Positions 1 to 64,000 of a stretch of DNA of 64,000 bases are shown here, in pieces. The position numbers and the translations under genes were made by a program. Position 1 is the stretch's first letter, and each line of letters begins with the position of its first letter. The DNA comes from Posidoniimonas corsicana (GTDB taxonomy: Bacteria; Planctomycetota; Planctomycetia; Pirellulales; Lacipirellulaceae), in NCBI RefSeq assembly GCF_007859765.1, contig NZ_SIHJ01000001.1, positions 3,947,156-4,011,155 on the forward strand, in the 5' to 3' direction. Under the pieces are notes generated by a model. It did no database searches and was not told the DNA's origin. It saw nothing but the letters and a program-made list of their open reading frames with translations.

Positions 1-999
1 CGGATCTCCGGCCTGGTGCCTGCCGTCGATGACAGCTACGAGCACGAACCTGAGAAGCGCACCCGCCGGCAGCTGACCGAGGCGGTGCTGTCTCGCACCT
101 CACCGATCATCGGGTCGACCGTGCGGGACGCCAACTTCCGCGAGCGCTACAACGCGGCCATCGTCGCGGTGCACCGAAACGGCGAACGCCTGACTAACAA
201 GATTGGCAACATCCGCCTAGAGCCCGGCGACACCCTGCTCCTGCAGACCCGCAACGACTTTGTGGAGCAGCACCGCAACAACCGCGAGTTCTACCTGGTG
301 AGCCAGATCGACGGGTCGTCCGCCCGCCGGCACGACCGCGCCCTGATCGCCGTCGGGCTGTTCCTGCTGCTGATCGCGTGGCTGATGACCATTGCGTTGG
401 CCGGCGGGCCGACTCATCTGGGGCCCGTGCCGATCGGCAACCTGCTGGGCAACGACCCGAAGCCGGTCGCGGCGGTGACTGTCGTGCTGGCGATGATCCT
501 GTTCCGCTGCCTGTCGAGTTCGCAGGCACGGTCGGCAATCGACCTGCAGGTGCTCATGACGATCGCCGCCGCCATCGGCCTGGGGCAGGGGATCGAGAAG
601 AGCGGCGCGGCCGACTGGATCGCCCAGGGCCTGATCGGGCTGACCCAGGCGTCGCCGCTGCCGCCCGCCGCGGTGCCGTTCGCGCTGCTCGTGACCGTGT
701 ACCTTGTGTCGATGGTGTTCACCGAGGCGATTACCAACGTGGCGGTCGCGTCGATCATGATCCCGCTGTCCATCAGCGTCGCGGCCGCCGGCGGTCTGAA
801 CCCGCGGCCGTTCATCATGGCGGTCGCGATCGCCGCTTCGCTGAGTTTCGCCACCCCCATCGGCTACCAGACCAACCTGATGGTCATGGGCCCGGGCGGC
901 TACCACCCCCGCGACTACCTGCGGGTCGGCGGCCCGCTGACGCTGCTCTGCGCGGTGGTTGCGCTCACGCTAATCCCCCTGATCTGGCCGCTTACCTGA
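1..999 (+). CDS. SLC13-family permease with RCK_C domain, 3' part
   Basis: The reading frame is open from the first base of the window (the first in-frame codons read R-I-S-G-L-V-P), so this is the C-terminal part of a longer gene; a GTG at 16 is probably internal. The first 100 or so residues look like a TrkA C-terminal (RCK_C) ligand-binding domain: a run ending in 'LEPGDTLLLQ' is the usual final strand. They are followed by about six hydrophobic helices with the SLC13/DASS-like segment 'VFTEAITNVAVASIMIP' and a glycine-rich end 'TPIGYQTNLMVMGPGGY'. The family carries sodium-driven divalent anion uptake (sulfate, dicarboxylate) in the inner membrane, and this RCK_C-containing architecture is a common subgroup. 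The substrate cannot be read from this fragment. Confidence 0.85.
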   Translation, partial: RISGLVPAVDDSYEHEPEKRTRRQLTEAVLSRTSPIIGSTVRDANFRERYNAAIVAVHRNGERLTNKIGNIRLEPGDTLLLQTRNDFVEQHRNNREFYLVSQIDGSSARRHDRALIAVGLFLLLIAWLMTIALAGGPTHLGPVPIGNLLGNDPKPVAAVTVVLAMILFRCLSSSQARSAIDLQVLMTIAAAIGLGQGIEKSGAADWIAQGLIGLTQASPLPPAAVPFALLVTVYLVSMVFTEAITNVAVASIMIPLSISVAAAGGLNPRPFIMAVAIAASLSFATPIGYQTNLMVMGPGGYHPRDYLRVGGPLTLLCAVVALTLIPLIWPLT

Positions 1000-1155
1000 C
1001 CGGCCCGCCAGCGACAGCAGGCCCAAACCGGCCTTGCCGGCGAACGAAGCCAGGGCGATCATCGTACACGTAGGGGCCCAGGCCGCCGGAGGCTCCCGGT
1101 CCGCTGGGACCACCCAGTTTCACTCCTTAACACTTGCTTCTATCCAACCGATCCC

Positions 1156-2343
1156 ATGCACCTGTTCAGGAACCGTTCAACACTCACGTGTGTCCTCTGC
1201 ATGCTGGTCGGCGCCGTTGTGGGCGCCGCGCTGATGGCGGGCCTGGTTGACCTGCCGGCGATGGAATCCACGGCCTTCGCCCAGCCCGCCGCTCCCAATC
1301 AGGCTTCGCCCTACGCGGTGGCGCCCGCCGGCGCGCCGGCCGACCGGGCGCCGATCAACCTGACCCCTGAGGAGCTGGCCAACATCCGCGTGTACGAGGT
1401 CGCTCAGCGGGCCGTGGTGAACATCACCACCAGCACGCTCCAGGCGGACATGTTCTTCCGTGTGCAGCACGGGAAGGGCTCCGGATCGGGATCCATCATC
1501 GACCGCCAGGGCCACATCCTCACCAACAACCACGTCATCGAGGACGCCCAGGAGATCCAGGTCACGCTGTTCAACGGAGAGACCTATGACGCCCAGCTCA
1601 TCGGCGCCGACTCCGAGTACGACATGGCCGTGCTCAAGATCGACGCCCCCGCCGACCGGCTGTCGCCGATCGAGATGGGCGAGTCCGACACCCTCCGCGT
1701 AGGGCAGAAGGCGTACGCCGTGGGCAACCCGTTCGGGCTCGAGGGCACGCTCACCACCGGCATCATCTCGAGCCTCAACCGCTCGCTCCCCAGCCGCGTT
1801 CGCAACCGTACGATGACCTCCATGATCCAGACCGACGCCGCGATGAACCCCGGAAACTCCGGCGGCCCGCTGCTGGACACCAGCGCGCGGATGATCGGCA
1901 TGAACGTGGCAATCGCGTCGAAGATCGGGCAGAACTCCGGCGTCGGCTTCGCCATCCCGGTGAACCGGGTGCGGCGGTTCCTGCCCGATCTCATCGAGCA
2001 CGGCAAGGTCGTCCGTCCTGATCACGGCATCATCGAACTCGCGGTGACTCCCAATGGCCTGACCATCGCTCGCGTGAGGCCCGACGGCCCCGCCGACCGC
2101 GCCGGGCTGCGCGGCTTCCGCATCGTCCGCCGCGAGCGCCGGCAGGGCGCGGTGCGCTACATCGACACCCGCATCGACCGCTCGTACGCGGACAGCATCG
2201 TCTCGATCGACGGCACGCCGGTGCGGACCGCTCAGGAGTTTCTCTCCATCGTCGACCGCTGCTCGCCCGGCCAGGAGGTGACCGTGACGGTGATTCGCGA
2301 GGGCCGCCGCCAGGACGTCCAGCTGCGGCTGGGCGCAACCTAG
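1156..2343 (+). CDS. HtrA/DegP-like S1C serine protease with one PDZ domain
   Basis: 395 residues. A hydrophobic N-terminal segment (about 8-32) acts as a signal peptide or anchor, then a Pro/Ala-rich linker, a trypsin-like domain (about 80-275) and one PDZ domain (about 280-393). The catalytic triad is complete: His126 in 'TNNHVIED', Asp156 in 'EYDMAVLKID' and Ser235 in 'NPGNSGGPLL'. These proteins degrade or refold damaged proteins in the periplasm. The PDZ contains an insertion ('RIVRRERRQGAVRYIDTRIDRS') before 'DSIVSIDGTPVRTAQEF', longer than the usual loop. The gene stands alone, with 156 bases between it and the upstream permease. Confidence 0.9.
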   Translation: MHLFRNRSTLTCVLCMLVGAVVGAALMAGLVDLPAMESTAFAQPAAPNQASPYAVAPAGAPADRAPINLTPEELANIRVYEVAQRAVVNITTSTLQADMFFRVQHGKGSGSGSIIDRQGHILTNNHVIEDAQEIQVTLFNGETYDAQLIGADSEYDMAVLKIDAPADRLSPIEMGESDTLRVGQKAYAVGNPFGLEGTLTTGIISSLNRSLPSRVRNRTMTSMIQTDAAMNPGNSGGPLLDTSARMIGMNVAIASKIGQNSGVGFAIPVNRVRRFLPDLIEHGKVVRPDHGIIELAVTPNGLTIARVRPDGPADRAGLRGFRIVRRERRQGAVRYIDTRIDRSYADSIVSIDGTPVRTAQEFLSIVDRCSPGQEVTVTVIREGRRQDVQLRLGAT

Positions 2344-2849
2344 CCAGCCCACGCGTCCCGCCCAGCTTCACCAAACGCCGGTGAGGATAGCCGCGGGCGC
2401 AAAAAATCTTGTCCCAGCCTGGGGGGCGGACGCGGCCCGCCGGCCGCTTCGCACAACCCCTTGGAGCCTCTGGGGTTACCGGCCGCGTGCGAGACGCTGC
2501 CCGTGCGTGCTCGCCCCGATTGGCCTTGACCCATTCTGCGAAATCGGCATTCCGAACCCACTCCGCCCCCTTGTGCTGACCCGGTGGTCCGGTAGATTCC
2601 CAACCCTGATACGCATCGCACCTCGTTGATTCGCACCTATTGAGGCCGTCGCCCTGGCGGCCCCGCCGGCACCATCCCACCTGTTCGGCCGCTCGGTCAC
2701 GCAAGGACGTCGCTTGGACGCTCACGATCGCGTGCCCCGGCCATCCCCCGTCGCGTTCCGCACAGGCGCCGCCCTTCCCTTTGCCGGATGGACGCGTGTC
2801 GAGCTTCGGCGCCGCCGCTGCAGACCGACAAAAAAAGGAGTATTCGAAG
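2344..2849. other. 506-base intergenic region and leader
   Basis: No convincing gene: open frames here have no family-like content and poor starts. The only signals seen are a possible promoter near 2571-2598 and a strong ribosome-binding site at 2831-2840 for the following gene. If that promoter is used, the transcript has a leader of about 245 bases. Confidence 0.4.
2571..2598 (+). promoter_or_regulatory. Possible sigma70-type promoter
   Basis: TTGTGC (2571-2576), 16-base spacer, TAGATT (2593-2598). Orientation fits the thioredoxin-fold gene at 2850. Judged by eye only. Confidence 0.3.
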
Positions 2850-3353
2850 ATGCTTACGAGCTTGATTACCTTGGCGATCGCTTCGGCGGTTGCTTCGCCC
2901 GTCGCCGACGCCCCGAAGTGGGAGTCCGACTACGGCAAGGCCCTTGAGCAGGTCCGCTCGGACGACCGTCCGCTGCTGGTGGTGCTCGACAAGCCCGGTG
3001 AAGAAGTTGACGCGAAGCTGCTGTCCGCCAAGGACGACAAGACCCTGCAGAAGTACGACCTGTGCCGCATCGACGCGAGCACCGAGTACGGCAAGAAGGT
3101 CGCCGCGGCGTTCAACGCCAAGACCTTCCCGCACGTTGCGTTCGTCGACAAGACCGGCGAGGTCGTGCTCCACACGCACAAGGGCAAGATCAGCAAGGAC
3201 GCGTGGAACGCGTCGCTGACCAAGTACCAAACCGGCGCCCAGCCGGAGCGTCACGTGGTGCTCCGCCCCGCCAGCGAGGCCCAGCCCGTTATGCAGTACG
3301 AGCCCGTGTACCGCGACAACTCCTACTGCCCCAGCTGCCAGAAGGGCTTCTAA
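2850..3353 (+). CDS. Secreted thioredoxin-fold protein with C-terminal CPSC
   Basis: 167 residues from the ATG at 2850, chosen because AAAAAAGGAG (2831-2840) sits 9 bases upstream and the protein then opens with a signal-like stretch 'MLTSLITLAIASAVASPVADA'. The frame extends upstream to 2640 but that part is not protein-like. The body resembles thioredoxin-fold proteins: 'RPLLVVLDKPGEE', then 'FNAKTFPHVAFVDKTGEVVLHTHKG', with the cis-proline-like 'TFPH'. The usual CxxC after the first strand is missing; the only CxxC is at the very C terminus ('YCPSCQKGF'). It is likely periplasmic; whether it is redox-active is uncertain. An intrinsic terminator follows at 3388. Confidence 0.8.
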   Translation: MLTSLITLAIASAVASPVADAPKWESDYGKALEQVRSDDRPLLVVLDKPGEEVDAKLLSAKDDKTLQKYDLCRIDASTEYGKKVAAAFNAKTFPHVAFVDKTGEVVLHTHKGKISKDAWNASLTKYQTGAQPERHVVLRPASEAQPVMQYEPVYRDNSYCPSCQKGF

Positions 3354-3387
3354 CGAAGCGCTCCTAGCTGGACAGAGCTAAAGCTTA

Positions 3388-3422
3388 GGCGGCCCGCATT
3401 GATGCGGGCCGCCTTTGTTTTT
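3388..3422 (+). terminator. Intrinsic terminator
   Basis: Perfect 12-base stem GGCGGCCCGCAT / ATGCGGGCCGCC with a 2-base loop, followed by TTTGTTTTT. It ends the thioredoxin-fold transcript. Confidence 0.9.
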
Positions 3423-3815
3423 GGCCCGTCTCATTTCTACGGGGAGTATTGGCTGCGTCGTTCTGTCCAGAAACACGCGCGAAGGGGACAAAACTCGGGG
3501 ACTATTTCTCCCCTGATTTGCTGTAAGTGCTTTTCAATTAAACCGTTGCGTCAAGTGCGCCCGAACAAGCCGGTGGGGTTTTGTCCGTTTTCAAGCGCGC
3601 GAATCGGACAGTCCTCCCCTGCGAACGACTCCGATCTCAACGCACACCGTGGCGCCCGCTGCCCAACAGCCTGCGCGGTAATATGGGCGCACGAACACTC
3701 CCATTAGATCGCGCGGCGCGGCCGTTTTCCACGACGATCTGCGCGGCAACAGCGGAGAGCAGGCGGCGTGAACGGCCCGCTCGCCCGTGAGGTAACGCTC
3801 GGCCACAACCGGCTG
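3423..3815. other. 393-base intergenic region with hairpin module
   Basis: No gene supported. It contains the first copy of a two-hairpin repeat module (3460-3610). The rest shows no clear promoter or RNA. Confidence 0.5.
3460..3610. repeat. Hairpin repeat module, copy A
   Basis: First hairpin: GTTCTGTCC (3460-3468), 17-base loop, GGACAAAAC (3486-3494). Second, degenerate hairpin: GTTTTGTCC (3578-3586), then GGACA at 3606-3610. The first hairpin and about 20 bases after it match copy B (37892-38055) closely, and the two hairpins start 118 bases apart in both copies. Confidence 0.75.
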
Positions 3816-4835
3816 TTAGCGTTCCAACCCCGGGGCGATGTCGAGGTCGAGCGGCGCGAACTTGCCGGCGCGGAACCGTTCGACGGCGATCGCGCCCATC
3901 ACGGCGTTGTCGGTGCAGAGCGACAACGGCGGCACGTGCAGCCGCCAGCCGCACCGCGCGGCGTCCTCTTCCAGCCGGGCGCGAAACGGCCCGTTGGCGG
4001 CCACGCCGCCGCCGACGCACATCGTGTCGAATCCCGTCTGCCGCATCGCCTGCTCCGCCTTGCCGGCCAGGCAGTCGATCACCGCCGCCTGGAAGGAGGC
4101 CGCCACGTCGGCCACCTCTTGTTCGGTCAACTCGACCGGCTGGGCGTCGTCGAGCTTGCCCGGTCCGATGAGCTGGTACCGCACGGCTGTCTTCAGACCG
4201 CTGAAGCTGAACGCCAGCCGGTCGTCCTTCAGCATCGGCCGCGGGAAGCGGTGCCGCTTGGGGTCGCCCCGCTCGGCGGCCTTCTGGATCGAGGGCCCGC
4301 CCGGGTAAGGCAGCCCCAGCAGGCTGGCGACCTTGTCGAACGCCTCGCCGGCGGCGTCGTCGATGGTGGCGCCCAGCAGCGTGAAGTCGGTCGGGCCATC
4401 GCAGCGGTAGAGGTTCGAGTGCCCGCCGCTTACAATCATGCCGACGCACGGGAACACGTCCTCGCCGGCGGCCATGCGGCACGCGTAGACGTGCGCCTGC
4501 AGGTGGTTGATCGCGACCAGCGGCAGCCCGGTGGCGGCGCACAGCGTCTTGGCCGCCACCAGCCCGACCAGCAGCGACCCCGACAGCCCCGGCGTATTGG
4601 CCACGGCGATGGCGTCCAGGTCCGTCAGCCCGAGTCCGGCCCGCTCGAGCGTCTGATCAATCACCGGCAGGATCCGCTCCACGTGGGCCCGGGACGCGAT
4701 CTCCGGCACGACGCCGCCGAAGCGCTCGTGCAGGTTCTCCTGCGAGGCCACCATCGAGGAGAGCACCTCCAGCTCGCCGGTCACGACAGCCGCGGCGGTC
4801 TCGTCGCAGGTGGTCTCGATGCACAGCAGCTTCAT
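3816..4835 (-). CDS. tsaD: tRNA N6-adenosine threonylcarbamoyltransferase TsaD
   Basis: 339 residues from the ATG at 4835 ('MKLLCIETTCDETAAAVV'), the family's standard N terminus; in-frame sequence upstream is arginine-rich and overlaps the previous gene, so it is not used. TsaD transfers threonylcarbamoyl from the TsaC product to A37 of ANN-decoding tRNAs in the cytoplasm. The metal-binding pair is His111 and His115 ('NHLQAH'), where most homologues have 'HLEGH'; 'SGGHSNLY' and 'DDAAGEAFDKVA' are the other family motifs. The start overlaps the stop of the upstream S41 protease gene as ATGA, which suggests translational coupling. Confidence 0.97.
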   Translation of the reverse strand: MKLLCIETTCDETAAAVVTGELEVLSSMVASQENLHERFGGVVPEIASRAHVERILPVIDQTLERAGLGLTDLDAIAVANTPGLSGSLLVGLVAAKTLCAATGLPLVAINHLQAHVYACRMAAGEDVFPCVGMIVSGGHSNLYRCDGPTDFTLLGATIDDAAGEAFDKVASLLGLPYPGGPSIQKAAERGDPKRHRFPRPMLKDDRLAFSFSGLKTAVRYQLIGPGKLDDAQPVELTEQEVADVAASFQAAVIDCLAGKAEQAMRQTGFDTMCVGGGVAANGPFRARLEEDAARCGWRLHVPPLSLCTDNAVMGAIAVERFRAGKFAPLDLDIAPGLER

Positions 4836-6094
4836 GGTTCGGCTTTCTTCGCGGCGGTGGTCAGCAGTTCGACGGCCAGCTCGAGTTGTCGATCGGCGAC
4901 GGGCGAAGCGGCGTCCTCGCCCCACGACGCGAGCAGCCGCCGGGCCTCGTCGGCGGTCAGCGCCAGCGCGCCATCCTCGCTGGGCGACACGCCCCACTCG
5001 TCGGCCTCGCTCGATTCGGCGAAGCGGTGGATCGAGCCGCCGCTGGGACGCCGGTAGGCGGCGGTGGTGAGTTTCAGCCCACTGCGTCCGGAGTCTAGCG
5101 GCACCAGGCTCTGCACGCTCCCTTTGCCGAAGGTCCGCTCTCCGACAACGAGTGCGCGGTCGTGGTCCTGCAGCGCCGCGGCGACGACCTCGCTCGCGCT
5201 GGCGCTGTAGCGGTTGACGAGCACCACAACCGGCAGCCCCTCGGCGACCACGCCGCCGGTGGCGTTGATCACCCGGGGGTCGCCATGGCGGCCGACAATC
5301 GAAACGATCACGCCCGCGTCAAGCAGCAGGTCCGCCACGTCGACCGCGGCCTCCAGCAACCCGCCCGGATTGAACCGCAGGTCCAGCACCAGGGCCCGGG
5401 CGCCTTCGCCGGTGAGACGGTCGATGGCGGCCCGCAGCTCGGCGGCCGTGTTGGCCGTGAACGAAACGATACGCGCGTAGCCAACACCGCCCTCGAGAAC
5501 CCGAACACCGGTCACGGTCGGGGTGGTGAGCCGCTTGGCGGTCAACTCGACCCGCCGCGGCTGGGAGGAGGCGTCGGCCCGCAGCAGCAGCGCCACGCCG
5601 GCGGCGTCGCCCCGCGTCAGCTCGTCCGCCTGGGTCAGGGTCATCCGCTCGGTCGGAGCGCCCCCGATCTCCAGGACCTGCTCGCCCGGTTGCACGCCGG
5701 CCTTCTCGGCGGGCGACCCCGGACGCACGCCGAGCACCACCATGCGGCCCTCTTCGATCGCGAACTCGACGCCGGTGGTGGGCCGGGCCGCCTCGGCCAG
5801 CTGCTTGAGCCGCTCGAAATCTTCGGCCGGCAGGTACGAGGAGTACGGGTCGAGCTCGCTGAGCATCCCCCGCAGCGCGGCCCGGAACAGGCGTTCGCGG
5901 TCGATTGGCTCGGCAAAGTTGACCTCGATCTGCGTCACCACCTCCGCCAGCTCGCCGTAGCGGCGGAGGTAGTCGTCGCGGTCGGCGGGGTCCACTCCGG
6001 CGGGCGCGTCCTCCGCGGCGTAGCCGACGGGGCAGAGCAGCGTCGCGACCAGCAGGGCGGAGGTAATCGGCGACGGGCGGCGGGCGGCGGGCAT
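4832..6094 (-). CDS. S41-family C-terminal processing peptidase
   Basis: 420 residues. Signal-like N terminus ('ITSALLVATLLCPVGYAAED'), a helical region, a PDZ domain (about 105-190, 'GVRPGSPAEKAGVQPGEQVLEIGG') and the tail-specific protease domain. The Ser/Lys dyad is visible: serine in 'RYSASASEVVAAAL' near residue 298 and lysine in 'TFGKGSVQSLVPL' near 323. Ctp enzymes trim or degrade periplasmic proteins at the C terminus. The stop overlaps the tsaD start by four bases, so the two are probably one transcript although the functions are unrelated. Confidence 0.93.
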   Translation of the reverse strand: MPAARRPSPITSALLVATLLCPVGYAAEDAPAGVDPADRDDYLRRYGELAEVVTQIEVNFAEPIDRERLFRAALRGMLSELDPYSSYLPAEDFERLKQLAEAARPTTGVEFAIEEGRMVVLGVRPGSPAEKAGVQPGEQVLEIGGAPTERMTLTQADELTRGDAAGVALLLRADASSQPRRVELTAKRLTTPTVTGVRVLEGGVGYARIVSFTANTAAELRAAIDRLTGEGARALVLDLRFNPGGLLEAAVDVADLLLDAGVIVSIVGRHGDPRVINATGGVVAEGLPVVVLVNRYSASASEVVAAALQDHDRALVVGERTFGKGSVQSLVPLDSGRSGLKLTTAAYRRPSGGSIHRFAESSEADEWGVSPSEDGALALTADEARRLLASWGEDAASPVADRQLELAVELLTTAAKKAEP

Positions 6095-6145
6095 GCCTGA
6101 CAGTCTAAGCCATCGGGCCCGCGAAGGAAGGCGCCCGCCCCGCGA

Positions 6146-7225
6146 TCAATAGTCGTACCAGATGCCCAGGCCGAGCTGTTCCTCGGAGTGGTTGAGGAAC
6201 TGGTACTGGGTGCTCTTGCCGTTCATGTAGTGCAGGCCAACCCGCATGGTGTTGCCGCTGCAGTTGCGCCACAGCCAGCCGAACTGGGTGGTCCAGTCGC
6301 CGCTGTAGTCGAGCTCCTCACGCAGGTGCGCGTTGGTGGCGAAGAACGGCGTGCCGTGGAACCCGGTCGGCCCGGCCTGCGAGTACTCGAGGCCGAACTG
6401 GAACTCCCACGGCTCGGCGCCGCCGGCCGTGAAGAACGCGTAGTCCACCTCGCCGTACAGCCGCCAGTTGGGCGTCGGGTTGTACGACACGCCCAGCATG
6501 ATGGCGTCCCGCACGTAGTTGAGCCGCGTGGCGGACGGGTTGCGGGCCAGGAACTCGTCGCCCAGGTGCGAGCTGAGGTGGTAGTAGCCGGTCTTGTACT
6601 GCACGTTGCCGGCGCCGTAGGTGAGCGGGATGCCGAAGCGGAAGTCGGACGCCTCGACGTCGCGTTCCTCGTCGATGTTGAGCCGCACCAGCGCGGCGCC
6701 CTCGATGTCAAGCTGCCAGCCCTGGGGCCGCAGCGAGTTGGTGTCGCCATAGCGGATCAGGCCTCGGCGTCCGCCGACCGTGGCGTCCCACAGCACCTGG
6801 CCCCGTTCCTGGGACCCCGACACGTTGAGGAACTTGGTGCCGATCCGCGGCTCACGCGGCCCGGCCAGGTAGGAGTGCCAGATCAGCGAGTCGGGCAGGC
6901 ACTGCCACGACCAGTACCCGCCGCCGCGGCCGTAGTGCGACGGCTGGCAGGAGCCGTAGCTGTCGTAGCAGAGGTCGCTCGCCAGCACCACGTCCGCCAG
7001 GTCCTGCTCCGGCGGCAGCATCTGCTGCGCGACGCGGGGCGCGTCGTCCACGCTGATGAAATCCGAAAGCTCAATCGGATCGGCGCCGCCGCCCGGCTGG
7101 GCGTAGGCGGTGCTCTGCAGGAACGGGTCCGCAGGCGGTACGCCGACCGCTCCGCCCGCCACGCCCCCCACCAGCGCAAGGGCCAGCAGGGTCCGTGAGA
7201 CCGAGGATGTATGAGCGTACCACAT
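6146..7225 (-). CDS. DUF1207 family protein, probably outer membrane
   Basis: 359 residues from the ATG at 7225 ('MWYAHTSSVSRTLLALALVGG'), chosen because it opens a signal peptide ending near 'TAYAQP'; the frame runs on upstream to 7321 with low-complexity residues. The body is rich in aromatic residues and alternating beta-strand patterns ('GWQLDIEGAALVRLNI', 'WRLYGEVDYAFF', 'WEFQFGLEYSQ') and ends in tyrosine ('LGLGIWYDY'), as expected for an outer-membrane barrel. The segment 'LPDSLIWHSYLAGPREPRIG' is characteristic of DUF1207 proteins, which are common in planctomycetes. Function unknown. Confidence 0.8.
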   Translation of the reverse strand: MWYAHTSSVSRTLLALALVGGVAGGAVGVPPADPFLQSTAYAQPGGGADPIELSDFISVDDAPRVAQQMLPPEQDLADVVLASDLCYDSYGSCQPSHYGRGGGYWSWQCLPDSLIWHSYLAGPREPRIGTKFLNVSGSQERGQVLWDATVGGRRGLIRYGDTNSLRPQGWQLDIEGAALVRLNIDEERDVEASDFRFGIPLTYGAGNVQYKTGYYHLSSHLGDEFLARNPSATRLNYVRDAIMLGVSYNPTPNWRLYGEVDYAFFTAGGAEPWEFQFGLEYSQAGPTGFHGTPFFATNAHLREELDYSGDWTTQFGWLWRNCSGNTMRVGLHYMNGKSTQYQFLNHSEEQLGLGIWYDY

Positions 7226-7446
7226 GCGTCTTGGCAGCTGGGTTGGGACCCGCGGGGTTGTCGGTCGGTGCGGAGCGCGGGCGGGAGGCGGGGAACAGTA
7301 GCGGAATGCGCAGCGACCCAATAGTCCAATAGTCGGCGATCAAAGCCGCCGCACAATAGGCGATTTGGAGCCCCCGCGTCGACGCTAGCGTTGCTAGCGG
7401 CTAGAATGCCGCGGTCCGGTCATTCCCCTGCTCGCGAGGCGCGACT

Positions 7447-7746
7447 ATGGTGCTGATGGAACTGAGCGTGGTCCCGCTGGGCAAGGGCGAGAGCGTCAGC
7501 GCGTACGTCGCGCAGTGCGTGGCGCTGATCGACCAGTCGGGGCTGGACTACCAGCTCAACGCGATGGGCACGATCGTCGAGGGCGAGCTGCCGCGGGTGC
7601 TGTCGCTCGCCCAGCAGTGCGTGGAGCTCATGGCCCAGCACTCCGACCGCGTGACCGCCAGCATCAAGCTCGACTACCGCAAGGGCGCCAGCGGCCGCAT
7701 CGCGGCGAAGGTTGCTAGCGTGCAGGCGAAGCTCGACGGCAACTAA
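7447..7746 (+). CDS. MTH1187-type thiamine-binding protein
   Basis: 99 residues, the normal length for this small ferredoxin-like alpha/beta family (YqgV/MTH1187, formerly DUF77). Recognisable features are 'MELSVVPLGKGESVSAYVAQC', 'YQLNAMGTIVEGELPRVL' and 'DRVTASIKLDYRKGAS'. Family members bind thiamine or a related ligand as tetramers in the cytoplasm. It lies 47 bases upstream of the flavin reductase gene on the same strand and may be co-transcribed with it. Confidence 0.9.
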   Translation: MVLMELSVVPLGKGESVSAYVAQCVALIDQSGLDYQLNAMGTIVEGELPRVLSLAQQCVELMAQHSDRVTASIKLDYRKGASGRIAAKVASVQAKLDGN

Positions 7747-7793
7747 ACCAAACCCGGCCAACACGCCGCTTCACCGACTACGAAAGACCCACC

Positions 7794-8273
7794 ATGCCGC
7801 AACGCGAAGGCATCGACCGCATCATGGGCAAGCTGCCCAGCGGGATCTCTATCCTCACCGTCGGGACCGAGGACAAAGCGACCGGCATGCTCGCTAGCTG
7901 GGTCATGCAGGCGGGCTTCGAGCCGCCGATGGTGAGCGTCGCGATCAAGCAGGGCCGGTACGTGGCGGAGTGGATCACCGCGGGTCAGCCGTTCAACCTC
8001 AACCTCGTCGGCCAGTCGCAGGGCATCCACCTGAAGCACTTCGGCAAGGGCTTCGAGCCCGGCACCCCGGCGTTCGAGGGCGTGGACATCGTCACCTGCC
8101 CGCGGGGCGTGCCGATCCTCCGCAAGTCGCTCGGCCACCTGCAGTGCGAGCCCCGCACCCACGCCGACTCGGGCGACCACCGCATCTTTATCGCCGAGGT
8201 GATCCGCGGCGCGCTCTCCGACCAGGAGCTGGCGCCGATGGTGCACATCCGCAACAGCGGCAGCCACTACTAG
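7794..8273 (+). CDS. Flavin reductase family protein
   Basis: 159 residues, a split-barrel FMN-binding domain. Motifs: 'LPSGISILTVGTEDKATGMLASWVMQAGFEPPMVSVAI' (phosphate and isoalloxazine binding region) and 'GVDIVTCPRGVPILRKSLGHLQCE'. Family members use NAD(P)H to reduce free flavin for a partner enzyme or act as FMN-dependent oxidoreductases; no partner monooxygenase is nearby, so the role is open. Confidence 0.9.
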   Translation: MPQREGIDRIMGKLPSGISILTVGTEDKATGMLASWVMQAGFEPPMVSVAIKQGRYVAEWITAGQPFNLNLVGQSQGIHLKHFGKGFEPGTPAFEGVDIVTCPRGVPILRKSLGHLQCEPRTHADSGDHRIFIAEVIRGALSDQELAPMVHIRNSGSHY

Positions 8274-8331
8274 CGGCGCACGGCAACCGCCGGAATGGTC
8301 AAACCGTACCAGCCGACTGCTGCGACGACAG

Positions 8332-9246
8332 TCACTCGTCGTCGCGTTGCCCGGTGTAGTACTCCTTGCCAGCGCCGCGTACATAGCGCCCGCCGAGTTC
8401 CCTCCAACGGACGCTCGTATTGGGCAGCATCTTGTCCAGCGATCGAGCGCCCGCCTCGGACATCGCCGACCCCGCGATGTCGATATGTATCAGCTGAGGA
8501 TACCTAGCTAGCTTCGGCACAGCGGCATCGGTGATCCCTGGCGCTGTGTCGACGCTGATCTGTGTGAGGTTCGGCCACACGAGGAACAAGTCGGGAAGGT
8601 TGGCGTCGGTAAGCCCCACGCGCCCGATCCCAAGTCGCATCACGTGCGCGATGCGCGTCGCTGGACCGCGCCCAATGGTACGGAAGCCTGGCCCGCTGGT
8701 GCTCACGTGAACAACGCCGTCCCTAACAAGCCGGTTTAGTGGCGCCAGCGACGCGGCTGGATAGAAGTCACTGGGCCGAACGTCGGTGTACGGCAGGCGG
8801 CTGGTCAGCTCGGCGACCGCCTCGGCTGAAATGCGCAGTGGCGACAATTTGAGCACCCTCAACTGAGTCTGCCCGTAGAGCGACGGCAACCCAGCGTCGT
8901 CGATCATAGTCTGCCGGAGATCGATATGGAGAACCGACTGTAGCTCCCCGAGCCGCCGCAGGTCGTCGTTGCCGGCGGGCTCGGCGATCGGCTTGAATTC
9001 GAGGAACCTCACGCCCCCGTGGTCGAAGTATCTCGCCGTCGCGCCGCACTGAGCCAGCTCCTCCACAACCTGGCGTTCCTTCGCAAACTGGATCTGGTCG
9101 CGCCGCCAACCGGCGCCCCAGTACGCCCCGACCGACGCGAACACCATCGCCGCCAGCAAGGTCCGCAGCCCAAACCTGAGCACGAACCGTTCGCGCCGCT
9201 CCTCTGGGAGTGGGGGAATCGGGCTGGAATCTGAAGCCGTGTGCAC
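8332..9246 (-). CDS. Membrane-anchored hypothetical protein, leucine-rich-like
   Basis: 304 residues from a GTG at 9246, chosen because GGAGG lies 9 bases upstream (9256-9260); a GTG at 9183 just before the membrane helix is the alternative. One N-terminal helix ('FGLRTLLAAMVFASVGAYWGAG') anchors a domain with irregular leucine-rich segments such as 'LGELQSVLHIDLRQTMIDDAGLPSLYGQTQLRVLKLSPLRIS' and 'LGIGRVGLTDANLPDLFLVWPNLTQISVDTAPGITDAAVPKLARYPQLIHIDIAGSAMSEAGA'. This 'RFGLRTLL' anchor plus leucine-rich repeats is a frequent planctomycete architecture with no known function. Confidence 0.7.
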   Translation of the reverse strand: MHTASDSSPIPPLPEERRERFVLRFGLRTLLAAMVFASVGAYWGAGWRRDQIQFAKERQVVEELAQCGATARYFDHGGVRFLEFKPIAEPAGNDDLRRLGELQSVLHIDLRQTMIDDAGLPSLYGQTQLRVLKLSPLRISAEAVAELTSRLPYTDVRPSDFYPAASLAPLNRLVRDGVVHVSTSGPGFRTIGRGPATRIAHVMRLGIGRVGLTDANLPDLFLVWPNLTQISVDTAPGITDAAVPKLARYPQLIHIDIAGSAMSEAGARSLDKMLPNTSVRWRELGGRYVRGAGKEYYTGQRDDE

Positions 9247-9255
9247 TGGGCGGGG

Positions 9256-9260
9256 CCTCC
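9256..9260 (-). promoter_or_regulatory. Ribosome-binding site deciding a GTG start
   Basis: GGAGG on the minus strand with a 9-base gap to the GTG at 9246. It favours this start over the GTG at 9183 and over the first in-frame ATG at 9336. Confidence 0.5.
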
Positions 9261-9434
9261 GGCGACCGGACTGGGGGCGCCCGCATTCTGCCCCGCTACG
9301 GCCTACGGTGCAAACATCCGTGGGGTTCCCACCCAAACCGAAGCGTAGGGCTGCATATTCCCTGCAACCTGCCTAAAATGGCGGCTTTCCCAGCAGCCGG
9401 GCAAGGACGCGCCCTACACTGGTACTAGCCTGCC

Positions 9435-11678
9435 ATGTCCGAGCCCACGATCCTTCCCGAGCACTTCATCAACCGCGAATTAAGCTGGTTGGACTTCAAT
9501 GCGCGGGTGCTGGAGGAGGCCCAGGACGAGACCAACCCGCTGCTGGAGCGGGCCAAGTTCCTGGCGATCTTCTCGTCCAACCTGGACGAGTTCTTCATGG
9601 TCCGGGTGGCCGGCCTCCGCGAGCAGGCATTCTCGGCCGGCGCGCCGCAGGACCCGCCGGCCGACGGCATCAGCCCGATCGTGCAGCTGCAGCGGATCGC
9701 CTTCCGCACGCGGCAGCTGGTCGACCAGCAGTACGCCTGCTGGAACCAGTCGATCTACCCCGCGCTGGCGGCCGAGGGGATCCGCCTGCACAAGGAGGTC
9801 GACCTCGAGTCGTCGCAGGTCAAGCAGCTCGACAAGTTCTTCCGCCAGCGGGTGTTCCCGGTGCTGACGCCCATGGCGATCGACCCGGCGCACCCCAGCC
9901 CCCGCTTCCACAACCGCGGGCTGTACCTGGCCGCGACGCTGGTCCGCAACCAGGGGATCGGCCCGGAGAAGCTGTTCGCGGTGGTGCAGCTGCCGCAGGT
10001 GCTGCCGCGGTTTGTCCCGCTCGACCCGGGCGGCGGGTCCGACTTTGTGCTGCTAGAGGACGTTGTCGCGTCGCGGCTGCCGGAGCTGTTCGGCGGCTAC
10101 GACCTGAACAAGTGCGGCGCGTTCCGCATGACCCGCGACATGGACATCGACCTCCTCGACGAGGAGGGCGACGACATGCTCCGGGCGATCGAGACCCGCC
10201 TCCGCGCGCGGCAGCGCAGCGAGGCCGTGCGGCTCGAGGCGTCCGCCGCGATGGACGCGTCGCTGGTCAACATGCTGGCCGCCGAGGAGGAGATCAAACG
10301 CAGCCGCGCCGAGGACCCCCAGGAGTACGACGAGGTCTACTCCATCGACGGCCCGCTCGACCTGACCTCCATGTTCGAGCTCAACTCGCTGCTCGAGCGG
10401 CCCGACCTGCGCGACCCGCCGTTCACGCCCCGCCAGATCGTGCAGCCCAACGCGGACATGTTCGCCCGCATCAGCAAGGGCGACCTGCTGCTGCACCACC
10501 CGTTCGACTCGTTCCAGCCGGTGGTGCGGTTCATCGAGCAGGCCGCCCGCGACCCCAACGTGCTGGCCATCAAGCAGACGCTGTACCGCACCAGCGGCGA
10601 CAGCCCCATCATCAGCGCGCTGATCGAGGCCGCCGAGGCCGGCAAGCACGTCACCGCGGTGGTCGAGCTCAAGGCCCGCTTCGACGAGGCCGCCAACATC
10701 TCGTGGGCCCGCCGCATGGAGCGGGCCGGCGTGCACGTGGTGTTCGGCTTCATGGACCTCAAGACCCACAGCAAGCTGGCGCTCGTGGTCCGCCACGAGG
10801 GCGGCAAGAAGGTCCGCCAGTACGCCCACCTGGGCACCGGCAACTACAACCCCACCACCGCCCGCCTGTACACCGACATCGGCCTGTTCACCGCCGACAA
10901 GGCGATCACCGAGGACGTGGCCGCGCTGTTCAACTTCCTCACCGGCTACTCGCAGCGGGGCGAGTGGCAGAAGCTGGTCGCCGCGCCGCAGGACCTGCAC
11001 CGCCGCACCATCGAGCTGATCAACGAGCAGACCCAGCGCGCCAAGGCCAGCAAGAAGGCCCGCATCTTCGGCAAGTTCAACTCGCTGGTCGACCGCGAGA
11101 CCATCACCGCGCTCTACCACGCCAGCCAGGCGGGCGTGCAGGTCGACCTGGTGATCCGCGGCATCTGCTGCCTCAAGCCCGGCGAGCCCGGCGTGTCGGA
11201 CAACATCCGCGTGCGGAGCATCGTCGACCGCTTCCTGGAGCACAGCCGCATCATGGTGTTCGGCGAGGGGTCGGGCGCGCAGATCTTCTGCAGCAGCGCC
11301 GACTGGATGCCCCGCAACTTCACCCGCCGCGTCGAGGTGATGTTCCCCATCGAGGACCCCGAGCTGCAGAAACGCATCCTCGAGGAGATCATCCCCACCT
11401 ACCTGCGCGACAACACCCGCGCCCGCGAGCTCCGCGCCGACGGCGGGTTCGTCCACGTGCAGCCGGGCAAGGGCGAGGAGCCGCACCGCAGCCAGCAGGA
11501 GCTGCTGGCGTTGGCCGGCGGCCTGCCGCTGCCGGTCCCGCAGCTCGACGCCGCAAAGCCCTCCCGCAACGGCGCCGCCGCACGGCGGGAGAAGAAGCCC
11601 GAGAGCCGCAAGCGGCCGGCCTCGAAGCCGTCCGGCGGCCGCTCGCCCTCGACCAAGCGCCGCTCGAAGTCCGAGTAG
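9435..11678 (+). CDS. ppk1: Polyphosphate kinase 1
   Basis: 747 residues. PPK1 polymerises the gamma-phosphate of ATP into polyphosphate at the inner membrane, reversibly. The N domain starts with the canonical 'FINRELSWLDFNARVLEEA'; 'FSSNLDEFFMVRVAGL' and the head domain follow. The C-terminal phospholipase-D-like halves contain 'IKQTLYRTSGDSPIISALIEAAEAGKHVTAVVELKARFDE' and 'GFMDLKTHSKLALVVR', which includes the phosphorylated histidine near residue 445, and 'HLGTGNYNPTTARLYTD'. Beyond the normal end there is an extra tail of about 45 residues, very rich in Lys, Arg, Ser and Pro ('RREKKPESRKRPASKP'), not part of the enzyme fold. Weak -10-like TAAAAT at 9374-9379. Confidence 0.97.
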   Translation: MSEPTILPEHFINRELSWLDFNARVLEEAQDETNPLLERAKFLAIFSSNLDEFFMVRVAGLREQAFSAGAPQDPPADGISPIVQLQRIAFRTRQLVDQQYACWNQSIYPALAAEGIRLHKEVDLESSQVKQLDKFFRQRVFPVLTPMAIDPAHPSPRFHNRGLYLAATLVRNQGIGPEKLFAVVQLPQVLPRFVPLDPGGGSDFVLLEDVVASRLPELFGGYDLNKCGAFRMTRDMDIDLLDEEGDDMLRAIETRLRARQRSEAVRLEASAAMDASLVNMLAAEEEIKRSRAEDPQEYDEVYSIDGPLDLTSMFELNSLLERPDLRDPPFTPRQIVQPNADMFARISKGDLLLHHPFDSFQPVVRFIEQAARDPNVLAIKQTLYRTSGDSPIISALIEAAEAGKHVTAVVELKARFDEAANISWARRMERAGVHVVFGFMDLKTHSKLALVVRHEGGKKVRQYAHLGTGNYNPTTARLYTDIGLFTADKAITEDVAALFNFLTGYSQRGEWQKLVAAPQDLHRRTIELINEQTQRAKASKKARIFGKFNSLVDRETITALYHASQAGVQVDLVIRGICCLKPGEPGVSDNIRVRSIVDRFLEHSRIMVFGEGSGAQIFCSSADWMPRNFTRRVEVMFPIEDPELQKRILEEIIPTYLRDNTRARELRADGGFVHVQPGKGEEPHRSQQELLALAGGLPLPVPQLDAAKPSRNGAAARREKKPESRKRPASKPSGGRSPSTKRRSKSE

Positions 11679-11756
11679 CCGCGGTTTGCACCCGCGGCGG
11701 TTCTGTGCTCCCCTGATGGGTCCGCGTTTCCCGTTACCCCGTACCGGAGCCAACCC

Positions 11757-12116
11757 ATGCCCCGACTAATCCAAGCCTCGGCCCGCATCGAGGCCGCCGG
11801 CGAGCCGCCCAAGGTCATCGACGAGTTTATCGGCCGCGTCAACTCCGGCACGGAGGCGTTGAGCATCGCCAAGATGATCAGCCCGCAGGGCTGGAGCGAG
11901 CCCGGCCAGACGCCCGAGTTCGACGAGTACACGGTCGTGCTGCGCGGCGCGCTGCACGTGGAGAGCCGCGAAGCGACGCAGATCGTGTCGGCCGGCCAGG
12001 CGATCATCACCTCCGCCGGCGAGTGGGTCCGCTACAGCACCCCCGACGGAGAGACCGAGTACCTCGCGGTCTGCCTGCCGGCGTTCTCGCCCGACACCGT
12101 GCACCGCGATGAGTAA
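11757..12116 (+). CDS. Cupin-domain protein
   Basis: 119 residues, a single cupin barrel. The segments 'EYTVVLRGALHVESREATQIVSAGQAIITSAGEWVRYSTP' and 'TEYLAVCLPAFSPDTVHRDE' fit the two cupin motifs, but the metal-binding histidines of motif 1 are largely absent, so metal binding is doubtful. It lies 78 bases after ppk1 on the same strand and may be read through from it. Role unknown. Confidence 0.8.
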   Translation: MPRLIQASARIEAAGEPPKVIDEFIGRVNSGTEALSIAKMISPQGWSEPGQTPEFDEYTVVLRGALHVESREATQIVSAGQAIITSAGEWVRYSTPDGETEYLAVCLPAFSPDTVHRDE

Positions 12117-12162
12117 GTTGGTTGGTTGTGGGTGGTAAGTGGTGCTTGCGACGGGGCGGCGT

Positions 12163-14946
12163 CTACGGCGCCTGCTTAGCCGCGGGCTTGAGGCTCATGT
12201 CGACCTCTTCGGTCTCGCCTTCCTTCAGCTCAAACCGCTGCTTCGCCGGCTCGCGGCCGGGCGCTGTGATCGTCAGCTCGAACGGCTCGTCGGGCAGCAG
12301 CTGGCTGGTCCGCCAACGGCCGTCCTGCTGCGGCTCCAAGCCAACATCTCCTGCGCCGCCCCCGCGGATGAAACGCGACCCCTCCGGCGACCGCAGCTCT
12401 TGGTTGTCGTACCGGATCTGCACCTCGGTATCCTTCACCAGCTTGCCGCTCTGGTCCACCGGCTTGACCAGCAGGATGGGCGCCTTGTACTTCACTACCT
12501 CGATCGGACCCAGGTCCTCGGTCAGCCGCTCGAACTTGAACTCTCGCTCCCCGCTCAATGGCGCTTCGGGGGATTGCCGGACCCGGAGAGAGTGGTGCTC
12601 GTTGGTGGTGAAGCGAAGCTCGACGTGCCACAGCCCCTTGGGCACGGCGATGTCGGTCGCGCCGTCGGAGTCCGGGTCGGGGTGCACGGCGAAGAAGCCC
12701 TGGCGGTCTTCGGTGGTGAAGCCCACCAACGAGTAGCCGTGGCCACGGGTTGGTTCGCCCTTGCTGTCGAGGTTCTGCGTACGGACGCGCACCGTCTCCG
12801 TGGCGCGCAGCTCGATCGGTTCGGCGGCGGTCTGCTCGTTCAGCTCCACCTGCTGCACCAGGAAGGTCGCCGGCAGCGGACGCTCCTCCCGCGACCGGTC
12901 GGGGTTCTCTTCCGGACGCTCCGACGGGACGATCTGGTACCCGCCGGGGGGCAGCGGCGCCATTTCGAAGACGCCCTCTTCATTGGTGAGGGCCGATCGC
13001 TCGATGGAGTCGGACACCGGCATGCGGATCGCCTTTTTGGCCGGGCCGCTGCGGAGGCTCGCGTTCACCCACACGCCCGGCAGGGGGCTGCCATCTATGT
13101 TCACCACCCTGCCCCGCATCTTTAGGCCTTTGGTAAGGGTGAACTCGCCCAGGTCGGTACGGCCGCCGGTGAGCCTAAGCGGCTTCTCGGGTTCTGAGTT
13201 TTCTTCACCGCCGTTCGGCACGAACACCGCGTACCCCTGGTTGTCGCCCTCCTTCGTCTTCCACGCATCGGGGTTCGACGCCTCGAGCAGGTGTGTCTCG
13301 GGCGCCAGATCCTGGGGGAGGAACCACAGCACCGCCGGCCCACCCAGCGCCGAGTTCAGCGCGAACCGGCCCTGATCGTCGGTCTTGGTGTCGGCAAACG
13401 AGCCGTAATCGCTGAAGTCGAGCGGGTTGGTCTTGGAATAGATCAGCACCCGCACTCCTACGGCCGGCGCGCCGTCCGGACGCAGCAGCCGGCCAGACAC
13501 ATGCTCGGCGGGGCGCAGCTCGATGCGGCTGAAGAAGGGCTCTTCACCCAGCTCCTCGTTCTTGCGGATCATGCTCAGCGCGTAACCCGACGGGCTCTTC
13601 CGCGCGTAGTCGGGGTGGGTCGCCTCAACCTCGATGTACAGGTACTTGTCCTTGACTCGATCCGGGGCGATGGTGAACTTGTACTTCCCGTCCTTGCCCG
13701 AGGGGTGCGTGGTTTCCCCTAATACCGGCCAGGGGTTCTGGGAAGAGGTCCTGATCCGGATCAGCACCTCGGCGCCCTCGATCGGCTCGCCAGACTCGCT
13801 GTCCACCACCACGCCCGTGTAGGTCAGGCCGGCGCCGTCCTCGACGGCGGGGTCCGCCTCCTCGGGCTTGTCCTGCGCGAGCGACGGCGGCGTCATCGTC
13901 AGCAGCGACACCCCTACCCCGACTGCAAGGCAGCCGGCAACGCTCGCGTACCGCCAGCGGGCGCTGCAGCGCGAGAGGACCGCGGCGCCCGTGTCGAGCA
14001 GTGCGGCGACCCTTCGCTGCAGCTGTGAACGGCTTTCCCACAGGCCAACCGCGCCCGCCACGCGGGGCGGGGTCGACGCGGCGCGGGCCCAGGCGACCAA
14101 TTGCTCGGCGTAGGCGAAGCGGTCGCCCTCGTGCGCCGCGGCGGCGTCGGCGAGCCGCTCCTGGTCAAACCGGATCCGCCGCCGCAGCAGCCAGAACAAC
14201 GGGTTCGCCCACAGCAACACCATCAGGCAACGGGTCGCGGCCAGCAGCCACAGGTCGCCGTTGCGCAGGTGCGTTAGCTCGTGCGTGAGCAGCGGGCGGA
14301 GGCTGTCAGCGGGCTCGTCCGCCAGCGAGGCCGGCAGCAGCACCGTGGGACGCAGCAGGTTGAGCGCGACCGGCGAGTCGAGCCGGCCATGCACCAGCAG
14401 TGCCGGCGCGGCGCCGCCGCCCCACAGACCCTGGACCAGCTCGGCCAGTTCCTCTCGAGCAGGCCGCGCGGCAGCGACCAGCCGGCTGGCGCCGACGCTG
14501 CCGGCCGCGAGCCACACCAGCACGCACGCGGCGCCGACGGCCGCCGCCAACAGGGCCAGCTCGGCGGTGTTCAACACTGGCAAGGCGGTGGATGGGACTT
14601 CTGCCAGCTCGGCGGTTGCGGCGTCACCTCCCCCGCCGAATGCCGGCTGCGGCAGATCAAGCGGCGCTGATTGTGCTGCCTGCTCGGCGGGCAAGCCGCT
14701 CGGGTTTACCCCGACGGGCTGCTCCTGAACGCTGCTAGCCGCGGCCACTAACGGGATGCTCGACCAGCCAGGCGTCGCGTACAGCAGGCCGGCCAGCGCG
14801 ACCGCGCCGCACGTTGCCCACGCGATCGCGATGCGGTGCGCGGGCTGCCTCAGCAGCCGCATGGTCAGCAGCGCCGCGGCCAGCAGCGCCGCCGACGCGA
14901 GGTGGAAGTCGACCAGCCAGCGGACGAGAGCTTCGGACGAGATCAT
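12163..14946 (-). CDS. BlaR1-like M56 membrane metallopeptidase with carboxypeptidase-regulatory-like domains
   Basis: 927 residues. Several N-terminal membrane helices carry the M56 domain with the zinc motif 'LTHELTHLRNGDLW' near residue 220 and 'RFDQERLADAAAA' after it. A further helix near 330-350 leads to a long extracytoplasmic region with three or four carboxypeptidase-regulatory-like beta-sandwiches: 'YTGVVVDSESGEPIEGAEVLI', 'GAPAVGVRVLIYS', 'MRGRVVNIDGSPLPGVWVNA' and 'PAKQRFELKEGETEEVDMSLKP'. In the BlaR1/MecR1 family a bound signal activates the peptidase, which inactivates the BlaI repressor. No penicillin-binding serine motif (SxxK) domain is seen, so beta-lactam is unlikely to be the signal. 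The start overlaps the upstream blaI-like stop by four bases (ATGA). Confidence 0.88.
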   Translation of the reverse strand: MISSEALVRWLVDFHLASAALLAAALLTMRLLRQPAHRIAIAWATCGAVALAGLLYATPGWSSIPLVAAASSVQEQPVGVNPSGLPAEQAAQSAPLDLPQPAFGGGGDAATAELAEVPSTALPVLNTAELALLAAAVGAACVLVWLAAGSVGASRLVAAARPAREELAELVQGLWGGGAAPALLVHGRLDSPVALNLLRPTVLLPASLADEPADSLRPLLTHELTHLRNGDLWLLAATRCLMVLLWANPLFWLLRRRIRFDQERLADAAAAHEGDRFAYAEQLVAWARAASTPPRVAGAVGLWESRSQLQRRVAALLDTGAAVLSRCSARWRYASVAGCLAVGVGVSLLTMTPPSLAQDKPEEADPAVEDGAGLTYTGVVVDSESGEPIEGAEVLIRIRTSSQNPWPVLGETTHPSGKDGKYKFTIAPDRVKDKYLYIEVEATHPDYARKSPSGYALSMIRKNEELGEEPFFSRIELRPAEHVSGRLLRPDGAPAVGVRVLIYSKTNPLDFSDYGSFADTKTDDQGRFALNSALGGPAVLWFLPQDLAPETHLLEASNPDAWKTKEGDNQGYAVFVPNGGEENSEPEKPLRLTGGRTDLGEFTLTKGLKMRGRVVNIDGSPLPGVWVNASLRSGPAKKAIRMPVSDSIERSALTNEEGVFEMAPLPPGGYQIVPSERPEENPDRSREERPLPATFLVQQVELNEQTAAEPIELRATETVRVRTQNLDSKGEPTRGHGYSLVGFTTEDRQGFFAVHPDPDSDGATDIAVPKGLWHVELRFTTNEHHSLRVRQSPEAPLSGEREFKFERLTEDLGPIEVVKYKAPILLVKPVDQSGKLVKDTEVQIRYDNQELRSPEGSRFIRGGGAGDVGLEPQQDGRWRTSQLLPDEPFELTITAPGREPAKQRFELKEGETEEVDMSLKPAAKQAP

Positions 14947-15365
14947 TTCTTGCGGCCCTTGCTTCGGGTTTGATTCTGTTTGCGGGCCGCGGCGATCATC
15001 GCCTCGAGCCCGTCCAGTTCTTCCGCGGAGAGCTTCTTGCCCTGGATGGCGTGCACCAGGTATTCGTCGACGGCGCCGTCGAAAACCCGCTCCAGAAAGT
15101 CCGTGGCGAGCCCCTGGTACGCGCGGCCCTTCTCCAGCAGCGGGCGGTAGAGGTACGCCTTGCCGTCGCGGCGGTGGGCCACCAGGCCCTTCTGCTCCAT
15201 CACCTGCAGCAGGCTGAGCACGGTGGTGTAGGCGAGCTGCTCGCCCTGCTGGTTCATCTGGTCCGCTATGTCGCGGACGGGCGCCTCGCCGCTATGCCAC
15301 AGCACCTTGAGGGCTTCCAGCTCACGCTGGGTGGGGCGGGAGGGCTCGGGGATTCGGTCGGCCAT
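14943..15365 (-). CDS. BlaI/MecI/CopY-family transcriptional repressor
   Basis: 140 residues. N-terminal winged helix: 'PTQRELEALKVLWHSGEAPVRDIADQMNQQGEQLAYTTVLSLLQVMEQKGLVAHRRDGKAYLYRPLL', matching the family's DNA-binding domain, followed by the dimerisation helices 'DFLERVFDGAVDEYLVHAIQGKKLSAEELDGLEAMI' and a basic tail 'KQNQTRSKGRKK'. It should bind dyads in its own promoter (15396-15413 and 15427-15444) and repress itself and the coupled M56 sensor gene. The signal that relieves repression is unknown. Confidence 0.93.
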   Translation of the reverse strand: MADRIPEPSRPTQRELEALKVLWHSGEAPVRDIADQMNQQGEQLAYTTVLSLLQVMEQKGLVAHRRDGKAYLYRPLLEKGRAYQGLATDFLERVFDGAVDEYLVHAIQGKKLSAEELDGLEAMIAAARKQNQTRSKGRKK

Positions 15366-15395
15366 GCGGGGCCTCGGGTCGTCGTCGCGGGCTTT

Positions 15396-15413
15396 CTACG
15401 GGTCCACCCGTAG
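15396..15413. promoter_or_regulatory. Operator 1 of the BlaI-like repressor
   Basis: Perfect dyad CTACGGGT-CC-ACCCGTAG. It lies just downstream of the expected transcription start of the repressor gene, where bound repressor would block elongation or initiation. Confidence 0.7.
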
Positions 15414-15423
15414 AACCGCCCCC

Positions 15424-15451
15424 ATCCTACGGGTTGACCAGTAGATGTCAA
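15424..15451 (-). promoter_or_regulatory. Promoter of the blaI-like/M56 operon
   Basis: On the minus strand TTGACA (15451-15446), 16-base spacer, TAGGAT (15429-15424). Operator 2 fills the spacer and operator 1 follows the start site, so the promoter is well placed for autorepression. Confidence 0.65.
15427..15444. promoter_or_regulatory. Operator 2 of the BlaI-like repressor
   Basis: Dyad CTACGGGT-TG-ACCAGTAG, one mismatch between arms and nearly identical to operator 1. The two centres are 31 bases apart, about three helical turns, so dimers would bind on the same face. Confidence 0.7.
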
Positions 15452-15539
15452 GAAGATTCTGGCGCCTGGGCAAAACTCGTGGACGGGGAACCACCGTTGG
15501 CAAGCGTAGCCGCACCCGGAAGCCGAGAGGTGGCGCATG

Positions 15540-15577
15540 AAAAAAGCGTCGCGTGGCTGAAGGGGCCACGCGACGCT
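15540..15577 (-). terminator. Intrinsic terminator of the chemotaxis receptor gene
   Basis: Perfect 13-base stem AGCGTCGCGTGGC / GCCACGCGACGCT with a 7-base loop; read on the minus strand it is followed by a run of T. It lies 25 bases after the receptor stop. Confidence 0.9.
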
Positions 15578-15602
15578 TGAGTCGCTTCGATTGCGTGCGG
15601 GG

Positions 15603-17804
15603 CTAGACCTTGAAGCCGCCCACCAGCTCGTTAATCTCGCCGGCCAGCCGGGCCAGGTTGTCACCGTAGCCCCGGGTGGTGGCGGCGCCCGACGCGGTCT
15701 GCTTCGCCGCCTGGTCGACGCCCACCACGTTCTGCGAGACCTCCTTGCTGGCGCTCGCCGAGTCGCTCACGCCCTGCGAGACGTTGGACGCGGCGCCGGT
15801 GGTTTGGCTGAGATTGTTGGCGATCTCGCGGGTGGTGGCGCTCTGCTCCTCAACGGCCGAGGCGATCGACTGCGACGCCTGTCGCATCTCGCTGATGACC
15901 TCCGAGATGCGGGCGATCGACGCCACGGCGGCGCCGCTCGACGACTGGATGTCCTTCACGCTGGCGCCGATCTCCTCGGTGGCCACGGCGGTCTGCCGGG
16001 CGAGCTCCTTGACCTCCTCGGCCACAACGACAAAGCCTTTGCCGGCCTCGCCGGCGCGGGCCGCCTCGATGGTGGCGTTGAGCGCCAGCAGGTTGGTCTG
16101 CTCGGCGATGTCGTGGATGACCTCGATGACGTGCCCGATCTTGGTGGCGGCCTCGCCGAGGGTGCCGATGGTGCCGTTGCTCTCGTCGGCCAGCTGGTTG
16201 GCGTTCGTGGCGACCGTGGAGGCCACCTCCGCGTTCTTGGCGATCTCGTCGATGCTGGCGGTCATCTCCGCGACCGCGTTGGAGATGGACGACAGGTTGG
16301 TGGTCATCTCCTCCGTGGAGCTGGCCATGTTGGCCATGGTGACCGCCATCTCTTCTGTGGCGGCGGCGACGCTGGCGCTCTTGCCGGTGGTCTCGTCGGC
16401 GCCGGCGGCCAACAGCGACGAGGTCGAGAGCAGCTCGCCCGAGGTGGCGTCCAGCGAGTGCGCGCACTGCACCACCTGGCCGATGATGCCCTGCAGCTTG
16501 TCCATGAACACGTTGAACCACTTGGCGAGCTCGCCGGTCTCGTCCTTGGACATGACCTCCAGCCGCTTGGTCAGGTCGCCCTCGCCCTGGGCGATGTCCT
16601 TGAGCGAGTCGGTCATGGCGACCAGCGGGGTCGAGATCCGCCGCGACGCGAACGAAGCGGCCGCCGCGACCACGGCGATCACCGCCACCGCGCCCAGCCC
16701 GACGCAGACCAGCATCCAGCCGAGCGCCGAGCGAGTGGTCTCGGCGGCGGCGTAGAAGTCGTCCTTGTAGGTGGTCACGCCGACCACCCAGTCCCACGGC
16801 TCGAAGTAGGTAACCGCGGCGATACGCTCGCGCGGCTCGGCGTCACCCTCGTTGCGCCACAGGTACTCGTGGACCACGGGCTCGCCCGGCTCGGCGGCCA
16901 GGGCCTTCTCGAGGATAGCCTTGATCGGCTGCTGGCCGTTGGCGTCGACGATCTCGAGGACGTTCTCGCCGTTCTGCTCGCCATCCTGCGAGACGATGTA
17001 CTGCCCGCGGTGGCTGCCGCTGCCGCCGAGCACGAACACATAGCCGGACTTGCCGAACTGCAGGCCCTGCAGTCGCTGGGCCAGTTCGGCGGCCTCTTCC
17101 TGCAGCATGCCGACGTACACGGCGCCGACCACCCGGCCTTCGGCGTCGACGACCGGCTCGTAGGCGGTGGCGTACCACTTGTTGACAACGAACGCGCGGC
17201 CGTAGTAGGTCTCGCCGCTCAGCAGGGTCGACACCACCGCGTTGGGCTGGCCGTCGGGGTTGGTCGCCGGGATGTAGGTGCCGATTGCGCGGGCGCCGTC
17301 GGTCTTCTCAACCGTCGTGGCGACGCGCAGCATGTCGCCGGCGTCGTTCATGCGTTGGAACACGGTGCACGTGCCGTACGACCAGTCGGCCACGTCGTCG
17401 ATGAACGGCGCGGGCGTGGCGGGGTCGGCGTTCTGGCCCAGCCACTCGCCGTTGATGCTGACCCGCGGCAGGTCGACGCTGGCCACGTCGCCGGTGAACT
17501 GATTCTTGGCGTCCCAGGCGACCGTGTCCTCTTCAAACACGACCCCGCCCTTCTCCTTCAGCAGCGAGCTGGTGAACCGGATCGCGGAGTTGAGCTGCTG
17601 CGTGGTGAGCGCCTGCTGCACCGACAGCATCTCGAAGACGTCGTGCGTGGTGGCCTCGCACTGCGAATGGGCCGTGCGGTCGGCCTCGTCCAGGACCATG
17701 CCGTCCAGGTAGGTCCGCCCAACCGAGACGATCCCCACAATCACCGCCGCGCAGGCCACGGTGCCCAGCAGGCTCACCAACAGAATCTTCTTACCGATGC
17801 TCAT
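15603..17804 (-). CDS. Methyl-accepting chemotaxis protein
   Basis: 733 residues from the ATG at 17804 ('[28 protein letters not shown]'), which begins the first membrane helix; upstream frame to 18248 is not protein-like. Order: helix 1; a large periplasmic Cache-type sensor (about 35-330, with '[38 protein letters not shown]' and '[19 protein letters not shown]'); helix 2; HAMP ('[28 protein letters not shown]'); then the coiled-coil signalling domain with hairpin tip around '[21 protein letters not shown]'. It relays ligand binding to CheA/CheW. No other chemotaxis gene is present nearby. A clear terminator follows. Confidence 0.95.
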
Positions 17805-18208
17805 CGTCTCTGGCTCTCTGTCGTTGTCGAAAGGGTTGGTCGGTCCCGGGGAAGGAAGGACTGGGGGGATCGCCTGGTTGGTGGGAGGCGCGTCGCCACA
17901 CGGGTTTCCACACGCGCGACTGCGGCGGCATAGCAATGTAGGTCGCCGGCTGCGTAGTTTCCGCGGGTGCCACCGCCGGGGCGTGCAAGACCGGATAAGC
18001 GAACCACGCCGCCGCTCCGGATGCGCCGGTCGTACGCAGGGCGACGGCCGCCGCGGCGCCCGCCTGCGGCGGCCAACCAGCGGCTGGGGCGCCGCGAAAT
18101 CGCCCCGGTCCGTTTTCAAGCGGGCCGCCGCCGCGCATACTGGGGGGAATTCGATACGACATCGGAGGCGGCCTGGACCCCGCCCCAAGGCATCCAGGGA
18201 GCGATTCG
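17805..18208. other. Divergent intergenic region, 404 bases
   Basis: Lies between the receptor (minus) and the GH2 gene (plus). Apart from a possible promoter at 18113-18141 and an AGGGAG ribosome-binding site about 7 bases before 18209, no gene or structured element is visible. Confidence 0.4.
18113..18141 (+). promoter_or_regulatory. Possible promoter of the GH2 gene
   Basis: TTTTCA (18113-18118), 17-base spacer, CATACT (18136-18141), 67 bases before the ATG. The preceding GTCCGTTTTCAAGCG also occurs in the hairpin module at 3584-3598. Confidence 0.35.
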
Positions 18209-20476
18209 ATGCGCAGTCTGATACTGGGCGTAGCCCTTCTAGGTCCACTCCTCGCGGCCACAGCCGCCCCGGCGATCGACGTTGTCGACGCGGTCCGCTA
18301 CCGAACCGAGGCGCCGCCGCAGGGCTGGCAGGAGCCCGGGTTCAACGACTCCGACTGGCAAGAGGGGCACGGCGGGCTGGGCAGCTTCGGCGTGCCCGGC
18401 GGCCGCGTCAGCACCGAGTGGCTCTCGCCGGAGGTCTGGGTCCGCAAACGGGTAGAACTGGACGCCGTTCCGGCCAAGCCGGCGCTGCTGATGCACCACG
18501 ACGAAGACGCCGTGGTCTACATCAACGGCAAGCAGGTCGCCGAGCTCCCGCAGCACACCAGCGAGTACTTCGTGCACCCGCTCGGCCCCGACGCCGCGGC
18601 CTCCATCCGCCAGGGCACGAACCTGATCGCCGTGCACTGCCGCAACACGATTGGCGCCCAGTACATCGACGTGCACCTGGTGAGCGCCGACAACGTTCCC
18701 CAGCTCCCGCCCGCGAAGCGGCAGGAACGGCCGAAGGAGTCTCACCTCATCACTAAGTGGGGCGAGCAGGTCACCGCCGACAACGCCTGGACCGAGTACC
18801 CCCGCCCGCAACTCCAGCGGGACGCGTGGCAGAACCTCAACGGCGAGTGGGACTACGCGGTCACGCCAATCGATCAGCGCTCGGCGCCTCACCAGTGGGA
18901 CGGGCAGATCCTCGTGCCGTTCTGCCTGGAGTCGAAGCTCGGCGGCGTCCAGAAGCTGCTGCACGACGACCAGGCGTTGTGGTACCGCCGCTCGTTCCGG
19001 CCGGCCGGCGAAGGGGAGCGCACGCTGCTCAACTTCGAGGCGGTCGACTACCGGTGCGAGGTGTTCGTGAACGGACGGAGCGTCGGCGGACACCAGGGCG
19101 GCAACCTGCCGTTCACCCTCGACGTGACCGAGGCGGTCACCGACGGGCGGAACGACTTGGTGGTGCGTGTGGAGGACGCCACCGAGGAGTTCCAGCTCCG
19201 CGGCAAGCAGGTCCGCCAGCCCAACGGCATCTGGTACACCCGCGTGTCGGGCATCTGGCAGACGGTCTGGCTGGAACGCGTGGGCGACGCCTACCTCTCA
19301 GACCTGACGCTCGGCTCTGACGCCCAGGCCGGCACGATCACCTGCGTGGCGGACGTGGCCGGTGGCCCCGCGGCGTCGGTCACGATTGTCGTGCGGGACG
19401 GCGAAGAGCGGGTCGCCGAGGCCGAAGGCAAGCCGGGCGAGCAGCTTACCCTTACGGTCCCGGACGCCAAGCTGTGGTCGCCCGACTCGCCCCACCTGTA
19501 CGACCTGGAGGTGACGCTCACCTCAGCCGACGGCGAGACCGTCGATACCGTGCGGTCCTACGCCGGCATCCGCACCGTCGGAAAACGCCGCGACGCCGAC
19601 GGCAACTGGCGTTTCACGCTCAACGGCCAGGAGATCTTCCACTGGGGCCCGCTCGACCAGGGCTGGTGGCCCGACGGACTGCTCACGCCGCCCTCGGACG
19701 AGGCCATGGTGTGGGACGTCGAGTACCTCAAGGAGGCCGGCTTCAACATGATCCGCAAGCACATCAAGGTCGAGCCGCGGCGGTACTACTACCACTGCGA
19801 CCGGCTCGGCATGATGGTCTGGCAGGACCAGGTGAGCGGCGGGCCCTCGCCGCAGTGGACGCGCATGCGTCCCAACCCCAACGACGCCCAGTGGCCCGAC
19901 GAGCACCACGAGCAGTGGCTGCGCGAGCTGGACGGCATGATCAACGCGTTGGAGAGCCACCCGTCGATCGTGGTCTGGGTCCCGTTCAACGAGGCCTGGG
20001 GCCAGCACCGCACGGTCGAGGTCGGCGAGTGGAACAGCCGGCGCGACCCGTCGCGGCTGGTCAACATCGCCAGCGGCGGCAACTTCTGGCCCGCCGGCGA
20101 CATCGCCGACCACCACAGCTACCCCGACCCGGGATTCCCGATGCGGCAGCGGCGGTTCAACGACTACGTAAAGGTCGTCGGCGAGTTCGGCGGCCACGGC
20201 TGGCTGGTCGACGGCCACGCCTGGGACCAGTCGCGCCGCAACTGGGGCTACGGCGGCCTGCCCAAGGACCTGGCCGAGTACAAGCAGCGCTACGTGCGTT
20301 CGCTCGACAAGCTCAAGGAGCTGAAGTCCCGCGGCATCGCCGGCGCGGTCTACACCCAGACTACCGACGTGGAGAACGAGATCAACGGCCTGGTGACCTA
20401 CGACCGCCGCGAGATCAAGCTCCCCGCGTCCGAGCTGGCCGAGCTGCACGCCGAGTTGCTGAAAGACGACAACTAG
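18209..20476 (+). CDS. Secreted glycoside hydrolase family 2 protein
   Basis: 755 residues. Signal peptide ('[22 protein letters not shown]'), then an extra N-terminal galactose-binding-like domain (about 25-160, '[23 protein letters not shown]'), then GH2 sugar-binding, immunoglobulin-like and TIM-barrel domains. The family signature '[12 protein letters not shown]' and '[33 protein letters not shown]' are seen. Acid/base glutamate is in '[10 protein letters not shown]' near residue 594; the nucleophile is probably the glutamate in '[10 protein letters not shown]' near 658. It should cleave beta-linked galactose, mannose or glucuronic acid units from polysaccharides outside the cytoplasm; the exact specificity is not readable. 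It converges with the beta-helix gene 12 bases downstream. Confidence 0.92.
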
Positions 20477-20488
20477 CGGCAACGCCGG

Positions 20489-22711
20489 CTACAGCAACGG
20501 TCGCTGCTCAGCGAACGCTGGGCGGAACGGCGGTCGATGGGCGTCGCGTTCGCCGGGCCCACTCGCCGGCGCTTCGTCCGCCGCCGGACTGCGCGGGGCG
20601 CCGGCGGCTTCGCCCGCTGCGTGTCGAGCCGGTGCGTCGACCAGCGACAGCAACCGATCGGCGCCGACACGCGACGCTAGCACGGCCGTGTCGAGTGGCT
20701 CCTCAGTTGCATCGGTCTCCCCAGCCGGCTCACGCCACAAGGCCAGGGCCGCGTCGGCGGCTGCGGGGCCACCTACGGTATCGCCAGGCTCAGCAACTGG
20801 CAGGTCGTACCGCAGCCCGAAGTGGCTTCGCCAGACGCGGTAATCGTTTTGGTCGACGCGGCCATCGCCGTCGCCGTCGGCGCCGGTTAGACGTGAAACG
20901 GTGAGGCCTGACTGGTCTCGCCACACGGTGTAGTCCGCGGCGTCGACGACGCCATCGCGATTGTAATCGCCCGGCGCCGCGGTGACGGCGCCCTGGGCCT
21001 CGTAGGCGCCAATGTCGACTTCTCTCCCTCTGCCGCGTCCGAAGGGGCTGCCCCGCTGGTCGCGATCCACCGTTCCCCACGCCCCCCAGTACTCCCCGCC
21101 GGCGTCGATCGCGGGACTCCCCGGAAGCAATGCGTGCGTCAGCGCGGGACCGCCGTTGTACGCCAACGGCCCTAGGAGAGGGTCGCCCGTTATTGTGTCG
21201 GGCAGCCCGTCGGTGCCGTCTTCGACAAGGTTCCGCCGTCCGGTCACGGCGCCCACACCGCCCATGTCGCGCCCAGGACTCCCGTCCATCTTAGAGCCAT
21301 GGATCGAGTTTGCGATGATCGTGCCATACATGGCTAACGGTCCGTCGTTGGCGACCGCTCCAACAACGGGCGAGTCAGGCGCCTCTGTCAACCGGTTCGC
21401 AGAAAACGTGCAGTTGGCAATCGTCACGTCGCTGAAGTAGTTCGAGATCAGAGCGCCGCCGTTGATTCGTGCCACGTTCGCGGTGAACGTGCTGTTGGTG
21501 ATACGCGTTATCCCCGTGTCGAACAGCACGCCCCCCTGATACCCCGCCTCGTTGTTAGAGAAGGTGCTGGCGTCAATATCAAGGGAAGACTTCCCACGCG
21601 GTTCGGTCGTTCGAACCTCCGTGGTGTAGATTACGCCCCCCCGCCACTCCGCCGAGTTCCGCGAGAAGGTGCTGCTCTTTATCGTAACGGACGTGTTTTC
21701 CCCGTTGAGGATTGCCCCTCCGACATAGGCAGAGTTCTCGATAAAGGAGCTGTGTTCAACGACAAGGGTCGAACCGGTGTCGTTAAAGATGGCGCCTCCC
21801 CCATGATCTCTCCCGAAAGAATCACGCCCGATATACTCGTTTCCTTCGAACCGGGAGTTTTGGACAACGAGCGTAGCGCCAGTGTCATTGAACGCCCCAC
21901 CTCCTCCCGGCGCCCCACTCGAGAATCGGGCTAAAGATGCGCCGATGCAGTTGGTCACTAGGCTACGATCCAACAGAGCACTGGCTCCATTACCGTTGTA
22001 GATACCATGGCCCCGAATCGAATCGATCTCGCAATCAACAATGCTCGCGATCCCTTCGTTGTGAACGCCGAATCCGCCATACACTCCACGGATTTCTCCG
22101 CCCCTGATCTGGGACGAGACGAGCTGGATTACCCCATTGTTGCTAACCGCGGTGAGCAAAACCTGCGAGAACTCACAACCGAACACGTGCGCATATCCCA
22201 AGTTCGTAACCGCGCCACCTTCTCGCCACACACCGCCGCTGTTTGAAATGTGGACCTCCGAGATCGTTAGACTCTCGTGGTTCTGAATCGCGATATATCC
22301 CCAAGTGAGCGTTAACCCCGATATTGATGCAACGAACGCGGAGTCTTCGACTCCGTCGTCGAAGAGGAAGTGGCGAGTCTTGCTATCCTGGCCCCGGGCG
22401 TTACTTGCATCGATCGTCAGCAGCTCAGCCCCCGGCCCCGCAATCGCCACCGAATCGGTGATCGTGGGCAGCTGACTCTCCAGCGCAATTGTGCCGGCCA
22501 CGGCAAACGTGATCTGGTCCGGGCCGGGCGTGGCGTTTGCCTGCTCGATGGCGTCGCGGAGGCTGCCGGGGCCGGCGTCGTTGAGGTTGTCCACCGAGAA
22601 CGCGGCCAGTACCCGGCGGTCCTCAAGCCGTTCGATCCGCAACGAACGGCGGGTCGTGGCGGGGGCGGAAGAGTTCGGGGCGCGGCCCCGGCCGTTAGTA
22701 TCTGGTCGCAT
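20489..22711 (-). CDS. Secreted right-handed beta-helix protein with dockerin-like module
   Basis: About 740 residues from the ATG at 22711; a GTG at 22774 with AGGAG 10 bases upstream is an alternative start. The N terminus has the planctomycete export-type motif 'RIERLEDRRVLAAFSVDNLNDAGPGSLRDAIEQANA'. The middle is a parallel beta-helix with many 'NNTGSTLVVENSSFxxN' style turns ('TGATLVVQNSRFEGNEYIG', 'TGSTLVVEHSSFIENSAYVGGAI'), ending with 'LLPGSPAIDAG' and 'DQRGSPFGRGRGREVDIGAYE'. Near residue 600-660 there is a dockerin-like pair 'GDYNRDGVVDAADYTVWRD' and 'ADGDGDGRVDQNDYRVWRS'. The last 90 residues are Ala/Pro-rich, without a PEP-CTERM helix. The helix-coding middle is visibly less GC-rich than its neighbours. 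Function unknown; probably surface adhesion or polysaccharide binding. Confidence 0.85.
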   Translation of the reverse strand: MRPDTNGRGRAPNSSAPATTRRSLRIERLEDRRVLAAFSVDNLNDAGPGSLRDAIEQANATPGPDQITFAVAGTIALESQLPTITDSVAIAGPGAELLTIDASNARGQDSKTRHFLFDDGVEDSAFVASISGLTLTWGYIAIQNHESLTISEVHISNSGGVWREGGAVTNLGYAHVFGCEFSQVLLTAVSNNGVIQLVSSQIRGGEIRGVYGGFGVHNEGIASIVDCEIDSIRGHGIYNGNGASALLDRSLVTNCIGASLARFSSGAPGGGGAFNDTGATLVVQNSRFEGNEYIGRDSFGRDHGGGAIFNDTGSTLVVEHSSFIENSAYVGGAILNGENTSVTIKSSTFSRNSAEWRGGVIYTTEVRTTEPRGKSSLDIDASTFSNNEAGYQGGVLFDTGITRITNSTFTANVARINGGALISNYFSDVTIANCTFSANRLTEAPDSPVVGAVANDGPLAMYGTIIANSIHGSKMDGSPGRDMGGVGAVTGRRNLVEDGTDGLPDTITGDPLLGPLAYNGGPALTHALLPGSPAIDAGGEYWGAWGTVDRDQRGSPFGRGRGREVDIGAYEAQGAVTAAPGDYNRDGVVDAADYTVWRDQSGLTVSRLTGADGDGDGRVDQNDYRVWRSHFGLRYDLPVAEPGDTVGGPAAADAALALWREPAGETDATEEPLDTAVLASRVGADRLLSLVDAPARHAAGEAAGAPRSPAADEAPASGPGERDAHRPPFRPAFAEQRPLL

Positions 22712-22832
22712 GGGTGTGCGGCGTTTCGTTCCACAAACCGCGGTCGGGCCCCTGACCGGCGGCGGCTCTTCCACAGCCTAACCGCTCCTTGCGGAAAAAG
22801 GCAAGCATTCGGTCCTGCTATTCGTTCGCTGC

Positions 22833-23753
22833 TCAGGCCCGCTGCGTCGCCTTCTTGCTGACCGGGCCGTGGACGGTGGCCTGGCGGGGTTCGGGCTGGC
22901 CCGCCGGATCGCCCTCCTCCTGCACGGCGCGGCGGATCGCCTCGATGTACTCGCCCATGTTGTGGTCGGAGAACTGGTCGATACGGAACCGACGCAGCGA
23001 CCGCATGAAGCCCCAGAAGCGATCGCGGGCACGCATCAGGCCGTCGACGGCGCTGATCCTGCCGTTGCGGTTGAGGTAGACCTCAACGCCGGCGTGGCGG
23101 TAGCCGAGCCAGGTGGGCGGCACGCGGGGCACGATGTCGTTGTTGTTGACCCAGCGGAAGTAGTTGAGCTTCACGTGGTTCACGTAGCGGCGGTTGCCCA
23201 CCCGCGGCGCGCCGAAGGTGAACAGCCCGGCCGGGTTGGCTGGGATCTGCGAGATCTTGCAGCGGCCGGCGCAGATGGCGGTCATCGCGCCGCCGAGCGA
23301 GTGGCCCGTGAACCACAGGGTCCGCTCGTTGCTCTGCAGCGCCTTCTCGAGCCGCGGCCAGAGGTCGTCCACCTCGCGTTTGAAGCCCCGGTGCACGCGG
23401 CCCACGGTCTCCGCGACGTCGGTAACCGCGTCCAGGTCGGCGCGGATGTCGTTCCACTCGTGCGGCTCGGTGCCGCGGCACGTCACGACGCAGTCCGAGT
23501 CGTTCCCGAACACGTACGCCTGGGCGCCGTCGCGGTCGTAGTAGCGGGTCTCGGGCAGGCCGATCTCGTTGGCCAGCCTCCCGGCCTCGCCCCGCGAGAA
23601 GTAGGACAGCCGCGACAGCTCGGCGAACAGCAGCGACTGCTGCAGGAACGTCAGCTCGCTGATCGGCTGGTCAACCCGCGAGTAGATCGGGATCTCGACC
23701 GTGGGCTCGGCGGTCGATTTGGCGGTCGGCTCGTCGGCGTGCGGGTCGCTCAT
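22833..23753 (-). CDS. Class 3 lipase family protein
   Basis: 306 residues from the ATG at 23753 ('MSDPHADEPTAKSTAEP'). An alpha/beta hydrolase with the class 3 lipase pattern: 'DCVVTCRGTEPHEWNDIRADL', then the nucleophile elbow 'WFTGHSLGGAMTAICAG' (serine near residue 150), 'FTFGAPRVGNRRYV' and 'YFRWVNNNDIVPRVPP' with the aspartate, and a late histidine in 'SDHNMGEYIEAI'. No signal peptide is evident, so it may act in the cytoplasm. The substrate is likely a glycerolipid or other ester. Confidence 0.9.
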   Translation of the reverse strand: MSDPHADEPTAKSTAEPTVEIPIYSRVDQPISELTFLQQSLLFAELSRLSYFSRGEAGRLANEIGLPETRYYDRDGAQAYVFGNDSDCVVTCRGTEPHEWNDIRADLDAVTDVAETVGRVHRGFKREVDDLWPRLEKALQSNERTLWFTGHSLGGAMTAICAGRCKISQIPANPAGLFTFGAPRVGNRRYVNHVKLNYFRWVNNNDIVPRVPPTWLGYRHAGVEVYLNRNGRISAVDGLMRARDRFWGFMRSLRRFRIDQFSDHNMGEYIEAIRRAVQEEGDPAGQPEPRQATVHGPVSKKATQRA

Positions 23754-23836
23754 CTTGGCGGCTCGTAGGCTTGGGTTGGCGGCCCGTAGTCTAGCGGCCG
23801 CCGGGCGGGCCCTCAAGCAAGCGGCGACGCTGGCGC

Positions 23837-25051
23837 CTACTCCTGGCTGAGCCGCTTGACCGCCTCGCCGCCCAGCAGGTCTTCGGCCTCACGCAGCCAA
23901 CCCACTATCTTGTCGGCGTGAGGCGACTTCTTGAACGCCTTGGCGAGCTGCTCGTCGTCGAGGGTGTCGAGGTGCGCGGCGGACAGGCCGGGGAACCAAT
24001 GCCCCCCGCGGCCGAGCAGGTTGTAGCGCATCTTGCCGTACTCGACCATGTCGAACGCCAACGCCAGGTTGCGGAGCCACAGCACCATGGGGGCGTTCAT
24101 GTAGCCCGGCGCGTCCTGGTCCCAGGCGGGGATTTCCTTGGTGAGCGACTGCGTGAGCACCGCGTCGGCCTTGAAGCCGGTCGCGTCAAACAGCGCCCGC
24201 TCCAGCTTCTCGACAATCGGCGCCACCAGCTCGTCCGCCTTGGGGACTAACTCCATCGCCGAGAGCTGCAGGTCGAAGTCGCTGGGACGCGCGGCGCCCA
24301 GGCTCAGCGTGTGCACCTCGGGCCGCCGCAGGCAGAACAGGGTGTTGAACACGATCGGGTGCAGCGGCTGGCACAGCTCCACCAGCTTGTCAGACGGCTT
24401 GTACAGCAGCCCGCCCTTGTCGTTGGGCGAGATGATGAACACGCCCATGTCGCGGGCGGTGGCGGCCTGGACCGCGGGCCAGTTCCATTGGCTGATGTAG
24501 TACCAGTGCAGGTTGACGTAGTCGAACCCGCCGCAGGCGTCGGTGTTGATGGTGTCGAGAATCTGCGGCAGCAGGCCGTGCGTCGAGAACCCGACGTGCC
24601 GCACCTTGCCCTCCGCCTGCAGCTGCCGCGCGACCTCCAGGCAGCCGCCGGGCCGCACGGCGTGCCAGTGCAGTTTGTAGTTGTTGATGCCGTGCAGCCC
24701 GAGCAGGTCGACGCAGTCCAGGTTCAGCCGTTCGAGCGACTCCAGGCAGTGCTTTCGGAAAACCTCAGGGTCGGCCTCCGGTGCGATCTTCGTCTGCACG
24801 ATGATCTCGTCCCGCGGCAGCTTGGGCAGCACCAGGCCCAGCTGCCGCTCGCTGGTGCCGTAGCCGCGGGCGGTCTCGATGTGGTTGACGCCCAGCTCCA
24901 CCGCGCGGCGGATGGTCGCCTCGAGGTTGCGCTGGTTCTCGTCCTCCACGACGTCCAAGAGGGCGTCGTCCCAGGTCTGCTGGTAGCGCATCCCGCCGCA
25001 GCTGATGACGGGCATGTTCAGTTCGGTGCGGCCGAAGCTTCGGTAGATCAT
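23837..25051 (-). CDS. Aldo/keto reductase
   Basis: 404 residues from the ATG at 25051 ('MIYRSFGRTELNMPVISCGGMRYQ'). The TIM-barrel reductase domain has the catalytic residues in order: aspartate replaced region 'GVNHIETARGYGTSERQLG' (tyrosine kept; the usual aspartate of 'FDTA' is glutamate here), lysine in 'IIVQTKIAPEADP' and histidine in 'DLLGLHGIN'. A C-terminal extension of about 100 residues ('FPGLSAAHLDTLDDEQLAKAF') is longer than in typical AKRs and may replace a ferredoxin-like tail found in relatives, but no cysteine clusters are present. It would use NAD(P)H to reduce carbonyls in the cytoplasm. Divergent from the membrane protein at 25221. Confidence 0.9.
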   Translation of the reverse strand: MIYRSFGRTELNMPVISCGGMRYQQTWDDALLDVVEDENQRNLEATIRRAVELGVNHIETARGYGTSERQLGLVLPKLPRDEIIVQTKIAPEADPEVFRKHCLESLERLNLDCVDLLGLHGINNYKLHWHAVRPGGCLEVARQLQAEGKVRHVGFSTHGLLPQILDTINTDACGGFDYVNLHWYYISQWNWPAVQAATARDMGVFIISPNDKGGLLYKPSDKLVELCQPLHPIVFNTLFCLRRPEVHTLSLGAARPSDFDLQLSAMELVPKADELVAPIVEKLERALFDATGFKADAVLTQSLTKEIPAWDQDAPGYMNAPMVLWLRNLALAFDMVEYGKMRYNLLGRGGHWFPGLSAAHLDTLDDEQLAKAFKKSPHADKIVGWLREAEDLLGGEAVKRLSQE

Positions 25052-25220
25052 GCCCGCCGTTGTATGCGGAATTCGCCGGAAGGGCAACGCGCCGGGCGCG
25101 ACGGCCCTACCCGCAGCGGTCAGCAGCGGGAATACCCGCCCAGCCCGCGGCCGAATCGCTGATTGTCTCATCTGCTCGCACTCATCTCGGCGGGCCGCTT
25201 ATCTTCTGGAGGACGACTCG

Positions 25221-26915
25221 ATGCACGGCGAATCTTCGCGGTGGGCGCGACGACTGTACCCCAGCAATCCGACCTATCTCATCAGCGCGGTGCTGGTGCT
25301 CTACGGGCTGCACGTGGCGTTTGGCGGCGGGCGGCTTGTGGGCGACGGGACGCTGCTGACATCGCTGTTCTGTGGCTACACGCTGGCGCTCGCCGGCGTG
25401 GGCGTGCTGGTGATCCGGCTCGGTCGGTTGTGGGAGGACGCCCGCACCGTGCTGCTGGTGCTGCTGTTGATGTTCACCGCGTTGTCGACGGTGTTCGACC
25501 TGCTCTGCCTGCGCGACACGCGGGCCGGGTCGATCAACCTGGGCGTGGGATTCGTGTTCTCTGTGGTGGTTTCGGAATGGGTGCTGCGAGCGCTGCGGCT
25601 CGGCCTGCCGCTGGCGTACCGGGCGCCGTACTACTTGCAGCTGGCAGTGCTGTTCGCGTTCCCGCCGCTGCTCGGCTGGCACTCGCTGAACGACCGCTCG
25701 ATCGCGATGTGCCAGGGCGTGCTCGGGTTCGCGGCGGCGGCGGGCGCGGCGCAGCTCTGCCTGGTGGGCGCCGCGTTGCGGGGAACAGACAAGCTGGCGC
25801 CACGCAGCGCACGCTGGGTGTGGCCCTACTACCCGTGGTCGATCTTTGTGGTCCTCGGCGCGGCGATGGCGGTCCGCACCTGGACGCTGTGCGTGTCGTT
25901 CTCGCCGGCCAAGGGGGACGCGTCGGCGTTTGTGCCGGCGCTGCTCGGGCCGATGGTCTTCGCCTCGGCGGTGGTCGTGCTGCTCTTGGGGGTGAGACGC
26001 CGGTCCGTCGCAGCGCAGCGGTGCGCCATGCTGGCCGCCGCCCTCCTGCCGATGCTCGCCGAGCCGTTCTTCACGCCTAACCGCGCGCAGGCGCTGCTGT
26101 TAGGCGTGGCTCACGACTTGGTCGGCAGCCCGTTGTTTGCAGCGGCGGTCGCCGCCTGCGTGCTGGCTGGGCTGGGGCTGCTGCTCCGCGCCGCGTGGTC
26201 CGAGCCGTCGCTGGCCGTGAGCGTCGCGTTGCTGCTCTCACTATCGCCCAGCTCGGAATCGCTCCGCGACGCTTACCCACTCTCGCAGAGTGCGACGGCC
26301 GTGCTGGTCGGCTGGATTGCGGTGCGGGCGGCGCTCAGTCGGTGGTTCCTGCAGGTCGGGTTGGGCGCTGTCGCGGCGTTGGGCCTGTCAAACTTCGCTC
26401 AATCGCAACAAGCCGTCTGGCAGCTGTCGCCGCTCGAGCAAACGACCCTGGCGGTGGTGTGGCTGCTGCTGACGCCGCTGGTCTGCCGTGACCGCTGGTC
26501 GGCGCTGCTTCGAGAAACCGCGCCCGCGTGGATCCTGGCCGCGTGCGCCGCTACGCTGCTGGTGTTGCCGCCGGTGGCCCACGGCAACCCGGCCACGCCG
26601 GCCGCCGGGGCGAGCGCCGTGGCGCTGATCGGGCTGGCGTACCTGCATGCCACCGGAAACCGCTGGTGCCTAGCCGCGGCCGCGGTTAGCGGCGCCGCCG
26701 CGGCCTGCGCGTGGCTGCTGCTGGCGGTCGGCGGGATCGAGAACGCGTCGCTCCGCAGCGGGCTGCGGATCTACGCCCTGGGCTTCGCTGCGCTCGGCGG
26801 TGGGCTGCTGGTGAGCCTCGCCAAGGCGGGCTACGCGTGGCGGGCGCTGGAGTGGCTTGAGGCCCAACCCGCAACAGCAACGGCCACGGCAGGCAGCGGT
26901 GACGAGGAGGAGTAG
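25221..26915 (+). CDS. Polytopic membrane protein of unknown function
   Basis: 564 residues from the ATG at 25221, fixed by GGAGG 8 bases upstream (25208-25212). About 14 to 16 hydrophobic helices span nearly the whole length, beginning 'TYLISAVLVLYGLHVAFGG' and ending 'LGFAALGGGLLVSLAKAGYAW'; the C terminus is acidic ('AGSGDEEE'). I recognise no transporter signature or catalytic motif. Conserved-looking loop positions include 'FDLLCLRDTRAGSINLG', 'PPLLGWHSLNDRSIAM' and 'FSPAKGDASAFVPALLGP'. It is not obviously part of an operon. Confidence 0.8.
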   Translation: MHGESSRWARRLYPSNPTYLISAVLVLYGLHVAFGGGRLVGDGTLLTSLFCGYTLALAGVGVLVIRLGRLWEDARTVLLVLLLMFTALSTVFDLLCLRDTRAGSINLGVGFVFSVVVSEWVLRALRLGLPLAYRAPYYLQLAVLFAFPPLLGWHSLNDRSIAMCQGVLGFAAAAGAAQLCLVGAALRGTDKLAPRSARWVWPYYPWSIFVVLGAAMAVRTWTLCVSFSPAKGDASAFVPALLGPMVFASAVVVLLLGVRRRSVAAQRCAMLAAALLPMLAEPFFTPNRAQALLLGVAHDLVGSPLFAAAVAACVLAGLGLLLRAAWSEPSLAVSVALLLSLSPSSESLRDAYPLSQSATAVLVGWIAVRAALSRWFLQVGLGAVAALGLSNFAQSQQAVWQLSPLEQTTLAVVWLLLTPLVCRDRWSALLRETAPAWILAACAATLLVLPPVAHGNPATPAAGASAVALIGLAYLHATGNRWCLAAAAVSGAAAACAWLLLAVGGIENASLRSGLRIYALGFAALGGGLLVSLAKAGYAWRALEWLEAQPATATATAGSGDEEE

Positions 26916-26930
26916 CCGGTCCGTCGCGGC

Positions 26931-27830
26931 CTACTCCGGCGTGATGGTCACGAGGTACAGCAGCCGCAGGCCGGCGGAGCCGCCGCCGGTGCTGTACAGA
27001 GCCGCGTCGCCGTCGGCAAGGGCGAGCACCGTTTGAAACGTACTGGAAGTAACCGTAAACGGTGTGCCGGTTGCGTCGACCTTCGGTTCGTCTTGGGCGC
27101 CTCCGCCGGCCTCTGCCGGCACAAGCCGCGAGTCCTCGACGAGAAGCTCAGCGACAATACCGCCGGTGACCTGCCGCAGTCGCATCCGCACGACGCAGCC
27201 CATGGACTCGTAGGAGTAGTTCTTCGTGACAAGCCCATCGCGACCGGTCGCCCTGCCCTTTTCTACCGCGACCCGCGCACCAGATTCCATTTGGACCTCC
27301 TGCTCGGCGAGCAGACCGCACTGCATCCGCACCGGCTGGGAGATCACACCCGCGTCCGCCAGCGACTTCACAAGCGTGTCGCACTCGTCACGCGGCAGGT
27401 GGAGCGGGAGCGGTGCGTCGACCTTCTGCTTGACGAGGGCGTCGAATTGATCCTTGGCTTCGCCACCGATCTCCCAGACCGTGACGCCGATATTGTAGAC
27501 TGGCGATAGCGAGTGGTCGGCAGGTTCTCCGTCAAGGATCTTGACCACTTCGGCTAGGCGATCCAGGGTCCGCGCTCCGCCGAACGCCACGAGCTGGTTG
27601 CTGCGAGAGTCGTCCGCCAGTCTGATCCCGTCGTGTTCGAACAGGGACTCAAGGGTCGGCTTCAACATCCCCGAATGCACATGCTGCAGCGCGAACACCC
27701 GGACCTCCTCGGCCTGCTGAGACGACTGCTGTTCCTCCAAATCGGCTGCCGCTGCATCCAATGCCACGGCCCAGTGGCTCAATGCCAGCACGCCTACCAA
27801 GCAAACCGTGACTCGTGTCCGCGTACGCAT
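26931..27830 (-). CDS. Secretin N-domain-like periplasmic protein
   Basis: 299 residues with a signal peptide ('VTVCLVGVLALSHWAVALDAAAADL') and a strong ribosome-binding site (GGGAGGAT, 6 bases before the ATG). Residues 43-103 ('VRVFALQHVHSGMLKPTLESLFEHDGIRLADDSRSNQLVAFGGARTLDRLAEVVKILD') resemble the NolW/secretin N repeat. The C-terminal half ('GCVVRMRLRQVTGGIVAELLVEDSRLVP' through 'LRLLYLVTITPE') has a beta-rich pattern recalling the secretin gate but is too short for a full secretin. It may be a stand-alone ring subunit or pilotin-like factor; no type II or IV pilus genes are adjacent. Confidence 0.75.
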   Translation of the reverse strand: MRTRTRVTVCLVGVLALSHWAVALDAAAADLEEQQSSQQAEEVRVFALQHVHSGMLKPTLESLFEHDGIRLADDSRSNQLVAFGGARTLDRLAEVVKILDGEPADHSLSPVYNIGVTVWEIGGEAKDQFDALVKQKVDAPLPLHLPRDECDTLVKSLADAGVISQPVRMQCGLLAEQEVQMESGARVAVEKGRATGRDGLVTKNYSYESMGCVVRMRLRQVTGGIVAELLVEDSRLVPAEAGGGAQDEPKVDATGTPFTVTSSTFQTVLALADGDAALYSTGGGSAGLRLLYLVTITPE

Positions 27831-27960
27831 AGCGATCCTCCCTAGAACCGGGGATTCGTGATCGGAACCGATCGACCTGATATCGAGAGTCGCTTACTAA
27901 ACCCCAAACACTCAACGGGGCGCCGCACGGGTTGAAGCCGCGCACCGCGGCTGGCGCAGC

Positions 27961-27990
27961 AAAAAGGCCCCGGGCAGAACGCCCGGGGCC
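27961..27990 (-). terminator. Intrinsic terminator of the phosphofructokinase gene
   Basis: Perfect 10-base stem GGCCCCGGGC / GCCCGGGGCC with a 5-base loop; on the minus strand it is followed by TTTTT. It lies 28 bases after the stop. Confidence 0.93.
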
Positions 27991-28018
27991 GTGGTGTTTT
28001 CAGTTTCGCCGCGCGGAC

Positions 28019-29221
28019 CTACTGGGCGAGGGCCGCCTCGAGTTCGGCGTCGACGCTCTCCAGCAGGTGCTCGCCGGGGTGCTTGCTCGCGAACTCGCGG
28101 TCCTCCTCCATGGTGAACACACCGCTGGAGGTCTGGTCCGCGGCGCGGTCGCCGAAGCTGATGCCAAGGGCGCGGGCGGCCTTGACGCCGGGGCCGTTCG
28201 GGTCGACCTGGCGGATCTTGTGCACCGCCTCGAGGATCGGCACGCTCGACATCTCCGGTGGGCGGCTGCAGATCATGTGGCCGAACTTCTCCTGCACGAT
28301 CAGCCGCACCGCGTGCGCGCCGAACTGCGTGGCCAGCACGCGGTCGAACGTGGTGGGCGTGCCGCCCCGCTGCAGGTGGCCCAGGATGCAGAGCCGCGCC
28401 TCGCGGTGCAGGCGTTTCTCGATCTCCTCGGTCACGGCCTTGCCGATGCCGCCCAGCTTGACCTGCTGGCCCTCTTTCTCCTGGCCGACCATGCCGCCCT
28501 CGGGCAGGTGGGCGCCCTCGGCCACGACGACCAGCGTAAACTTCTTGCCCTGGCTCTCGCGGTGCAGGATCTTGTGGCAGACGTTCTCGTACGTCCACGG
28601 GATCTCCGGGATGAGGATCACGTCGCCGCCGCCGCCGATGCCCGAGTGCAGCGCGATCCAGCCGGCGTGGCGGCCCATCACCTCCAACACCATAATCCGC
28701 TCGTGGCTGGCGGCGGTGGTGTGCAGGCGGTCGAGGGCGTCGGTGGCGCACTCAATGGCGCTGTCGAATCCGAACGTGAAGGCGGTGGCCTGCAGGTCGT
28801 TGTCGATGGTCTTGGGCACGCCGACCACCGGGATGCCGTTCTCGTGGAACTGCTGCGCGATGGCGAGCGAGCCGTCGCCGCCGACGCAGATCAGCCCGTC
28901 GATTCCGAGCTGGCGAACGGTTTCCTTCACGCCCTCGATCAAGTGCGGCGCGATCTCGACGCGGTCGTCGACGCCCTTGACCGCCGCGAAGCGGCCCTTG
29001 TTGGTCGAACCCAGGATCGTGCCGCCCTGGTTGAGGATGCCCTTGGTGCTGGCGGGCGTGAGGTTGACGTACTGCACTGGGTCGTACAGGCCCTCGTAGC
29101 CCTTGAGGAAACCGACGCAGTCGTAGCCCAGCTGGTGGCAGCTCTTCACGGCGCCGCGGATCACGGCGTTCAGTCCGGGGCAGTCGCCGCCGCTGGTTAG
29201 GATGCCGATTCGCTTGCTCAT
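28019..29221 (-). CDS. pfkA: 6-phosphofructokinase (mixed-type nucleotide site)
   Basis: 400 residues from the ATG at 29221 ('MSKRIGILTSGGDCPGLNAVI'). It phosphorylates fructose 6-phosphate to the 1,6-bisphosphate in glycolysis. Motifs: 'GGDCPGLNAVIRG' at the N terminus, 'CVGGDGSLAIAQQF', the catalytic 'PKTIDNDL', 'VMGRHAGWIALHSG' and 'LGHLQRGGTPTTFDRVLAT'. Residues equivalent to E. coli Gly104 and Gly124 are Gly117 and Lys137. Glycine at the first position usually means ATP, while lysine at the second is shared with pyrophosphate-dependent enzymes, so it belongs with the group often called ATP-dependent 'group III' or clade X. About 80 residues longer than E. coli PfkA. A terminator follows. 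Confidence 0.95.
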   Translation of the reverse strand: MSKRIGILTSGGDCPGLNAVIRGAVKSCHQLGYDCVGFLKGYEGLYDPVQYVNLTPASTKGILNQGGTILGSTNKGRFAAVKGVDDRVEIAPHLIEGVKETVRQLGIDGLICVGGDGSLAIAQQFHENGIPVVGVPKTIDNDLQATAFTFGFDSAIECATDALDRLHTTAASHERIMVLEVMGRHAGWIALHSGIGGGGDVILIPEIPWTYENVCHKILHRESQGKKFTLVVVAEGAHLPEGGMVGQEKEGQQVKLGGIGKAVTEEIEKRLHREARLCILGHLQRGGTPTTFDRVLATQFGAHAVRLIVQEKFGHMICSRPPEMSSVPILEAVHKIRQVDPNGPGVKAARALGISFGDRAADQTSSGVFTMEEDREFASKHPGEHLLESVDAELEAALAQ

Positions 29222-29400
29222 GTCTGGTGACCCTTCTCTGGAGGAATCCGGTGGAAGCGTCTGCCGCTGGGGTGACCCGATGATGCAGGCCGGAGAGAGC
29301 GCACGACGCGGATGATTGGCAGCGCAAGCGTAGGTTGGCGGTGGGCCCCGCCCCGCCAATTCGGTCGGCCGCGGACCAGAAAGTCGCCGCCCACCAGCCG

Positions 29401-30141
29401 CTACGACCGGCCCAGCCCGGTCCACTCGCGCCAGCCGAGCACGGCAATCACCCGCAGCGCGGCGGCCGCCTCGCGGAGGTTGATCTTGGACGCGCCGGCC
29501 ACGCGGTCGCGGAAGGTGATAGGCCGCTCGGCAAAGGTCGCTCCGCGGCGGCGGAGCCGCCACAGCAACTCCTCCAGGTACGCGTAGCCGAGGGTGAGCA
29601 CGTTGTCGAAGTCAACCTCACGGAGCTTCTCAACGCGGTACGCGCGGAACGCCCCGCTGCAGTCGCCGACCGGCAGCCGCAGCGCCCGGCTGGCCACCGC
29701 GTTGAGCACCCAGCTGGTGACCCGCCGCCGCAACGGCCAGCCCTCGATGGCGCCGCCCGGGCAGTACCGCGAGCCGATCGCCACGTCGGCCTGATGCACG
29801 GCCTCGAGCAGCGCTGGCAGCCGGTCGGGCGGGTGGCTCCAGTCGGCGTCCAGGGTGGCGACCACTTCGTAGCCGTGCTCGATCGCGTGGCGGAACGCGT
29901 CGTAGCTGGCGGAGCCGAGCCCCAGCTTGCCCGCGCGGTGCAGGCAGCCGAGCCAGGGGTGGCCCGCCGCGTGCTGATCGACCCAGTCGCCGGTGCCGTC
30001 CGGCGAGTTGTCGTCCACGACCAGCACGTCCGCGTGGGGCGCGTGCTGGTGGATCGCGTCGATCAGGCCAGGCAGGTTCTCACGCTCGTTGTACGTGGCG
30101 ATCGCGATAAGGGTCTTGGGTAACTGCGTCTCGATTGCCAC
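29401..30141 (-). CDS. Family 2 glycosyltransferase, polyprenol-phosphate mannose/glucose synthase-like
   Basis: 246 residues. The whole protein is one GT-A domain of the dolichol-phosphate mannosyltransferase type: 'TLIAIATYNERENLPGLIDAI', 'VLVVDDNSPDGTGDW', 'ATLDADWSHPPDRLPALLEAV' (DxD equivalent), 'VAIGSRYCPGGAIEGWPLRRRVTS' and 'AERPITFRDRVAGASKI'. It would transfer a sugar from GDP- or UDP-sugar to a polyprenyl phosphate at the cytoplasmic face of the membrane. It has no C-terminal membrane helices. It starts 21 bases after the zinc-ribbon membrane gene and is probably co-transcribed. Confidence 0.92.
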   Translation of the reverse strand: MAIETQLPKTLIAIATYNERENLPGLIDAIHQHAPHADVLVVDDNSPDGTGDWVDQHAAGHPWLGCLHRAGKLGLGSASYDAFRHAIEHGYEVVATLDADWSHPPDRLPALLEAVHQADVAIGSRYCPGGAIEGWPLRRRVTSWVLNAVASRALRLPVGDCSGAFRAYRVEKLREVDFDNVLTLGYAYLEELLWRLRRRGATFAERPITFRDRVAGASKINLREAAAALRVIAVLGWREWTGLGRS

Positions 30142-30162
30142 GACTCCGTAGGTAGACTCCGC

Positions 30163-31035
30163 TTAACCAACCGCGAATGCTACTAGAACCAGGAGCAAGA
30201 CCGCAACAAGCAACGCTACAAAGATCCAAACAATGATGGAGATCTTGTGCTTGATATGCGGCGTCGCCGCGATCACCCGTTGGTAGTCGGAGGACAACAC
30301 TTCGGCGCCCTTCTTGCCGGCGACGAGGTACAAGAAATAGGCGTTGATCAAAGTTCCAATCGGGAAGCCGAGCAGACCGATAGCGGAGAGGACAATCGCC
30401 GGCACACGAGCACTAGGATTGCACTTGCGCAGCCCCGCTCCTACCCAGTACTGGAATGCACACAGCCCACCAACAACTGCACCAATCACCAAGAGCACCC
30501 CACCGCCAACGGCGGCGTCACCGCCCGCCATCATCGCTAGAATGCCTTGCACAATGTTCACGATGCCGGCCAAGCACCCGAGAACGCCGCCAATAATGAA
30601 CAGCGCCCCCATCGACCGGATACTGGCCTCGTGCGAGAGCAGCCGCTTACGGGTCGCCTCCGCGCCACTGGGCTCGGCTGAGCCGGCCGCCGACTCTTCG
30701 CTCAGCGGCGACGCATAGGGGTTGTACGTCTGCTCCGGCTCCGCCGCCGGCGGTTCGGGGAAGTTGAAGTCGTCGTCATCGAAGCTGCCGGCGCCGAGGT
30801 CGCCGAACAAATCGTCCGACGCGGGCGCGGGCTTCGGCTCGGCCACGGGCGCCGGCTGCGCCGGGACGGCCGCGCCGACGGCGGCCGCCTGCTTGGCCAT
30901 CAGCTTCTGCAGGTGCTCCTCGCTGGGCATCTTCAGCGTCTGGTTGCAGCCGGGGCACTTGCCCTTCTTGCCGGCGTGGGCCATCGAGATCTTGATGGAC
31001 TTGCTGCAGCTGGGGCATTTGAAGCGGATGCTCAT
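30163..31035 (-). CDS. Zinc-ribbon membrane protein of unknown function
   Basis: 290 residues. The N terminus is a zinc ribbon with Cys7/Cys10 and Cys27/Cys30 ('FKCPSCSKSIKI' and 'KGKCPGCNQTL'), a form very common in planctomycete proteins. A Pro/Ala/Glu-rich linker follows (about 50-120), then four hydrophobic helices ('MGALFIIGGVLGCLAGIVNIVQGIL', 'GVLLVIGAVVGGLCAFQYWVGAG', 'AIVLSAIGLLGFPIGTLINAYFLYL', 'IIVWIFVALLVAVLLLVLVAFAV'). The segment before the last helix, 'GAEVLSSDYQRVIAATPHIKHK', is reminiscent of other planctomycete zinc-ribbon membrane proteins. Role unknown; it neighbours sugar-polymer genes. Confidence 0.75.
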   Translation of the reverse strand: MSIRFKCPSCSKSIKISMAHAGKKGKCPGCNQTLKMPSEEHLQKLMAKQAAAVGAAVPAQPAPVAEPKPAPASDDLFGDLGAGSFDDDDFNFPEPPAAEPEQTYNPYASPLSEESAAGSAEPSGAEATRKRLLSHEASIRSMGALFIIGGVLGCLAGIVNIVQGILAMMAGGDAAVGGGVLLVIGAVVGGLCAFQYWVGAGLRKCNPSARVPAIVLSAIGLLGFPIGTLINAYFLYLVAGKKGAEVLSSDYQRVIAATPHIKHKISIIVWIFVALLVAVLLLVLVAFAVG

Positions 31036-31231
31036 GCAATCGGGCCCTGGAGGAACAACACCGCCGCGCGCGGTCGATCGACCGCGGAGGGGCGTGTGGA
31101 GGGTTTGGCGGCGACCGCCGGCGGATGGCGCCGGGAGCCATGGTCGCGCCTCTTGAGCATCTGTCCGGGGCCCATCGTAAGCGAAACGGGGGCCCGAGTC
31201 GAATTTTTCTGCTTAGCGGGCGTCCAGCCGG

Positions 31232-32167
31232 CTAGGCGATCGACTTGTAGTACTCGATCGACTGCCGCAGGCCCTGCTCCAGGCTGTGCTTCGGCTCGTA
31301 GCCCAGCAGGGTGCGGGCGCGGGTGATGTCAGCCAGGCTCTCGCGCACGTCGCCGGCGCGGGGGTCAGCGAAGATGGGTTCGACCTTAAGTTCGAGTAGA
31401 TCGTTGAGCGTGGCCATCAGCTGCAGCAGCGTGAACCGCCGGCCGGTGCCCACATTGAAGACCTGCCCAACCGCTTCGGGCCGTTCGGCCGCGAGCAGGT
31501 TGGCCTGCACCACGTCGCTAACGAAAACGAAGTCGCGGGACTGCTCGCCGTCACCGTAGATGGTGGGACGCTCGCCCGCCAGCAGCTTGCTGACGAAGAT
31601 CGGGATCACGGCCGAGTACTCGCTCTTGGGGTCCTGACGCGGCCCGTAGACGTTGAAGTAACGCAGACAGGCGGTCTCCAACCCGAACGACTTGGTGAAC
31701 GACTTGCAGTAGTACTCGCTGGCGATCTTGGCCGCGGCGTAGGGCGACAACGGGTCGTGCGGGTCGTCTTCGCGTTTGCTGGAGAAGGGCTGGTCGCCGT
31801 ACGCGGCGCTCGACGCGGCGAACACCACCCGCCGCACGCCCGACTTGCGGGCCGCGTCCAGTACATTGACCGTGCCGGTGACGCAGGCCGCGTGCGACGC
31901 CAGCGGGTCGCGCACGCTGGCCGGCACCGAGGCGAGCGCCGCCTCGTGGAACACGACCTCAACTCCGTCCGCCGCCTTGGCGACCGCCGCCGGGTCGCAC
32001 ACGTCGCCGTGGATCAGCTCGCAATCTTTGCCGAGGTGCGACAGGTTCGCCTCGAATCCGGAGCAGAGGTTGTCCAGCACGCGGACCTTGCCGCCCCGCT
32101 GCACCAGGCCGGTGGAGATGTGTGAGCCGATGAACCCGGCGCCGCCGGTGACGAGAAAGGTTGCCAT
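31232..32167 (-). CDS. NAD-dependent nucleotide-sugar epimerase/dehydratase
   Basis: 311 residues, extended short-chain dehydrogenase fold. NAD-binding 'TGGAGFIGSH' (Gly8, Gly11, Gly14), catalytic serine in 'VVFAASSAAYGDQPF', and Tyr/Lys in 'LSPYAAAKIASEYYCKSF' near residue 140. Sugar-binding end: 'CLRYFNVYGPRQDPKSEYSAVIPIF' and 'TIYGDGEQSRDFVFVSDVV'. The pattern fits UDP-glucose/UDP-N-acetylglucosamine 4-epimerases of the WbpP/GalE type, supplying precursors for surface polysaccharide. It follows the orphan gene by 45 bases and is likely the same operon as the ExeA-like ATPase. Confidence 0.92.
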   Translation of the reverse strand: MATFLVTGGAGFIGSHISTGLVQRGGKVRVLDNLCSGFEANLSHLGKDCELIHGDVCDPAAVAKAADGVEVVFHEAALASVPASVRDPLASHAACVTGTVNVLDAARKSGVRRVVFAASSAAYGDQPFSSKREDDPHDPLSPYAAAKIASEYYCKSFTKSFGLETACLRYFNVYGPRQDPKSEYSAVIPIFVSKLLAGERPTIYGDGEQSRDFVFVSDVVQANLLAAERPEAVGQVFNVGTGRRFTLLQLMATLNDLLELKVEPIFADPRAGDVRESLADITRARTLLGYEPKHSLEQGLRQSIEYYKSIA

Positions 32168-32212
32168 GTTGTCGTTCCGTGCGTGGGGCGAGTCGAGAAA
32201 GTGGGGACGCGG

Positions 32213-32767
32213 CTAGGCGGCGTCGAGCCACAAGCACTCGCACCGGCTCACGCCCTGGTCGCGGAGCCGCCGCAGCCGCCCGTGGGCCAACTGGAGCGAA
32301 CGGGCGCCCGCCCTGCTCACGACAACCGTGCGGTCTGCCAGCGAGGCGAGGCGTTGCTGCAGCTCAACGCTCGCGCCGAGGCCCGCCACCGCGGTGCTAT
32401 TGTACACGGAGCGGCACTCCTGCAGGAGGATGATCCAGTCCCGCAGACGACCGCCGCTGGCCGCCACCCCGGTCCGCCACACGCGGGCGGTGGAAATCTT
32501 GGTGAGCAGACCGGCGGGCTGGTCGGGGCCGTCGGCGTATTCGTCCGAGACCTCCACCAGCAGGCGGTCGCCTTGCGTCGCTCCGCCCTTGAGCAGCGCC
32601 GCGAGCGCGGCCCGGGCGGCAAGGCCCGCCGTCTCGTCGGCGTCGAGAAACAGCGTCACGAGCCCCGCCGGCGGTTCACCCGATCGCAGCGGCGGTGGCC
32701 CCGCCGGGCGGAACGCCGCCCGCGGCCGACCCGCGTCTGCTTCGTTACCCCACGCGCTTTCAGCCAT
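32213..32767 (-). CDS. Orphan between the ExeA-like ATPase and the epimerase
   Basis: 184 residues, starting within the last codons of the ATPase gene (8-base overlap), which implies translational coupling. Not recognised with confidence. It begins with a charged, disordered part and then alpha/beta segments 'GLVTLFLDADETAGLAARAALAALL', 'GDRLLVEVSDEY', 'LRDWIILLQECRSVYN' and 'LASLADRTVVVSRAGARSLQLAHGRLRRLRDQGV'. The order recalls the C-terminal half of ParA/CpsD-type kinases that often pair with an ExeA-like ATPase in exopolysaccharide loci, but there is no Walker A motif, so it cannot be an active kinase. Confidence 0.65.
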   Translation of the reverse strand: MAESAWGNEADAGRPRAAFRPAGPPPLRSGEPPAGLVTLFLDADETAGLAARAALAALLKGGATQGDRLLVEVSDEYADGPDQPAGLLTKISTARVWRTGVAASGGRLRDWIILLQECRSVYNSTAVAGLGASVELQQRLASLADRTVVVSRAGARSLQLAHGRLRRLRDQGVSRCECLWLDAA

Positions 32768-34307
32768 GACGCAGCTTGGCGAAGAGCTGGCGGTACTCCT
32801 GCCGACGCGCCATCGGCTGCTTGACGCCCTCGACCTCGATCAGGTCGTTCTCGATGATCAGGATGTCGCTGTCGTCGGCCGTGGCGTCGGCGCGGGCGTC
32901 GATCGACAGGGTCGACAGCCGCGGGTCGTCGGCGTCATCGTCGTCGGACAGCAGCTCAAGTTCCTCCGGCTGCAGCCGCAGAGCGGGCGGCTTCTGCGCC
33001 TTTGGGGCCTCGACGTCCTGTTCCAGCAACTCGTCGAACGACTCATCGGCCGGCGCTTCGTCCGGCTCGTAGGAGTCCGAGCGGGCGAGCGTGCTGGCCA
33101 TCGTGCTCAGCTTGGGGTCGAGCGTGTTGGTCACGACCGGCGTTGTGGACTGGAACACCACCTCAAGGCCCGAGAAGCGGTCGATCACAATCTCTTCTTC
33201 TTGGAACTCTTCGCCGAACGGGTCGTCGGCTTCGGCGGGCTCGGACGCGCGGATCGCCTGCTCGATAGGCGTTGTGACGCCAAGCGCCTGGTCGGCGTTC
33301 CAGACCGACTGCCGGGCGGCGGACGGCGGGCCGGCTAGATCGACCTCCACCGAGACCACCGGCGGGTGTACTTCTGGTTCGGCGTCCGTCAGATCGGCGA
33401 GTTCACCGAACTCAACTACGCCCGGCGCGTCGACAGACACGGGCGTCTGCGGCGCCGGCGCGGCCGGCTTCCGGGTTTCCCACGGAGCGGGCAGCTGGTG
33501 CAGGTCAGACCAGGCCTGCTGCACCACCTGCGCGTCAACCTGTTCGAGCGACTCGGCGACCGCCGCCCTCAGCGCGCGGTCGCAGATCTGGTTGATGAGC
33601 CGCGGCACGCCGTCGCTGGCGTGGAACACCGCGTCGAGCCCATCGGGCGTGAAGATCGCCTCCGGGTCGGCGCCAACCGCGGCCACGTGCGCCCGCACGT
33701 ACTCGCGGGTCTCCTCGTAGGTCAGCGAGTTGACGTAGCAGCGAGTGCCTACGCGCTGATTGAACGCCTCAAGCTCGGGGTCGGCGAAGGTCTCCTCGAG
33801 TCCGGGGCCGCCGAGCAGAACCAGCCGAACGATCGGCTCGCCGCGGAGGGTCAGGTTCGACAGCACCCGCAGCTCTTCCAGCAGGCGCGGCGCCAGCAGC
33901 TGGGCCTCGTCGACCAGCAGCACGATGCCGTTGGGCAGCTCCTGCCGGTCCTGCAACGCCTGCATCAGCGACAGCCGCAGCTCGCCCTCGTCGCGCTCGC
34001 GGAACGGCAGGTCCAGCCCGAACAGCACCGCCTGCAGCAGCGCCCGTCGGGTGCAGACCTGCGAGCTGGTGAGCGACACCATGCCGAACCGGTCGGCGAA
34101 GCCGGCCGACAGCACCTCCAGCAGCATGGTCTTGCCCATGCCGGGCGCGCCGATCAGCAGCGCGGGCCCGTCGCCGCGGCGCACGCACTGGTCGACGCTG
34201 CGGCGGGCCTCCTCGGCCGACCTGCTAGCAAAGTAGCGGTCGGCGCAGGCGTACGCGGGGAACGCCCGCTCTTGTTCGATCGTCGACGCGGTGGGGATGG
34301 TCATCAC
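32760..34307 (-). CDS. ExeA-like AAA ATPase
   Basis: 515 residues. N-terminal AAA ATPase of the ExeA/GspA type (about 15-275): Walker A 'GAPGMGKT' at 53-60, Walker B 'GIVLLVDEAQLL' near 134, sensor region 'VRLVLLGGPGLEETFADPELEAFNQRVGTRCYVNSLTYEETREYV' and 'DGVPRLINQICDRAL'. The C-terminal 240 residues are acidic and low-complexity with short conserved-looking patches. Members act in envelope secretion or, in planctomycetes and proteobacteria, in exosortase-linked exopolysaccharide clusters. The neighbours (epimerase, glycosyltransferase) favour the polysaccharide role; the assignment is inference. Confidence 0.88.
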   Translation of the reverse strand: MMTIPTASTIEQERAFPAYACADRYFASRSAEEARRSVDQCVRRGDGPALLIGAPGMGKTMLLEVLSAGFADRFGMVSLTSSQVCTRRALLQAVLFGLDLPFRERDEGELRLSLMQALQDRQELPNGIVLLVDEAQLLAPRLLEELRVLSNLTLRGEPIVRLVLLGGPGLEETFADPELEAFNQRVGTRCYVNSLTYEETREYVRAHVAAVGADPEAIFTPDGLDAVFHASDGVPRLINQICDRALRAAVAESLEQVDAQVVQQAWSDLHQLPAPWETRKPAAPAPQTPVSVDAPGVVEFGELADLTDAEPEVHPPVVSVEVDLAGPPSAARQSVWNADQALGVTTPIEQAIRASEPAEADDPFGEEFQEEEIVIDRFSGLEVVFQSTTPVVTNTLDPKLSTMASTLARSDSYEPDEAPADESFDELLEQDVEAPKAQKPPALRLQPEELELLSDDDDADDPRLSTLSIDARADATADDSDILIIENDLIEVEGVKQPMARRQEYRQLFAKLRHG

Positions 34308-34377
34308 GGGTTTCCGGGGCGCACTGAAAGATCACGGGCGGACGTCGGTTTGGATCGGCGCCGGCCCCACGGGGGCT

Positions 34378-34548
34378 TCACGATATGCGGGGGCCATCGC
34401 CACATTCGCCGGGGAGCCGGCGGACCGGGGCGCCGAGCGATCGCTCGGCGTCCAGAACGGTGGGCTCCGCCTCCTTCGCGCGGGCGGCCACGCTCAACGC
34501 GGCGGTCAGCGTCGCGAGCCCGAGCAGCAGTTGGATCGCGAACAACAT
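34378..34548 (-). CDS. Possible small membrane protein
   Basis: 56 residues from the ATG at 34548: one hydrophobic helix 'MLFAIQLLLGLATLTAALSVAARA' followed by a charged tail 'KEAEPTVLDAERSLGAPVRRL'. The topology is sensible for a small inner-membrane protein just upstream of the ExeA-like ATPase on the same strand, but no ribosome-binding site is evident and nothing similar is known to me. Confidence 0.35.
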   Translation of the reverse strand: MLFAIQLLLGLATLTAALSVAARAKEAEPTVLDAERSLGAPVRRLPGECGDGPRIS

Positions 34549-34750
34549 GGGCGCGGCAGAGCGTGGGGAAGGCGGTCCGTACGGAGGTTGCTTCGGCAGC
34601 GGACGACCCTCGAAACAAGCCAACTCGGCCAGACCTGCAAGGCTTGCCTAAACCGCGTGTGCGGCCAATACTCCACCAGATGGGGGTCCCGATGCCCCCC
34701 TCGCTGCTTAAACCAAACCAGCCCTTGAGCCAAACCAGCCGACGGCCCCG

Positions 34751-35413
34751 ATGTTCCGCGTAAAGGTGTGCGGCGTAACGACCCTGGACGACGCCGCTAT
34801 GGTGGCGGACGCGGGCGCCGACGCCATCGGGCTCAACTTCTACGCCAAGAGCCCCCGCTGCGTCACGCCCGAGTTTGCCGCCCAGGTGCGCGACCGGCTG
34901 GGCGACCGCGTGCAGCGGATCGGCCTGTTCGTCAACGAGCCGCCCGAACGCATCGGCCAGCTGGCCGATGAATGCGGGTTCACCGCCATCCAGCTGCACG
35001 GCGACGAACCTCTGTCGATGGTCGCCGAGTTGCGGCCCTGGCCCGTGGTGCTAGCGAGGCGGCTCGCCGGCCCCAACACCGCGGTGTTTGCCGAAGAGCT
35101 GGCCGCCCTGCCGGCCGACGCGCTGCCCGCCGCGTTGCTGGTCGACGCGGCGGTACCCGGCCACTACGGCGGGTCGGGCCAGCAGGCCGACTGGCAGGCC
35201 CTCACCGACCACGACCAGTGGCGACGCGGCGTGCCGCTGATCCTGGCCGGCGGGCTGCGGCCCTACAACGTCGCCCAGGCGGTGGCGGCCGTCCGCCCGC
35301 ACGGCGTCGACACCGCCAGCGGCGTCGAGTCTTCCCCCGGCGTTAAGGACCCGCGGTTGACCGGGCAGTTCGTGGCCGCGGCGCGGCGGGCGCTCGGCAT
35401 TGGGGCCCTCTAG
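34751..35413 (+). CDS. trpF: Phosphoribosylanthranilate isomerase
   Basis: 220 residues, a single TIM barrel of normal length. It converts phosphoribosylanthranilate to CdRP, the third step of tryptophan synthesis. The catalytic cysteine is in 'VKVCGVTTLDDA' and the aspartate in 'ALLVDAAVPGHYGGSGQQADW'; phosphate-binding loops are 'LILAGGLRPYNVAQAV' and 'GVDTASGVESSPGVKD'. It is separate from other trp genes, which is usual in planctomycetes. Confidence 0.96.
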   Translation: MFRVKVCGVTTLDDAAMVADAGADAIGLNFYAKSPRCVTPEFAAQVRDRLGDRVQRIGLFVNEPPERIGQLADECGFTAIQLHGDEPLSMVAELRPWPVVLARRLAGPNTAVFAEELAALPADALPAALLVDAAVPGHYGGSGQQADWQALTDHDQWRRGVPLILAGGLRPYNVAQAVAAVRPHGVDTASGVESSPGVKDPRLTGQFVAAARRALGIGAL

Positions 35414-35427
35414 GCAGCCCCTGCGGG

Positions 35428-35457
35428 TTGTAACAGCGGCCCGTGGGACAGTAGAAT
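35428..35457 (+). promoter_or_regulatory. Candidate promoter of ahcY
   Basis: TTGTAA (35428-35433), 18-base spacer, TAGAAT (35452-35457), 106 bases before the start codon. A second -10-like TATAAA at 35513-35518 has no good -35. Confidence 0.45.
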
Positions 35458-35458
35458 C

Positions 35459-35510
35459 GCGGGATTGGAAGGAACCCCGCCGGGGCGGCCTGTGCGGCCC
35501 TGAATCCCGC
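35459..35510 (+). promoter_or_regulatory. Three-way-junction-like inverted repeat before ahcY
   Basis: GCGGGATT (35459-35466) pairs exactly with AATCCCGC (35503-35510) and encloses two small hairpins, CCCC-GCC-GGGG and GGCC-TGTGC-GGCC. It may be an RNA leader element or, if transcription starts later, an operator. It does not match the SAH riboswitch layout as I know it. Confidence 0.4.
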
Positions 35511-35562
35511 CCTATAAACCCTCGCCGTATCTGTCAGCGAAGCATTCCAGGAGAGCATCCTC

Positions 35563-36924
35563 GTGTCCCAGGTTGAAATGGAAAAACTCCCGTACAAGGT
35601 CCTCGACTGCACGCCCGAAGAGTTCGAGCGTCTGGCCGCCTTCGGCCGCCAAGAGATCAACCTGGCCGAGAACGAAATGCCAGGCCTGATGTCGTTGCGG
35701 GAGAAGTACGGCCAGGACAAGCCGCTCAAGGGCGCCCGCATCGCCGGCTGCCTGCACATGACCATCCAGACGGCCGTCCTGATCGAGACCCTCGTCGAGC
35801 TCGGCGCCGAGGTCACCTGGTCGAGCTGCAACATCTACAGCACCCAGGACCACGCCGCGTGTGCGGTCGCCAAGGCCGGCATCCCCGTGTTCGCCTGGAA
35901 GGGCGAGACCAACGAGGAGTTCGACTGGTGCATCGAGCAGACGCTGTTCGCGTTCCCGTCGGGCCAGCCGCTCAACATGATCCTCGACGACGGCGGCGAC
36001 CTCACCGCCATGGTGCACGACAAGTTCCCCGAGCTGCTGGCCGACATCAAGGGCCTGTCCGAGGAGACCACCGCCGGCATCCACCGGCTGGAGGTGCTCG
36101 CCAAGGCCGGCCGCCTGGCCGTGCCGGCGATCAACGTCAACGACTCGGCCACCAAGAGCAAGTTTGACAACCTGTACGGCTGCCGCGAGAGCCTGGCCGA
36201 CGGCGTCAAGCGCGCCACCGACGTCATGCTCGCCGGCAAGGTCGCCGTGGTCTGCGGCTACGGCGACGTCGGCAAGGGCTGCGCCCACAGCCTCCGCTCG
36301 TACGGCTGCCGGGTGATCGTGACCGAGATCGACCCCATCAACGCCCTGCAGGCCGCGATGGAGGGCTTCGAGGTCACCACCATGGAGCACGCCTGCAAGG
36401 AAGGCAACCTGTTTGTCACCACCACCGGCAACAAGGACATCATCCTCGGCGAGCACATGGTGCAGATGCCCGAGGACGCCATCCTCTGCAACATCGGCCA
36501 CTTCGACACCGAGATCGACATCGCCTGGCTCGAGTCGCAGGTGAAGGAGGGCAAGATCACCAGCGAGGTCATCAAGACCGAGAAGGAGGGCGCGGTCGAC
36601 CGCTACACCTTCAAGGACTCGGGCCGCTCGATCCTCACGCTCGCCAAGGGCCGCCTGGTGAACCTGGGCTGCGCCACCGGCCACCCCAGCTTCGTGATGA
36701 GCAACTCGTTCACCAACCAGACGCTCGCCCAGATGGAGCTCTGGAACAACACCGGCGACTACGAGAACAAGATCTACCGCCTGCCCAAGCAGCTGGACGA
36801 GGAAGTCGCCCGCCTGCACCTGGAGAAGATCGGCGTCAAGCTGACCAAGCTCACCCAGGAACAGGCCGACTACATCGGCGTCCCGGTCGAGGGCCCCTAC
36901 AAGCCGGACCACTACCGGTACTAA
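35563..36924 (+). CDS. ahcY: Adenosylhomocysteinase
   Basis: 453 residues from the GTG at 35563, supported by AGGAGA (35549-35554) with an 8-base gap. It hydrolyses S-adenosylhomocysteine to adenosine and homocysteine, clearing the product of methylation. Features: '[42 protein letters not shown]', '[43 protein letters not shown]', NAD-binding '[19 protein letters not shown]' near 230, '[10 protein letters not shown]' and the universal C terminus 'YKPDHYRY'. Strong terminator downstream. Confidence 0.98.
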
Positions 36925-36950
36925 GCGGCCGCCATAAACCTGAATCTCAA

Positions 36951-36986
36951 GGCCCCCCGCCACGCTGTGGCGCGGGGGCTTTTTTA
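36951..36986 (+). terminator. Intrinsic terminator of ahcY
   Basis: GC-rich stem formed by GCCCCCCGCCAC and GTGGCGCGGGGGC with a single bulge and a 3-base loop, followed by TTTTTTATT, 27 bases after the ahcY stop. Confidence 0.88.
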
Positions 36987-37156
36987 TTGCCTCCGCGTCA
37001 TCACTGCAAAGTCAATCAGCGCAGGACGATGAAGCAAGTGCAGGTTAGGTAGCCATCTTTCGGTGCTCCGGAGGGTCACTCCGTGGTACTTGCTGACGCT
37101 TGAGGCTGCTGCTCTAGTCAGTGATGGCTAAGCTTTAGACTACCTTCGACTAGGCC

Positions 37157-37723
37157 ATGACCACGCAAATCAAAGACTCCATCTCATACGACCAATTTGA
37201 ATACGGCATTGTCGGATTCTATGGCGAGGGGCTGTTCGTTCCGAGCAGCCAGAATATCGAAGTACAGACTGCTTCGTCTGATTGCTGGAGAGGTTTTCAC
37301 TGTCGTTACATCATCAGGAATGACCAGCTGTTCCTATATGAGGTAACTCTTGGGTTGAGCGAACAAGACCGGAGGCTGATCCAGCAGGGGAGAGGGCCAT
37401 CGGTTTTCGCCCGGCCCATCTGCCTATGCAACGGTGATGAACAATCGTGGTCAGAGGGGCAACTCCACCCCTGTCAATTCCGCGAGCAGTACGGAGTTTC
37501 TGGCCTTGAAGAGCTAACGCCCTTCACGGGCGGATTGCTGCTCGCAAGAGACTTCGTCTGGGAACGGCACGAAGACCTAAACTTCCACCCGGCATTCCAG
37601 TACCGCACAGTGATCGAAATCAGGGTTGAGAAGGGAGTCGTCATTGAGAGCACATCTCATGCGGACCCGCACGATGCCTCGCCAACGCCAGATTTTAGCC
37701 GATACAGCTATCACTCCTACTGA
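37157..37723 (+). CDS. Low-GC hypothetical protein
   Basis: 188 residues ('MTTQIKDSISYDQFEYGIVGFYGEGLFVPSSQN'). I do not recognise a family. Globular composition with several aromatic beta-strand segments ('CRYIIRNDQLFLYEVTLGLS', 'GLLLARDFVWERHEDLNFHPAFQYRTVIEIRVEKGVVIES'), no signal peptide or membrane helix. Base composition and codon use are clearly less GC-rich than all neighbours, which suggests recent acquisition. It is isolated: 230 bases downstream of ahcY and upstream of a hairpin repeat module. The pattern 'LFLYEVTLGL' resembles immunity-type or phage-carried proteins only superficially. Confidence 0.65.
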   Translation: MTTQIKDSISYDQFEYGIVGFYGEGLFVPSSQNIEVQTASSDCWRGFHCRYIIRNDQLFLYEVTLGLSEQDRRLIQQGRGPSVFARPICLCNGDEQSWSEGQLHPCQFREQYGVSGLEELTPFTGGLLLARDFVWERHEDLNFHPAFQYRTVIEIRVEKGVVIESTSHADPHDASPTPDFSRYSYHSY

Positions 37724-38333
37724 TTCGCCAGAGAATCTCCGTTAGCCCCCCCTTATGCATTTGGAGGCGTCGTCCTGTGCGTCGAAGGGCCAGTGCAAAG
37801 ACCGCTTCGGCGTGAAACACCGGCGCAACGTGAAGCACCGCGAACGATGCACGGTGCGCCGCTGACTTTTTCTCACGCTTCTGTCCGATTCGTTTTGTCC
37901 AAAAACACGCGCGAAGCGGACAAAACTCGGTGCCCATCTTTCCCTAGGCGAGTCATTTGACGCTGTAATAGCAGTGCCTTCCCCTCCTGTGAGGAACATA
38001 CCGCCGATCGTTTTGTCCGATCGGGGGCCGCCAAACGACCCAAAACGGACAAAACCCTAGCGGCCCACATCGCACCAACTAACCGCGCAGCAGCGAACGC
38101 CACGGGCCACGGCAACCTCTGCGCAGCTCGAGCCGAGTATATACCCTGAATACTGCCGCCATTAGAGCACGCATGGTGGCCGGTTTCTACAAGAATCCGC
38201 GGCGTTCGGCTTTCGCTCTGACAGCCCTCCTGCATGGGGGATATCGTCAACCAGTCCATGCTCTGGCAAGCGTGGCTAATCGGTGCGAAGGAGTCTGAGC
38301 GGTCACGTTGCAGATCGCGTCCGCAGCTAGCCG
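37724..38333. other. 610-base intergenic region with hairpin module
   Basis: Contains hairpin module copy B (37892-38055) and otherwise nothing I can name. A 306-codon minus-strand frame across it runs out of frame through the GYF gene and is not protein-like. Confidence 0.5.
37892..38055. repeat. Hairpin repeat module, copy B
   Basis: First hairpin: GTTTTGTCC (37892-37900), 17-base loop, GGACAAAAC (37918-37926), both arms perfect. Second hairpin: GTTTTGTCC (38010-38018) and GGACAAAAC (38047-38055), also perfect. The starts are 118 bases apart, as in copy A at 3460-3610; the first hairpin including its 17-base loop is nearly identical to copy A. Confidence 0.8.
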
Positions 38334-38804
38334 CTAGTCCACCGCCCCAAACTCCAGCCCTTCCACATCCCGCGCCTCGCACCATTTGGGCGACTTGGAC
38401 GACCAGACGCGGCAGTGGGGCTGCAGCCGGCCCTGGCGGCCGTGCACGGTCAGCTCCTCGAAGGTGAGCGGGCCGACCTTGCCCTGTTCGCCGATGTAGT
38501 GCCAGTGCACCGGGCGGGGCTTGGCCGCGGCGGCCGCCTTCTGCTTGGCCTCCTCCTGCTCCTGCTGCTTGCGGTCGAGGGCCGCTTTCACATCCGGCGG
38601 GAGGCTGGCCATGATGATGGTCGACGCCGACAGGTCCTCGAACAGGCCCTTCACCCGGTCCGCGCCAACCCACGCTCCGTCGGGGCCCTTGCGGACCGAG
38701 TCGTCGGGGGTGATCTGATGGCTGCGGGCCATCTCGAGGAGCTGCTTGGAGGTAAACGGCCCCATCTCCGTACCCATCAGACGGCAGTACCATTCGGTAG
38801 CCAT
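38334..38804 (-). CDS. Tandem GYF-domain protein
   Basis: 156 residues from the ATG at 38804. Two GYF_2-type domains: residues 3-55 ('EWYCRLMGTEMGPFTSKQLLEMARSHQITPDDSVRKGPDGAWVGADRVKGLF') and the C-terminal half ('HWHYIGEQGKVGPLTFEELTVHGRQGRLQPHCRVWSSKSPKWCEARDVEGLEF'), joined by a Lys/Ala/Glu/Gln-rich helical linker. GYF domains bind proline-rich peptides; in planctomycetes such proteins are numerous and of unknown role. A GGGGTG ribosome-binding site and a plausible promoter (38866-38895) precede it. Confidence 0.82.
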   Translation of the reverse strand: MATEWYCRLMGTEMGPFTSKQLLEMARSHQITPDDSVRKGPDGAWVGADRVKGLFEDLSASTIIMASLPPDVKAALDRKQQEQEEAKQKAAAAAKPRPVHWHYIGEQGKVGPLTFEELTVHGRQGRLQPHCRVWSSKSPKWCEARDVEGLEFGAVD

Positions 38805-38865
38805 GACAACACCCCAGCGAAGAGAGAAAAGAGAAGAGTAGCCGCTGAGCGTTTCCGCTGCCTGG

Positions 38866-38895
38866 ATTCTACTCTGAACTCTCGGGCCAAGCCAA
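38866..38895 (-). promoter_or_regulatory. Candidate promoter of the GYF gene
   Basis: On the minus strand TTGGCT (38895-38890), 18-base spacer, TAGAAT (38871-38866), 61 bases before the ATG at 38804. Confidence 0.45.
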
Positions 38896-38932
38896 CTGGG
38901 ATTAGGCCGTCCCGCAGGTTGCCGACGGCGCG

Positions 38933-40273
38933 TCACTGCGCGTTAATGATCACCCGCCGGTAGGCGTACAGGCGTGGGGCGCCGTCGTCGCGGGTCTCGA
39001 GGATGATGTGGATCGACTTGCCGGCCGCGTCCTGCGGCACGCGGACGCTTGCGGAATCCGCAGCGGCGTTCTCGATGGGGACTTCCTTGCGGTAGGAGCT
39101 CGGCTCCCGGTAGACCGACCACGTGTAGCTGAGCGAGTCGCCGTCGGGGTCGCCGGTCCCTGCGGCGGTGAGTTCGACGGTCGACCCGGCGGCGGCGGCC
39201 AGCTCCAGCACCCGGTGGTTGGCGTCGCCGTTGACGACCGCCACGGGGTGGTGGTTGGCGGCGGCGTAGTCGTCCGTGACGCTCCAGTCCATGCGGGCGG
39301 CGAAGTCGTTGTTGTAGGCGTCGGCCCAGCGTTTGATGGCGGCGGCGCCCTCGGCGGTGTTGCCGTGCATCAGGTAGGGGTCGAACTCGCCCTCGTTCTT
39401 GACCGGCGACATGCTGCGGATGCCGGCCTTTTTCGCAATGTCGAAACGGCCGCCCCAGCCCCCCTGGTCGACCCGGTCCGGGTCGTTGACGCCGTTCGGG
39501 TAGACGTGCATGAAGGCGGGGGTGTCGCCCTCGGTGGCCCACTTGCGGTCCGGGTACATGGCGCCAAGCGGGCCGTGGCTCTGGATGTGCTCGCTCAGGT
39601 ACTCGTCGGAGGGCTGCCAGCCGTAAACCTTGGTGGCGCGGATGTACAGCAGGTCGGGGAAGTTCCTTGCGATCCAGGCGCCGGCGTCGTCCTGGCCGAG
39701 GATGTCGAACACCCGCAGCTTGCCGAGGAACTTGGCCAGTTCGTCAGCGGTACGGGTCGCCCGGACCTTCCAGATCGCCTGGGCCGCCGTGTTGGCGCCG
39801 CCCCAGCACATCACCCACACGGGCCGCGGGTCGTCTTTATCGACCGAAGCGATGATCAGCTCGGACCCGGGGCTGTCCTTGCCGTCGCCAACATCGCCCA
39901 TTCCGTAGCCACGCTGCCCCATCACCGATATCGCCCTCAGGTGCTCGACGTCGGGGAACCCCTCGGCGTGGGCCTGCAGGTTCTGCTGGACCTCGCCGTA
40001 GGCGTCGACCAGCTTATCGAGCATCTTGGCGTCGTGCTGCCGCTTCTTCCAGCAGCCCGTGGCGACCACCAGCCCTTCAAGATCAAACTCGTTCGCGCAG
40101 ACTAGCTGCCTGACCATCGACTGCTCGTCGTCGGGGTCGGCGCCGAGATCGGTCGTGTTGATGACCCGCGGCTTGGTGTGCTTGCCGGTGTTGCCGCTCC
40201 CCGGTTCCGCTGGGGCCGGTGATGAAACAAAACAGGCGCTGGCCAGCACGAACAGACGTGCCACTCGAACCAT
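38933..40273 (-). CDS. Secreted DUF1593 protein, nucleoside-hydrolase-like
   Basis: 446 residues from the ATG at 40273 with a signal peptide ('MVRVARLFVLASACFVSSPAPAEP'); a TTG five codons earlier is a weaker start. The core begins 'RVINTTDLGADPDDEQSMVRQLVCANEFDLEGLVVAT', an aspartate cluster like the calcium site of inosine-uridine nucleoside hydrolases, and continues with 'VWVMCWGGANTAAQAIWKVR' and 'GGWGGRF'. A C-terminal Ig-like domain of about 90 residues ('GSTVELTAAGTGDPDGDSLSYTWSVYREPSSY') follows. Related proteins occur in polysaccharide-degrading bacteria and may hydrolyse glycosidic bonds outside the cytoplasm; the substrate is unknown. Confidence 0.88.
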   Translation of the reverse strand: MVRVARLFVLASACFVSSPAPAEPGSGNTGKHTKPRVINTTDLGADPDDEQSMVRQLVCANEFDLEGLVVATGCWKKRQHDAKMLDKLVDAYGEVQQNLQAHAEGFPDVEHLRAISVMGQRGYGMGDVGDGKDSPGSELIIASVDKDDPRPVWVMCWGGANTAAQAIWKVRATRTADELAKFLGKLRVFDILGQDDAGAWIARNFPDLLYIRATKVYGWQPSDEYLSEHIQSHGPLGAMYPDRKWATEGDTPAFMHVYPNGVNDPDRVDQGGWGGRFDIAKKAGIRSMSPVKNEGEFDPYLMHGNTAEGAAAIKRWADAYNNDFAARMDWSVTDDYAAANHHPVAVVNGDANHRVLELAAAAGSTVELTAAGTGDPDGDSLSYTWSVYREPSSYRKEVPIENAAADSASVRVPQDAAGKSIHIILETRDDGAPRLYAYRRVIINAQ

Positions 40274-40417
40274 GAAGAGGACTCTCAAGTTGCGGTGAGG
40301 CGTGCCGACGCAAGGGTTGGTGTGATACGCAGCAGTTTAGCGAACCGAACGACGCGGGTCCAACAACTGCAACACATCGCCAAGCCCCGGTCCTTTCGAT
40401 GCAATCCGGGTATGCAA

Positions 40418-41845
40418 TCAGTCCACCTGCCGCAGCTGCAGCGAGTCGATCACCTGGCCCTCGGCCAGCGCGTTGGTGATCACGACCAGCCACGTGCCGG
40501 CCATGCACCAGTTCTTCCGCTTGAGGTACGCCAGCGCGTCCTGGATGGTCTTCTCGGGGTTCTCGGAGAACGGCATCAGGAACGGCTCGACGCCCCACGG
40601 CAGCATGAGCTGGCGGAATATGTCCTCGTGGTCGGTGAACGCAAAGATCGGCACCCCGCGCGGCCGCAACGCGCCCAGCACGTACGCCAGGAACCCGCTG
40701 CGGGTGAACACCACGATTCCCGACTCGCCCAGGTCCTGCGCCAGCGTGGCCGCCGAGCGGAGCATCTTGGCCTTCGGCTCGCGGAGCTTGATCGTCGAGT
40801 TGAGCTTGTAGTCGACCGACGGCTCGATGCTGCGGATCACGTTCTTGAAGACCTCGATGGACTCCAGGGGGTAGGCGCCGGTGGTGGTCTCGCCGGACAG
40901 CATCACCGCGTCGGCCTGCTCGCGCACCGCGTTGGAGATGTCGGAGATCTCCGCACGGGTCGGCATCGGCGAGGTGATCATCGACTCGAGCAGGTGGGTC
41001 GCGATGATCACCGGGCGGCCCTCGGCCTGGCAGGCCTTGACCAGCTCGGTCTGCACGAGCGGCAGCTCCGGGTAGTCGATCTCGATGCCGAGGTCGCCGC
41101 GGGCGACCATGATCGCGTCGGACGCCTTGATGATCTCCACCATGTTCCGCACGCCCGCCTGCTCTTCGATCTTCGACACGATGCGGGCGGACGACCCGAG
41201 CTCGGTGAGGTGCCGACGGAGCTCCTCCACGTCGCCCGCCTGGCGGACGAACGAGAGAGCGACCAAATCGATGCCGGCCTCGACGCCGGCGGCCAGGTCC
41301 TCGTGGTCCTTCAGCGTGAGCGACGGCAGGTGCACGTGCACGCCCGGCAGGTTGATGTGCCGCCGCGAGCCGAGCACGCCGGGCGTGAGCACCTCGCAGA
41401 GGATGTGGTTGGCGCCCTTCTCCACGACGCTGAGCCGCAGCAGCCCGCTGTCGACGAGGATGAACTGGCCCTCGGTGACCTCGTTCGGCAGCCCCTTGTA
41501 GTTGACCGACACGCGGAGCACGTCGGACGGCGGGCGGTCGTCGTGCGAGGTGCACAGCTCCAGCCGGTCGCCGCGTTTCAGTTCCACCGCGCCCTCGACG
41601 TCGCCGGTGCGGATCTCGGGGCCCTTGATGTCCATCATCACCGCGACGTGGCGGTCGAGCTTGTCCGACACCGCGCGGATCCGCTGCAGGATGCCGATCA
41701 CCCACTCCCGCGACGCGTGGGCCATGTTCAGCCGCAGGATGTCCACGCCCGCCGCGATGAGCTTCTCGAGCATCTCCGGCGACTCGGTGGCCGGGCCCAG
41801 GGTGGCGATGATCTTGGTGTGGCGGTAGGACCGGGTGGCGGGCAT
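40418..41845 (-). CDS. pyk: Pyruvate kinase
   Basis: 475 residues from the ATG at 41845 ('MPATRSYRHTKIIATLGPATES'). It makes pyruvate and ATP from phosphoenolpyruvate and ADP. Family features: 'TKIIATLGPA', 'MMDIKGPEIRTGDV', catalytic lysine in 'IVSKIEEQAGVRNM', 'IMVARGDLGIEI', 'VIIATHLLESMITSPMPTRAEISDISNAV' and 'ADAVMLSGETTTGAYPLESI'. The normally conserved 'LNFSHG' is 'LNMAHA' here, and 'ATQMLESM' is 'ATHLLESM'; these are departures from standard enzymes, though the catalytic residues remain. The C-terminal domain is short. Confidence 0.96.
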   Translation of the reverse strand: MPATRSYRHTKIIATLGPATESPEMLEKLIAAGVDILRLNMAHASREWVIGILQRIRAVSDKLDRHVAVMMDIKGPEIRTGDVEGAVELKRGDRLELCTSHDDRPPSDVLRVSVNYKGLPNEVTEGQFILVDSGLLRLSVVEKGANHILCEVLTPGVLGSRRHINLPGVHVHLPSLTLKDHEDLAAGVEAGIDLVALSFVRQAGDVEELRRHLTELGSSARIVSKIEEQAGVRNMVEIIKASDAIMVARGDLGIEIDYPELPLVQTELVKACQAEGRPVIIATHLLESMITSPMPTRAEISDISNAVREQADAVMLSGETTTGAYPLESIEVFKNVIRSIEPSVDYKLNSTIKLREPKAKMLRSAATLAQDLGESGIVVFTRSGFLAYVLGALRPRGVPIFAFTDHEDIFRQLMLPWGVEPFLMPFSENPEKTIQDALAYLKRKNWCMAGTWLVVITNALAEGQVIDSLQLRQVD

Positions 41846-42226
41846 CGCTGGTTCGGCGGGGGTTGGGGAGGCCTGTGGGGAGTCCAGGGTAGCGTGCAAG
41901 TCTCGTTCCGACCATGGATGCCGGGCGGCCCGCAACCGACTCGGTCGCGACAGTTCCCCCAAAACCCCGGCGGTCAGCAGTTTCTCCGCCCTTCTGGCCG
42001 CACCGGCGGAGCCGCGCTGCGGGGCATTCGCGACCTCAGCCTGCCCAAGAACTAGTCAGCCGGACGACGCAGCGCCGAACAATTTCACCCCGACGAAGAG
42101 AAGGGGGGAGAGCCTCACCCCTGCAGGCGTCGCGCGGCCTACAGGTCAGGCGGGCAGCACGTAGTCATCCCGGCATGATCGATTTCCCTAGCGAAAGCCC
42201 GGGCGCGACTAATTGAGGGCGACTAG
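41846..42226. other. Intergenic region, 381 bases
   Basis: Upstream of pyk and downstream of the CRTAC1 gene, both on the minus strand. I see no gene, hairpin with a T run, or convincing promoter. Confidence 0.4.
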
Positions 42227-44092
42227 TTAGACCGCGCTCGGGCGCCGGCATCTACGGCATTGGAGCGCCGTGCCAAGGAGCGTGAGCAGGATCGCCGCCT
42301 GCGGCTCAGGAGCGGCCGAGCGTGAGCTGGAGGCCGCCTCGCCGAAGGCGGACCGCCAGGTGGCGTACTGCGCGGCGCCGACGGGGCCGCCGTCGGTGTC
42401 ATTGGGCAGTGCGCCGGCGGGGGCGCCCAGGTTGTCGCGCCACACGGTGTAGTCGGCCGCGTCGACGACGCCGTCGGCGTTGTAGTCGCCCGGCAGCGAC
42501 GCGTCAGCTTCGACAACGCGCAGCGTCTGGTCGACCGTGACGTCGTAGAGCCGCTGGACGATGCCGCTGGGCCACTCGATGGTCACCAGGTCGACCGGCT
42601 CGGCCGAAGCGCCCAGGCCGAAGTGCGCCGTGCGTTCGCTCTGACTCAAGAAGCTGCTGCCCCCGTCGATCTCCCAGACGAGCTCACGGCTTGGGTCCTC
42701 CAGGTCCGGCGTGATGGTGATCCAGGCGCCAATCCCGTCGCGGTTAGAGACGACGCCCTCGGTCTCGATGCGGAGGTAGTGGCCGTCGTTGCCGCCGTCG
42801 TTGCGGTACAGCACCGGGGCGGCGGCGTGGTTGATCACCAGCAGGTCGAGGTCGCCGTCGGCGTCGTAGTCGAGGTGGATCAGGCCCCGCCCCTGGTCCC
42901 GGTCCAGCACGCCAGAGGCCTCAGACACGTCCGCGAACACGCCGGCGGTGTTCTGCCAGAGGTAGGTGCGGTCGTCCTCCCACCCGGCACCGTTGTAGCC
43001 ATTGGTGGCGGCGAGGTCGAGGTCGCCGTCGTTGTCGTAGTCGAGGAAGGTGGTCCCCCACGACCAGCGCGAGTCGCGTACGCCGGCCGCCTGGGTGACG
43101 TCGGTGAACTGGCGGTCGCCGTCGTTGCGGTACAGTCGGTTGAACCCGCCGAACGGGCCGGGGTACCGGGGGTCGTTGGTGATGTTAGTGATGAACCAGT
43201 CGAGGTCACCGTCGCCATCGTAGTCGCCGAAGGTGCTGCCCATGCCGTTGAAGTCGGTGCCCACGCCCGCGTCGATCGTGCCGTCGGAGAACGTGCCGTC
43301 GCCGTTGTTCCAGAACAGCTGGCTGGTCTGGAAGTCCGCCGCAAACGTCAGGTCGGTGTGGCCGTCGCGGTCGAGGTCGACGAACCGCGGGGCGTAGCGG
43401 AACGTGCGGTCTGCGCGGTACACGTCGATGCCGGCAGCCGCGGTAACGTCCTCGAAGCCGCCGGGCTGGGCGGCGCCCAGGTTCCGCAGCAGGCGGGAAT
43501 GCGAGTCCGCGACCGTGTTGCCCCAGTCCCCGGTGGCCAGGTCGAGGTAGCCGTCGTTGTCGTAGTCGCCGAAGGTCGCCCCCTGTCCACTCCTCGACAC
43601 GCCGCTGGCGAGCGCCGCCGTGTGTGCGACCCCGGCGTCGGTGAACACACCGGCGCCGTCGTTGAGGTAGAGGTAGTTGCGGGTGTAGTTGACCGTGGTC
43701 ATGTAGAGGTCGAGGTCGCCGTCGTTGTCGACATCGCCGGACACGACCCCGTTGGTGTAGGTCGGCAGCGGGAAGCCGGCGGTCAATGGGCGGGCCTCGA
43801 ACGTGCCGTCGCCGCGGTTGCGGTAGAGCAGGTCCGAGTCGTTCAGGCGGGTGAACACCAAGTCTACGCGCCCGTCACCGTCGAAGTCGCCGGCCGCGGC
43901 CCCGCCGGTGAAGAACGCGTCGCCGGGCAGGCCCTCGATTAACGCCGGGATCGTCTGCACGTGGTTGATCCCGGCGGCGGTCGTGACGTCGGTGAACGTG
44001 ACGCCGTGGGCGCTGGCCGCGCACGCCCAGGCGGCGCCGACGAAGGCCAGCGCCAATACAGGGCGGCGGCGTGAGCTGCACGGAGGTGTCAT
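42227..44092 (-). CDS. Secreted FG-GAP/CRTAC1-type protein with dockerin-like and PEP-CTERM-like tail
   Basis: 621 residues. Signal peptide ('VLALAFVGAAWACAASAHGV'), then six to seven FG-GAP/VCBS beta-propeller repeats with calcium loops such as 'GDFDGDGRVDLVF', 'GDVDNDGDLDLYM', 'GDYDNDGYLDLAT', 'DLDRDGHTDLTF' and 'DYDADGDLDLLV'. An ASPIC/UnbV domain follows ('GIGAWITITPDLED' and 'VDLVTIEWPSGIVQRLYDV'), then a single dockerin-like loop 'GDYNADGVVDAADYTVWRD' near residue 545, and the tail 'APEPQAAILLTLLGTALQCRRCRRPS', a short PEP-CTERM-like sorting signal. It should be exported and kept at the cell surface. Its start is 48 bases from the haloperoxidase-like gene stop, so the two may be one transcript. 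Confidence 0.9.
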   Translation of the reverse strand: MTPPCSSRRRPVLALAFVGAAWACAASAHGVTFTDVTTAAGINHVQTIPALIEGLPGDAFFTGGAAAGDFDGDGRVDLVFTRLNDSDLLYRNRGDGTFEARPLTAGFPLPTYTNGVVSGDVDNDGDLDLYMTTVNYTRNYLYLNDGAGVFTDAGVAHTAALASGVSRSGQGATFGDYDNDGYLDLATGDWGNTVADSHSRLLRNLGAAQPGGFEDVTAAAGIDVYRADRTFRYAPRFVDLDRDGHTDLTFAADFQTSQLFWNNGDGTFSDGTIDAGVGTDFNGMGSTFGDYDGDGDLDWFITNITNDPRYPGPFGGFNRLYRNDGDRQFTDVTQAAGVRDSRWSWGTTFLDYDNDGDLDLAATNGYNGAGWEDDRTYLWQNTAGVFADVSEASGVLDRDQGRGLIHLDYDADGDLDLLVINHAAAPVLYRNDGGNDGHYLRIETEGVVSNRDGIGAWITITPDLEDPSRELVWEIDGGSSFLSQSERTAHFGLGASAEPVDLVTIEWPSGIVQRLYDVTVDQTLRVVEADASLPGDYNADGVVDAADYTVWRDNLGAPAGALPNDTDGGPVGAAQYATWRSAFGEAASSSRSAAPEPQAAILLTLLGTALQCRRCRRPSAV

Positions 44093-44140
44093 CTATCCGC
44101 CCACGGTTCTGAGGATTGACCGGGCCGCCCCGCCCGCTGG

Positions 44141-46084
44141 TCAGCTGCTGCGATGACGACGCCACACGAGGCTCGCCGCGAACGCCAGCAGCGTTACGCT
44201 CGCCGGCTCCGGGACCGGCACGCCGAAGTAGGACGCGGCTCGCTCCCAAGCGGCGGCGCCCACGAGTTGCCCGATGCGGCGTCCGGTGAAGTCGTCCTGC
44301 GCCGGGTGGATGCCGCCCCACAACCGCGACTCCGCCGCCATGTCGGCGGCGTCAAAGTACGAGGCGAACTGGATCCGCAGGCTCTCGATCGGGCCGTACT
44401 CGAAGTTCAGCCCGGCGCCGATTGGGATCTCGTACTCGAACAGCCCACCCGGCACGTAGGGAGAGCCGGTTAGTTGGGTCATCAACTCTGCCCCGACACG
44501 GCTGAAGGTCGAGTGCCCCGACACGTAGCCGGGGAACGGCGGCGTCACGAAGCTGCTGAGCTGGTAGGGCAGCCACTCCTCGGCCAGGATCCAGCCAACG
44601 CCGCTGAGGTCGGCGGGGTTGTCGAACGGAGCGGTCCCCTCCACCGGCCCACGCCAGGCGCGCACCACGATCGCGCCCTCGTGCCCGGCCAGCCCCTCGT
44701 GCCGGCCGCCGGCGGCGGTGGTCTCGCCCGTCACCACCTCAATCAGCCCGGGCTCGAGCGGCAGACCGTCCGGGTGGTAGGAGGGGCCGCCGGGGTCTGA
44801 CGACTGCCCGAGGCTGCCCATGTAGCGGATGAACGAGATGGGACGCGACGTGTCGTAGTGCCCCTTGTGGTTCCAGGCCGCGATCGCGGCGTCGTGCAGG
44901 CCGCCGTTGAGCGCGAACATGCTCTTCACGTCCCACTCGACGTCGGTTAGCGTCGGCCCGGCGCCGCCCATCTGCTTGGGGACGCCCAGCAGCTCCATCT
45001 GGTCGGTGATGTCGTTGCGGATCTCGTTCCAGTGCCCCGGCGGCGCGGTCGAGTGGGGGCCGTCGGCCCAGAACTCCGCCATCACGCGGCCGAAGTCGCC
45101 GCGGCGGACGAGCTGAGGCTGGTAGGGCAGGCCGGTCACCGGGTTCGCCGCGTAGCCGGCCTGGGCGTAGGACTCGGTGAGGGGCGCGTCGAATGTGTTG
45201 CCCCGCGAAGCGGGCGAGATATCAATCACCACCCCGTCGCCCGGGTCGAGCTGTGAGGAGTAGCGGATCATCGCGACGGCGTTCGCCTTAAACGCCTGGT
45301 CCCCCGCCCCGCCGAGCCGCGGCGGCGCGCCCTGGTCGAAGTATACCCCGCCCGGACCGCGGTCGGCGGGCGTCAGCGAGAAGGGCGTCACCGCCCCCCA
45401 GTAGGGCGTCAGGTTGGTCTGCGTCGACGGCAGGATCGTGTTGCCGAACTGGTCGATCCGGTCGCCGCGGAAGTTGAGCGGCTGCCAGCGGTTGGGGTCG
45501 TCCATCGCCACGCCCACGTCCTCAACCGTCAGCGGTGGGTTCACCGGCAGGTACATGCCGGCGGGGTTGGCGTAGCGGTTGGCTTCGTTCGCGCCGTCGG
45601 CGAGCCCGTGGTCGATCACCGCCTGCGCGATCCGGTTGCCAACGGCCGCGGGCGAGTCGCCCGCTTGCGACGTGAAGTCCGGGTCGTAACCGAGGGCGGT
45701 CATCTGGTCGCGGATGTTGACGACCGTGGCGGAGCGGCCAGGCCCCAGCCCGCCTGGCCCGGTGACGAACCGGTGCAGCAGGACGTTGTAGGCCGCGTAG
45801 CTGATGGCCTCGGCGCGGGCTGCCTCCGTGTCGGCCGCGGCGGCCTTCACTGCGCCGAAGTACTGATGGCCTGCCGGGTCGTACGCAGACCAAGCGTCGA
45901 ACATGGCCGCCGACACGTGGAACAGGTTGCGGGCGTGCACCGTGGGGCGGGCCGTGTCGATGCTGATCGCGTGCAGCAGCTGCTCGTTCCAGATCCTCGC
46001 CACGGAGGGCGCAGCAGCGGCCGGATGACACTGCGTGAGCGCCGAGAGAGGGAGGAGGATCGCGAGGTTTCGCAGGTGTCGCAT
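44141..46084 (-). CDS. Vanadium-haloperoxidase-like PAP2 protein with PEP-CTERM tail
   Basis: 647 residues from the ATG at 46084 ('MRHLRNLAILLPLSALTQCHPAAAAP'), which starts a signal peptide; the frame upstream to 46264 is not protein-like. An all-helical domain begins 'VARIWNEQLLHAISIDTARPTVHARNLFHVSAAMFDAWSAYDP', typical of secreted planctomycete haloperoxidase-like proteins. The phosphate/vanadate site is visible as 'RPISFIRYMG', 'PFPGYVSGHSTFSRVGAEL' and 'GGIHPAQDDFTGRRIGQLVG'. The end 'PVPEPASVTLLAFAASLVWRRHRSS' is a classic PEP-CTERM sorting signal. It could oxidise halides with peroxide or be a phosphatase; sequence alone does not decide. Confidence 0.9.
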   Translation of the reverse strand: MRHLRNLAILLPLSALTQCHPAAAAPSVARIWNEQLLHAISIDTARPTVHARNLFHVSAAMFDAWSAYDPAGHQYFGAVKAAAADTEAARAEAISYAAYNVLLHRFVTGPGGLGPGRSATVVNIRDQMTALGYDPDFTSQAGDSPAAVGNRIAQAVIDHGLADGANEANRYANPAGMYLPVNPPLTVEDVGVAMDDPNRWQPLNFRGDRIDQFGNTILPSTQTNLTPYWGAVTPFSLTPADRGPGGVYFDQGAPPRLGGAGDQAFKANAVAMIRYSSQLDPGDGVVIDISPASRGNTFDAPLTESYAQAGYAANPVTGLPYQPQLVRRGDFGRVMAEFWADGPHSTAPPGHWNEIRNDITDQMELLGVPKQMGGAGPTLTDVEWDVKSMFALNGGLHDAAIAAWNHKGHYDTSRPISFIRYMGSLGQSSDPGGPSYHPDGLPLEPGLIEVVTGETTAAGGRHEGLAGHEGAIVVRAWRGPVEGTAPFDNPADLSGVGWILAEEWLPYQLSSFVTPPFPGYVSGHSTFSRVGAELMTQLTGSPYVPGGLFEYEIPIGAGLNFEYGPIESLRIQFASYFDAADMAAESRLWGGIHPAQDDFTGRRIGQLVGAAAWERAASYFGVPVPEPASVTLLAFAASLVWRRHRSS

Positions 46085-46330
46085 CGCGAGTAGACGGCGC
46101 CAGCCGGATTGCCCAGAACGCCGGCGAGGTTGCGGAGGAGCCCCACTCGAGGTAGCGGCGTCCTCACCCGCCCGGCGCCACACGGCTTCCGCATCGACAG
46201 GAAGCCCACAGTCGAACGACCACGTAGCCACCCGCACTCTAATTGAGCCAATCTGCCGCATCAAGCAGTTGGCGCCGCGTCGGCGGCCGGGCCGCTGCGC
46301 GCAGCGGGCGCCCGCTGGCGGCGGGCGCGG

Positions 46331-46654
46331 CTAGACCCGCGAGTCGAACACCCGCACCTGAGCCCAAGACTCTTTGTTGGTCTCGATGAACTTGAGGTGC
46401 CGGGGGTGCTGCTGGTAGGCGTCGTGGGCGGCGCGGTCCTTGAAGACCACGTGCAGCGCGACGTCGAATTGGTCGTCGTTTACGGGCCGGTCGAACTCCG
46501 GCGCCCTTTCGCCGGCGCTGAAGTAGACCACGCCGTCGTGCCCCGCCAGGTGCTCGTGGCACGAGGCGACCAGCGTGCCGATGGCGCTGGGCGTCCGCTC
46601 CTTGAGCGTGAAGTAGACCATGTGAGCGACGCTCTGGCTGGCGGGGTCAAGCAC
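46331..46654 (-). CDS. Dabb-family (stress-responsive A/B barrel) protein
   Basis: 107 residues. The dimeric alpha/beta barrel pattern is clear: 'SVAHMVYFTLKERTPSAIGTLVASCHEHL', 'VVYFSAGERA', 'FDVALHVVFKDRAAHDAYQQHPRHLKFIETNKESWAQVRVFDS'. Members are small cytoplasmic proteins, some enzymes; the function of this one is unknown. It lies 50 bases downstream of ftsH on the same strand. Confidence 0.9.
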   Translation of the reverse strand: MLDPASQSVAHMVYFTLKERTPSAIGTLVASCHEHLAGHDGVVYFSAGERAPEFDRPVNDDQFDVALHVVFKDRAAHDAYQQHPRHLKFIETNKESWAQVRVFDSRV

Positions 46655-46704
46655 GGGACTCGGTCTCCGGAGTTGGGACCGGGCGGTCGGCCCGGCCGCG
46701 GTGA

Positions 46705-48969
46705 TCAGTCGTTGTCGCGGGGCGAGGTGGTGGTGGGCGACGGGGGCGCGATCTCGATCGACGCCCCGATCGGGGCGAGGTCGCCCTGCGCGGGCGGGCC
46801 GATCAGCTCGCTGATCTCGTCCTCGTCCAGCTCCTCCTTCTCCAGCAACGCGTTGGTCAACGCGTCCAGCTTGCCGCGCTGCTCGGTGAGCAGCGTGCGG
46901 GCGCGGTCGGCGGCGTTGTGCAGGATCTTCGAGACCTCCTCGTCGATCACCTGCGCGGTGTGCTCGCTGAAGTGCCGCTGCTCCTGCACGATCTCACGGC
47001 CCAGGAACGGGTTCTCCTCGCCGGTCGAGTATGCGACCGGCCCCAGACGCTCGCTCATGCCCCAGTGGGTGACCATGCGGCGGGCGAGCGAGGTGGCGCG
47101 TTTCAGGTCGCTCTCGGCGCCGGCGCTGAACTCGTCGTAGACGATCTTCTCGGCGGCCCGGCCCGCGAGCGCCATCGCGAGCGTGGCGTGCATCCGCGAC
47201 TGCGGCACGTTGTGGCGGTCCTCGTCGGGGATCATCTGCGTGACGCCCAGCGCGCGGCCGCGGGGGATGATGGTCACCTTGTGCACGCGGTCGCACTCCG
47301 GCAGCAGCCAGGCGACCAGCGTGTGCCCCGCCTCGTGGTAGGCGGTGACCTTCTTCTCCTCCTCCGACAGCAGGTCCTCACGGTTAGCGCCCATCATGAT
47401 CTTGTCGCGGGCGAACTCGAAGTCCTCCATCGAAACGAACGCCTTGTTGTGCCGCGTGGCCCACAGCGCGGCCTCGTTGGCCAGGTTCTGGATGTCGGCG
47501 CCGGTCATGCCGACGGTGGCCCGCGCCAGCCGGTCGAAGTTCACGTCCTCGGACAGCGGGATGTTGCGGGTGTGCACCTCGAACAGCTGCTTGCGGCCCT
47601 CGAGCGTCGGGCGGTCGACCGTGACGTGGCGGTCGAAACGGCCCGGCCGCAGCAGCGCGGGGTCCAGCACGTCCGGCCGGTTGGTGGCGGCGATCACGAT
47701 GACGGTCTCGCTGGGCGTGAAGCCGTCCATCTCGCTGAGGATCTGGTTGAGCGTCTGCTCGCGTTCGTCGTGGCCGCCACCCAGCCCGGCGCCGCGCTGG
47801 CGGCCGACGGCGTCGATCTCGTCGATGAACAGGATGGCCGGCGCGCTGCGTTTGGCGGTCTTGAACATGTCGCGGACGCGGCTGGCGCCCACGCCGACGA
47901 ACAGCTGGATGAACTCGGAGCCGTTGATCGAGAAGAACGGCACGCCCGCCTCGCCCGCCACGGCCTTGGCCAGCAGCGTCTTGCCGGTGCCGGGGGGGCC
48001 GTTGAGCAGCACGCCCTTGGGCACGCGGGCGCCCAGCTTCTGGAACTTCTCGGGCTCCCGGAGGAACTCGACGATCTCTTTCAGGTCCGTCTTCACGCCC
48101 TTCAGGCCCGCGACGTCGTCGAACGTCACCTTGGGGCCGCTCTCGGCGCTGTACCGCTTGGCCGGGCTCTTGGTGACGCTGCCCAGCATGCCGCCGCCCA
48201 TCATCTGCTCGCGGGCGCGACGCATGAACGAGAACATCAGCACCACCATGCCGATCAGCAGCACGAACCAGATGAAGGTCATGAGCGTGCCGATCGGGTA
48301 CTCCTCCTCGTTGGTCACGACCACGCCGTTGGCGATCAACAGGTCGAACAACTCCTTCTCGACCTGGTCGTTGCCCGAGAGCACCACGTAGAAGTTCTTG
48401 CTGATCGTCTCGGGCGGCTTGCCGGCCGACCCGACATCAGGAGTGGCGGTCTGCTTGGGTGGGTCGTCGGTCGGTGCGGCGTCCTGCTCGCTGTCGGCCG
48501 CTTCGTCGGTGGTCTTGTCGTCGGAGTCGGTCGACGGCGCGTCGGCGTCCGCTTCTGTCTTGGTGTCTGCGTCGGTGCTGGTGGACTTGCTGGGCGCGCC
48601 GTCCGACGGGGCGGGCTTGTCGGCCTCTGTCTTTGCCTGCGCGTCCGGCTTGGCTGCAACCGCGGCCGGCCGGGGCGGCGGGACGACGAACTCGCCGTTC
48701 AGCCGCGACCCCACGAACGAGGCCGATTTGACGTTGCCCTGCTTCACCTGCGACAGCAGGAACGAGTAGGTCACCTGCTCGCGGGTATCGCCAAAGTTGG
48801 ACGCGAAGAGCAGCCCTACCAGCAGCAGCAGCGGCAGCATGGTCCACCCGACGGGGGCCACCGGCCGCTTGCGGGGCGGCTTGCCGGACGGCTGCTTGGG
48901 ATCCTCACCTCGGGCGCGGCGTTCTTCCGGCGTGGCTGCCTTTTTGTCGTTGGGCTCGGTATCAGCCAT
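46705..48969 (-). CDS. ftsH: ATP-dependent zinc metalloprotease FtsH
   Basis: 754 residues, longer than the usual 610-650. FtsH unfolds and degrades misfolded membrane and short-lived cytosolic proteins. Two membrane helices ('[21 protein letters not shown]' near 40-60 and '[24 protein letters not shown]' near 225-250) bracket a periplasmic region with a long acidic, Asp/Thr/Ala-rich insert of about 90 residues. The AAA domain has '[31 protein letters not shown]' near 328, '[15 protein letters not shown]' and the arginine-finger region '[25 protein letters not shown]'. The zinc motif '[12 protein letters not shown]' lies near 546. The C terminus has coiled-coil and Pro/Thr-rich parts. A candidate promoter is at 49041-49069. 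Confidence 0.97.
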
Positions 48970-49040
48970 ACTGGATGTCGGGAGGGTTGGGTCGCCCGCA
49001 GGGGCGCCAGCTGAGGGTGGGGGAGGCGGCGTGACCCAAG

Positions 49041-49069
49041 ATTGTACGTCGCGTCGCCGGGCGTGACGA
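49041..49069 (-). promoter_or_regulatory. Candidate promoter of ftsH
   Basis: On the minus strand TCGTCA (49069-49064), 17-base spacer, TACAAT (49046-49041), 71 bases before the ATG. Confidence 0.4.
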
Positions 49070-49235
49070 GGCAGCCCCCACGCCCGTCAGGCCGCTAATT
49101 GGCGGCAAAGAGGGCCGCGTGCAGCGGCCGGTTGCAGCGGATATCGCGGCGGCGCGGACCCAGGGAGCCCAGCGCTGGGGGCAGAACGCGGCGGCCGACC
49201 CGCGAACATCGCGGTGCGGGCGGAGCCCGGCGGGT

Positions 49236-50027
49236 CTAATTGTTGACCGGCTTGCCGTCTTCGTACTTCTGCGAGATCTCGCGTCCGTCGGCGGTCCACT
49301 GCGTGGCCACGCCGTGCCGCTTGCCGTCGCGGAAGGGCACCTCGGCCCTCTTCGAGCCGTCTTCGGCCCATTCGGTGGCGATCCCCTCGGTCTTGCCGTC
49401 CTGGTAGCTCAGCTCGCGCTGGGGCTTGCCGGACTCGTACCACCACTTCCACGTGCCGGTCGGCACGCCCTCCGCGTAGGCGTACTCGGCAAGCCGCGTC
49501 TCGCCGTCGGCGGCGAAATTTTCCCACACGCCGTCGCGTTTGCCGGCGGCGAACGAGCGGCGGGCCTCGAGCGTGCCGTCCTCGCGGTGCAGCTCAATCG
49601 TCCCGGTCGGCTTGCCCTGCTCGTAGGTCACCTTCTTGGCCAGTTGACCGTTCGGGTGCCAGTAGGACCACTCGCCGGCCGGGTCGCCGCTGTTGTACTG
49701 TCCGTCCACGAACTGCTGGCCGTTGGGGTAAAACTCGCGGTACACGCCGTTGCTGACCAGGCTGTTATCGGAGTACTTGGTCAGGCCGCGTTCGATCCGC
49801 ACCTTGCCGTTGTCGTACTTGGTGGTCTGCACGTCCGAGCCCACCACGGTCGCCGGCACGGACTCGCTGCTCTCCTCCAGGTAGACCGCCGGACCCGTGT
49901 AGGGCTCGATCTTTGCGGAGGGCTTCTCTTGCGACCAGGCGACGCCGGCCGCACCAACCGATAGCAGGACGGCCAGGGCGGGCGTGGCGGGGAGCAGGAC
50001 GGGCGTGGCGTGAGGGTGACGCGGCAT
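49236..50027 (-). CDS. Secreted MORN_2-repeat (YwqK-like) protein
   Basis: 263 residues from the ATG at 50027, preferred because AGGAAA sits 9 bases upstream and a signal peptide follows ('ATPALAVLLSVGAAGVAWSQE'). Residues 95-263 are about eight MORN-variant repeats of the form 'YYPNGQ...G.Y..G...G.W..W' ('GVYREFYPNGQQFVDGQY', 'GEWSYWHPNGQLAKKVTYEQG', 'GTWKWWYESGKPQRELSYQDG', 'GIATEWAEDGSKRAEVPFRDG'). The family is often named YwqK antitoxin, but such secreted repeat proteins are not toxin-antitoxin partners by context here. Probably an envelope binding protein. Confidence 0.85.
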   Translation of the reverse strand: MPRHPHATPVLLPATPALAVLLSVGAAGVAWSQEKPSAKIEPYTGPAVYLEESSESVPATVVGSDVQTTKYDNGKVRIERGLTKYSDNSLVSNGVYREFYPNGQQFVDGQYNSGDPAGEWSYWHPNGQLAKKVTYEQGKPTGTIELHREDGTLEARRSFAAGKRDGVWENFAADGETRLAEYAYAEGVPTGTWKWWYESGKPQRELSYQDGKTEGIATEWAEDGSKRAEVPFRDGKRHGVATQWTADGREISQKYEDGKPVNN

Positions 50028-50185
50028 TTCGGGACGTTTCCTGAGCATCCAGGGCAGTAGAGAAAAGCGGCCAGCCGCCAACGGAGCGGGGGCCTATCAG
50101 TCAGTATGCCGTACGGCGGCAGACCCGTCCACGTTCGCGGAAAAACCTGCGGGAGATGCGGATTCGGCCGGTTCTGCCGGCGGCC

Positions 50186-51478
50186 CTACAGCCGCCAGTC
50201 CGACGGCAGCGTGTGGTTCTTGGGCACCACCAGGATGCCGTCCCGAACGACGCAGTTGCGGCCCTCGCCGTAGTCGTCCTGCCCGGTGTCGTTCACGACC
50301 CTCACACCGGGGGCGATGCGGCAGTTCTTGTCGACAATCGCCTTCTCGATCACGGCGCCCGCACCGATCATCAGCGGCGGCGTGCCGGGCGGCAGCGCGG
50401 CGATCTGGTCGGCGGTCTCGTACATGTCGGCGCCCATGACGATCGAGTCCTTGATCACGGCGCCCTTGCCGATGCGGCACCGCAGGCCGATCACACTGTT
50501 CTCGATGGTCACGCCCGGCTCGATCTCGCAACCGTCGGCGATCAGGCTCTGCTTGATGGTGGCGCCGTCGCAGCGGGTCGGCGGCAGGAACCGGGGCCGG
50601 GTGTAGATGGGCCGCGCGGCGTCCGCCAGCGAGAACGGCGAGTCCTCCCGCGCCATCGCCAGGTTGCACTCGTAGAACGAGCGGATCGTGCCGATGTCCT
50701 CCCAGTAGCCGTCGAACAGGTGCACCTGCACGTGCCGCTGGTTGATAGCGTTCGGGAAGATCTCCTTGCCGAAGTCCGAAGAGTCGCTCTGCTCCAGGGC
50801 CTCGACCATCGCCTGACGGTTCCACAGGTAGATGCCCATTGAGGCCAGGCAGTCGCGGCCGTGGCTCTGGACGCCGCGGGCGTCGATCCAGGCCGGGTCC
50901 ATGCGGACCTGGTCGAGCTGCTCCTGCGTCTGCGGCTTCTCCACGAACCCGATCACCCGACCGGAGTCGTCCAGCCGCATGATGCCGAGGGCGGACGCCT
51001 CGGACTGGTCGACCGGCTTGCCGGCGATCGACACGTCCGCGCCGCTCGCCTGGTGCTCGGCCAGCATCTTGGCGAAGTCCATCCGGTAGAGCTGGTCGCC
51101 CGACAGGATCAGCACGTAGTCGAACCCCGGCTGCAGCAGGTAGCGGAGGTTCTTGCGGACCGCGTCGGCTGTGCCCTGGTACCAGTCGAGGGTGGCGTCG
51201 GCGTCCATGGTCTGCTGCGCGGCCAGGATCTCGACAAAGCCGCCGCCGAACGCGTCGAACCGGTACGTGCCGCGGATGTGCTGGTGCAGGCTGGCGGTCA
51301 TGAACTGCGTGAGCACGAACACGTGGTTCAGGTCGGCGTTCAGGCAGTTGCTGATCGGGATGTCGATCAGCCGGTACTTGGCGGCCAACGGCACGGCCGG
51401 CTTGCTGCGGTAAGTAGTAAGCGGCTGCAGCCGCGTCCCGCGACCGCCACCCAACACAACTGCAACGACGTTTTTCAT
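50186..51478 (-). CDS. glgC: Glucose-1-phosphate adenylyltransferase
   Basis: 430 residues from the ATG at 51478 ('MKNVVAVVLGGGRGTRLQPLT'), with AGGTG upstream. It makes ADP-glucose for glycogen. Nucleotide-binding 'LGGGRGTRLQPLTTYRSKPAVPLAAKYRLIDIPISNCLNADL', 'FGGGFVEILAAQQT', 'WYQGTADAVRKNL', 'VLILSGDQLYRMDFAKML', then the left-handed beta-helix with 'SLIADGCEIEPGVTIENSVIGLRCRIGKGAVIKDSIVMGAD'. Length and the C-terminal 'ILVVPKNHTLPSDW' are like cyanobacterial and plant subunits. No other glycogen gene is near. Confidence 0.97.
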   Translation of the reverse strand: MKNVVAVVLGGGRGTRLQPLTTYRSKPAVPLAAKYRLIDIPISNCLNADLNHVFVLTQFMTASLHQHIRGTYRFDAFGGGFVEILAAQQTMDADATLDWYQGTADAVRKNLRYLLQPGFDYVLILSGDQLYRMDFAKMLAEHQASGADVSIAGKPVDQSEASALGIMRLDDSGRVIGFVEKPQTQEQLDQVRMDPAWIDARGVQSHGRDCLASMGIYLWNRQAMVEALEQSDSSDFGKEIFPNAINQRHVQVHLFDGYWEDIGTIRSFYECNLAMAREDSPFSLADAARPIYTRPRFLPPTRCDGATIKQSLIADGCEIEPGVTIENSVIGLRCRIGKGAVIKDSIVMGADMYETADQIAALPPGTPPLMIGAGAVIEKAIVDKNCRIAPGVRVVNDTGQDDYGEGRNCVVRDGILVVPKNHTLPSDWRL

Positions 51479-51739
51479 GGATGCACCTGCCATACCGGCC
51501 AACCGGGCCGTAGTACGTTCGTACGTGAGAGAAGAGCCACGGGGACAACCCCGCGCTTATGCGACAACCTAACACAGCTAGGGTCGTCGATACAGAGATC
51601 CGATCGTGAACTTCTTACGAGGCTGTGCGACTCTGTGGCAATTCCTGCGACCGTGTGATGATTTCCGTCGGAGTCGCCCCACTCCTCCCATCGTGCGCAG
51701 GAGGCGGATTGCGCACCGTCGGCGGACGCCGCGCCGCTG

Positions 51740-54373
<2,634 letters not shown>

Positions 54374-54380
54374 GTCGTAT

Positions 54381-54413
54381 GGCGGATTGCGGATTCGGGA
54401 TTTTGGATTGCGG
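54381..54413. repeat. GGATTGCGGATT-type intergenic repeat, copy 1
   Basis: Read on the minus strand it is built of CCGCAATCC, AAAATCCCG and AATCCGCAATCCG words and lies 7 bases before the leuS ATG. Related copies occur at 55943-55976 and 56351-56396. Confidence 0.55.
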
Positions 54414-54538
54414 CCAGAGAGCGGCCCCCTCCGCGAGCGTGCGGAACGGGCGATTCTACCGCCGCGGGCCATTAGCGCAAACCGCTCCGACCATTGACCT
54501 TCGGTCGATCGGCTAACTACCATGGCGGGTCTGTTTTT

Positions 54539-54617
54539 GGCCACCGATGAACACGGATGCGCACCGACTGGCCGGTCCTAGGACCAATCTGCGTTCACCC
54601 GTGTTCATCCGTGGCTA
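54539..54617. repeat. Inverted repeat with ATGAACACGG arms
   Basis: GCCACCGATGAACACGG (54540-54556) pairs with CCGTGTTCATCCGTGGC (54599-54615), 16 of 17 positions. The loop contains the perfect palindrome GGTCCTAGGACC (54574-54585). It lies between the divergent leuS and hom genes, and recalls the TTCATCCGTGTTCATCCGTGG elements scattered in planctomycete genomes. Confidence 0.6.
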
Positions 54618-54646
54618 ATTCTTTCCGACAGCCGAGCGAAATCACC

Positions 54647-55942
54647 GTGGAAAAGACCAAAGTTGGCATCATCGGCCTGGGAACCGTCGGCAGCGGCGTC
54701 GCGAAGATCCTGCTGGACCACGGCGACCGCACCGCCCGGCACGCCGGCCGCGTGCTGTGGCTCGAGAAGGCCGCCGTGCGGGACCTCAAAAAGCCCCGCG
54801 ACTGCGACCTGCCCGCGGGCGTGCTGACCGATGACATGGACGAGGTCATCAACCACCCGGAAATCAAGGTGGTGGCCCAGCTGATGGGCGGGATCGAACC
54901 GGCCCGCACGGTGATGATCAAGCTGCTCGAAGCGGGCAAGGACGTCGTCACGGCGAACAAGGCGTTGCTAGCAGAACACGGCCCGGAACTGTTTGACCGG
55001 GCCCGCGAGCTGGGCCGCTCGATCGCGTTCGAGGCGTCGGTGGCGGGCGGGATCCCGATCATCGCCAACCTCAGTCAGTGCCTGACCGCCAACCAGGTCA
55101 CCTCGCTGCACGGCATCCTCAACGGCACCAGCAACTTCATCCTCGACAAGATGCACACCGAGGGCGCGTCGTACTCCGACGTGGTCGCCGAGGCGCAGCG
55201 GCTGGGCTACGCCGAGGCCGACCCGTCAATGGACGTCGACGGCACCGACGCGGCGCAGAAGCTGGCGATCCTGTCCCAGCTCGCCTTCGGCGCGCGGCTC
55301 AAGTGGCAGGAGATCCCCCGCTCGGGTATCGACACGGTCGACCTGCTGGACGTGAGCTACGCGGAGGAGATGGGCTACAAGATCAAGCTGCTGGCGATCG
55401 CCGACCTGAAGGAGCACGGCCTGGACTGCGAGGTGAACCCCGCGCTGGTCCGCGCCGGCAGCCCGCTGGGCGAGGTCGGCGGCCCGTTCAACGCGGTGCT
55501 GGTCAAGGGCGACGCCGTCGGCCCGCTGTTTTACCACGGCCAGGGCGCCGGCCAGATGCCGACCGCGTCGGCCGTAGTGGCCGACCTGATCGACACGGCC
55601 GTCGGCCGCACCGCGCTCACGTTCCACACGCTCGGCCTGTGGTCCGACGCCGTGAAGGGAGTCGACCAGGCCGACTTCGCCACCTCGACCGGCAAACGCT
55701 ACGTGCGGGCGATGGTGGAGGACCACCCGGGCGTGCTGGCCAAGGTGACCAACGCGTTCGGCGCCGAGGGGATCTCGATCGCCTCGATCCTGCAGAAGGA
55801 GCCCCTGGAGGGCGACACCGCCGTGCCGCTGGTGATCATGACCCACCGCGCCAGCGAGGCCGCCACCGACCGCGCCTGCGCCACCATCGCCGCCCTCGAC
55901 GCCTGCCGCGGCGAGCCGGTCAAGATGTGGGTGCGGGACTGA
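54647..55942 (+). CDS. hom: Homoserine dehydrogenase
   Basis: 431 residues from the GTG at 54647 ('VEKTKVGIIGLGTVGSGVAKIL'); the frame opens at 54557 but that part is the inverted repeat. It reduces aspartate semialdehyde to homoserine. NAD(P)-binding 'GLGTVGSGVA', catalytic region 'GILNGTSNFILDKMHTEGASYSDVVAEAQRLGYAEADPSMDVDGTDAAQKLAIL' and a C-terminal ACT domain ('RAMVEDHPGVLAKVTNAFGAEGISIASILQKE') for feedback control, likely by threonine. First gene of an aspartate-pathway cluster ending in lysC. Confidence 0.97.
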   Translation: MEKTKVGIIGLGTVGSGVAKILLDHGDRTARHAGRVLWLEKAAVRDLKKPRDCDLPAGVLTDDMDEVINHPEIKVVAQLMGGIEPARTVMIKLLEAGKDVVTANKALLAEHGPELFDRARELGRSIAFEASVAGGIPIIANLSQCLTANQVTSLHGILNGTSNFILDKMHTEGASYSDVVAEAQRLGYAEADPSMDVDGTDAAQKLAILSQLAFGARLKWQEIPRSGIDTVDLLDVSYAEEMGYKIKLLAIADLKEHGLDCEVNPALVRAGSPLGEVGGPFNAVLVKGDAVGPLFYHGQGAGQMPTASAVVADLIDTAVGRTALTFHTLGLWSDAVKGVDQADFATSTGKRYVRAMVEDHPGVLAKVTNAFGAEGISIASILQKEPLEGDTAVPLVIMTHRASEAATDRACATIAALDACRGEPVKMWVRD

Positions 55943-55976
55943 CGATTGCGAAGTGCGGATTTCGGATTGCGGAATG
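55943..55976. repeat. GGATTTCGGATTGCGG repeat, copy 2
   Basis: Fills the gap between the hom stop and the next gene. It is in opposite orientation to copy 3 (56351-56396), so the small gene between them is bracketed by an imperfect inverted repeat. Confidence 0.55.
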
Positions 55977-55981
55977 ATCAG

Positions 55982-56350
55982 ATGGCCAGCGACTCACACA
56001 ATCCGCAATACGATGACGATGAGGCGCTTTGTCAGTACGTTTTTGGCAATTACTTCCACCTGCTTACGTTCGACGAGAGAGTCGCCGAGAAGTTGCGACA
56101 AGCCCGTCTTAAAGCAGAGCACGGGGGCGGGAAGCCTGCCAGAATGCTTGAAAGTAGACTCGCGACGGAGAGCCCGGATGCCCATGCTCTCTTGGAGCAA
56201 GGATCCGACGGTTTCAGAATATCAGTTGCCCTGCGGGTTCTGGCAGAGCATGCAACAGAAAATGAGATCAACCTATGCGCGGCATGCAATCGTGTGGTGC
56301 GCACTCCACAAGCAAAACAATGCCTGTGGTGCGGCCACGACTGGCACTAG
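55982..56350 (+). CDS. Small C-terminal zinc-ribbon protein
   Basis: 122 residues from the ATG at 55982 ('MASDSHNPQYDDDEALCQYVFGNYFHLLTFDERVAEKL'). Mostly helical, ending in a four-cysteine ribbon 'LCAACNRVVRTPQAKQCLWCGHDWH'. No family recognised. It is less GC-rich than hom and the following gene and is bracketed by repeats of the AATCCGAAATC type, so it may have been inserted into the cluster. The ribbon suggests RNA, DNA or protein binding; nothing ties it to amino-acid synthesis. Confidence 0.7.
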   Translation: MASDSHNPQYDDDEALCQYVFGNYFHLLTFDERVAEKLRQARLKAEHGGGKPARMLESRLATESPDAHALLEQGSDGFRISVALRVLAEHATENEINLCAACNRVVRTPQAKQCLWCGHDWH

Positions 56351-56396
56351 TTGATTGCACACAATCCGCATTCCGAAATCACCAATCCGAAATCGC
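56351..56396. repeat. AATCCGCATTCCGAAATC repeat, copy 3
   Basis: Contains ATTCCGAAATC and AATCCGAAATCG, ending directly at the ATG of the phosphoglycerate-mutase-like gene (56397). Replaces any normal ribosome-binding site. Confidence 0.6.
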
Positions 56397-57623
56397 ATGA
56401 AATACCTTGTCATCATCCCTGACGGCGCAGCGGACCAGCCGCAAGGGTCGCTCGGCGGCCGCACGCCGCTCGAGGCGGCCGCTACGCCGCACATGGACGC
56501 GGTCGTCGCCCAGGGAGTGATCGCCAGCGCTTGCCACACGCCCGATCAGTTGCCGGCCGGGTCGGAGATCGGCAACCTGAGCCTGCTGGGCTACGACCCG
56601 TTCGAGCACTTCACCGGCCGCGCGCCGATGGAGGCCGCCGCCCAGGGCATCGCGCTCGGCGAGGGCGACTGGGCCGTCCGCTGCAACCTGGTCACGATCG
56701 ACCAGGTCGACGGCGAGCGGGTGATGAAGGACTTCACGGCCGACCATATCACGACAGAGGAGTCGACGGCGCTACTCAAGACCGTGCAGGAGCAGGTCGC
56801 GAGCGACCCGAAGTGGAACGGGGCTCTGGAGTTCGTGCCCGGAGTCAGCTACCGGAATCTCCTGATCTGGCGGGGCGACAAGCTGGCCGCGCCGTTTGAC
56901 GGTTCGACCCGCAGCGAAGCGCCGCACGACTGGACCGACCTGCCGGTGGCCAACGCCCACCCCCGCGGGCCGGGCGCGGACGTGCTGGTCGAGCTGATGG
57001 ACGCCACCTGCGAGCTGTTCGCCGATCACCCCGTGAACAAGCAGCGGGCGGCCGAGGGCAAGGGCGCGGCGACCAACGTCTGGCTGTGGGGCCAGGGCGG
57101 AGCGCCGACGCTCGAACCGTTCGCTCAGAAGTTCGGTCCTAAGGGGGCGATGATCACCGCGGTCGACCTGCTGCGGGGCATCGCCGCGCTGGTCGGCTGG
57201 GACCGCATCGAGGTGGAGGGCGCGACCGGCTACCTGGACACCGACTACGCCGCCAAGGGCCGCGCGGCCATCGACGTGCTCGACAAGTACGACATCGTCT
57301 GCGTCCACGTCGAGGCGCCCGACGAGGCCAGCCACGAGGGCCGGACCGACGAGAAGGTCAAGGCGATCGAGCAGATCGATCAGCACATCGTCGGCCCGCT
57401 GCTCGAAGCGCTCAAGTCGCACGGCGAATGGCGGGTGATGATCAGCCCCGACCACCCCACCTTCCTCAGCACCAAGAAGCACACCCACGGCAACGTGCCG
57501 GTCACGATGGCCGGCGCCGGCATCGCCCCCGACGCGTGCTCCGCGTACGGCGACGCCAACGCGGCGGCCAGTGAGCTGCGGTTCGACCAGGGCTGGGACG
57601 CGATGCGGTGGTTCATTCAATAG
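56397..57623 (+). CDS. ApgM-like phosphoglycerate mutase or homoserine kinase
   Basis: 408 residues from the ATG at 56397 ('MKYLVIIPDGAADQPQGSLGGRTPLEAAATPHMD'). A metalloenzyme of the alkaline-phosphatase-like superfamily, archaeal-type cofactor-independent phosphoglycerate mutase group; the catalytic serine is probably in 'PAGSEIGNLSLLGYDP'. Metal ligands appear in 'IVCVHVEAPDEASHEGRTDEKVKAIEQID' and 'MISPDHPTFLSTKKHTHGNVPV'. A subgroup of this family (TIGR02535) was proposed to be a homoserine kinase because it sits with threonine genes in genomes lacking thrB. The location between hom and lysC supports that reading over glycolysis. I therefore leave the symbol blank. Confidence 0.88.
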   Translation: MKYLVIIPDGAADQPQGSLGGRTPLEAAATPHMDAVVAQGVIASACHTPDQLPAGSEIGNLSLLGYDPFEHFTGRAPMEAAAQGIALGEGDWAVRCNLVTIDQVDGERVMKDFTADHITTEESTALLKTVQEQVASDPKWNGALEFVPGVSYRNLLIWRGDKLAAPFDGSTRSEAPHDWTDLPVANAHPRGPGADVLVELMDATCELFADHPVNKQRAAEGKGAATNVWLWGQGGAPTLEPFAQKFGPKGAMITAVDLLRGIAALVGWDRIEVEGATGYLDTDYAAKGRAAIDVLDKYDIVCVHVEAPDEASHEGRTDEKVKAIEQIDQHIVGPLLEALKSHGEWRVMISPDHPTFLSTKKHTHGNVPVTMAGAGIAPDACSAYGDANAAASELRFDQGWDAMRWFIQ

Positions 57624-57635
57624 CACGACCGTCCG

Positions 57636-57709
57636 CCTAGCCCAGGGCGCCAGCCCCGGGACGAATAACATACCTTCCAAGACCTCAGTCCATGGGCTGG
57701 CGCCCATGG
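57636..57709. repeat. CCATGGGC palindrome pair
   Basis: CCATGGGC-TGGC-GCCCATGG (57690-57709) is a perfect 8-base inverted repeat; just upstream CCCAGGGC and GCCCCGGG form a weaker hairpin (57641-57660). Such hairpins with 'gggctggcgccc' cores occur as dispersed intergenic elements in planctomycetes. No T run, so not a standard terminator. Confidence 0.5.
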
Positions 57710-57767
57710 CTACTCTTACCCAAACCGCTAGTCGCTCGAGCAACTCGGCGGCTCCCATTCAAAAGCC

Positions 57768-59546
57768 ATGTCCCTAATCGTTCAGAAGTTTGGCGGCACC
57801 AGCGTGGCCGACGCCGAGAAGATCCGCGCCGCGGCCCGCCGCGCGCTCCGCGCCCAGCAGCAGGGCAACCAGGTGGTCATGGTGGTCAGCGCCATGGGCA
57901 AGAACACGGACATCCTGGTCGACCTGGCCGGGCAGGTGTGCGAAGACCCCTCGCCCCGCGAGATGGACATGCTGCTGTCGACCGGCGAGCAGGTCTCCGT
58001 GGCGCTGGTGGCGATGGCCATCCACGACCTGGGCGGCAAGGCGGTCAGCCTGACGGGCGGGCAGATCGGCGTGCGGACCGACAGCTCGCACACGCGGGCG
58101 CGGATCCAGTCGATCGACACCAGCCGGATGCGGACGCTGCTGGACGAGGGCAACATCGTCATCGCGGCCGGCTTCCAGGGCGTGGATCAGGACCTCAATA
58201 TCACCACGCTGGGCCGCGGCGGCAGCGACACCTCGGCCGTGGCGCTCGCCGCGGTGCTCGGCGCCGAGATGTGCGAGATCTACACCGACGTGGACGGCGT
58301 GTTTACGACCGACCCGCGGCTGGTCGCCAGCGCGCGCAAGATGAGCCACGTCAGCCACGACGAGATGCTGGAGCTGGCCAGCCTGGGCGCCGGTGTGATG
58401 CACAGCCGCTCGATCGAGTTCGGCAAGAAGTTTCACGTGCCGATCCACGTCCGCAACTCGGGCGTTTTCACCGACGCTCCCGGCACCGTGATCGGCCCGA
58501 TCGCGGAATCCGAGGACCGCCCCGTAAGCGGCTGTGCGCTGACCAAGGAAGAGGCCCGCATCACCATCGAGGGCGTGCCAGACGAGCCGGGCGCCAGCCT
58601 CAGCATCTTCCGCCGACTGGCCGACCTGAACATCACGGTCGACATGATCCTGCAGACGCCAGGCAGCGAGGGCAAGGCGAGCATCTCGTTCACGGTGATC
58701 CAGGGCGACCTTAGCCGCGCCCTGGCCGCTGCCCGCGACGCGTCCAGCGAGTTGGGCGCGGGGCCCATCTCGCACGACGACACCGTCTGCAAGGTGTCGG
58801 TCGTGGGCCTCGGCATGGCGACCCAGGCCGGCGTCGCCGACCGCATGTTCCGGGCGCTCGCCGAGTCGGACATCAACATCCAGGCGATCACCACCAGCGA
58901 GATCAAGGTGAGCTGCCTGGTGAAACGCGAACAGGGCCTCGAGGCGCTACGGGCCGTGCACGCCGAGTTCGAGCTGGACCGGCCGCCGGCCAAGGTCGCG
59001 CCATTCGAGGCGTCTCAGGAGGTCGCGCAGGCAGCCGACCTGGCCGCCGTGGTCAGCGGACTGCAGGCGATGGAGGACCTCACCGTGCAAGGCTGCGAGC
59101 TCGACGAGAGCCAGGCCCTGATCACCATGGCCAACGTGCCCGACCAGCCCGGCATCTCGGCCGACATCTTTGAGGGCGTGGCGGCGGAGTCGATCATCGT
59201 CGACATGATCGTGCAGGGCGTCGGCGGCGACGGCAAAACCACGCTCAGCTTCACCGTGCCCGCCAAGGACGCAGACCGTGCTCGGAAGGTGGTCGAAGCA
59301 ATCGCCGACCGCCTGGGCGGCGACGTCACGTCGCTGGCGTCGGTAGCCATCCTGTCGGTTAACGGCGTGGGGATCCGCAGCCACACCGGGGTGAGCACTC
59401 GCATGTTCCGGGCCCTGAGCGCGGCCGGCATCAACGTGGAGCTGATCTCGACCAGCGAGGTGCGGGTCAACGTAGTCGTCGCACGCGAGCAGGGCGATGC
59501 CGGCCTAGCGGCCCTCGCTGCCGCCTTCGAGGACGTGGTGAAGTAG
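57768..59546 (+). CDS. lysC: Aspartate kinase with duplicated ACT region
   Basis: 592 residues against about 400-450 for a usual aspartokinase. It phosphorylates aspartate at the head of the lysine/threonine/methionine pathway. Kinase domain 'LIVQKFGGTSVADAEKIRAAARRA', 'VVMVVSAMGKNTDILVDLA', 'TLGRGGSDTSAVALAAVLGAEMCEIYTDVDGVFTTDPR'. Residues about 255-405 form the standard tandem ACT unit ('TIEGVPDEPGASLSIFRRLADLNITVDMILQ'; 'GLGMATQAGVADRMFRALAESDINIQAITTSEIKVSCLV'). Residues about 440-590 repeat the same unit ('TMANVPDQPGISADIFEGVAAESIIVDMIVQ'; 'GVGIRSHTGVSTRMFRALSAAGINVELISTSEVRVNVVV'). So there are two regulatory modules, perhaps for two effectors. Confidence 0.97.
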   Translation: MSLIVQKFGGTSVADAEKIRAAARRALRAQQQGNQVVMVVSAMGKNTDILVDLAGQVCEDPSPREMDMLLSTGEQVSVALVAMAIHDLGGKAVSLTGGQIGVRTDSSHTRARIQSIDTSRMRTLLDEGNIVIAAGFQGVDQDLNITTLGRGGSDTSAVALAAVLGAEMCEIYTDVDGVFTTDPRLVASARKMSHVSHDEMLELASLGAGVMHSRSIEFGKKFHVPIHVRNSGVFTDAPGTVIGPIAESEDRPVSGCALTKEEARITIEGVPDEPGASLSIFRRLADLNITVDMILQTPGSEGKASISFTVIQGDLSRALAAARDASSELGAGPISHDDTVCKVSVVGLGMATQAGVADRMFRALAESDINIQAITTSEIKVSCLVKREQGLEALRAVHAEFELDRPPAKVAPFEASQEVAQAADLAAVVSGLQAMEDLTVQGCELDESQALITMANVPDQPGISADIFEGVAAESIIVDMIVQGVGGDGKTTLSFTVPAKDADRARKVVEAIADRLGGDVTSLASVAILSVNGVGIRSHTGVSTRMFRALSAAGINVELISTSEVRVNVVVAREQGDAGLAALAAAFEDVVK

Positions 59547-59670
59547 CGTCCGCCCCCCACTCTTGGCGGGAAATCCACCCGGCTCGCGTCGCGGCCCGGT
59601 TCTGCTGGCGGCAATGATAGGAGTGCGAAGTCACTCGGCAGGGGCGCCGCGTGAATCCCGCACAAAACCT

Positions 59671-59699
59671 TTGCCCCTCCTTCGCATTCTGCCTATACT
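59671..59699 (+). promoter_or_regulatory. Promoter of the PEP-CTERM gene
   Basis: TTGCCC (59671-59676), 17-base spacer, TATACT (59694-59699), giving a leader of about 80 bases. The best-looking sigma70-type promoter on the plus strand of this window. Confidence 0.6.
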
Positions 59700-59785
59700 G
59701 ACGGTTCGCCGCCGCAGTTCTCGCCCGGTCGAGGGCGGCACTGCTGGTCGCTACCCACCCTGATAAGCCTGCCGAGAAGCGAAGA

Positions 59786-60442
59786 ATGCGCACGACCCGA
59801 TTCCTGGCCGTACTAGCCACTGCTTGCCTGATTGGAGCGCCAAGCGCTCGGGCGGACCTGGTGCCTTTCTCTACGTCGTCGGGTGGTACGATCACCGGCT
59901 TCGCTTACACCAAGACGCAGACCGGCCTTAACGCCGACGGGGTCTCGTTCGACGCCACGCTGGTGGTGCTGGGGACCGGGTTAATCAACCAGACCCCGGC
60001 CGGGCTAGGGATCTGGGGCGGCGGCTCGAACAAGGTTTCCAACGGCCAGCGACTGTTCTTCGGCATGTCGGTGTCGAACGTCAGCGGCGGCACGGTGTCC
60101 TTCGACGGGTTCACCGCCGTCGACTTCAACCGGTTCGGCCCGAACGACACTGGCGTCTTGAGCACCGACCCGTTTCTGGTCACTACCGCCAACAACTTCT
60201 TCACTTCGACGACCGGCGGGAACATCGTCGACATTTCCGCGGAGTCGCCCACCAGCTTCTTCGCGATTGCAGGGCCGGCCAATCCGCCGGGCGACCCCCT
60301 GAACGACTTCCGCATCGGCGGCGTGCTGGCCAGCTTCACCGGCATGGCCGCGGTGCCCGAACCGACCGCGTTCTTGTTCGGCAGTCTGGTCGCCGGCAGC
60401 GTCGGGATGGTCGCACTTCGCCGCCGCCCGGCCCGTGGCTAG
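59786..60442 (+). CDS. PEP-CTERM sorting domain protein
   Basis: 218 residues. Signal peptide ('FLAVLATACLIGAPSARADL'), a beta-rich middle ('GGTITGFAYTKTQTGLNADGVSFDATLVVL', 'GGTVSFDGFTAVDFNRFG') and a C-terminal sorting signal 'AVPEPTAFLFGSLVAGSVGMVALRRRPARG': VPEP, hydrophobic helix, arginine cluster. Such proteins are processed by an exosortase and placed on the cell surface or in the extracellular polymer. The middle domain is not recognised. Good promoter upstream, hairpin downstream. Confidence 0.9.
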   Translation: MRTTRFLAVLATACLIGAPSARADLVPFSTSSGGTITGFAYTKTQTGLNADGVSFDATLVVLGTGLINQTPAGLGIWGGGSNKVSNGQRLFFGMSVSNVSGGTVSFDGFTAVDFNRFGPNDTGVLSTDPFLVTTANNFFTSTTGGNIVDISAESPTSFFAIAGPANPPGDPLNDFRIGGVLASFTGMAAVPEPTAFLFGSLVAGSVGMVALRRRPARG

Positions 60443-60480
60443 CGGAAAACGCGGCCAAGACGGTTGCTCAATCGCTCAAT

Positions 60481-60516
60481 CAACAGCCCGCCCGGCGCCG
60501 CCGCGGCGGGCTGTTG
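60481..60516 (+). terminator. Terminator-like hairpin
   Basis: Perfect 12-base stem CAACAGCCCGCC / GGCGGGCTGTTG with a GC-rich loop, 39 bases after the PEP-CTERM gene; only a short CGTTTG follows, so termination may be weak. Lies between convergent genes. Confidence 0.6.
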
Positions 60517-60546
60517 CGTTTGCGGCCTGCCTGCGTGCCGGCCCAT

Positions 60547-61578
60547 CTACTCGGCGCCCTCGAGCGCCGCTTCGGGGCCTTCTAGGGGGAGTTCGATGGC
60601 GTTGCGCCCGCCTCCCCACCGGTACAGGGTGTGGAACACCAGATTGAGCGACGCCACCCCGGCCAGCGACACGGCGAGTGTCGGGCCGCTGACCTGCTCG
60701 CTGACCACGGTCCATAGGAACTGTCCGATGCACAGCAGCGACACCACGACAAGCGTCGGCGTGCGGGAGATCAGGTTCACAATCACCGCCCCGAACGGCG
60801 CGCCCAGGGCGACAACCGGCGCGGCCGCCAGCCAGTTGGCGAACACCTCGGGGTCGACCCGGTAGAACGATGGGTTTAGCCGAGCGAGCAGCACGTTCGT
60901 GGAGATCCCAACGACGCTGGTGAACGCCATCAGCACCACCGAGGTGGGGATGGCGATCTTCAGGTCGCACCGGAACAGCAGCACCAGCGTCGCGTAGATC
61001 AGCATGTCGATCCCCACACCGGTGACCGACGCCACCACGCCCCCCAGCAAGCCCACCGCGAGGCCGATGGCCGGCTCCCAGGCGCGCCAGCGGTCGCTGA
61101 CGCCGTGCATCGCGACCAGCTCGCGCAGCTTGACCAGGTGCATCAGGCCGAAGCTGCACCACACCACGGCGAACGTGAGCTTAACCCACAGGTCGGGCAC
61201 GAACGGGGCGACCCAGGCGGCGCCGAGCGGCGTGCCAATCAGCGCGCCCAGCAAAGCCGGACGCAGCAGGCCCCAGTGCACGGGCCGGCCGGCGGACAAC
61301 AGGTAGATCGACGCCGAGACCATCCCTACCGATTGCACCGCGAGCCCGAAGTCGCGGCCCAACGAACCCGGCATGTGGAACAGCAGCACGAGCACCGGGA
61401 ACCCGACAGTGCCGCCCCCCATTGGCGTCGACCCCGCCACGTAGGAGCCGAGCGCCATCGCCAGCGCGATCGGCCAGTGGGAGGTCACGGTCTGCCACCG
61501 CGGCGCCGCGATCGCAAACCAGACAGAATAGAACAGTAGCAGCCATAGCAGGAACGGCGCCAAGCGGGGCGGCTTCAT
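60547..61578 (-). CDS. TauE/SafE (TSUP) family permease
   Basis: 343 residues with about eight hydrophobic helices. The family's two repeats are visible: 'IALAMALGSYVAGSTPMGGGTVGFPVLVLLFHMP' in the first half and 'AIGLAVGLLGGVVASVTGVGIDMLIYATLVLLFRCDLKIAIPTSVVLMAFTSVVGI' in the second, with 'GAPFGAVIV' near the end. Members export or import small anions such as sulfite, sulfoacetate or taurine across the inner membrane. No sulfur-metabolism gene is adjacent. Confidence 0.92.
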   Translation of the reverse strand: MKPPRLAPFLLWLLLFYSVWFAIAAPRWQTVTSHWPIALAMALGSYVAGSTPMGGGTVGFPVLVLLFHMPGSLGRDFGLAVQSVGMVSASIYLLSAGRPVHWGLLRPALLGALIGTPLGAAWVAPFVPDLWVKLTFAVVWCSFGLMHLVKLRELVAMHGVSDRWRAWEPAIGLAVGLLGGVVASVTGVGIDMLIYATLVLLFRCDLKIAIPTSVVLMAFTSVVGISTNVLLARLNPSFYRVDPEVFANWLAAAPVVALGAPFGAVIVNLISRTPTLVVVSLLCIGQFLWTVVSEQVSGPTLAVSLAGVASLNLVFHTLYRWGGGRNAIELPLEGPEAALEGAE

Positions 61579-61879
61579 CGGCTGCTCGTAAGGGAGGGAG
61601 GGGACGCCGCGGGGAGACCATTGGGGAGGGCGGCGGCGCCGCTGTGCGTGAGGCGCCGACGGAACTCATCATAGTGTCTGCGCGCCGCCCGGGAAGAAGC
61701 CGACACGACCGAATGCCGCCCGCGCCGGCCGGCTTCGGGCGCCAGCAACCTCCCGCTGCGCATTGCGGACCGGTTTGCGCAAGTTGGTTGCCCCGTCCAC
61801 CCGGGGTGGTGTATCACAGACTCGGCCCTGCCGACGGGGCCGTTCAGGCGTCCGCTTCACGACTCACCCCAGGTCCGGC
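61579..61879. other. Divergent intergenic region, 301 bases
   Basis: Between the TSUP permease (minus) and the amidohydrolase (plus). A TATGAT-like -10 on the minus strand (61673-61668) lacks a good -35. Nothing else seen. Confidence 0.35.
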
Positions 61880-63541
61880 ATGCGCAGACCTCTTGGCGCC
61901 GTTGCTTTCGTTTCGCTCTCCATCGCTTCGCTCTGCCTGCAAGCCGCCGAGGCGCCGCAGGCGACGCTGATCATCGTCGGTGGCGCCGTGTGGACGGGCA
62001 ACCCAGAGCAGCCGCTCGCCGAGGCGGTCGCCGTCAAAGAGTCCACGATCCTAGCCGTCGGCCGGCGGTCAGAAGTCGAAGCGCTCCGATCGGATGGCGC
62101 CCGGGTGATCGACGCCGGGGGCGGGCTGGTGATGCCCGGCGGGATCGATTCGCACATCCACCTGTTCGACGGGGGGCGAAACCTCAGCGGCGTGCAGCTC
62201 CGCGACGCGGACTCGCGAGAGATATTCGCCAGCCGGATCGCCGAGCACGCCGCCACGCTCGCCCCGGGCGAGTGGATCATCGGCGGCGACTGGGACCACA
62301 CCCTGTGGGGCGGCGAGCTCCCCACGCGGGACTGGATCGACGAGGCCGCCGGCGACCACCCCGTGTGGATCAATCGCCTGGACGGGCACATGGGGCTCGC
62401 CAGCTCGAAGGCGTTGCGGATGGCGGGCATCGACGACGCCACACTGGCGCCCGACGGCGGCGCCATCGAGCACGACCCGTCCGGCCGCGTCACCGGCCTG
62501 CTGCGCGACAACGCGATGGGCCTGATCGGCAAGGTGCTCCCGGATCCGTCCGCGCAGACGATGCTGGGGCACCTCGACGCGGCCACCGACTACCTGCTGG
62601 CGCGCGGAGTGACCTCGGTCTGTCACATGGGGTCGATGCGGCAGCTCCAGGCGTTGCGCGCCGCGCGGGCGAGCGGCAGGCTGCGGATCCGTGTGCGCGC
62701 CTACACGCCGCTGGGCCGGTGGGAGCTGCTGCGGGACGACATCGCCGAGCACGGCGCCGGCGACGACTGGCTGAGGGCGAACGGTCTGAAGGGTTTTGTC
62801 GACGGCTCGCTGGGGTCGCACACCGCGGCGATGCTCGAGCCGTTCGACGACAAGCCGAGCGACCGCGGCCTGTTGGTCAACCGCCCCGAGGACCTGCTGG
62901 CCTGGACCCGCGGCGCCGACCAGGCGGGCCTGCAGGTCGCGGTCCACGCGATCGGCGACCGCGCGATCCGCGTGCAGCTCGACAACTTCGAGCAGGTCGC
63001 CCGCGAGAACGGGCCGCGCGACCGTCGGTTCCGCATCGAGCACTCTCAACATATCCACCCCGCCGACCTCCCTAGGTTCGGTGAGCTGGCGGTGATCGCC
63101 AGTATGCAGCCCTACCACGCGGTTGACGACGGCCGCTGGGCCGAGCCGCTGATCGGCAAGGAGCGGTGCCGCACCACCTACGCCTTCCGGTCGCTGCTGG
63201 ACACCGGCGCCCGGCTCGCCTTCGGCAGCGATTGGTTCGTTGCGCCGGCCGACGTGATCGCGGGGCTCGACGCCGCCGTGCGCCGGCGGACGCTCGACGG
63301 CAAGAACCCCGACGGCTGGTACCCGGCCCAGCGGATCACGGTCGAGGAGGCCCTCCGCGCCTACACAGCCGACGCGGCCTACGCGATGTTCGATGAACAA
63401 CGCCTGGGCACGCTCGAGCCGGGCAAGTTGGCCGACATCGTTGTGCTCGATAAAAACCCGCTGGCGGACGCTGAGTCCCTTGGTGAGGCGAGCGTGCGGT
63501 TCACGATCGTCGACGGCGCCGTGCGGCACGAGGCGGAGTAG
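61880..63541 (+). CDS. Secreted amidohydrolase (YtcJ-like, amidohydrolase 3)
   Basis: 553 residues from the ATG at 61880, which opens a signal peptide ('MRRPLGAVAFVSLSIASLCLQAAEAP'); the frame extends upstream to 61763 with basic, unlikely residues. Metal-binding 'VMPGGIDSHIHLFDGG' (HxH), 'LQVAVHAIGDRAIRVQLDNFEQVARENG' and 'RFRIEHSQHIHPADLPRFGELAVIASMQP', then 'RLAFGSDWFVAPADVIAGLDAAV' with the last metal ligand aspartate, and the C-terminal beta-sandwich 'LGTLEPGKLADIVVLDKNPLAD'. The family hydrolyses amide or related C-N bonds; the substrate is not predictable here. Confidence 0.92.
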   Translation: MRRPLGAVAFVSLSIASLCLQAAEAPQATLIIVGGAVWTGNPEQPLAEAVAVKESTILAVGRRSEVEALRSDGARVIDAGGGLVMPGGIDSHIHLFDGGRNLSGVQLRDADSREIFASRIAEHAATLAPGEWIIGGDWDHTLWGGELPTRDWIDEAAGDHPVWINRLDGHMGLASSKALRMAGIDDATLAPDGGAIEHDPSGRVTGLLRDNAMGLIGKVLPDPSAQTMLGHLDAATDYLLARGVTSVCHMGSMRQLQALRAARASGRLRIRVRAYTPLGRWELLRDDIAEHGAGDDWLRANGLKGFVDGSLGSHTAAMLEPFDDKPSDRGLLVNRPEDLLAWTRGADQAGLQVAVHAIGDRAIRVQLDNFEQVARENGPRDRRFRIEHSQHIHPADLPRFGELAVIASMQPYHAVDDGRWAEPLIGKERCRTTYAFRSLLDTGARLAFGSDWFVAPADVIAGLDAAVRRRTLDGKNPDGWYPAQRITVEEALRAYTADAAYAMFDEQRLGTLEPGKLADIVVLDKNPLADAESLGEASVRFTIVDGAVRHEAE

Positions 63542-63556
63542 CCCGCGGCGACTTCG

Positions 63557-64000
63557 CTACGGGAACACGTTGTTGCTGCCGTTGCCGCTGCCCGTGTTAT
63601 CGGCGGCCGCGCCGCCGGCGCCCGTGACGTCATAACCGGCGTCGGTGTTGTTGTTGGCGGAGTTGTTGCTGAACGTGCCGCCGGTGAAGCTGCCGATTTG
63701 AAAGCCGTCGTCGGTGTTGGCGTTGGACGTGTTGAATTGGAAGTCCCCGCCCGTCAGCGAGGCGACCTGGAAGCCGTCGACCGAGTTGCCGCTCGCGGAA
63801 TTCTGGCTGATCGCGCCCGCCGAGATGGCCGCGAAGGCAAACCCCTGGTCGGAGTTGCCGGTGGCCGTGTTGCCGGTGATGCTCCCCCCGGTCACGGAGC
63901 TGAGGAAGTCGATCCCGTCGTCGCCGTTGCCGCTCGCGGTGTTGGCTGAGAACACGCCGCCGGAGAGGTCGCTCACCTCGAAGCCGTCCCCGCCGTTGTT
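63557..64000 (-). CDS. 23-residue-repeat surface protein, 3' part
   Basis: At least 147 residues; the frame is open to the last base of the window, so the start lies beyond it. The whole visible part is tandem repeats of 23 to 24 residues of the form 'N..DGF.....L.GG.F..N.AS.G' ('NGDDGIDFLSSVTGGSITGNTATG', trimmed: DGIDFLSSVTGGSITGN; DQGFAFAAISAGAISQN; DGFQVASLTGGDFQFN; DGFQIGSFTGGTFSNN). The last repeats end 'NTGSGNGSNNVFP'. Such Asn/Gly/Asp-rich units form a right-handed beta-helix on the cell surface. No sorting signal at the C terminus. Confidence 0.8.
   Translation of the reverse strand, partial: NNGGDGFEVSDLSGGVFSANTASGNGDDGIDFLSSVTGGSITGNTATGNSDQGFAFAAISAGAISQNSASGNSVDGFQVASLTGGDFQFNTSNANTDDGFQIGSFTGGTFSNNSANNNTDAGYDVTGAGGAAADNTGSGNGSNNVFP

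Follow-up and report, generated by a model that had tools for sequence, protein, structure and literature searches.

ERIC and BOX sequences are MITE-like intergenic repeats of 100-300 nt that are modular and contain inverted repeats, and the functions of REP, ERIC, and other bacterial repeats have been disputed for decades. Among the nearest published structures are the GTAG/CGTC repeats of Planctomycetes (PMC3733652) and the class 3 TnpA-Y1 structures, whose foot is CnGA (PMC6006769), and insertion sequences targeting REP elements are also known (Tobes and Pareja 2006, PMC1525189). In a literature search made mostly among papers outside subscription, none was recognized as describing the element reported here.

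The stretch of DNA analyzed (the window; 64,000 nucleotides of Posidoniimonas corsicana, G000:C1:3947156-4011155, from a genome of 6.77 Mb in 13 contigs) carries two copies, A and B, of a two-hairpin module. Both are members of a dispersed intergenic family of composite elements of ~300 nt. An earlier note on this DNA had proposed a REP/MITE-like palindromic repeat, and pattern and model searches agree with this by finding many copies in the genome and in its relatives. Based on the sequences, our preferred reading, which we hold tentatively, is that of a domesticated REP/MITE-like DNA element serving as a multi-dyad binding site for a putative protein; it would have spread by copying in the past and would now be retained by selection.

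Architecture and distribution of the element

In both window copies the 5' arms of the two hairpins are separated by the same step of 118 nt and the first loop is 17 nt long, as described in the earlier note; the two loops differ at two positions, and the loop of hairpin 2 in copy B is 28 nt. The perfect arms previously ascribed also to copy A were not recovered, since one mismatch is present in the first 5' arm of this copy and its hairpin 2 is degraded (Table 1). In the window, GTTTTGTCC occurs 6 times against 0.16 expected, a number reached in none of 100 shuffles. Arm b is complementary to arm c as well in both copies, a conserved motif lies in the interior of each, and a further motif follows both on the 3' side. 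A semi-conserved motif, AACCGCGCAGCAGC, was seen by eye between hairpin 2 and the 3' motif in copy B (38081-38094) and in loci L174, L169, and L177, and belongs to part of subfamily 1.

Table 1. Features of the two element copies in the window (positions counted from its first nucleotide).
Feature	Position	Strand	Basis
Copy A, whole element (5' limit approximate)	3445..3747	+	R1 match 3441-3613, 152.7 bits; R2 match
Copy A arm a, GTTCTGTCC, one mismatch	3460..3468	+	sequence
Copy A arm b, GGACAAAAC	3486..3494	+	sequence
Copy A central dyad motif TAAG..N18..TTGC, 22-nt register	3524..3549	+	register 22 in 70/75 motif-bearing copies
Copy A arm c, GTTTTGTCC	3578..3586	+	sequence
Copy A arm d, degraded, GGACAG	3606..3611	+	sequence
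Copy A 3' motif, ATTAGATCGCGC..GGCC..TTTTC	3696..3747	+	R2 match C1:3950851-3950902, 42.7 bits
Copy B, whole element (5' limit approximate)	37877..38204	+	R1 match 37873-38054, 121.4 bits; R2 match
Copy B outer 5' repeat, TTCTGTCCGATTC	37879..37891	+	sequence; conserved block immediately upstream of hairpin 1
Copy B hairpin 1: arm a (GTTTTGTCC) 37892-37900, loop, arm b (GGACAAAAC) 37918-37926	37892..37926	+	sequence
Copy B hairpin 2: arm c 38010-38018, loop, arm d 38047-38055	38010..38055	+	sequence
Copy B 3' motif, ATTAGAGCACGC..GGTGGCCGGTTTC	38156..38204	+	R2 match C1:3985311-3985359, 39.3 bits

The hairpin pattern gave 107 matches per strand in the genome (some copies being counted twice through the outer repeat) and none for the backwards control. 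A covariance model, R1, built from 12 copies returned at least 140 rows, 83 of them full-length and above 60 bits, with some of the weaker rows representing the other strand of one palindromic copy. In an alignment of 84 rows the outer repeat GGGTTTTGTCCGATTC comes first and arm a follows it; a conserved loop of 17 nt separates arm a from arm b, ~83 nt of interior lie between arms b and c, and a second loop precedes arm d. The gap to the downstream gene is seldom below 160 nt, which suggested a longer unit, and the region downstream was therefore examined. There a motif, CATTRGACCGCGCNGGGTGGCCGGTTTCTAC, matches at 18/31 positions or better in 81 of the 84 copies, which had been chosen without using it; the motif is absent from L138-L140. 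As an exact pattern it occurs 79 times in the genome versus 0 in the control, and a model of it, R2, returned at least 149 rows. A coding origin of the 3' motif was ruled out by eye, as the motif contains in-frame stops (ATTTGA), carries indels, and has invariant third positions. Outside the span from the outer repeat to ~45 nt into the 3' motif, the 84 rows showed no strong conservation.

The full unit, shown by alignment to be larger than the two isolated hairpins first taken as the entire element, thus comprises four arms (TTTTGTCC/GGACAAAA) in a fixed register with the 118-nt step, a central motif, and a 3' motif (ATTRGACCRCGC..GGTGGCC) at a variable distance from the arms. In total, 110 elements with arms b and c and the 3' motif were identified among the loci read in G000, and the spacing from b to c was 90-94 nt in all 47 copies counted (those with a 3' motif score below 16 being left out). 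Further copies were found with the covariance model in G000 and relatives, the spacing in the G000 copies counted does not vary freely, and the suggestion that spacing is retained under selection while the sequence diverges is upheld. Rows L033, L137, and L069 were left out of set A4 (60 reduced to 57), and one of the 20 stretches counted below for arm type, L285, gave no motif at 17/21.

Some 3' motifs lie without recognizable hairpins in the 330-380 nt upstream (L282, L287, and L296 in G000; L267, L256, and L260 in G013), those in L267 and L287 being located, by eye, ~18 and ~30 nt after the stop of an open frame, respectively. A separate palindrome, GGGAACACTAAT..ATTAGTGTTCCC, is found between hairpin 2 and the 3' motif of L128 and also in the orthologous element L207 of the congener G001; in G000 this pattern has a single site, G000:C2:670377-670440.

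R1 matched at E <= 1e-5 in at least 6 of 59 genomes, the own genome counted (G000, G001, G003, G021, G026, and G028), the matches in G028 and G003 looking different by eye. At E <= 1e-4 and with stricter filters, R2 matched in at least 5 of 296 genomes of the order, again with the own genome counted, in genera g1 and g13; among the matches listed, the 3' motif is thus present in two genera of one family. The exact 3' pattern had no match in genome_contigs, a weak negative since copy L187 of the congener fits the pattern, and the 3' model had none in 35 of 80 named loci around tsaD. Copy A matched neither phages nor plasmids. The best named TsaD relative in genome_contigs, at 74%, is from Botrimarina colliarenosi, a member of the family Lacipirellulaceae (PMC7717034).

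Turnover between species and constraint on individual copies

In the congener G001, R1 gave at least 84 rows at E <= 1e-5. We identified 23 locus pairs between the two species with at least one orthologous flank (two of them representing one place), at least seven of which share genes on both sides; where both flanks are shared, some of the elements align and others align poorly. At the sites corresponding to copies A and B (L320 and L322), neither R1 nor R2 matched at E <= 1. The copy A site is marked by a tsaD gene 85% identical in G001, where the gap to the next gene is ~100 nt versus 462 nt in G000; the copy B site is weaker, with a single flanking gene recognized. As both window copies are absent at these sites, no single copy is essential. 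The residual G001 DNA is too diverged for the borders of copy A to be placed, leaving a target-site duplication and a sharp border undefined. In a tree of 158 elements the species label changes 9 times versus 41 times when shuffled, and one of the five placeable pairs with at least one shared flanking ortholog groups closely. Between the two species the elements thus undergo gain, loss, and homogenization or renewed copying.

Such turnover supports in part the mobile element proposed in the earlier note; the similarity between copies does not. Among 80 mainly subfamily-1 copies (the 84 rows minus those with a motif score below 20/31) the highest identity is 77% over the aligned element, or 78% over 326 nt by BLAST. 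When the arm region alone was compared in the 110 G000 elements, the best pair, both members of subfamily 2, reached 88.5% over 157 nt and the best subfamily-1 pair 84%; subfamily 2 therefore looks younger. Species clustering together with the subfamily-2 pairs is compatible with continuing copying.

These data bear on the main rival of the preferred reading, a purely selfish non-autonomous repeat of the MITE or REPIN type mobilized in trans, which we consider possible, if rather doubtful. Species-specific clustering, presence and absence between congeners, and the narrow distribution all agree with it, and the closeness of the subfamily-2 pairs moved our support slightly in its direction. Hairpins 1 and 2 are in addition partly complementary over ~35 nt and might correspond to terminal inverted repeats, with the 3' motif lying outside both. 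On this explanation the conserved blocks would be kept as only block-intact copies get copied. The undefined target-site duplication and border lend it no support, and the blocks themselves speak against it. In the 15 closest pairs of the 80 copies, the spacers are identical at 1759 of 2566 positions (69%), versus 487 of 523 (93%) in hairpin 1, 161 of 165 (98%) in the 5' arm of hairpin 2, and 374 of 420 (89%) in the 3' motif. Since R1 selected copies by their hairpins, the 3' motif is the fairer witness of constraint. Blocks at 89-98% beside spacers at 69% indicate that the blocks are constrained copy by copy, and in copies as old as these, this implies a constraint that acts after insertion. 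At this age the constrained boxes can be read directly from the copies. Near-identical recent copies and an autonomous parent, as expected of a MITE, were not found; no parent was noticed in the loci read, which cover part of the genome.

Subfamilies and covariation of the arms

A second arm type around GACTTTTGTCC/GGACAAAAGTC, with another conserved loop, was recognized by eye in 14 of 30 motif matches read and in 15 of 20 stretches. The arms of relatives differ again, with GGGGCAAAACTC/GAGTTTTGCCCC in G026 (L068) and TTTTGCCCCC/GGGGGCAA in G013 (L264). Across subfamilies and sister genomes the arms tend to switch together with their complementarity preserved, although arm types are mixed in some copies. 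Outside the 8-nt core, position 9 of arms b and c pairs in 151 of 158 elements versus 90 when shuffled, and c-d pairing was found in 95 of 122 versus 56; arm c can pair with either arm b or arm d. Elements with a 3' motif below 17/21 were left out of this set, and arm a was found in 114 of the 158 (subfamily-2 loops exceed the slice), which makes the a-b figures incomplete. The covariation may reflect few ancestral switches, and the independent switches may be few.

The central motif TAAG-N18-TTRC keeps a register of 22 in 70 of the 75 copies bearing it, and another central motif, CACGCTTGTATAGCAGTGTC, is also conserved as sequence. Neither showed covariation beyond shuffled among the 44 and 75 of 158 elements in which they could be anchored (a few being mis-anchored among the 44), and no pair was predicted for the 3' motif. 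Motifs conserved without covariation and a 3' motif with no predicted pair fit DNA dyads better than RNA.

The same evidence weighs on the small RNA of the earlier note, here a structured non-coding RNA family with transcription from the + strand, which we find improbable. RNAalifold predicted nested pairing, the arms covary, and G-T exceeds C-A by 66:5 in the b-c helix and by 22:2 in hairpin 2, all as such an RNA would have it. The bulk of the G-T excess, however, is one fixed consensus T-G pair, and in the d arm of hairpin 2, A-to-C and A-to-T changes outnumber A-to-G, so that the pairing is relaxed there rather than biased towards wobble (L141 was left out of these counts). Structured RNA was dropped as the first choice when a central stem drawn by eye showed no covariation above shuffled and the G-T excess of hairpin 2 was outweighed by transversions. 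The lack of covariation in the central motifs and of a predicted pair in the 3' motif argue in the same direction, as does the absence from the alignment of a conserved upstream block that might be a promoter. The upstream gene has the orientation of the element in 36 cases and the opposite one in 29, a ratio that lends the RNA no support. Rfam had no match in the window, and in four further loci tRNAs alone passed the threshold, so the element was matched by no Rfam family in the DNA searched.

Gene context, chromosomal spacing, and relation to known systems

No predicted gene is overlapped by 82 of the 84 rows, and L138 and L140 overlap a weak prediction. Both neighbors were called for 65 copies, with orientations taken from a home-made gene caller that missed at least one gene of the window; 24 copies lie between convergent, 10 between divergent, and 31 between tandem genes. 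The convergent and divergent counts agree with the preferred reading; the small number of divergent sites is also what a selfish repeat would be expected to show. Of the downstream genes, 43 are directed towards the element and 22 away from it, a bias that a pure landmark role does not predict.

Several copies are interrupted by insertion sequences. A DDE_Tnp_1 insertion sequence with a DUF772 domain splits hairpin 1 in arm b, at ACAAAA[C/G]T; L046 (~844-1960) and L048 (~857-1870) both show a duplication of 8 nt. A single end of it lies at the same octamer in L160, L175, L295, and L297, and in L298 one end occupies the octamer read on the other strand, in arm a. The element is thereby a marked target for an element-seeking insertion sequence. 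In L047 an IS607-like serine recombinase (Resolvase and HTH_17; 550-1938, minus strand) lies in the loop of hairpin 1. These genes, which stand between element halves, were considered as autonomous parents and rejected, the DDE insertion sequence because its inverted ends are its own and 8 nt of element sequence are duplicated, and the IS607-like gene because it is inserted within one hairpin-1 loop. In two loci of G013, L314 (~2200-2617) and L316 (~1333-1750), a truncated IS200-like repeat lies upstream of a 3' motif and ends at TTTTGC; that of L314 abuts hairpin 1 and is perhaps another element-targeting insertion sequence.

Y1 transposase genes were inspected as candidate mobilizers. The two of five G000 matches read (L309 and L310) are without an element, as are L312, L313, and L318 among the five of six read in G001. 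The other two, L319 and L311, lie near an element and are flanked by other palindromes, which may count against a selfish repeat mobilized by them. L319 (= L200) encodes a RAYT-like Y1 transposase (597-1637) with its ATG ~120 nt after the start of the element's 3' motif, the flanking palindromes being AAAGGTGTCAGACACCTTT / AAAAGGTTCCTGACACCTTTT. A REP is a single palindrome of 20-65 nt with a GTAG or CGTC/CnGA foot, whereas the present unit is ~300 nt long and combines four arms with a 3' motif. No conserved GTAG was found at the foot of the hairpins in the 84 rows, and CCGA precedes arm c, by eye, in a number of subfamily-2 copies alone.

The elements are spaced apart along the chromosome. 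On contigs C1-C5, 154 merged sites leave 12 gaps below 10 kb versus 29.4 in simulations (0 of 4000 as low), and the coefficient of variation of the gaps is 0.727 versus 0.934. In G001, R1 matches alone (65 sites, on contigs with at least four) leave no gap below 10 kb versus 6.7, with a coefficient of variation that is marginal (fraction as low, 0.046). Among unmerged sites, 4 pairs lie 1.6-7.5 kb apart where 22.3 are expected (0 of 3000 as low), almost all of the deficit falling at 2.5-7.5 kb (2 versus 18.9). Closer pairs are not clearly depleted (3 versus 6.1 at 0-1.6 kb, not significant; 2 versus 3.5 at 1.6-2.5 kb), pairs at 7.5-10 kb are near normal, and those at 20-30 kb are mildly low. 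Within 7.5 kb there are no pairs between subfamilies versus 9.0 expected, 2 versus 6.4 inside subfamily 1, and 1 versus 2.9 inside the rest (not significant). The exact-pattern list, to which no candidate cut-offs apply, gave 1 pair versus 6.75 within 7.5 kb (fraction as low, 0.008) and 6 versus 17.75 within 20 kb (0.0004). The nulls were uniform, slot, and exact-pattern, without a second-repeat control; the AACACTAAT palindrome tried for this purpose was unusable, with one palindrome in the genome. On contig C1, 36 copies are on the plus and 50 on the minus strand, with no clear switch that would indicate replication polarity.

If the repeat were selfish, the spacing would result from selection against deletions between close repeats, an account opposed by the avoidance between subfamilies with different arms. 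The spacing could also be read as target immunity of a Tn7- or Mu-like transposon whose end remnants the elements would be, with the arms as transposase-binding sites. The repeated arms in a fixed register and the depletion of pairs at 2.5-7.5 kb would suit such remnants, and arm GGACAAAA may resemble the transposase-binding repeats of Tn7. Per-copy conservation of the blocks is nevertheless unfit for dead ends, the avoidance spans subfamilies with different arms, and the deficit does not clearly extend to pairs below 2.5 kb. Reading of the loci turned up no autonomous element, and we regard transposon ends as very improbable.

In our preferred reading, of a domesticated binding site, a putative host DNA-binding protein would recognize the inverted repeats, namely the arm pairs, the central TAAG-N18-TTRC or CACGCT..AGTGT dyad, and the 3' motif, and the arms might be extruded as a cruciform. 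The spacing suggests that occupied sites could act as chromosome landmarks in domain or nucleoid organization, where two close copies might be harmful or redundant through a role at the level of the chromosome; elements too close together, or without boxes, would be eliminated by selection. A more specific proposal, which we judge unlikely, is that the elements form chromosome-wide composite landmarks, for the most part separated by more than 7.5 kb, and that a putative lineage-specific protein bound to them organizes nucleoid or supercoiling domains, the arms and the protein co-evolving such that the copies within a genome change together. Linked arm switching and mutual avoidance along the chromosome make the question "selfish or useful" testable in this element family.

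The element resembles REP, BIME, and REPIN sequences with TnpA-REP (RAYT), including the class 3 TnpA-Y1 of Planctomycetes, in being intergenic and palindromic with more than 100 copies, in having arms that differ between families, and in being a target of insertion sequences (PMC6006769). Unlike those repeats of 21-65 nt, it is a composite of ~300 nt with no conserved GTAG foot (PMC6006769). Its conserved long loop and separate 3' motif also distinguish it, its copies are spaced apart rather than clustered, and the Y1 genes near elements in the congener have other palindromes. With ERIC/IRU, BOX, RU, and similar MITE-like repeats it shares a length of 100-300 nt, an intergenic location, inverted repeats, and a modular build; it differs from this group in its block-wise constraint with drifting spacers, in arms that switch together, in its few close neighbors, and in that no target duplication has been defined for it. 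Like the insertion sequences that target REP elements (PMC1525189), an insertion sequence here hits a repeat at a single exact position, the octamer ACAAAA[C/G]T in hairpin 1; unlike those cases, the target is the present element and the insertion sequence a planctomycete member of the DDE_Tnp_1 family.
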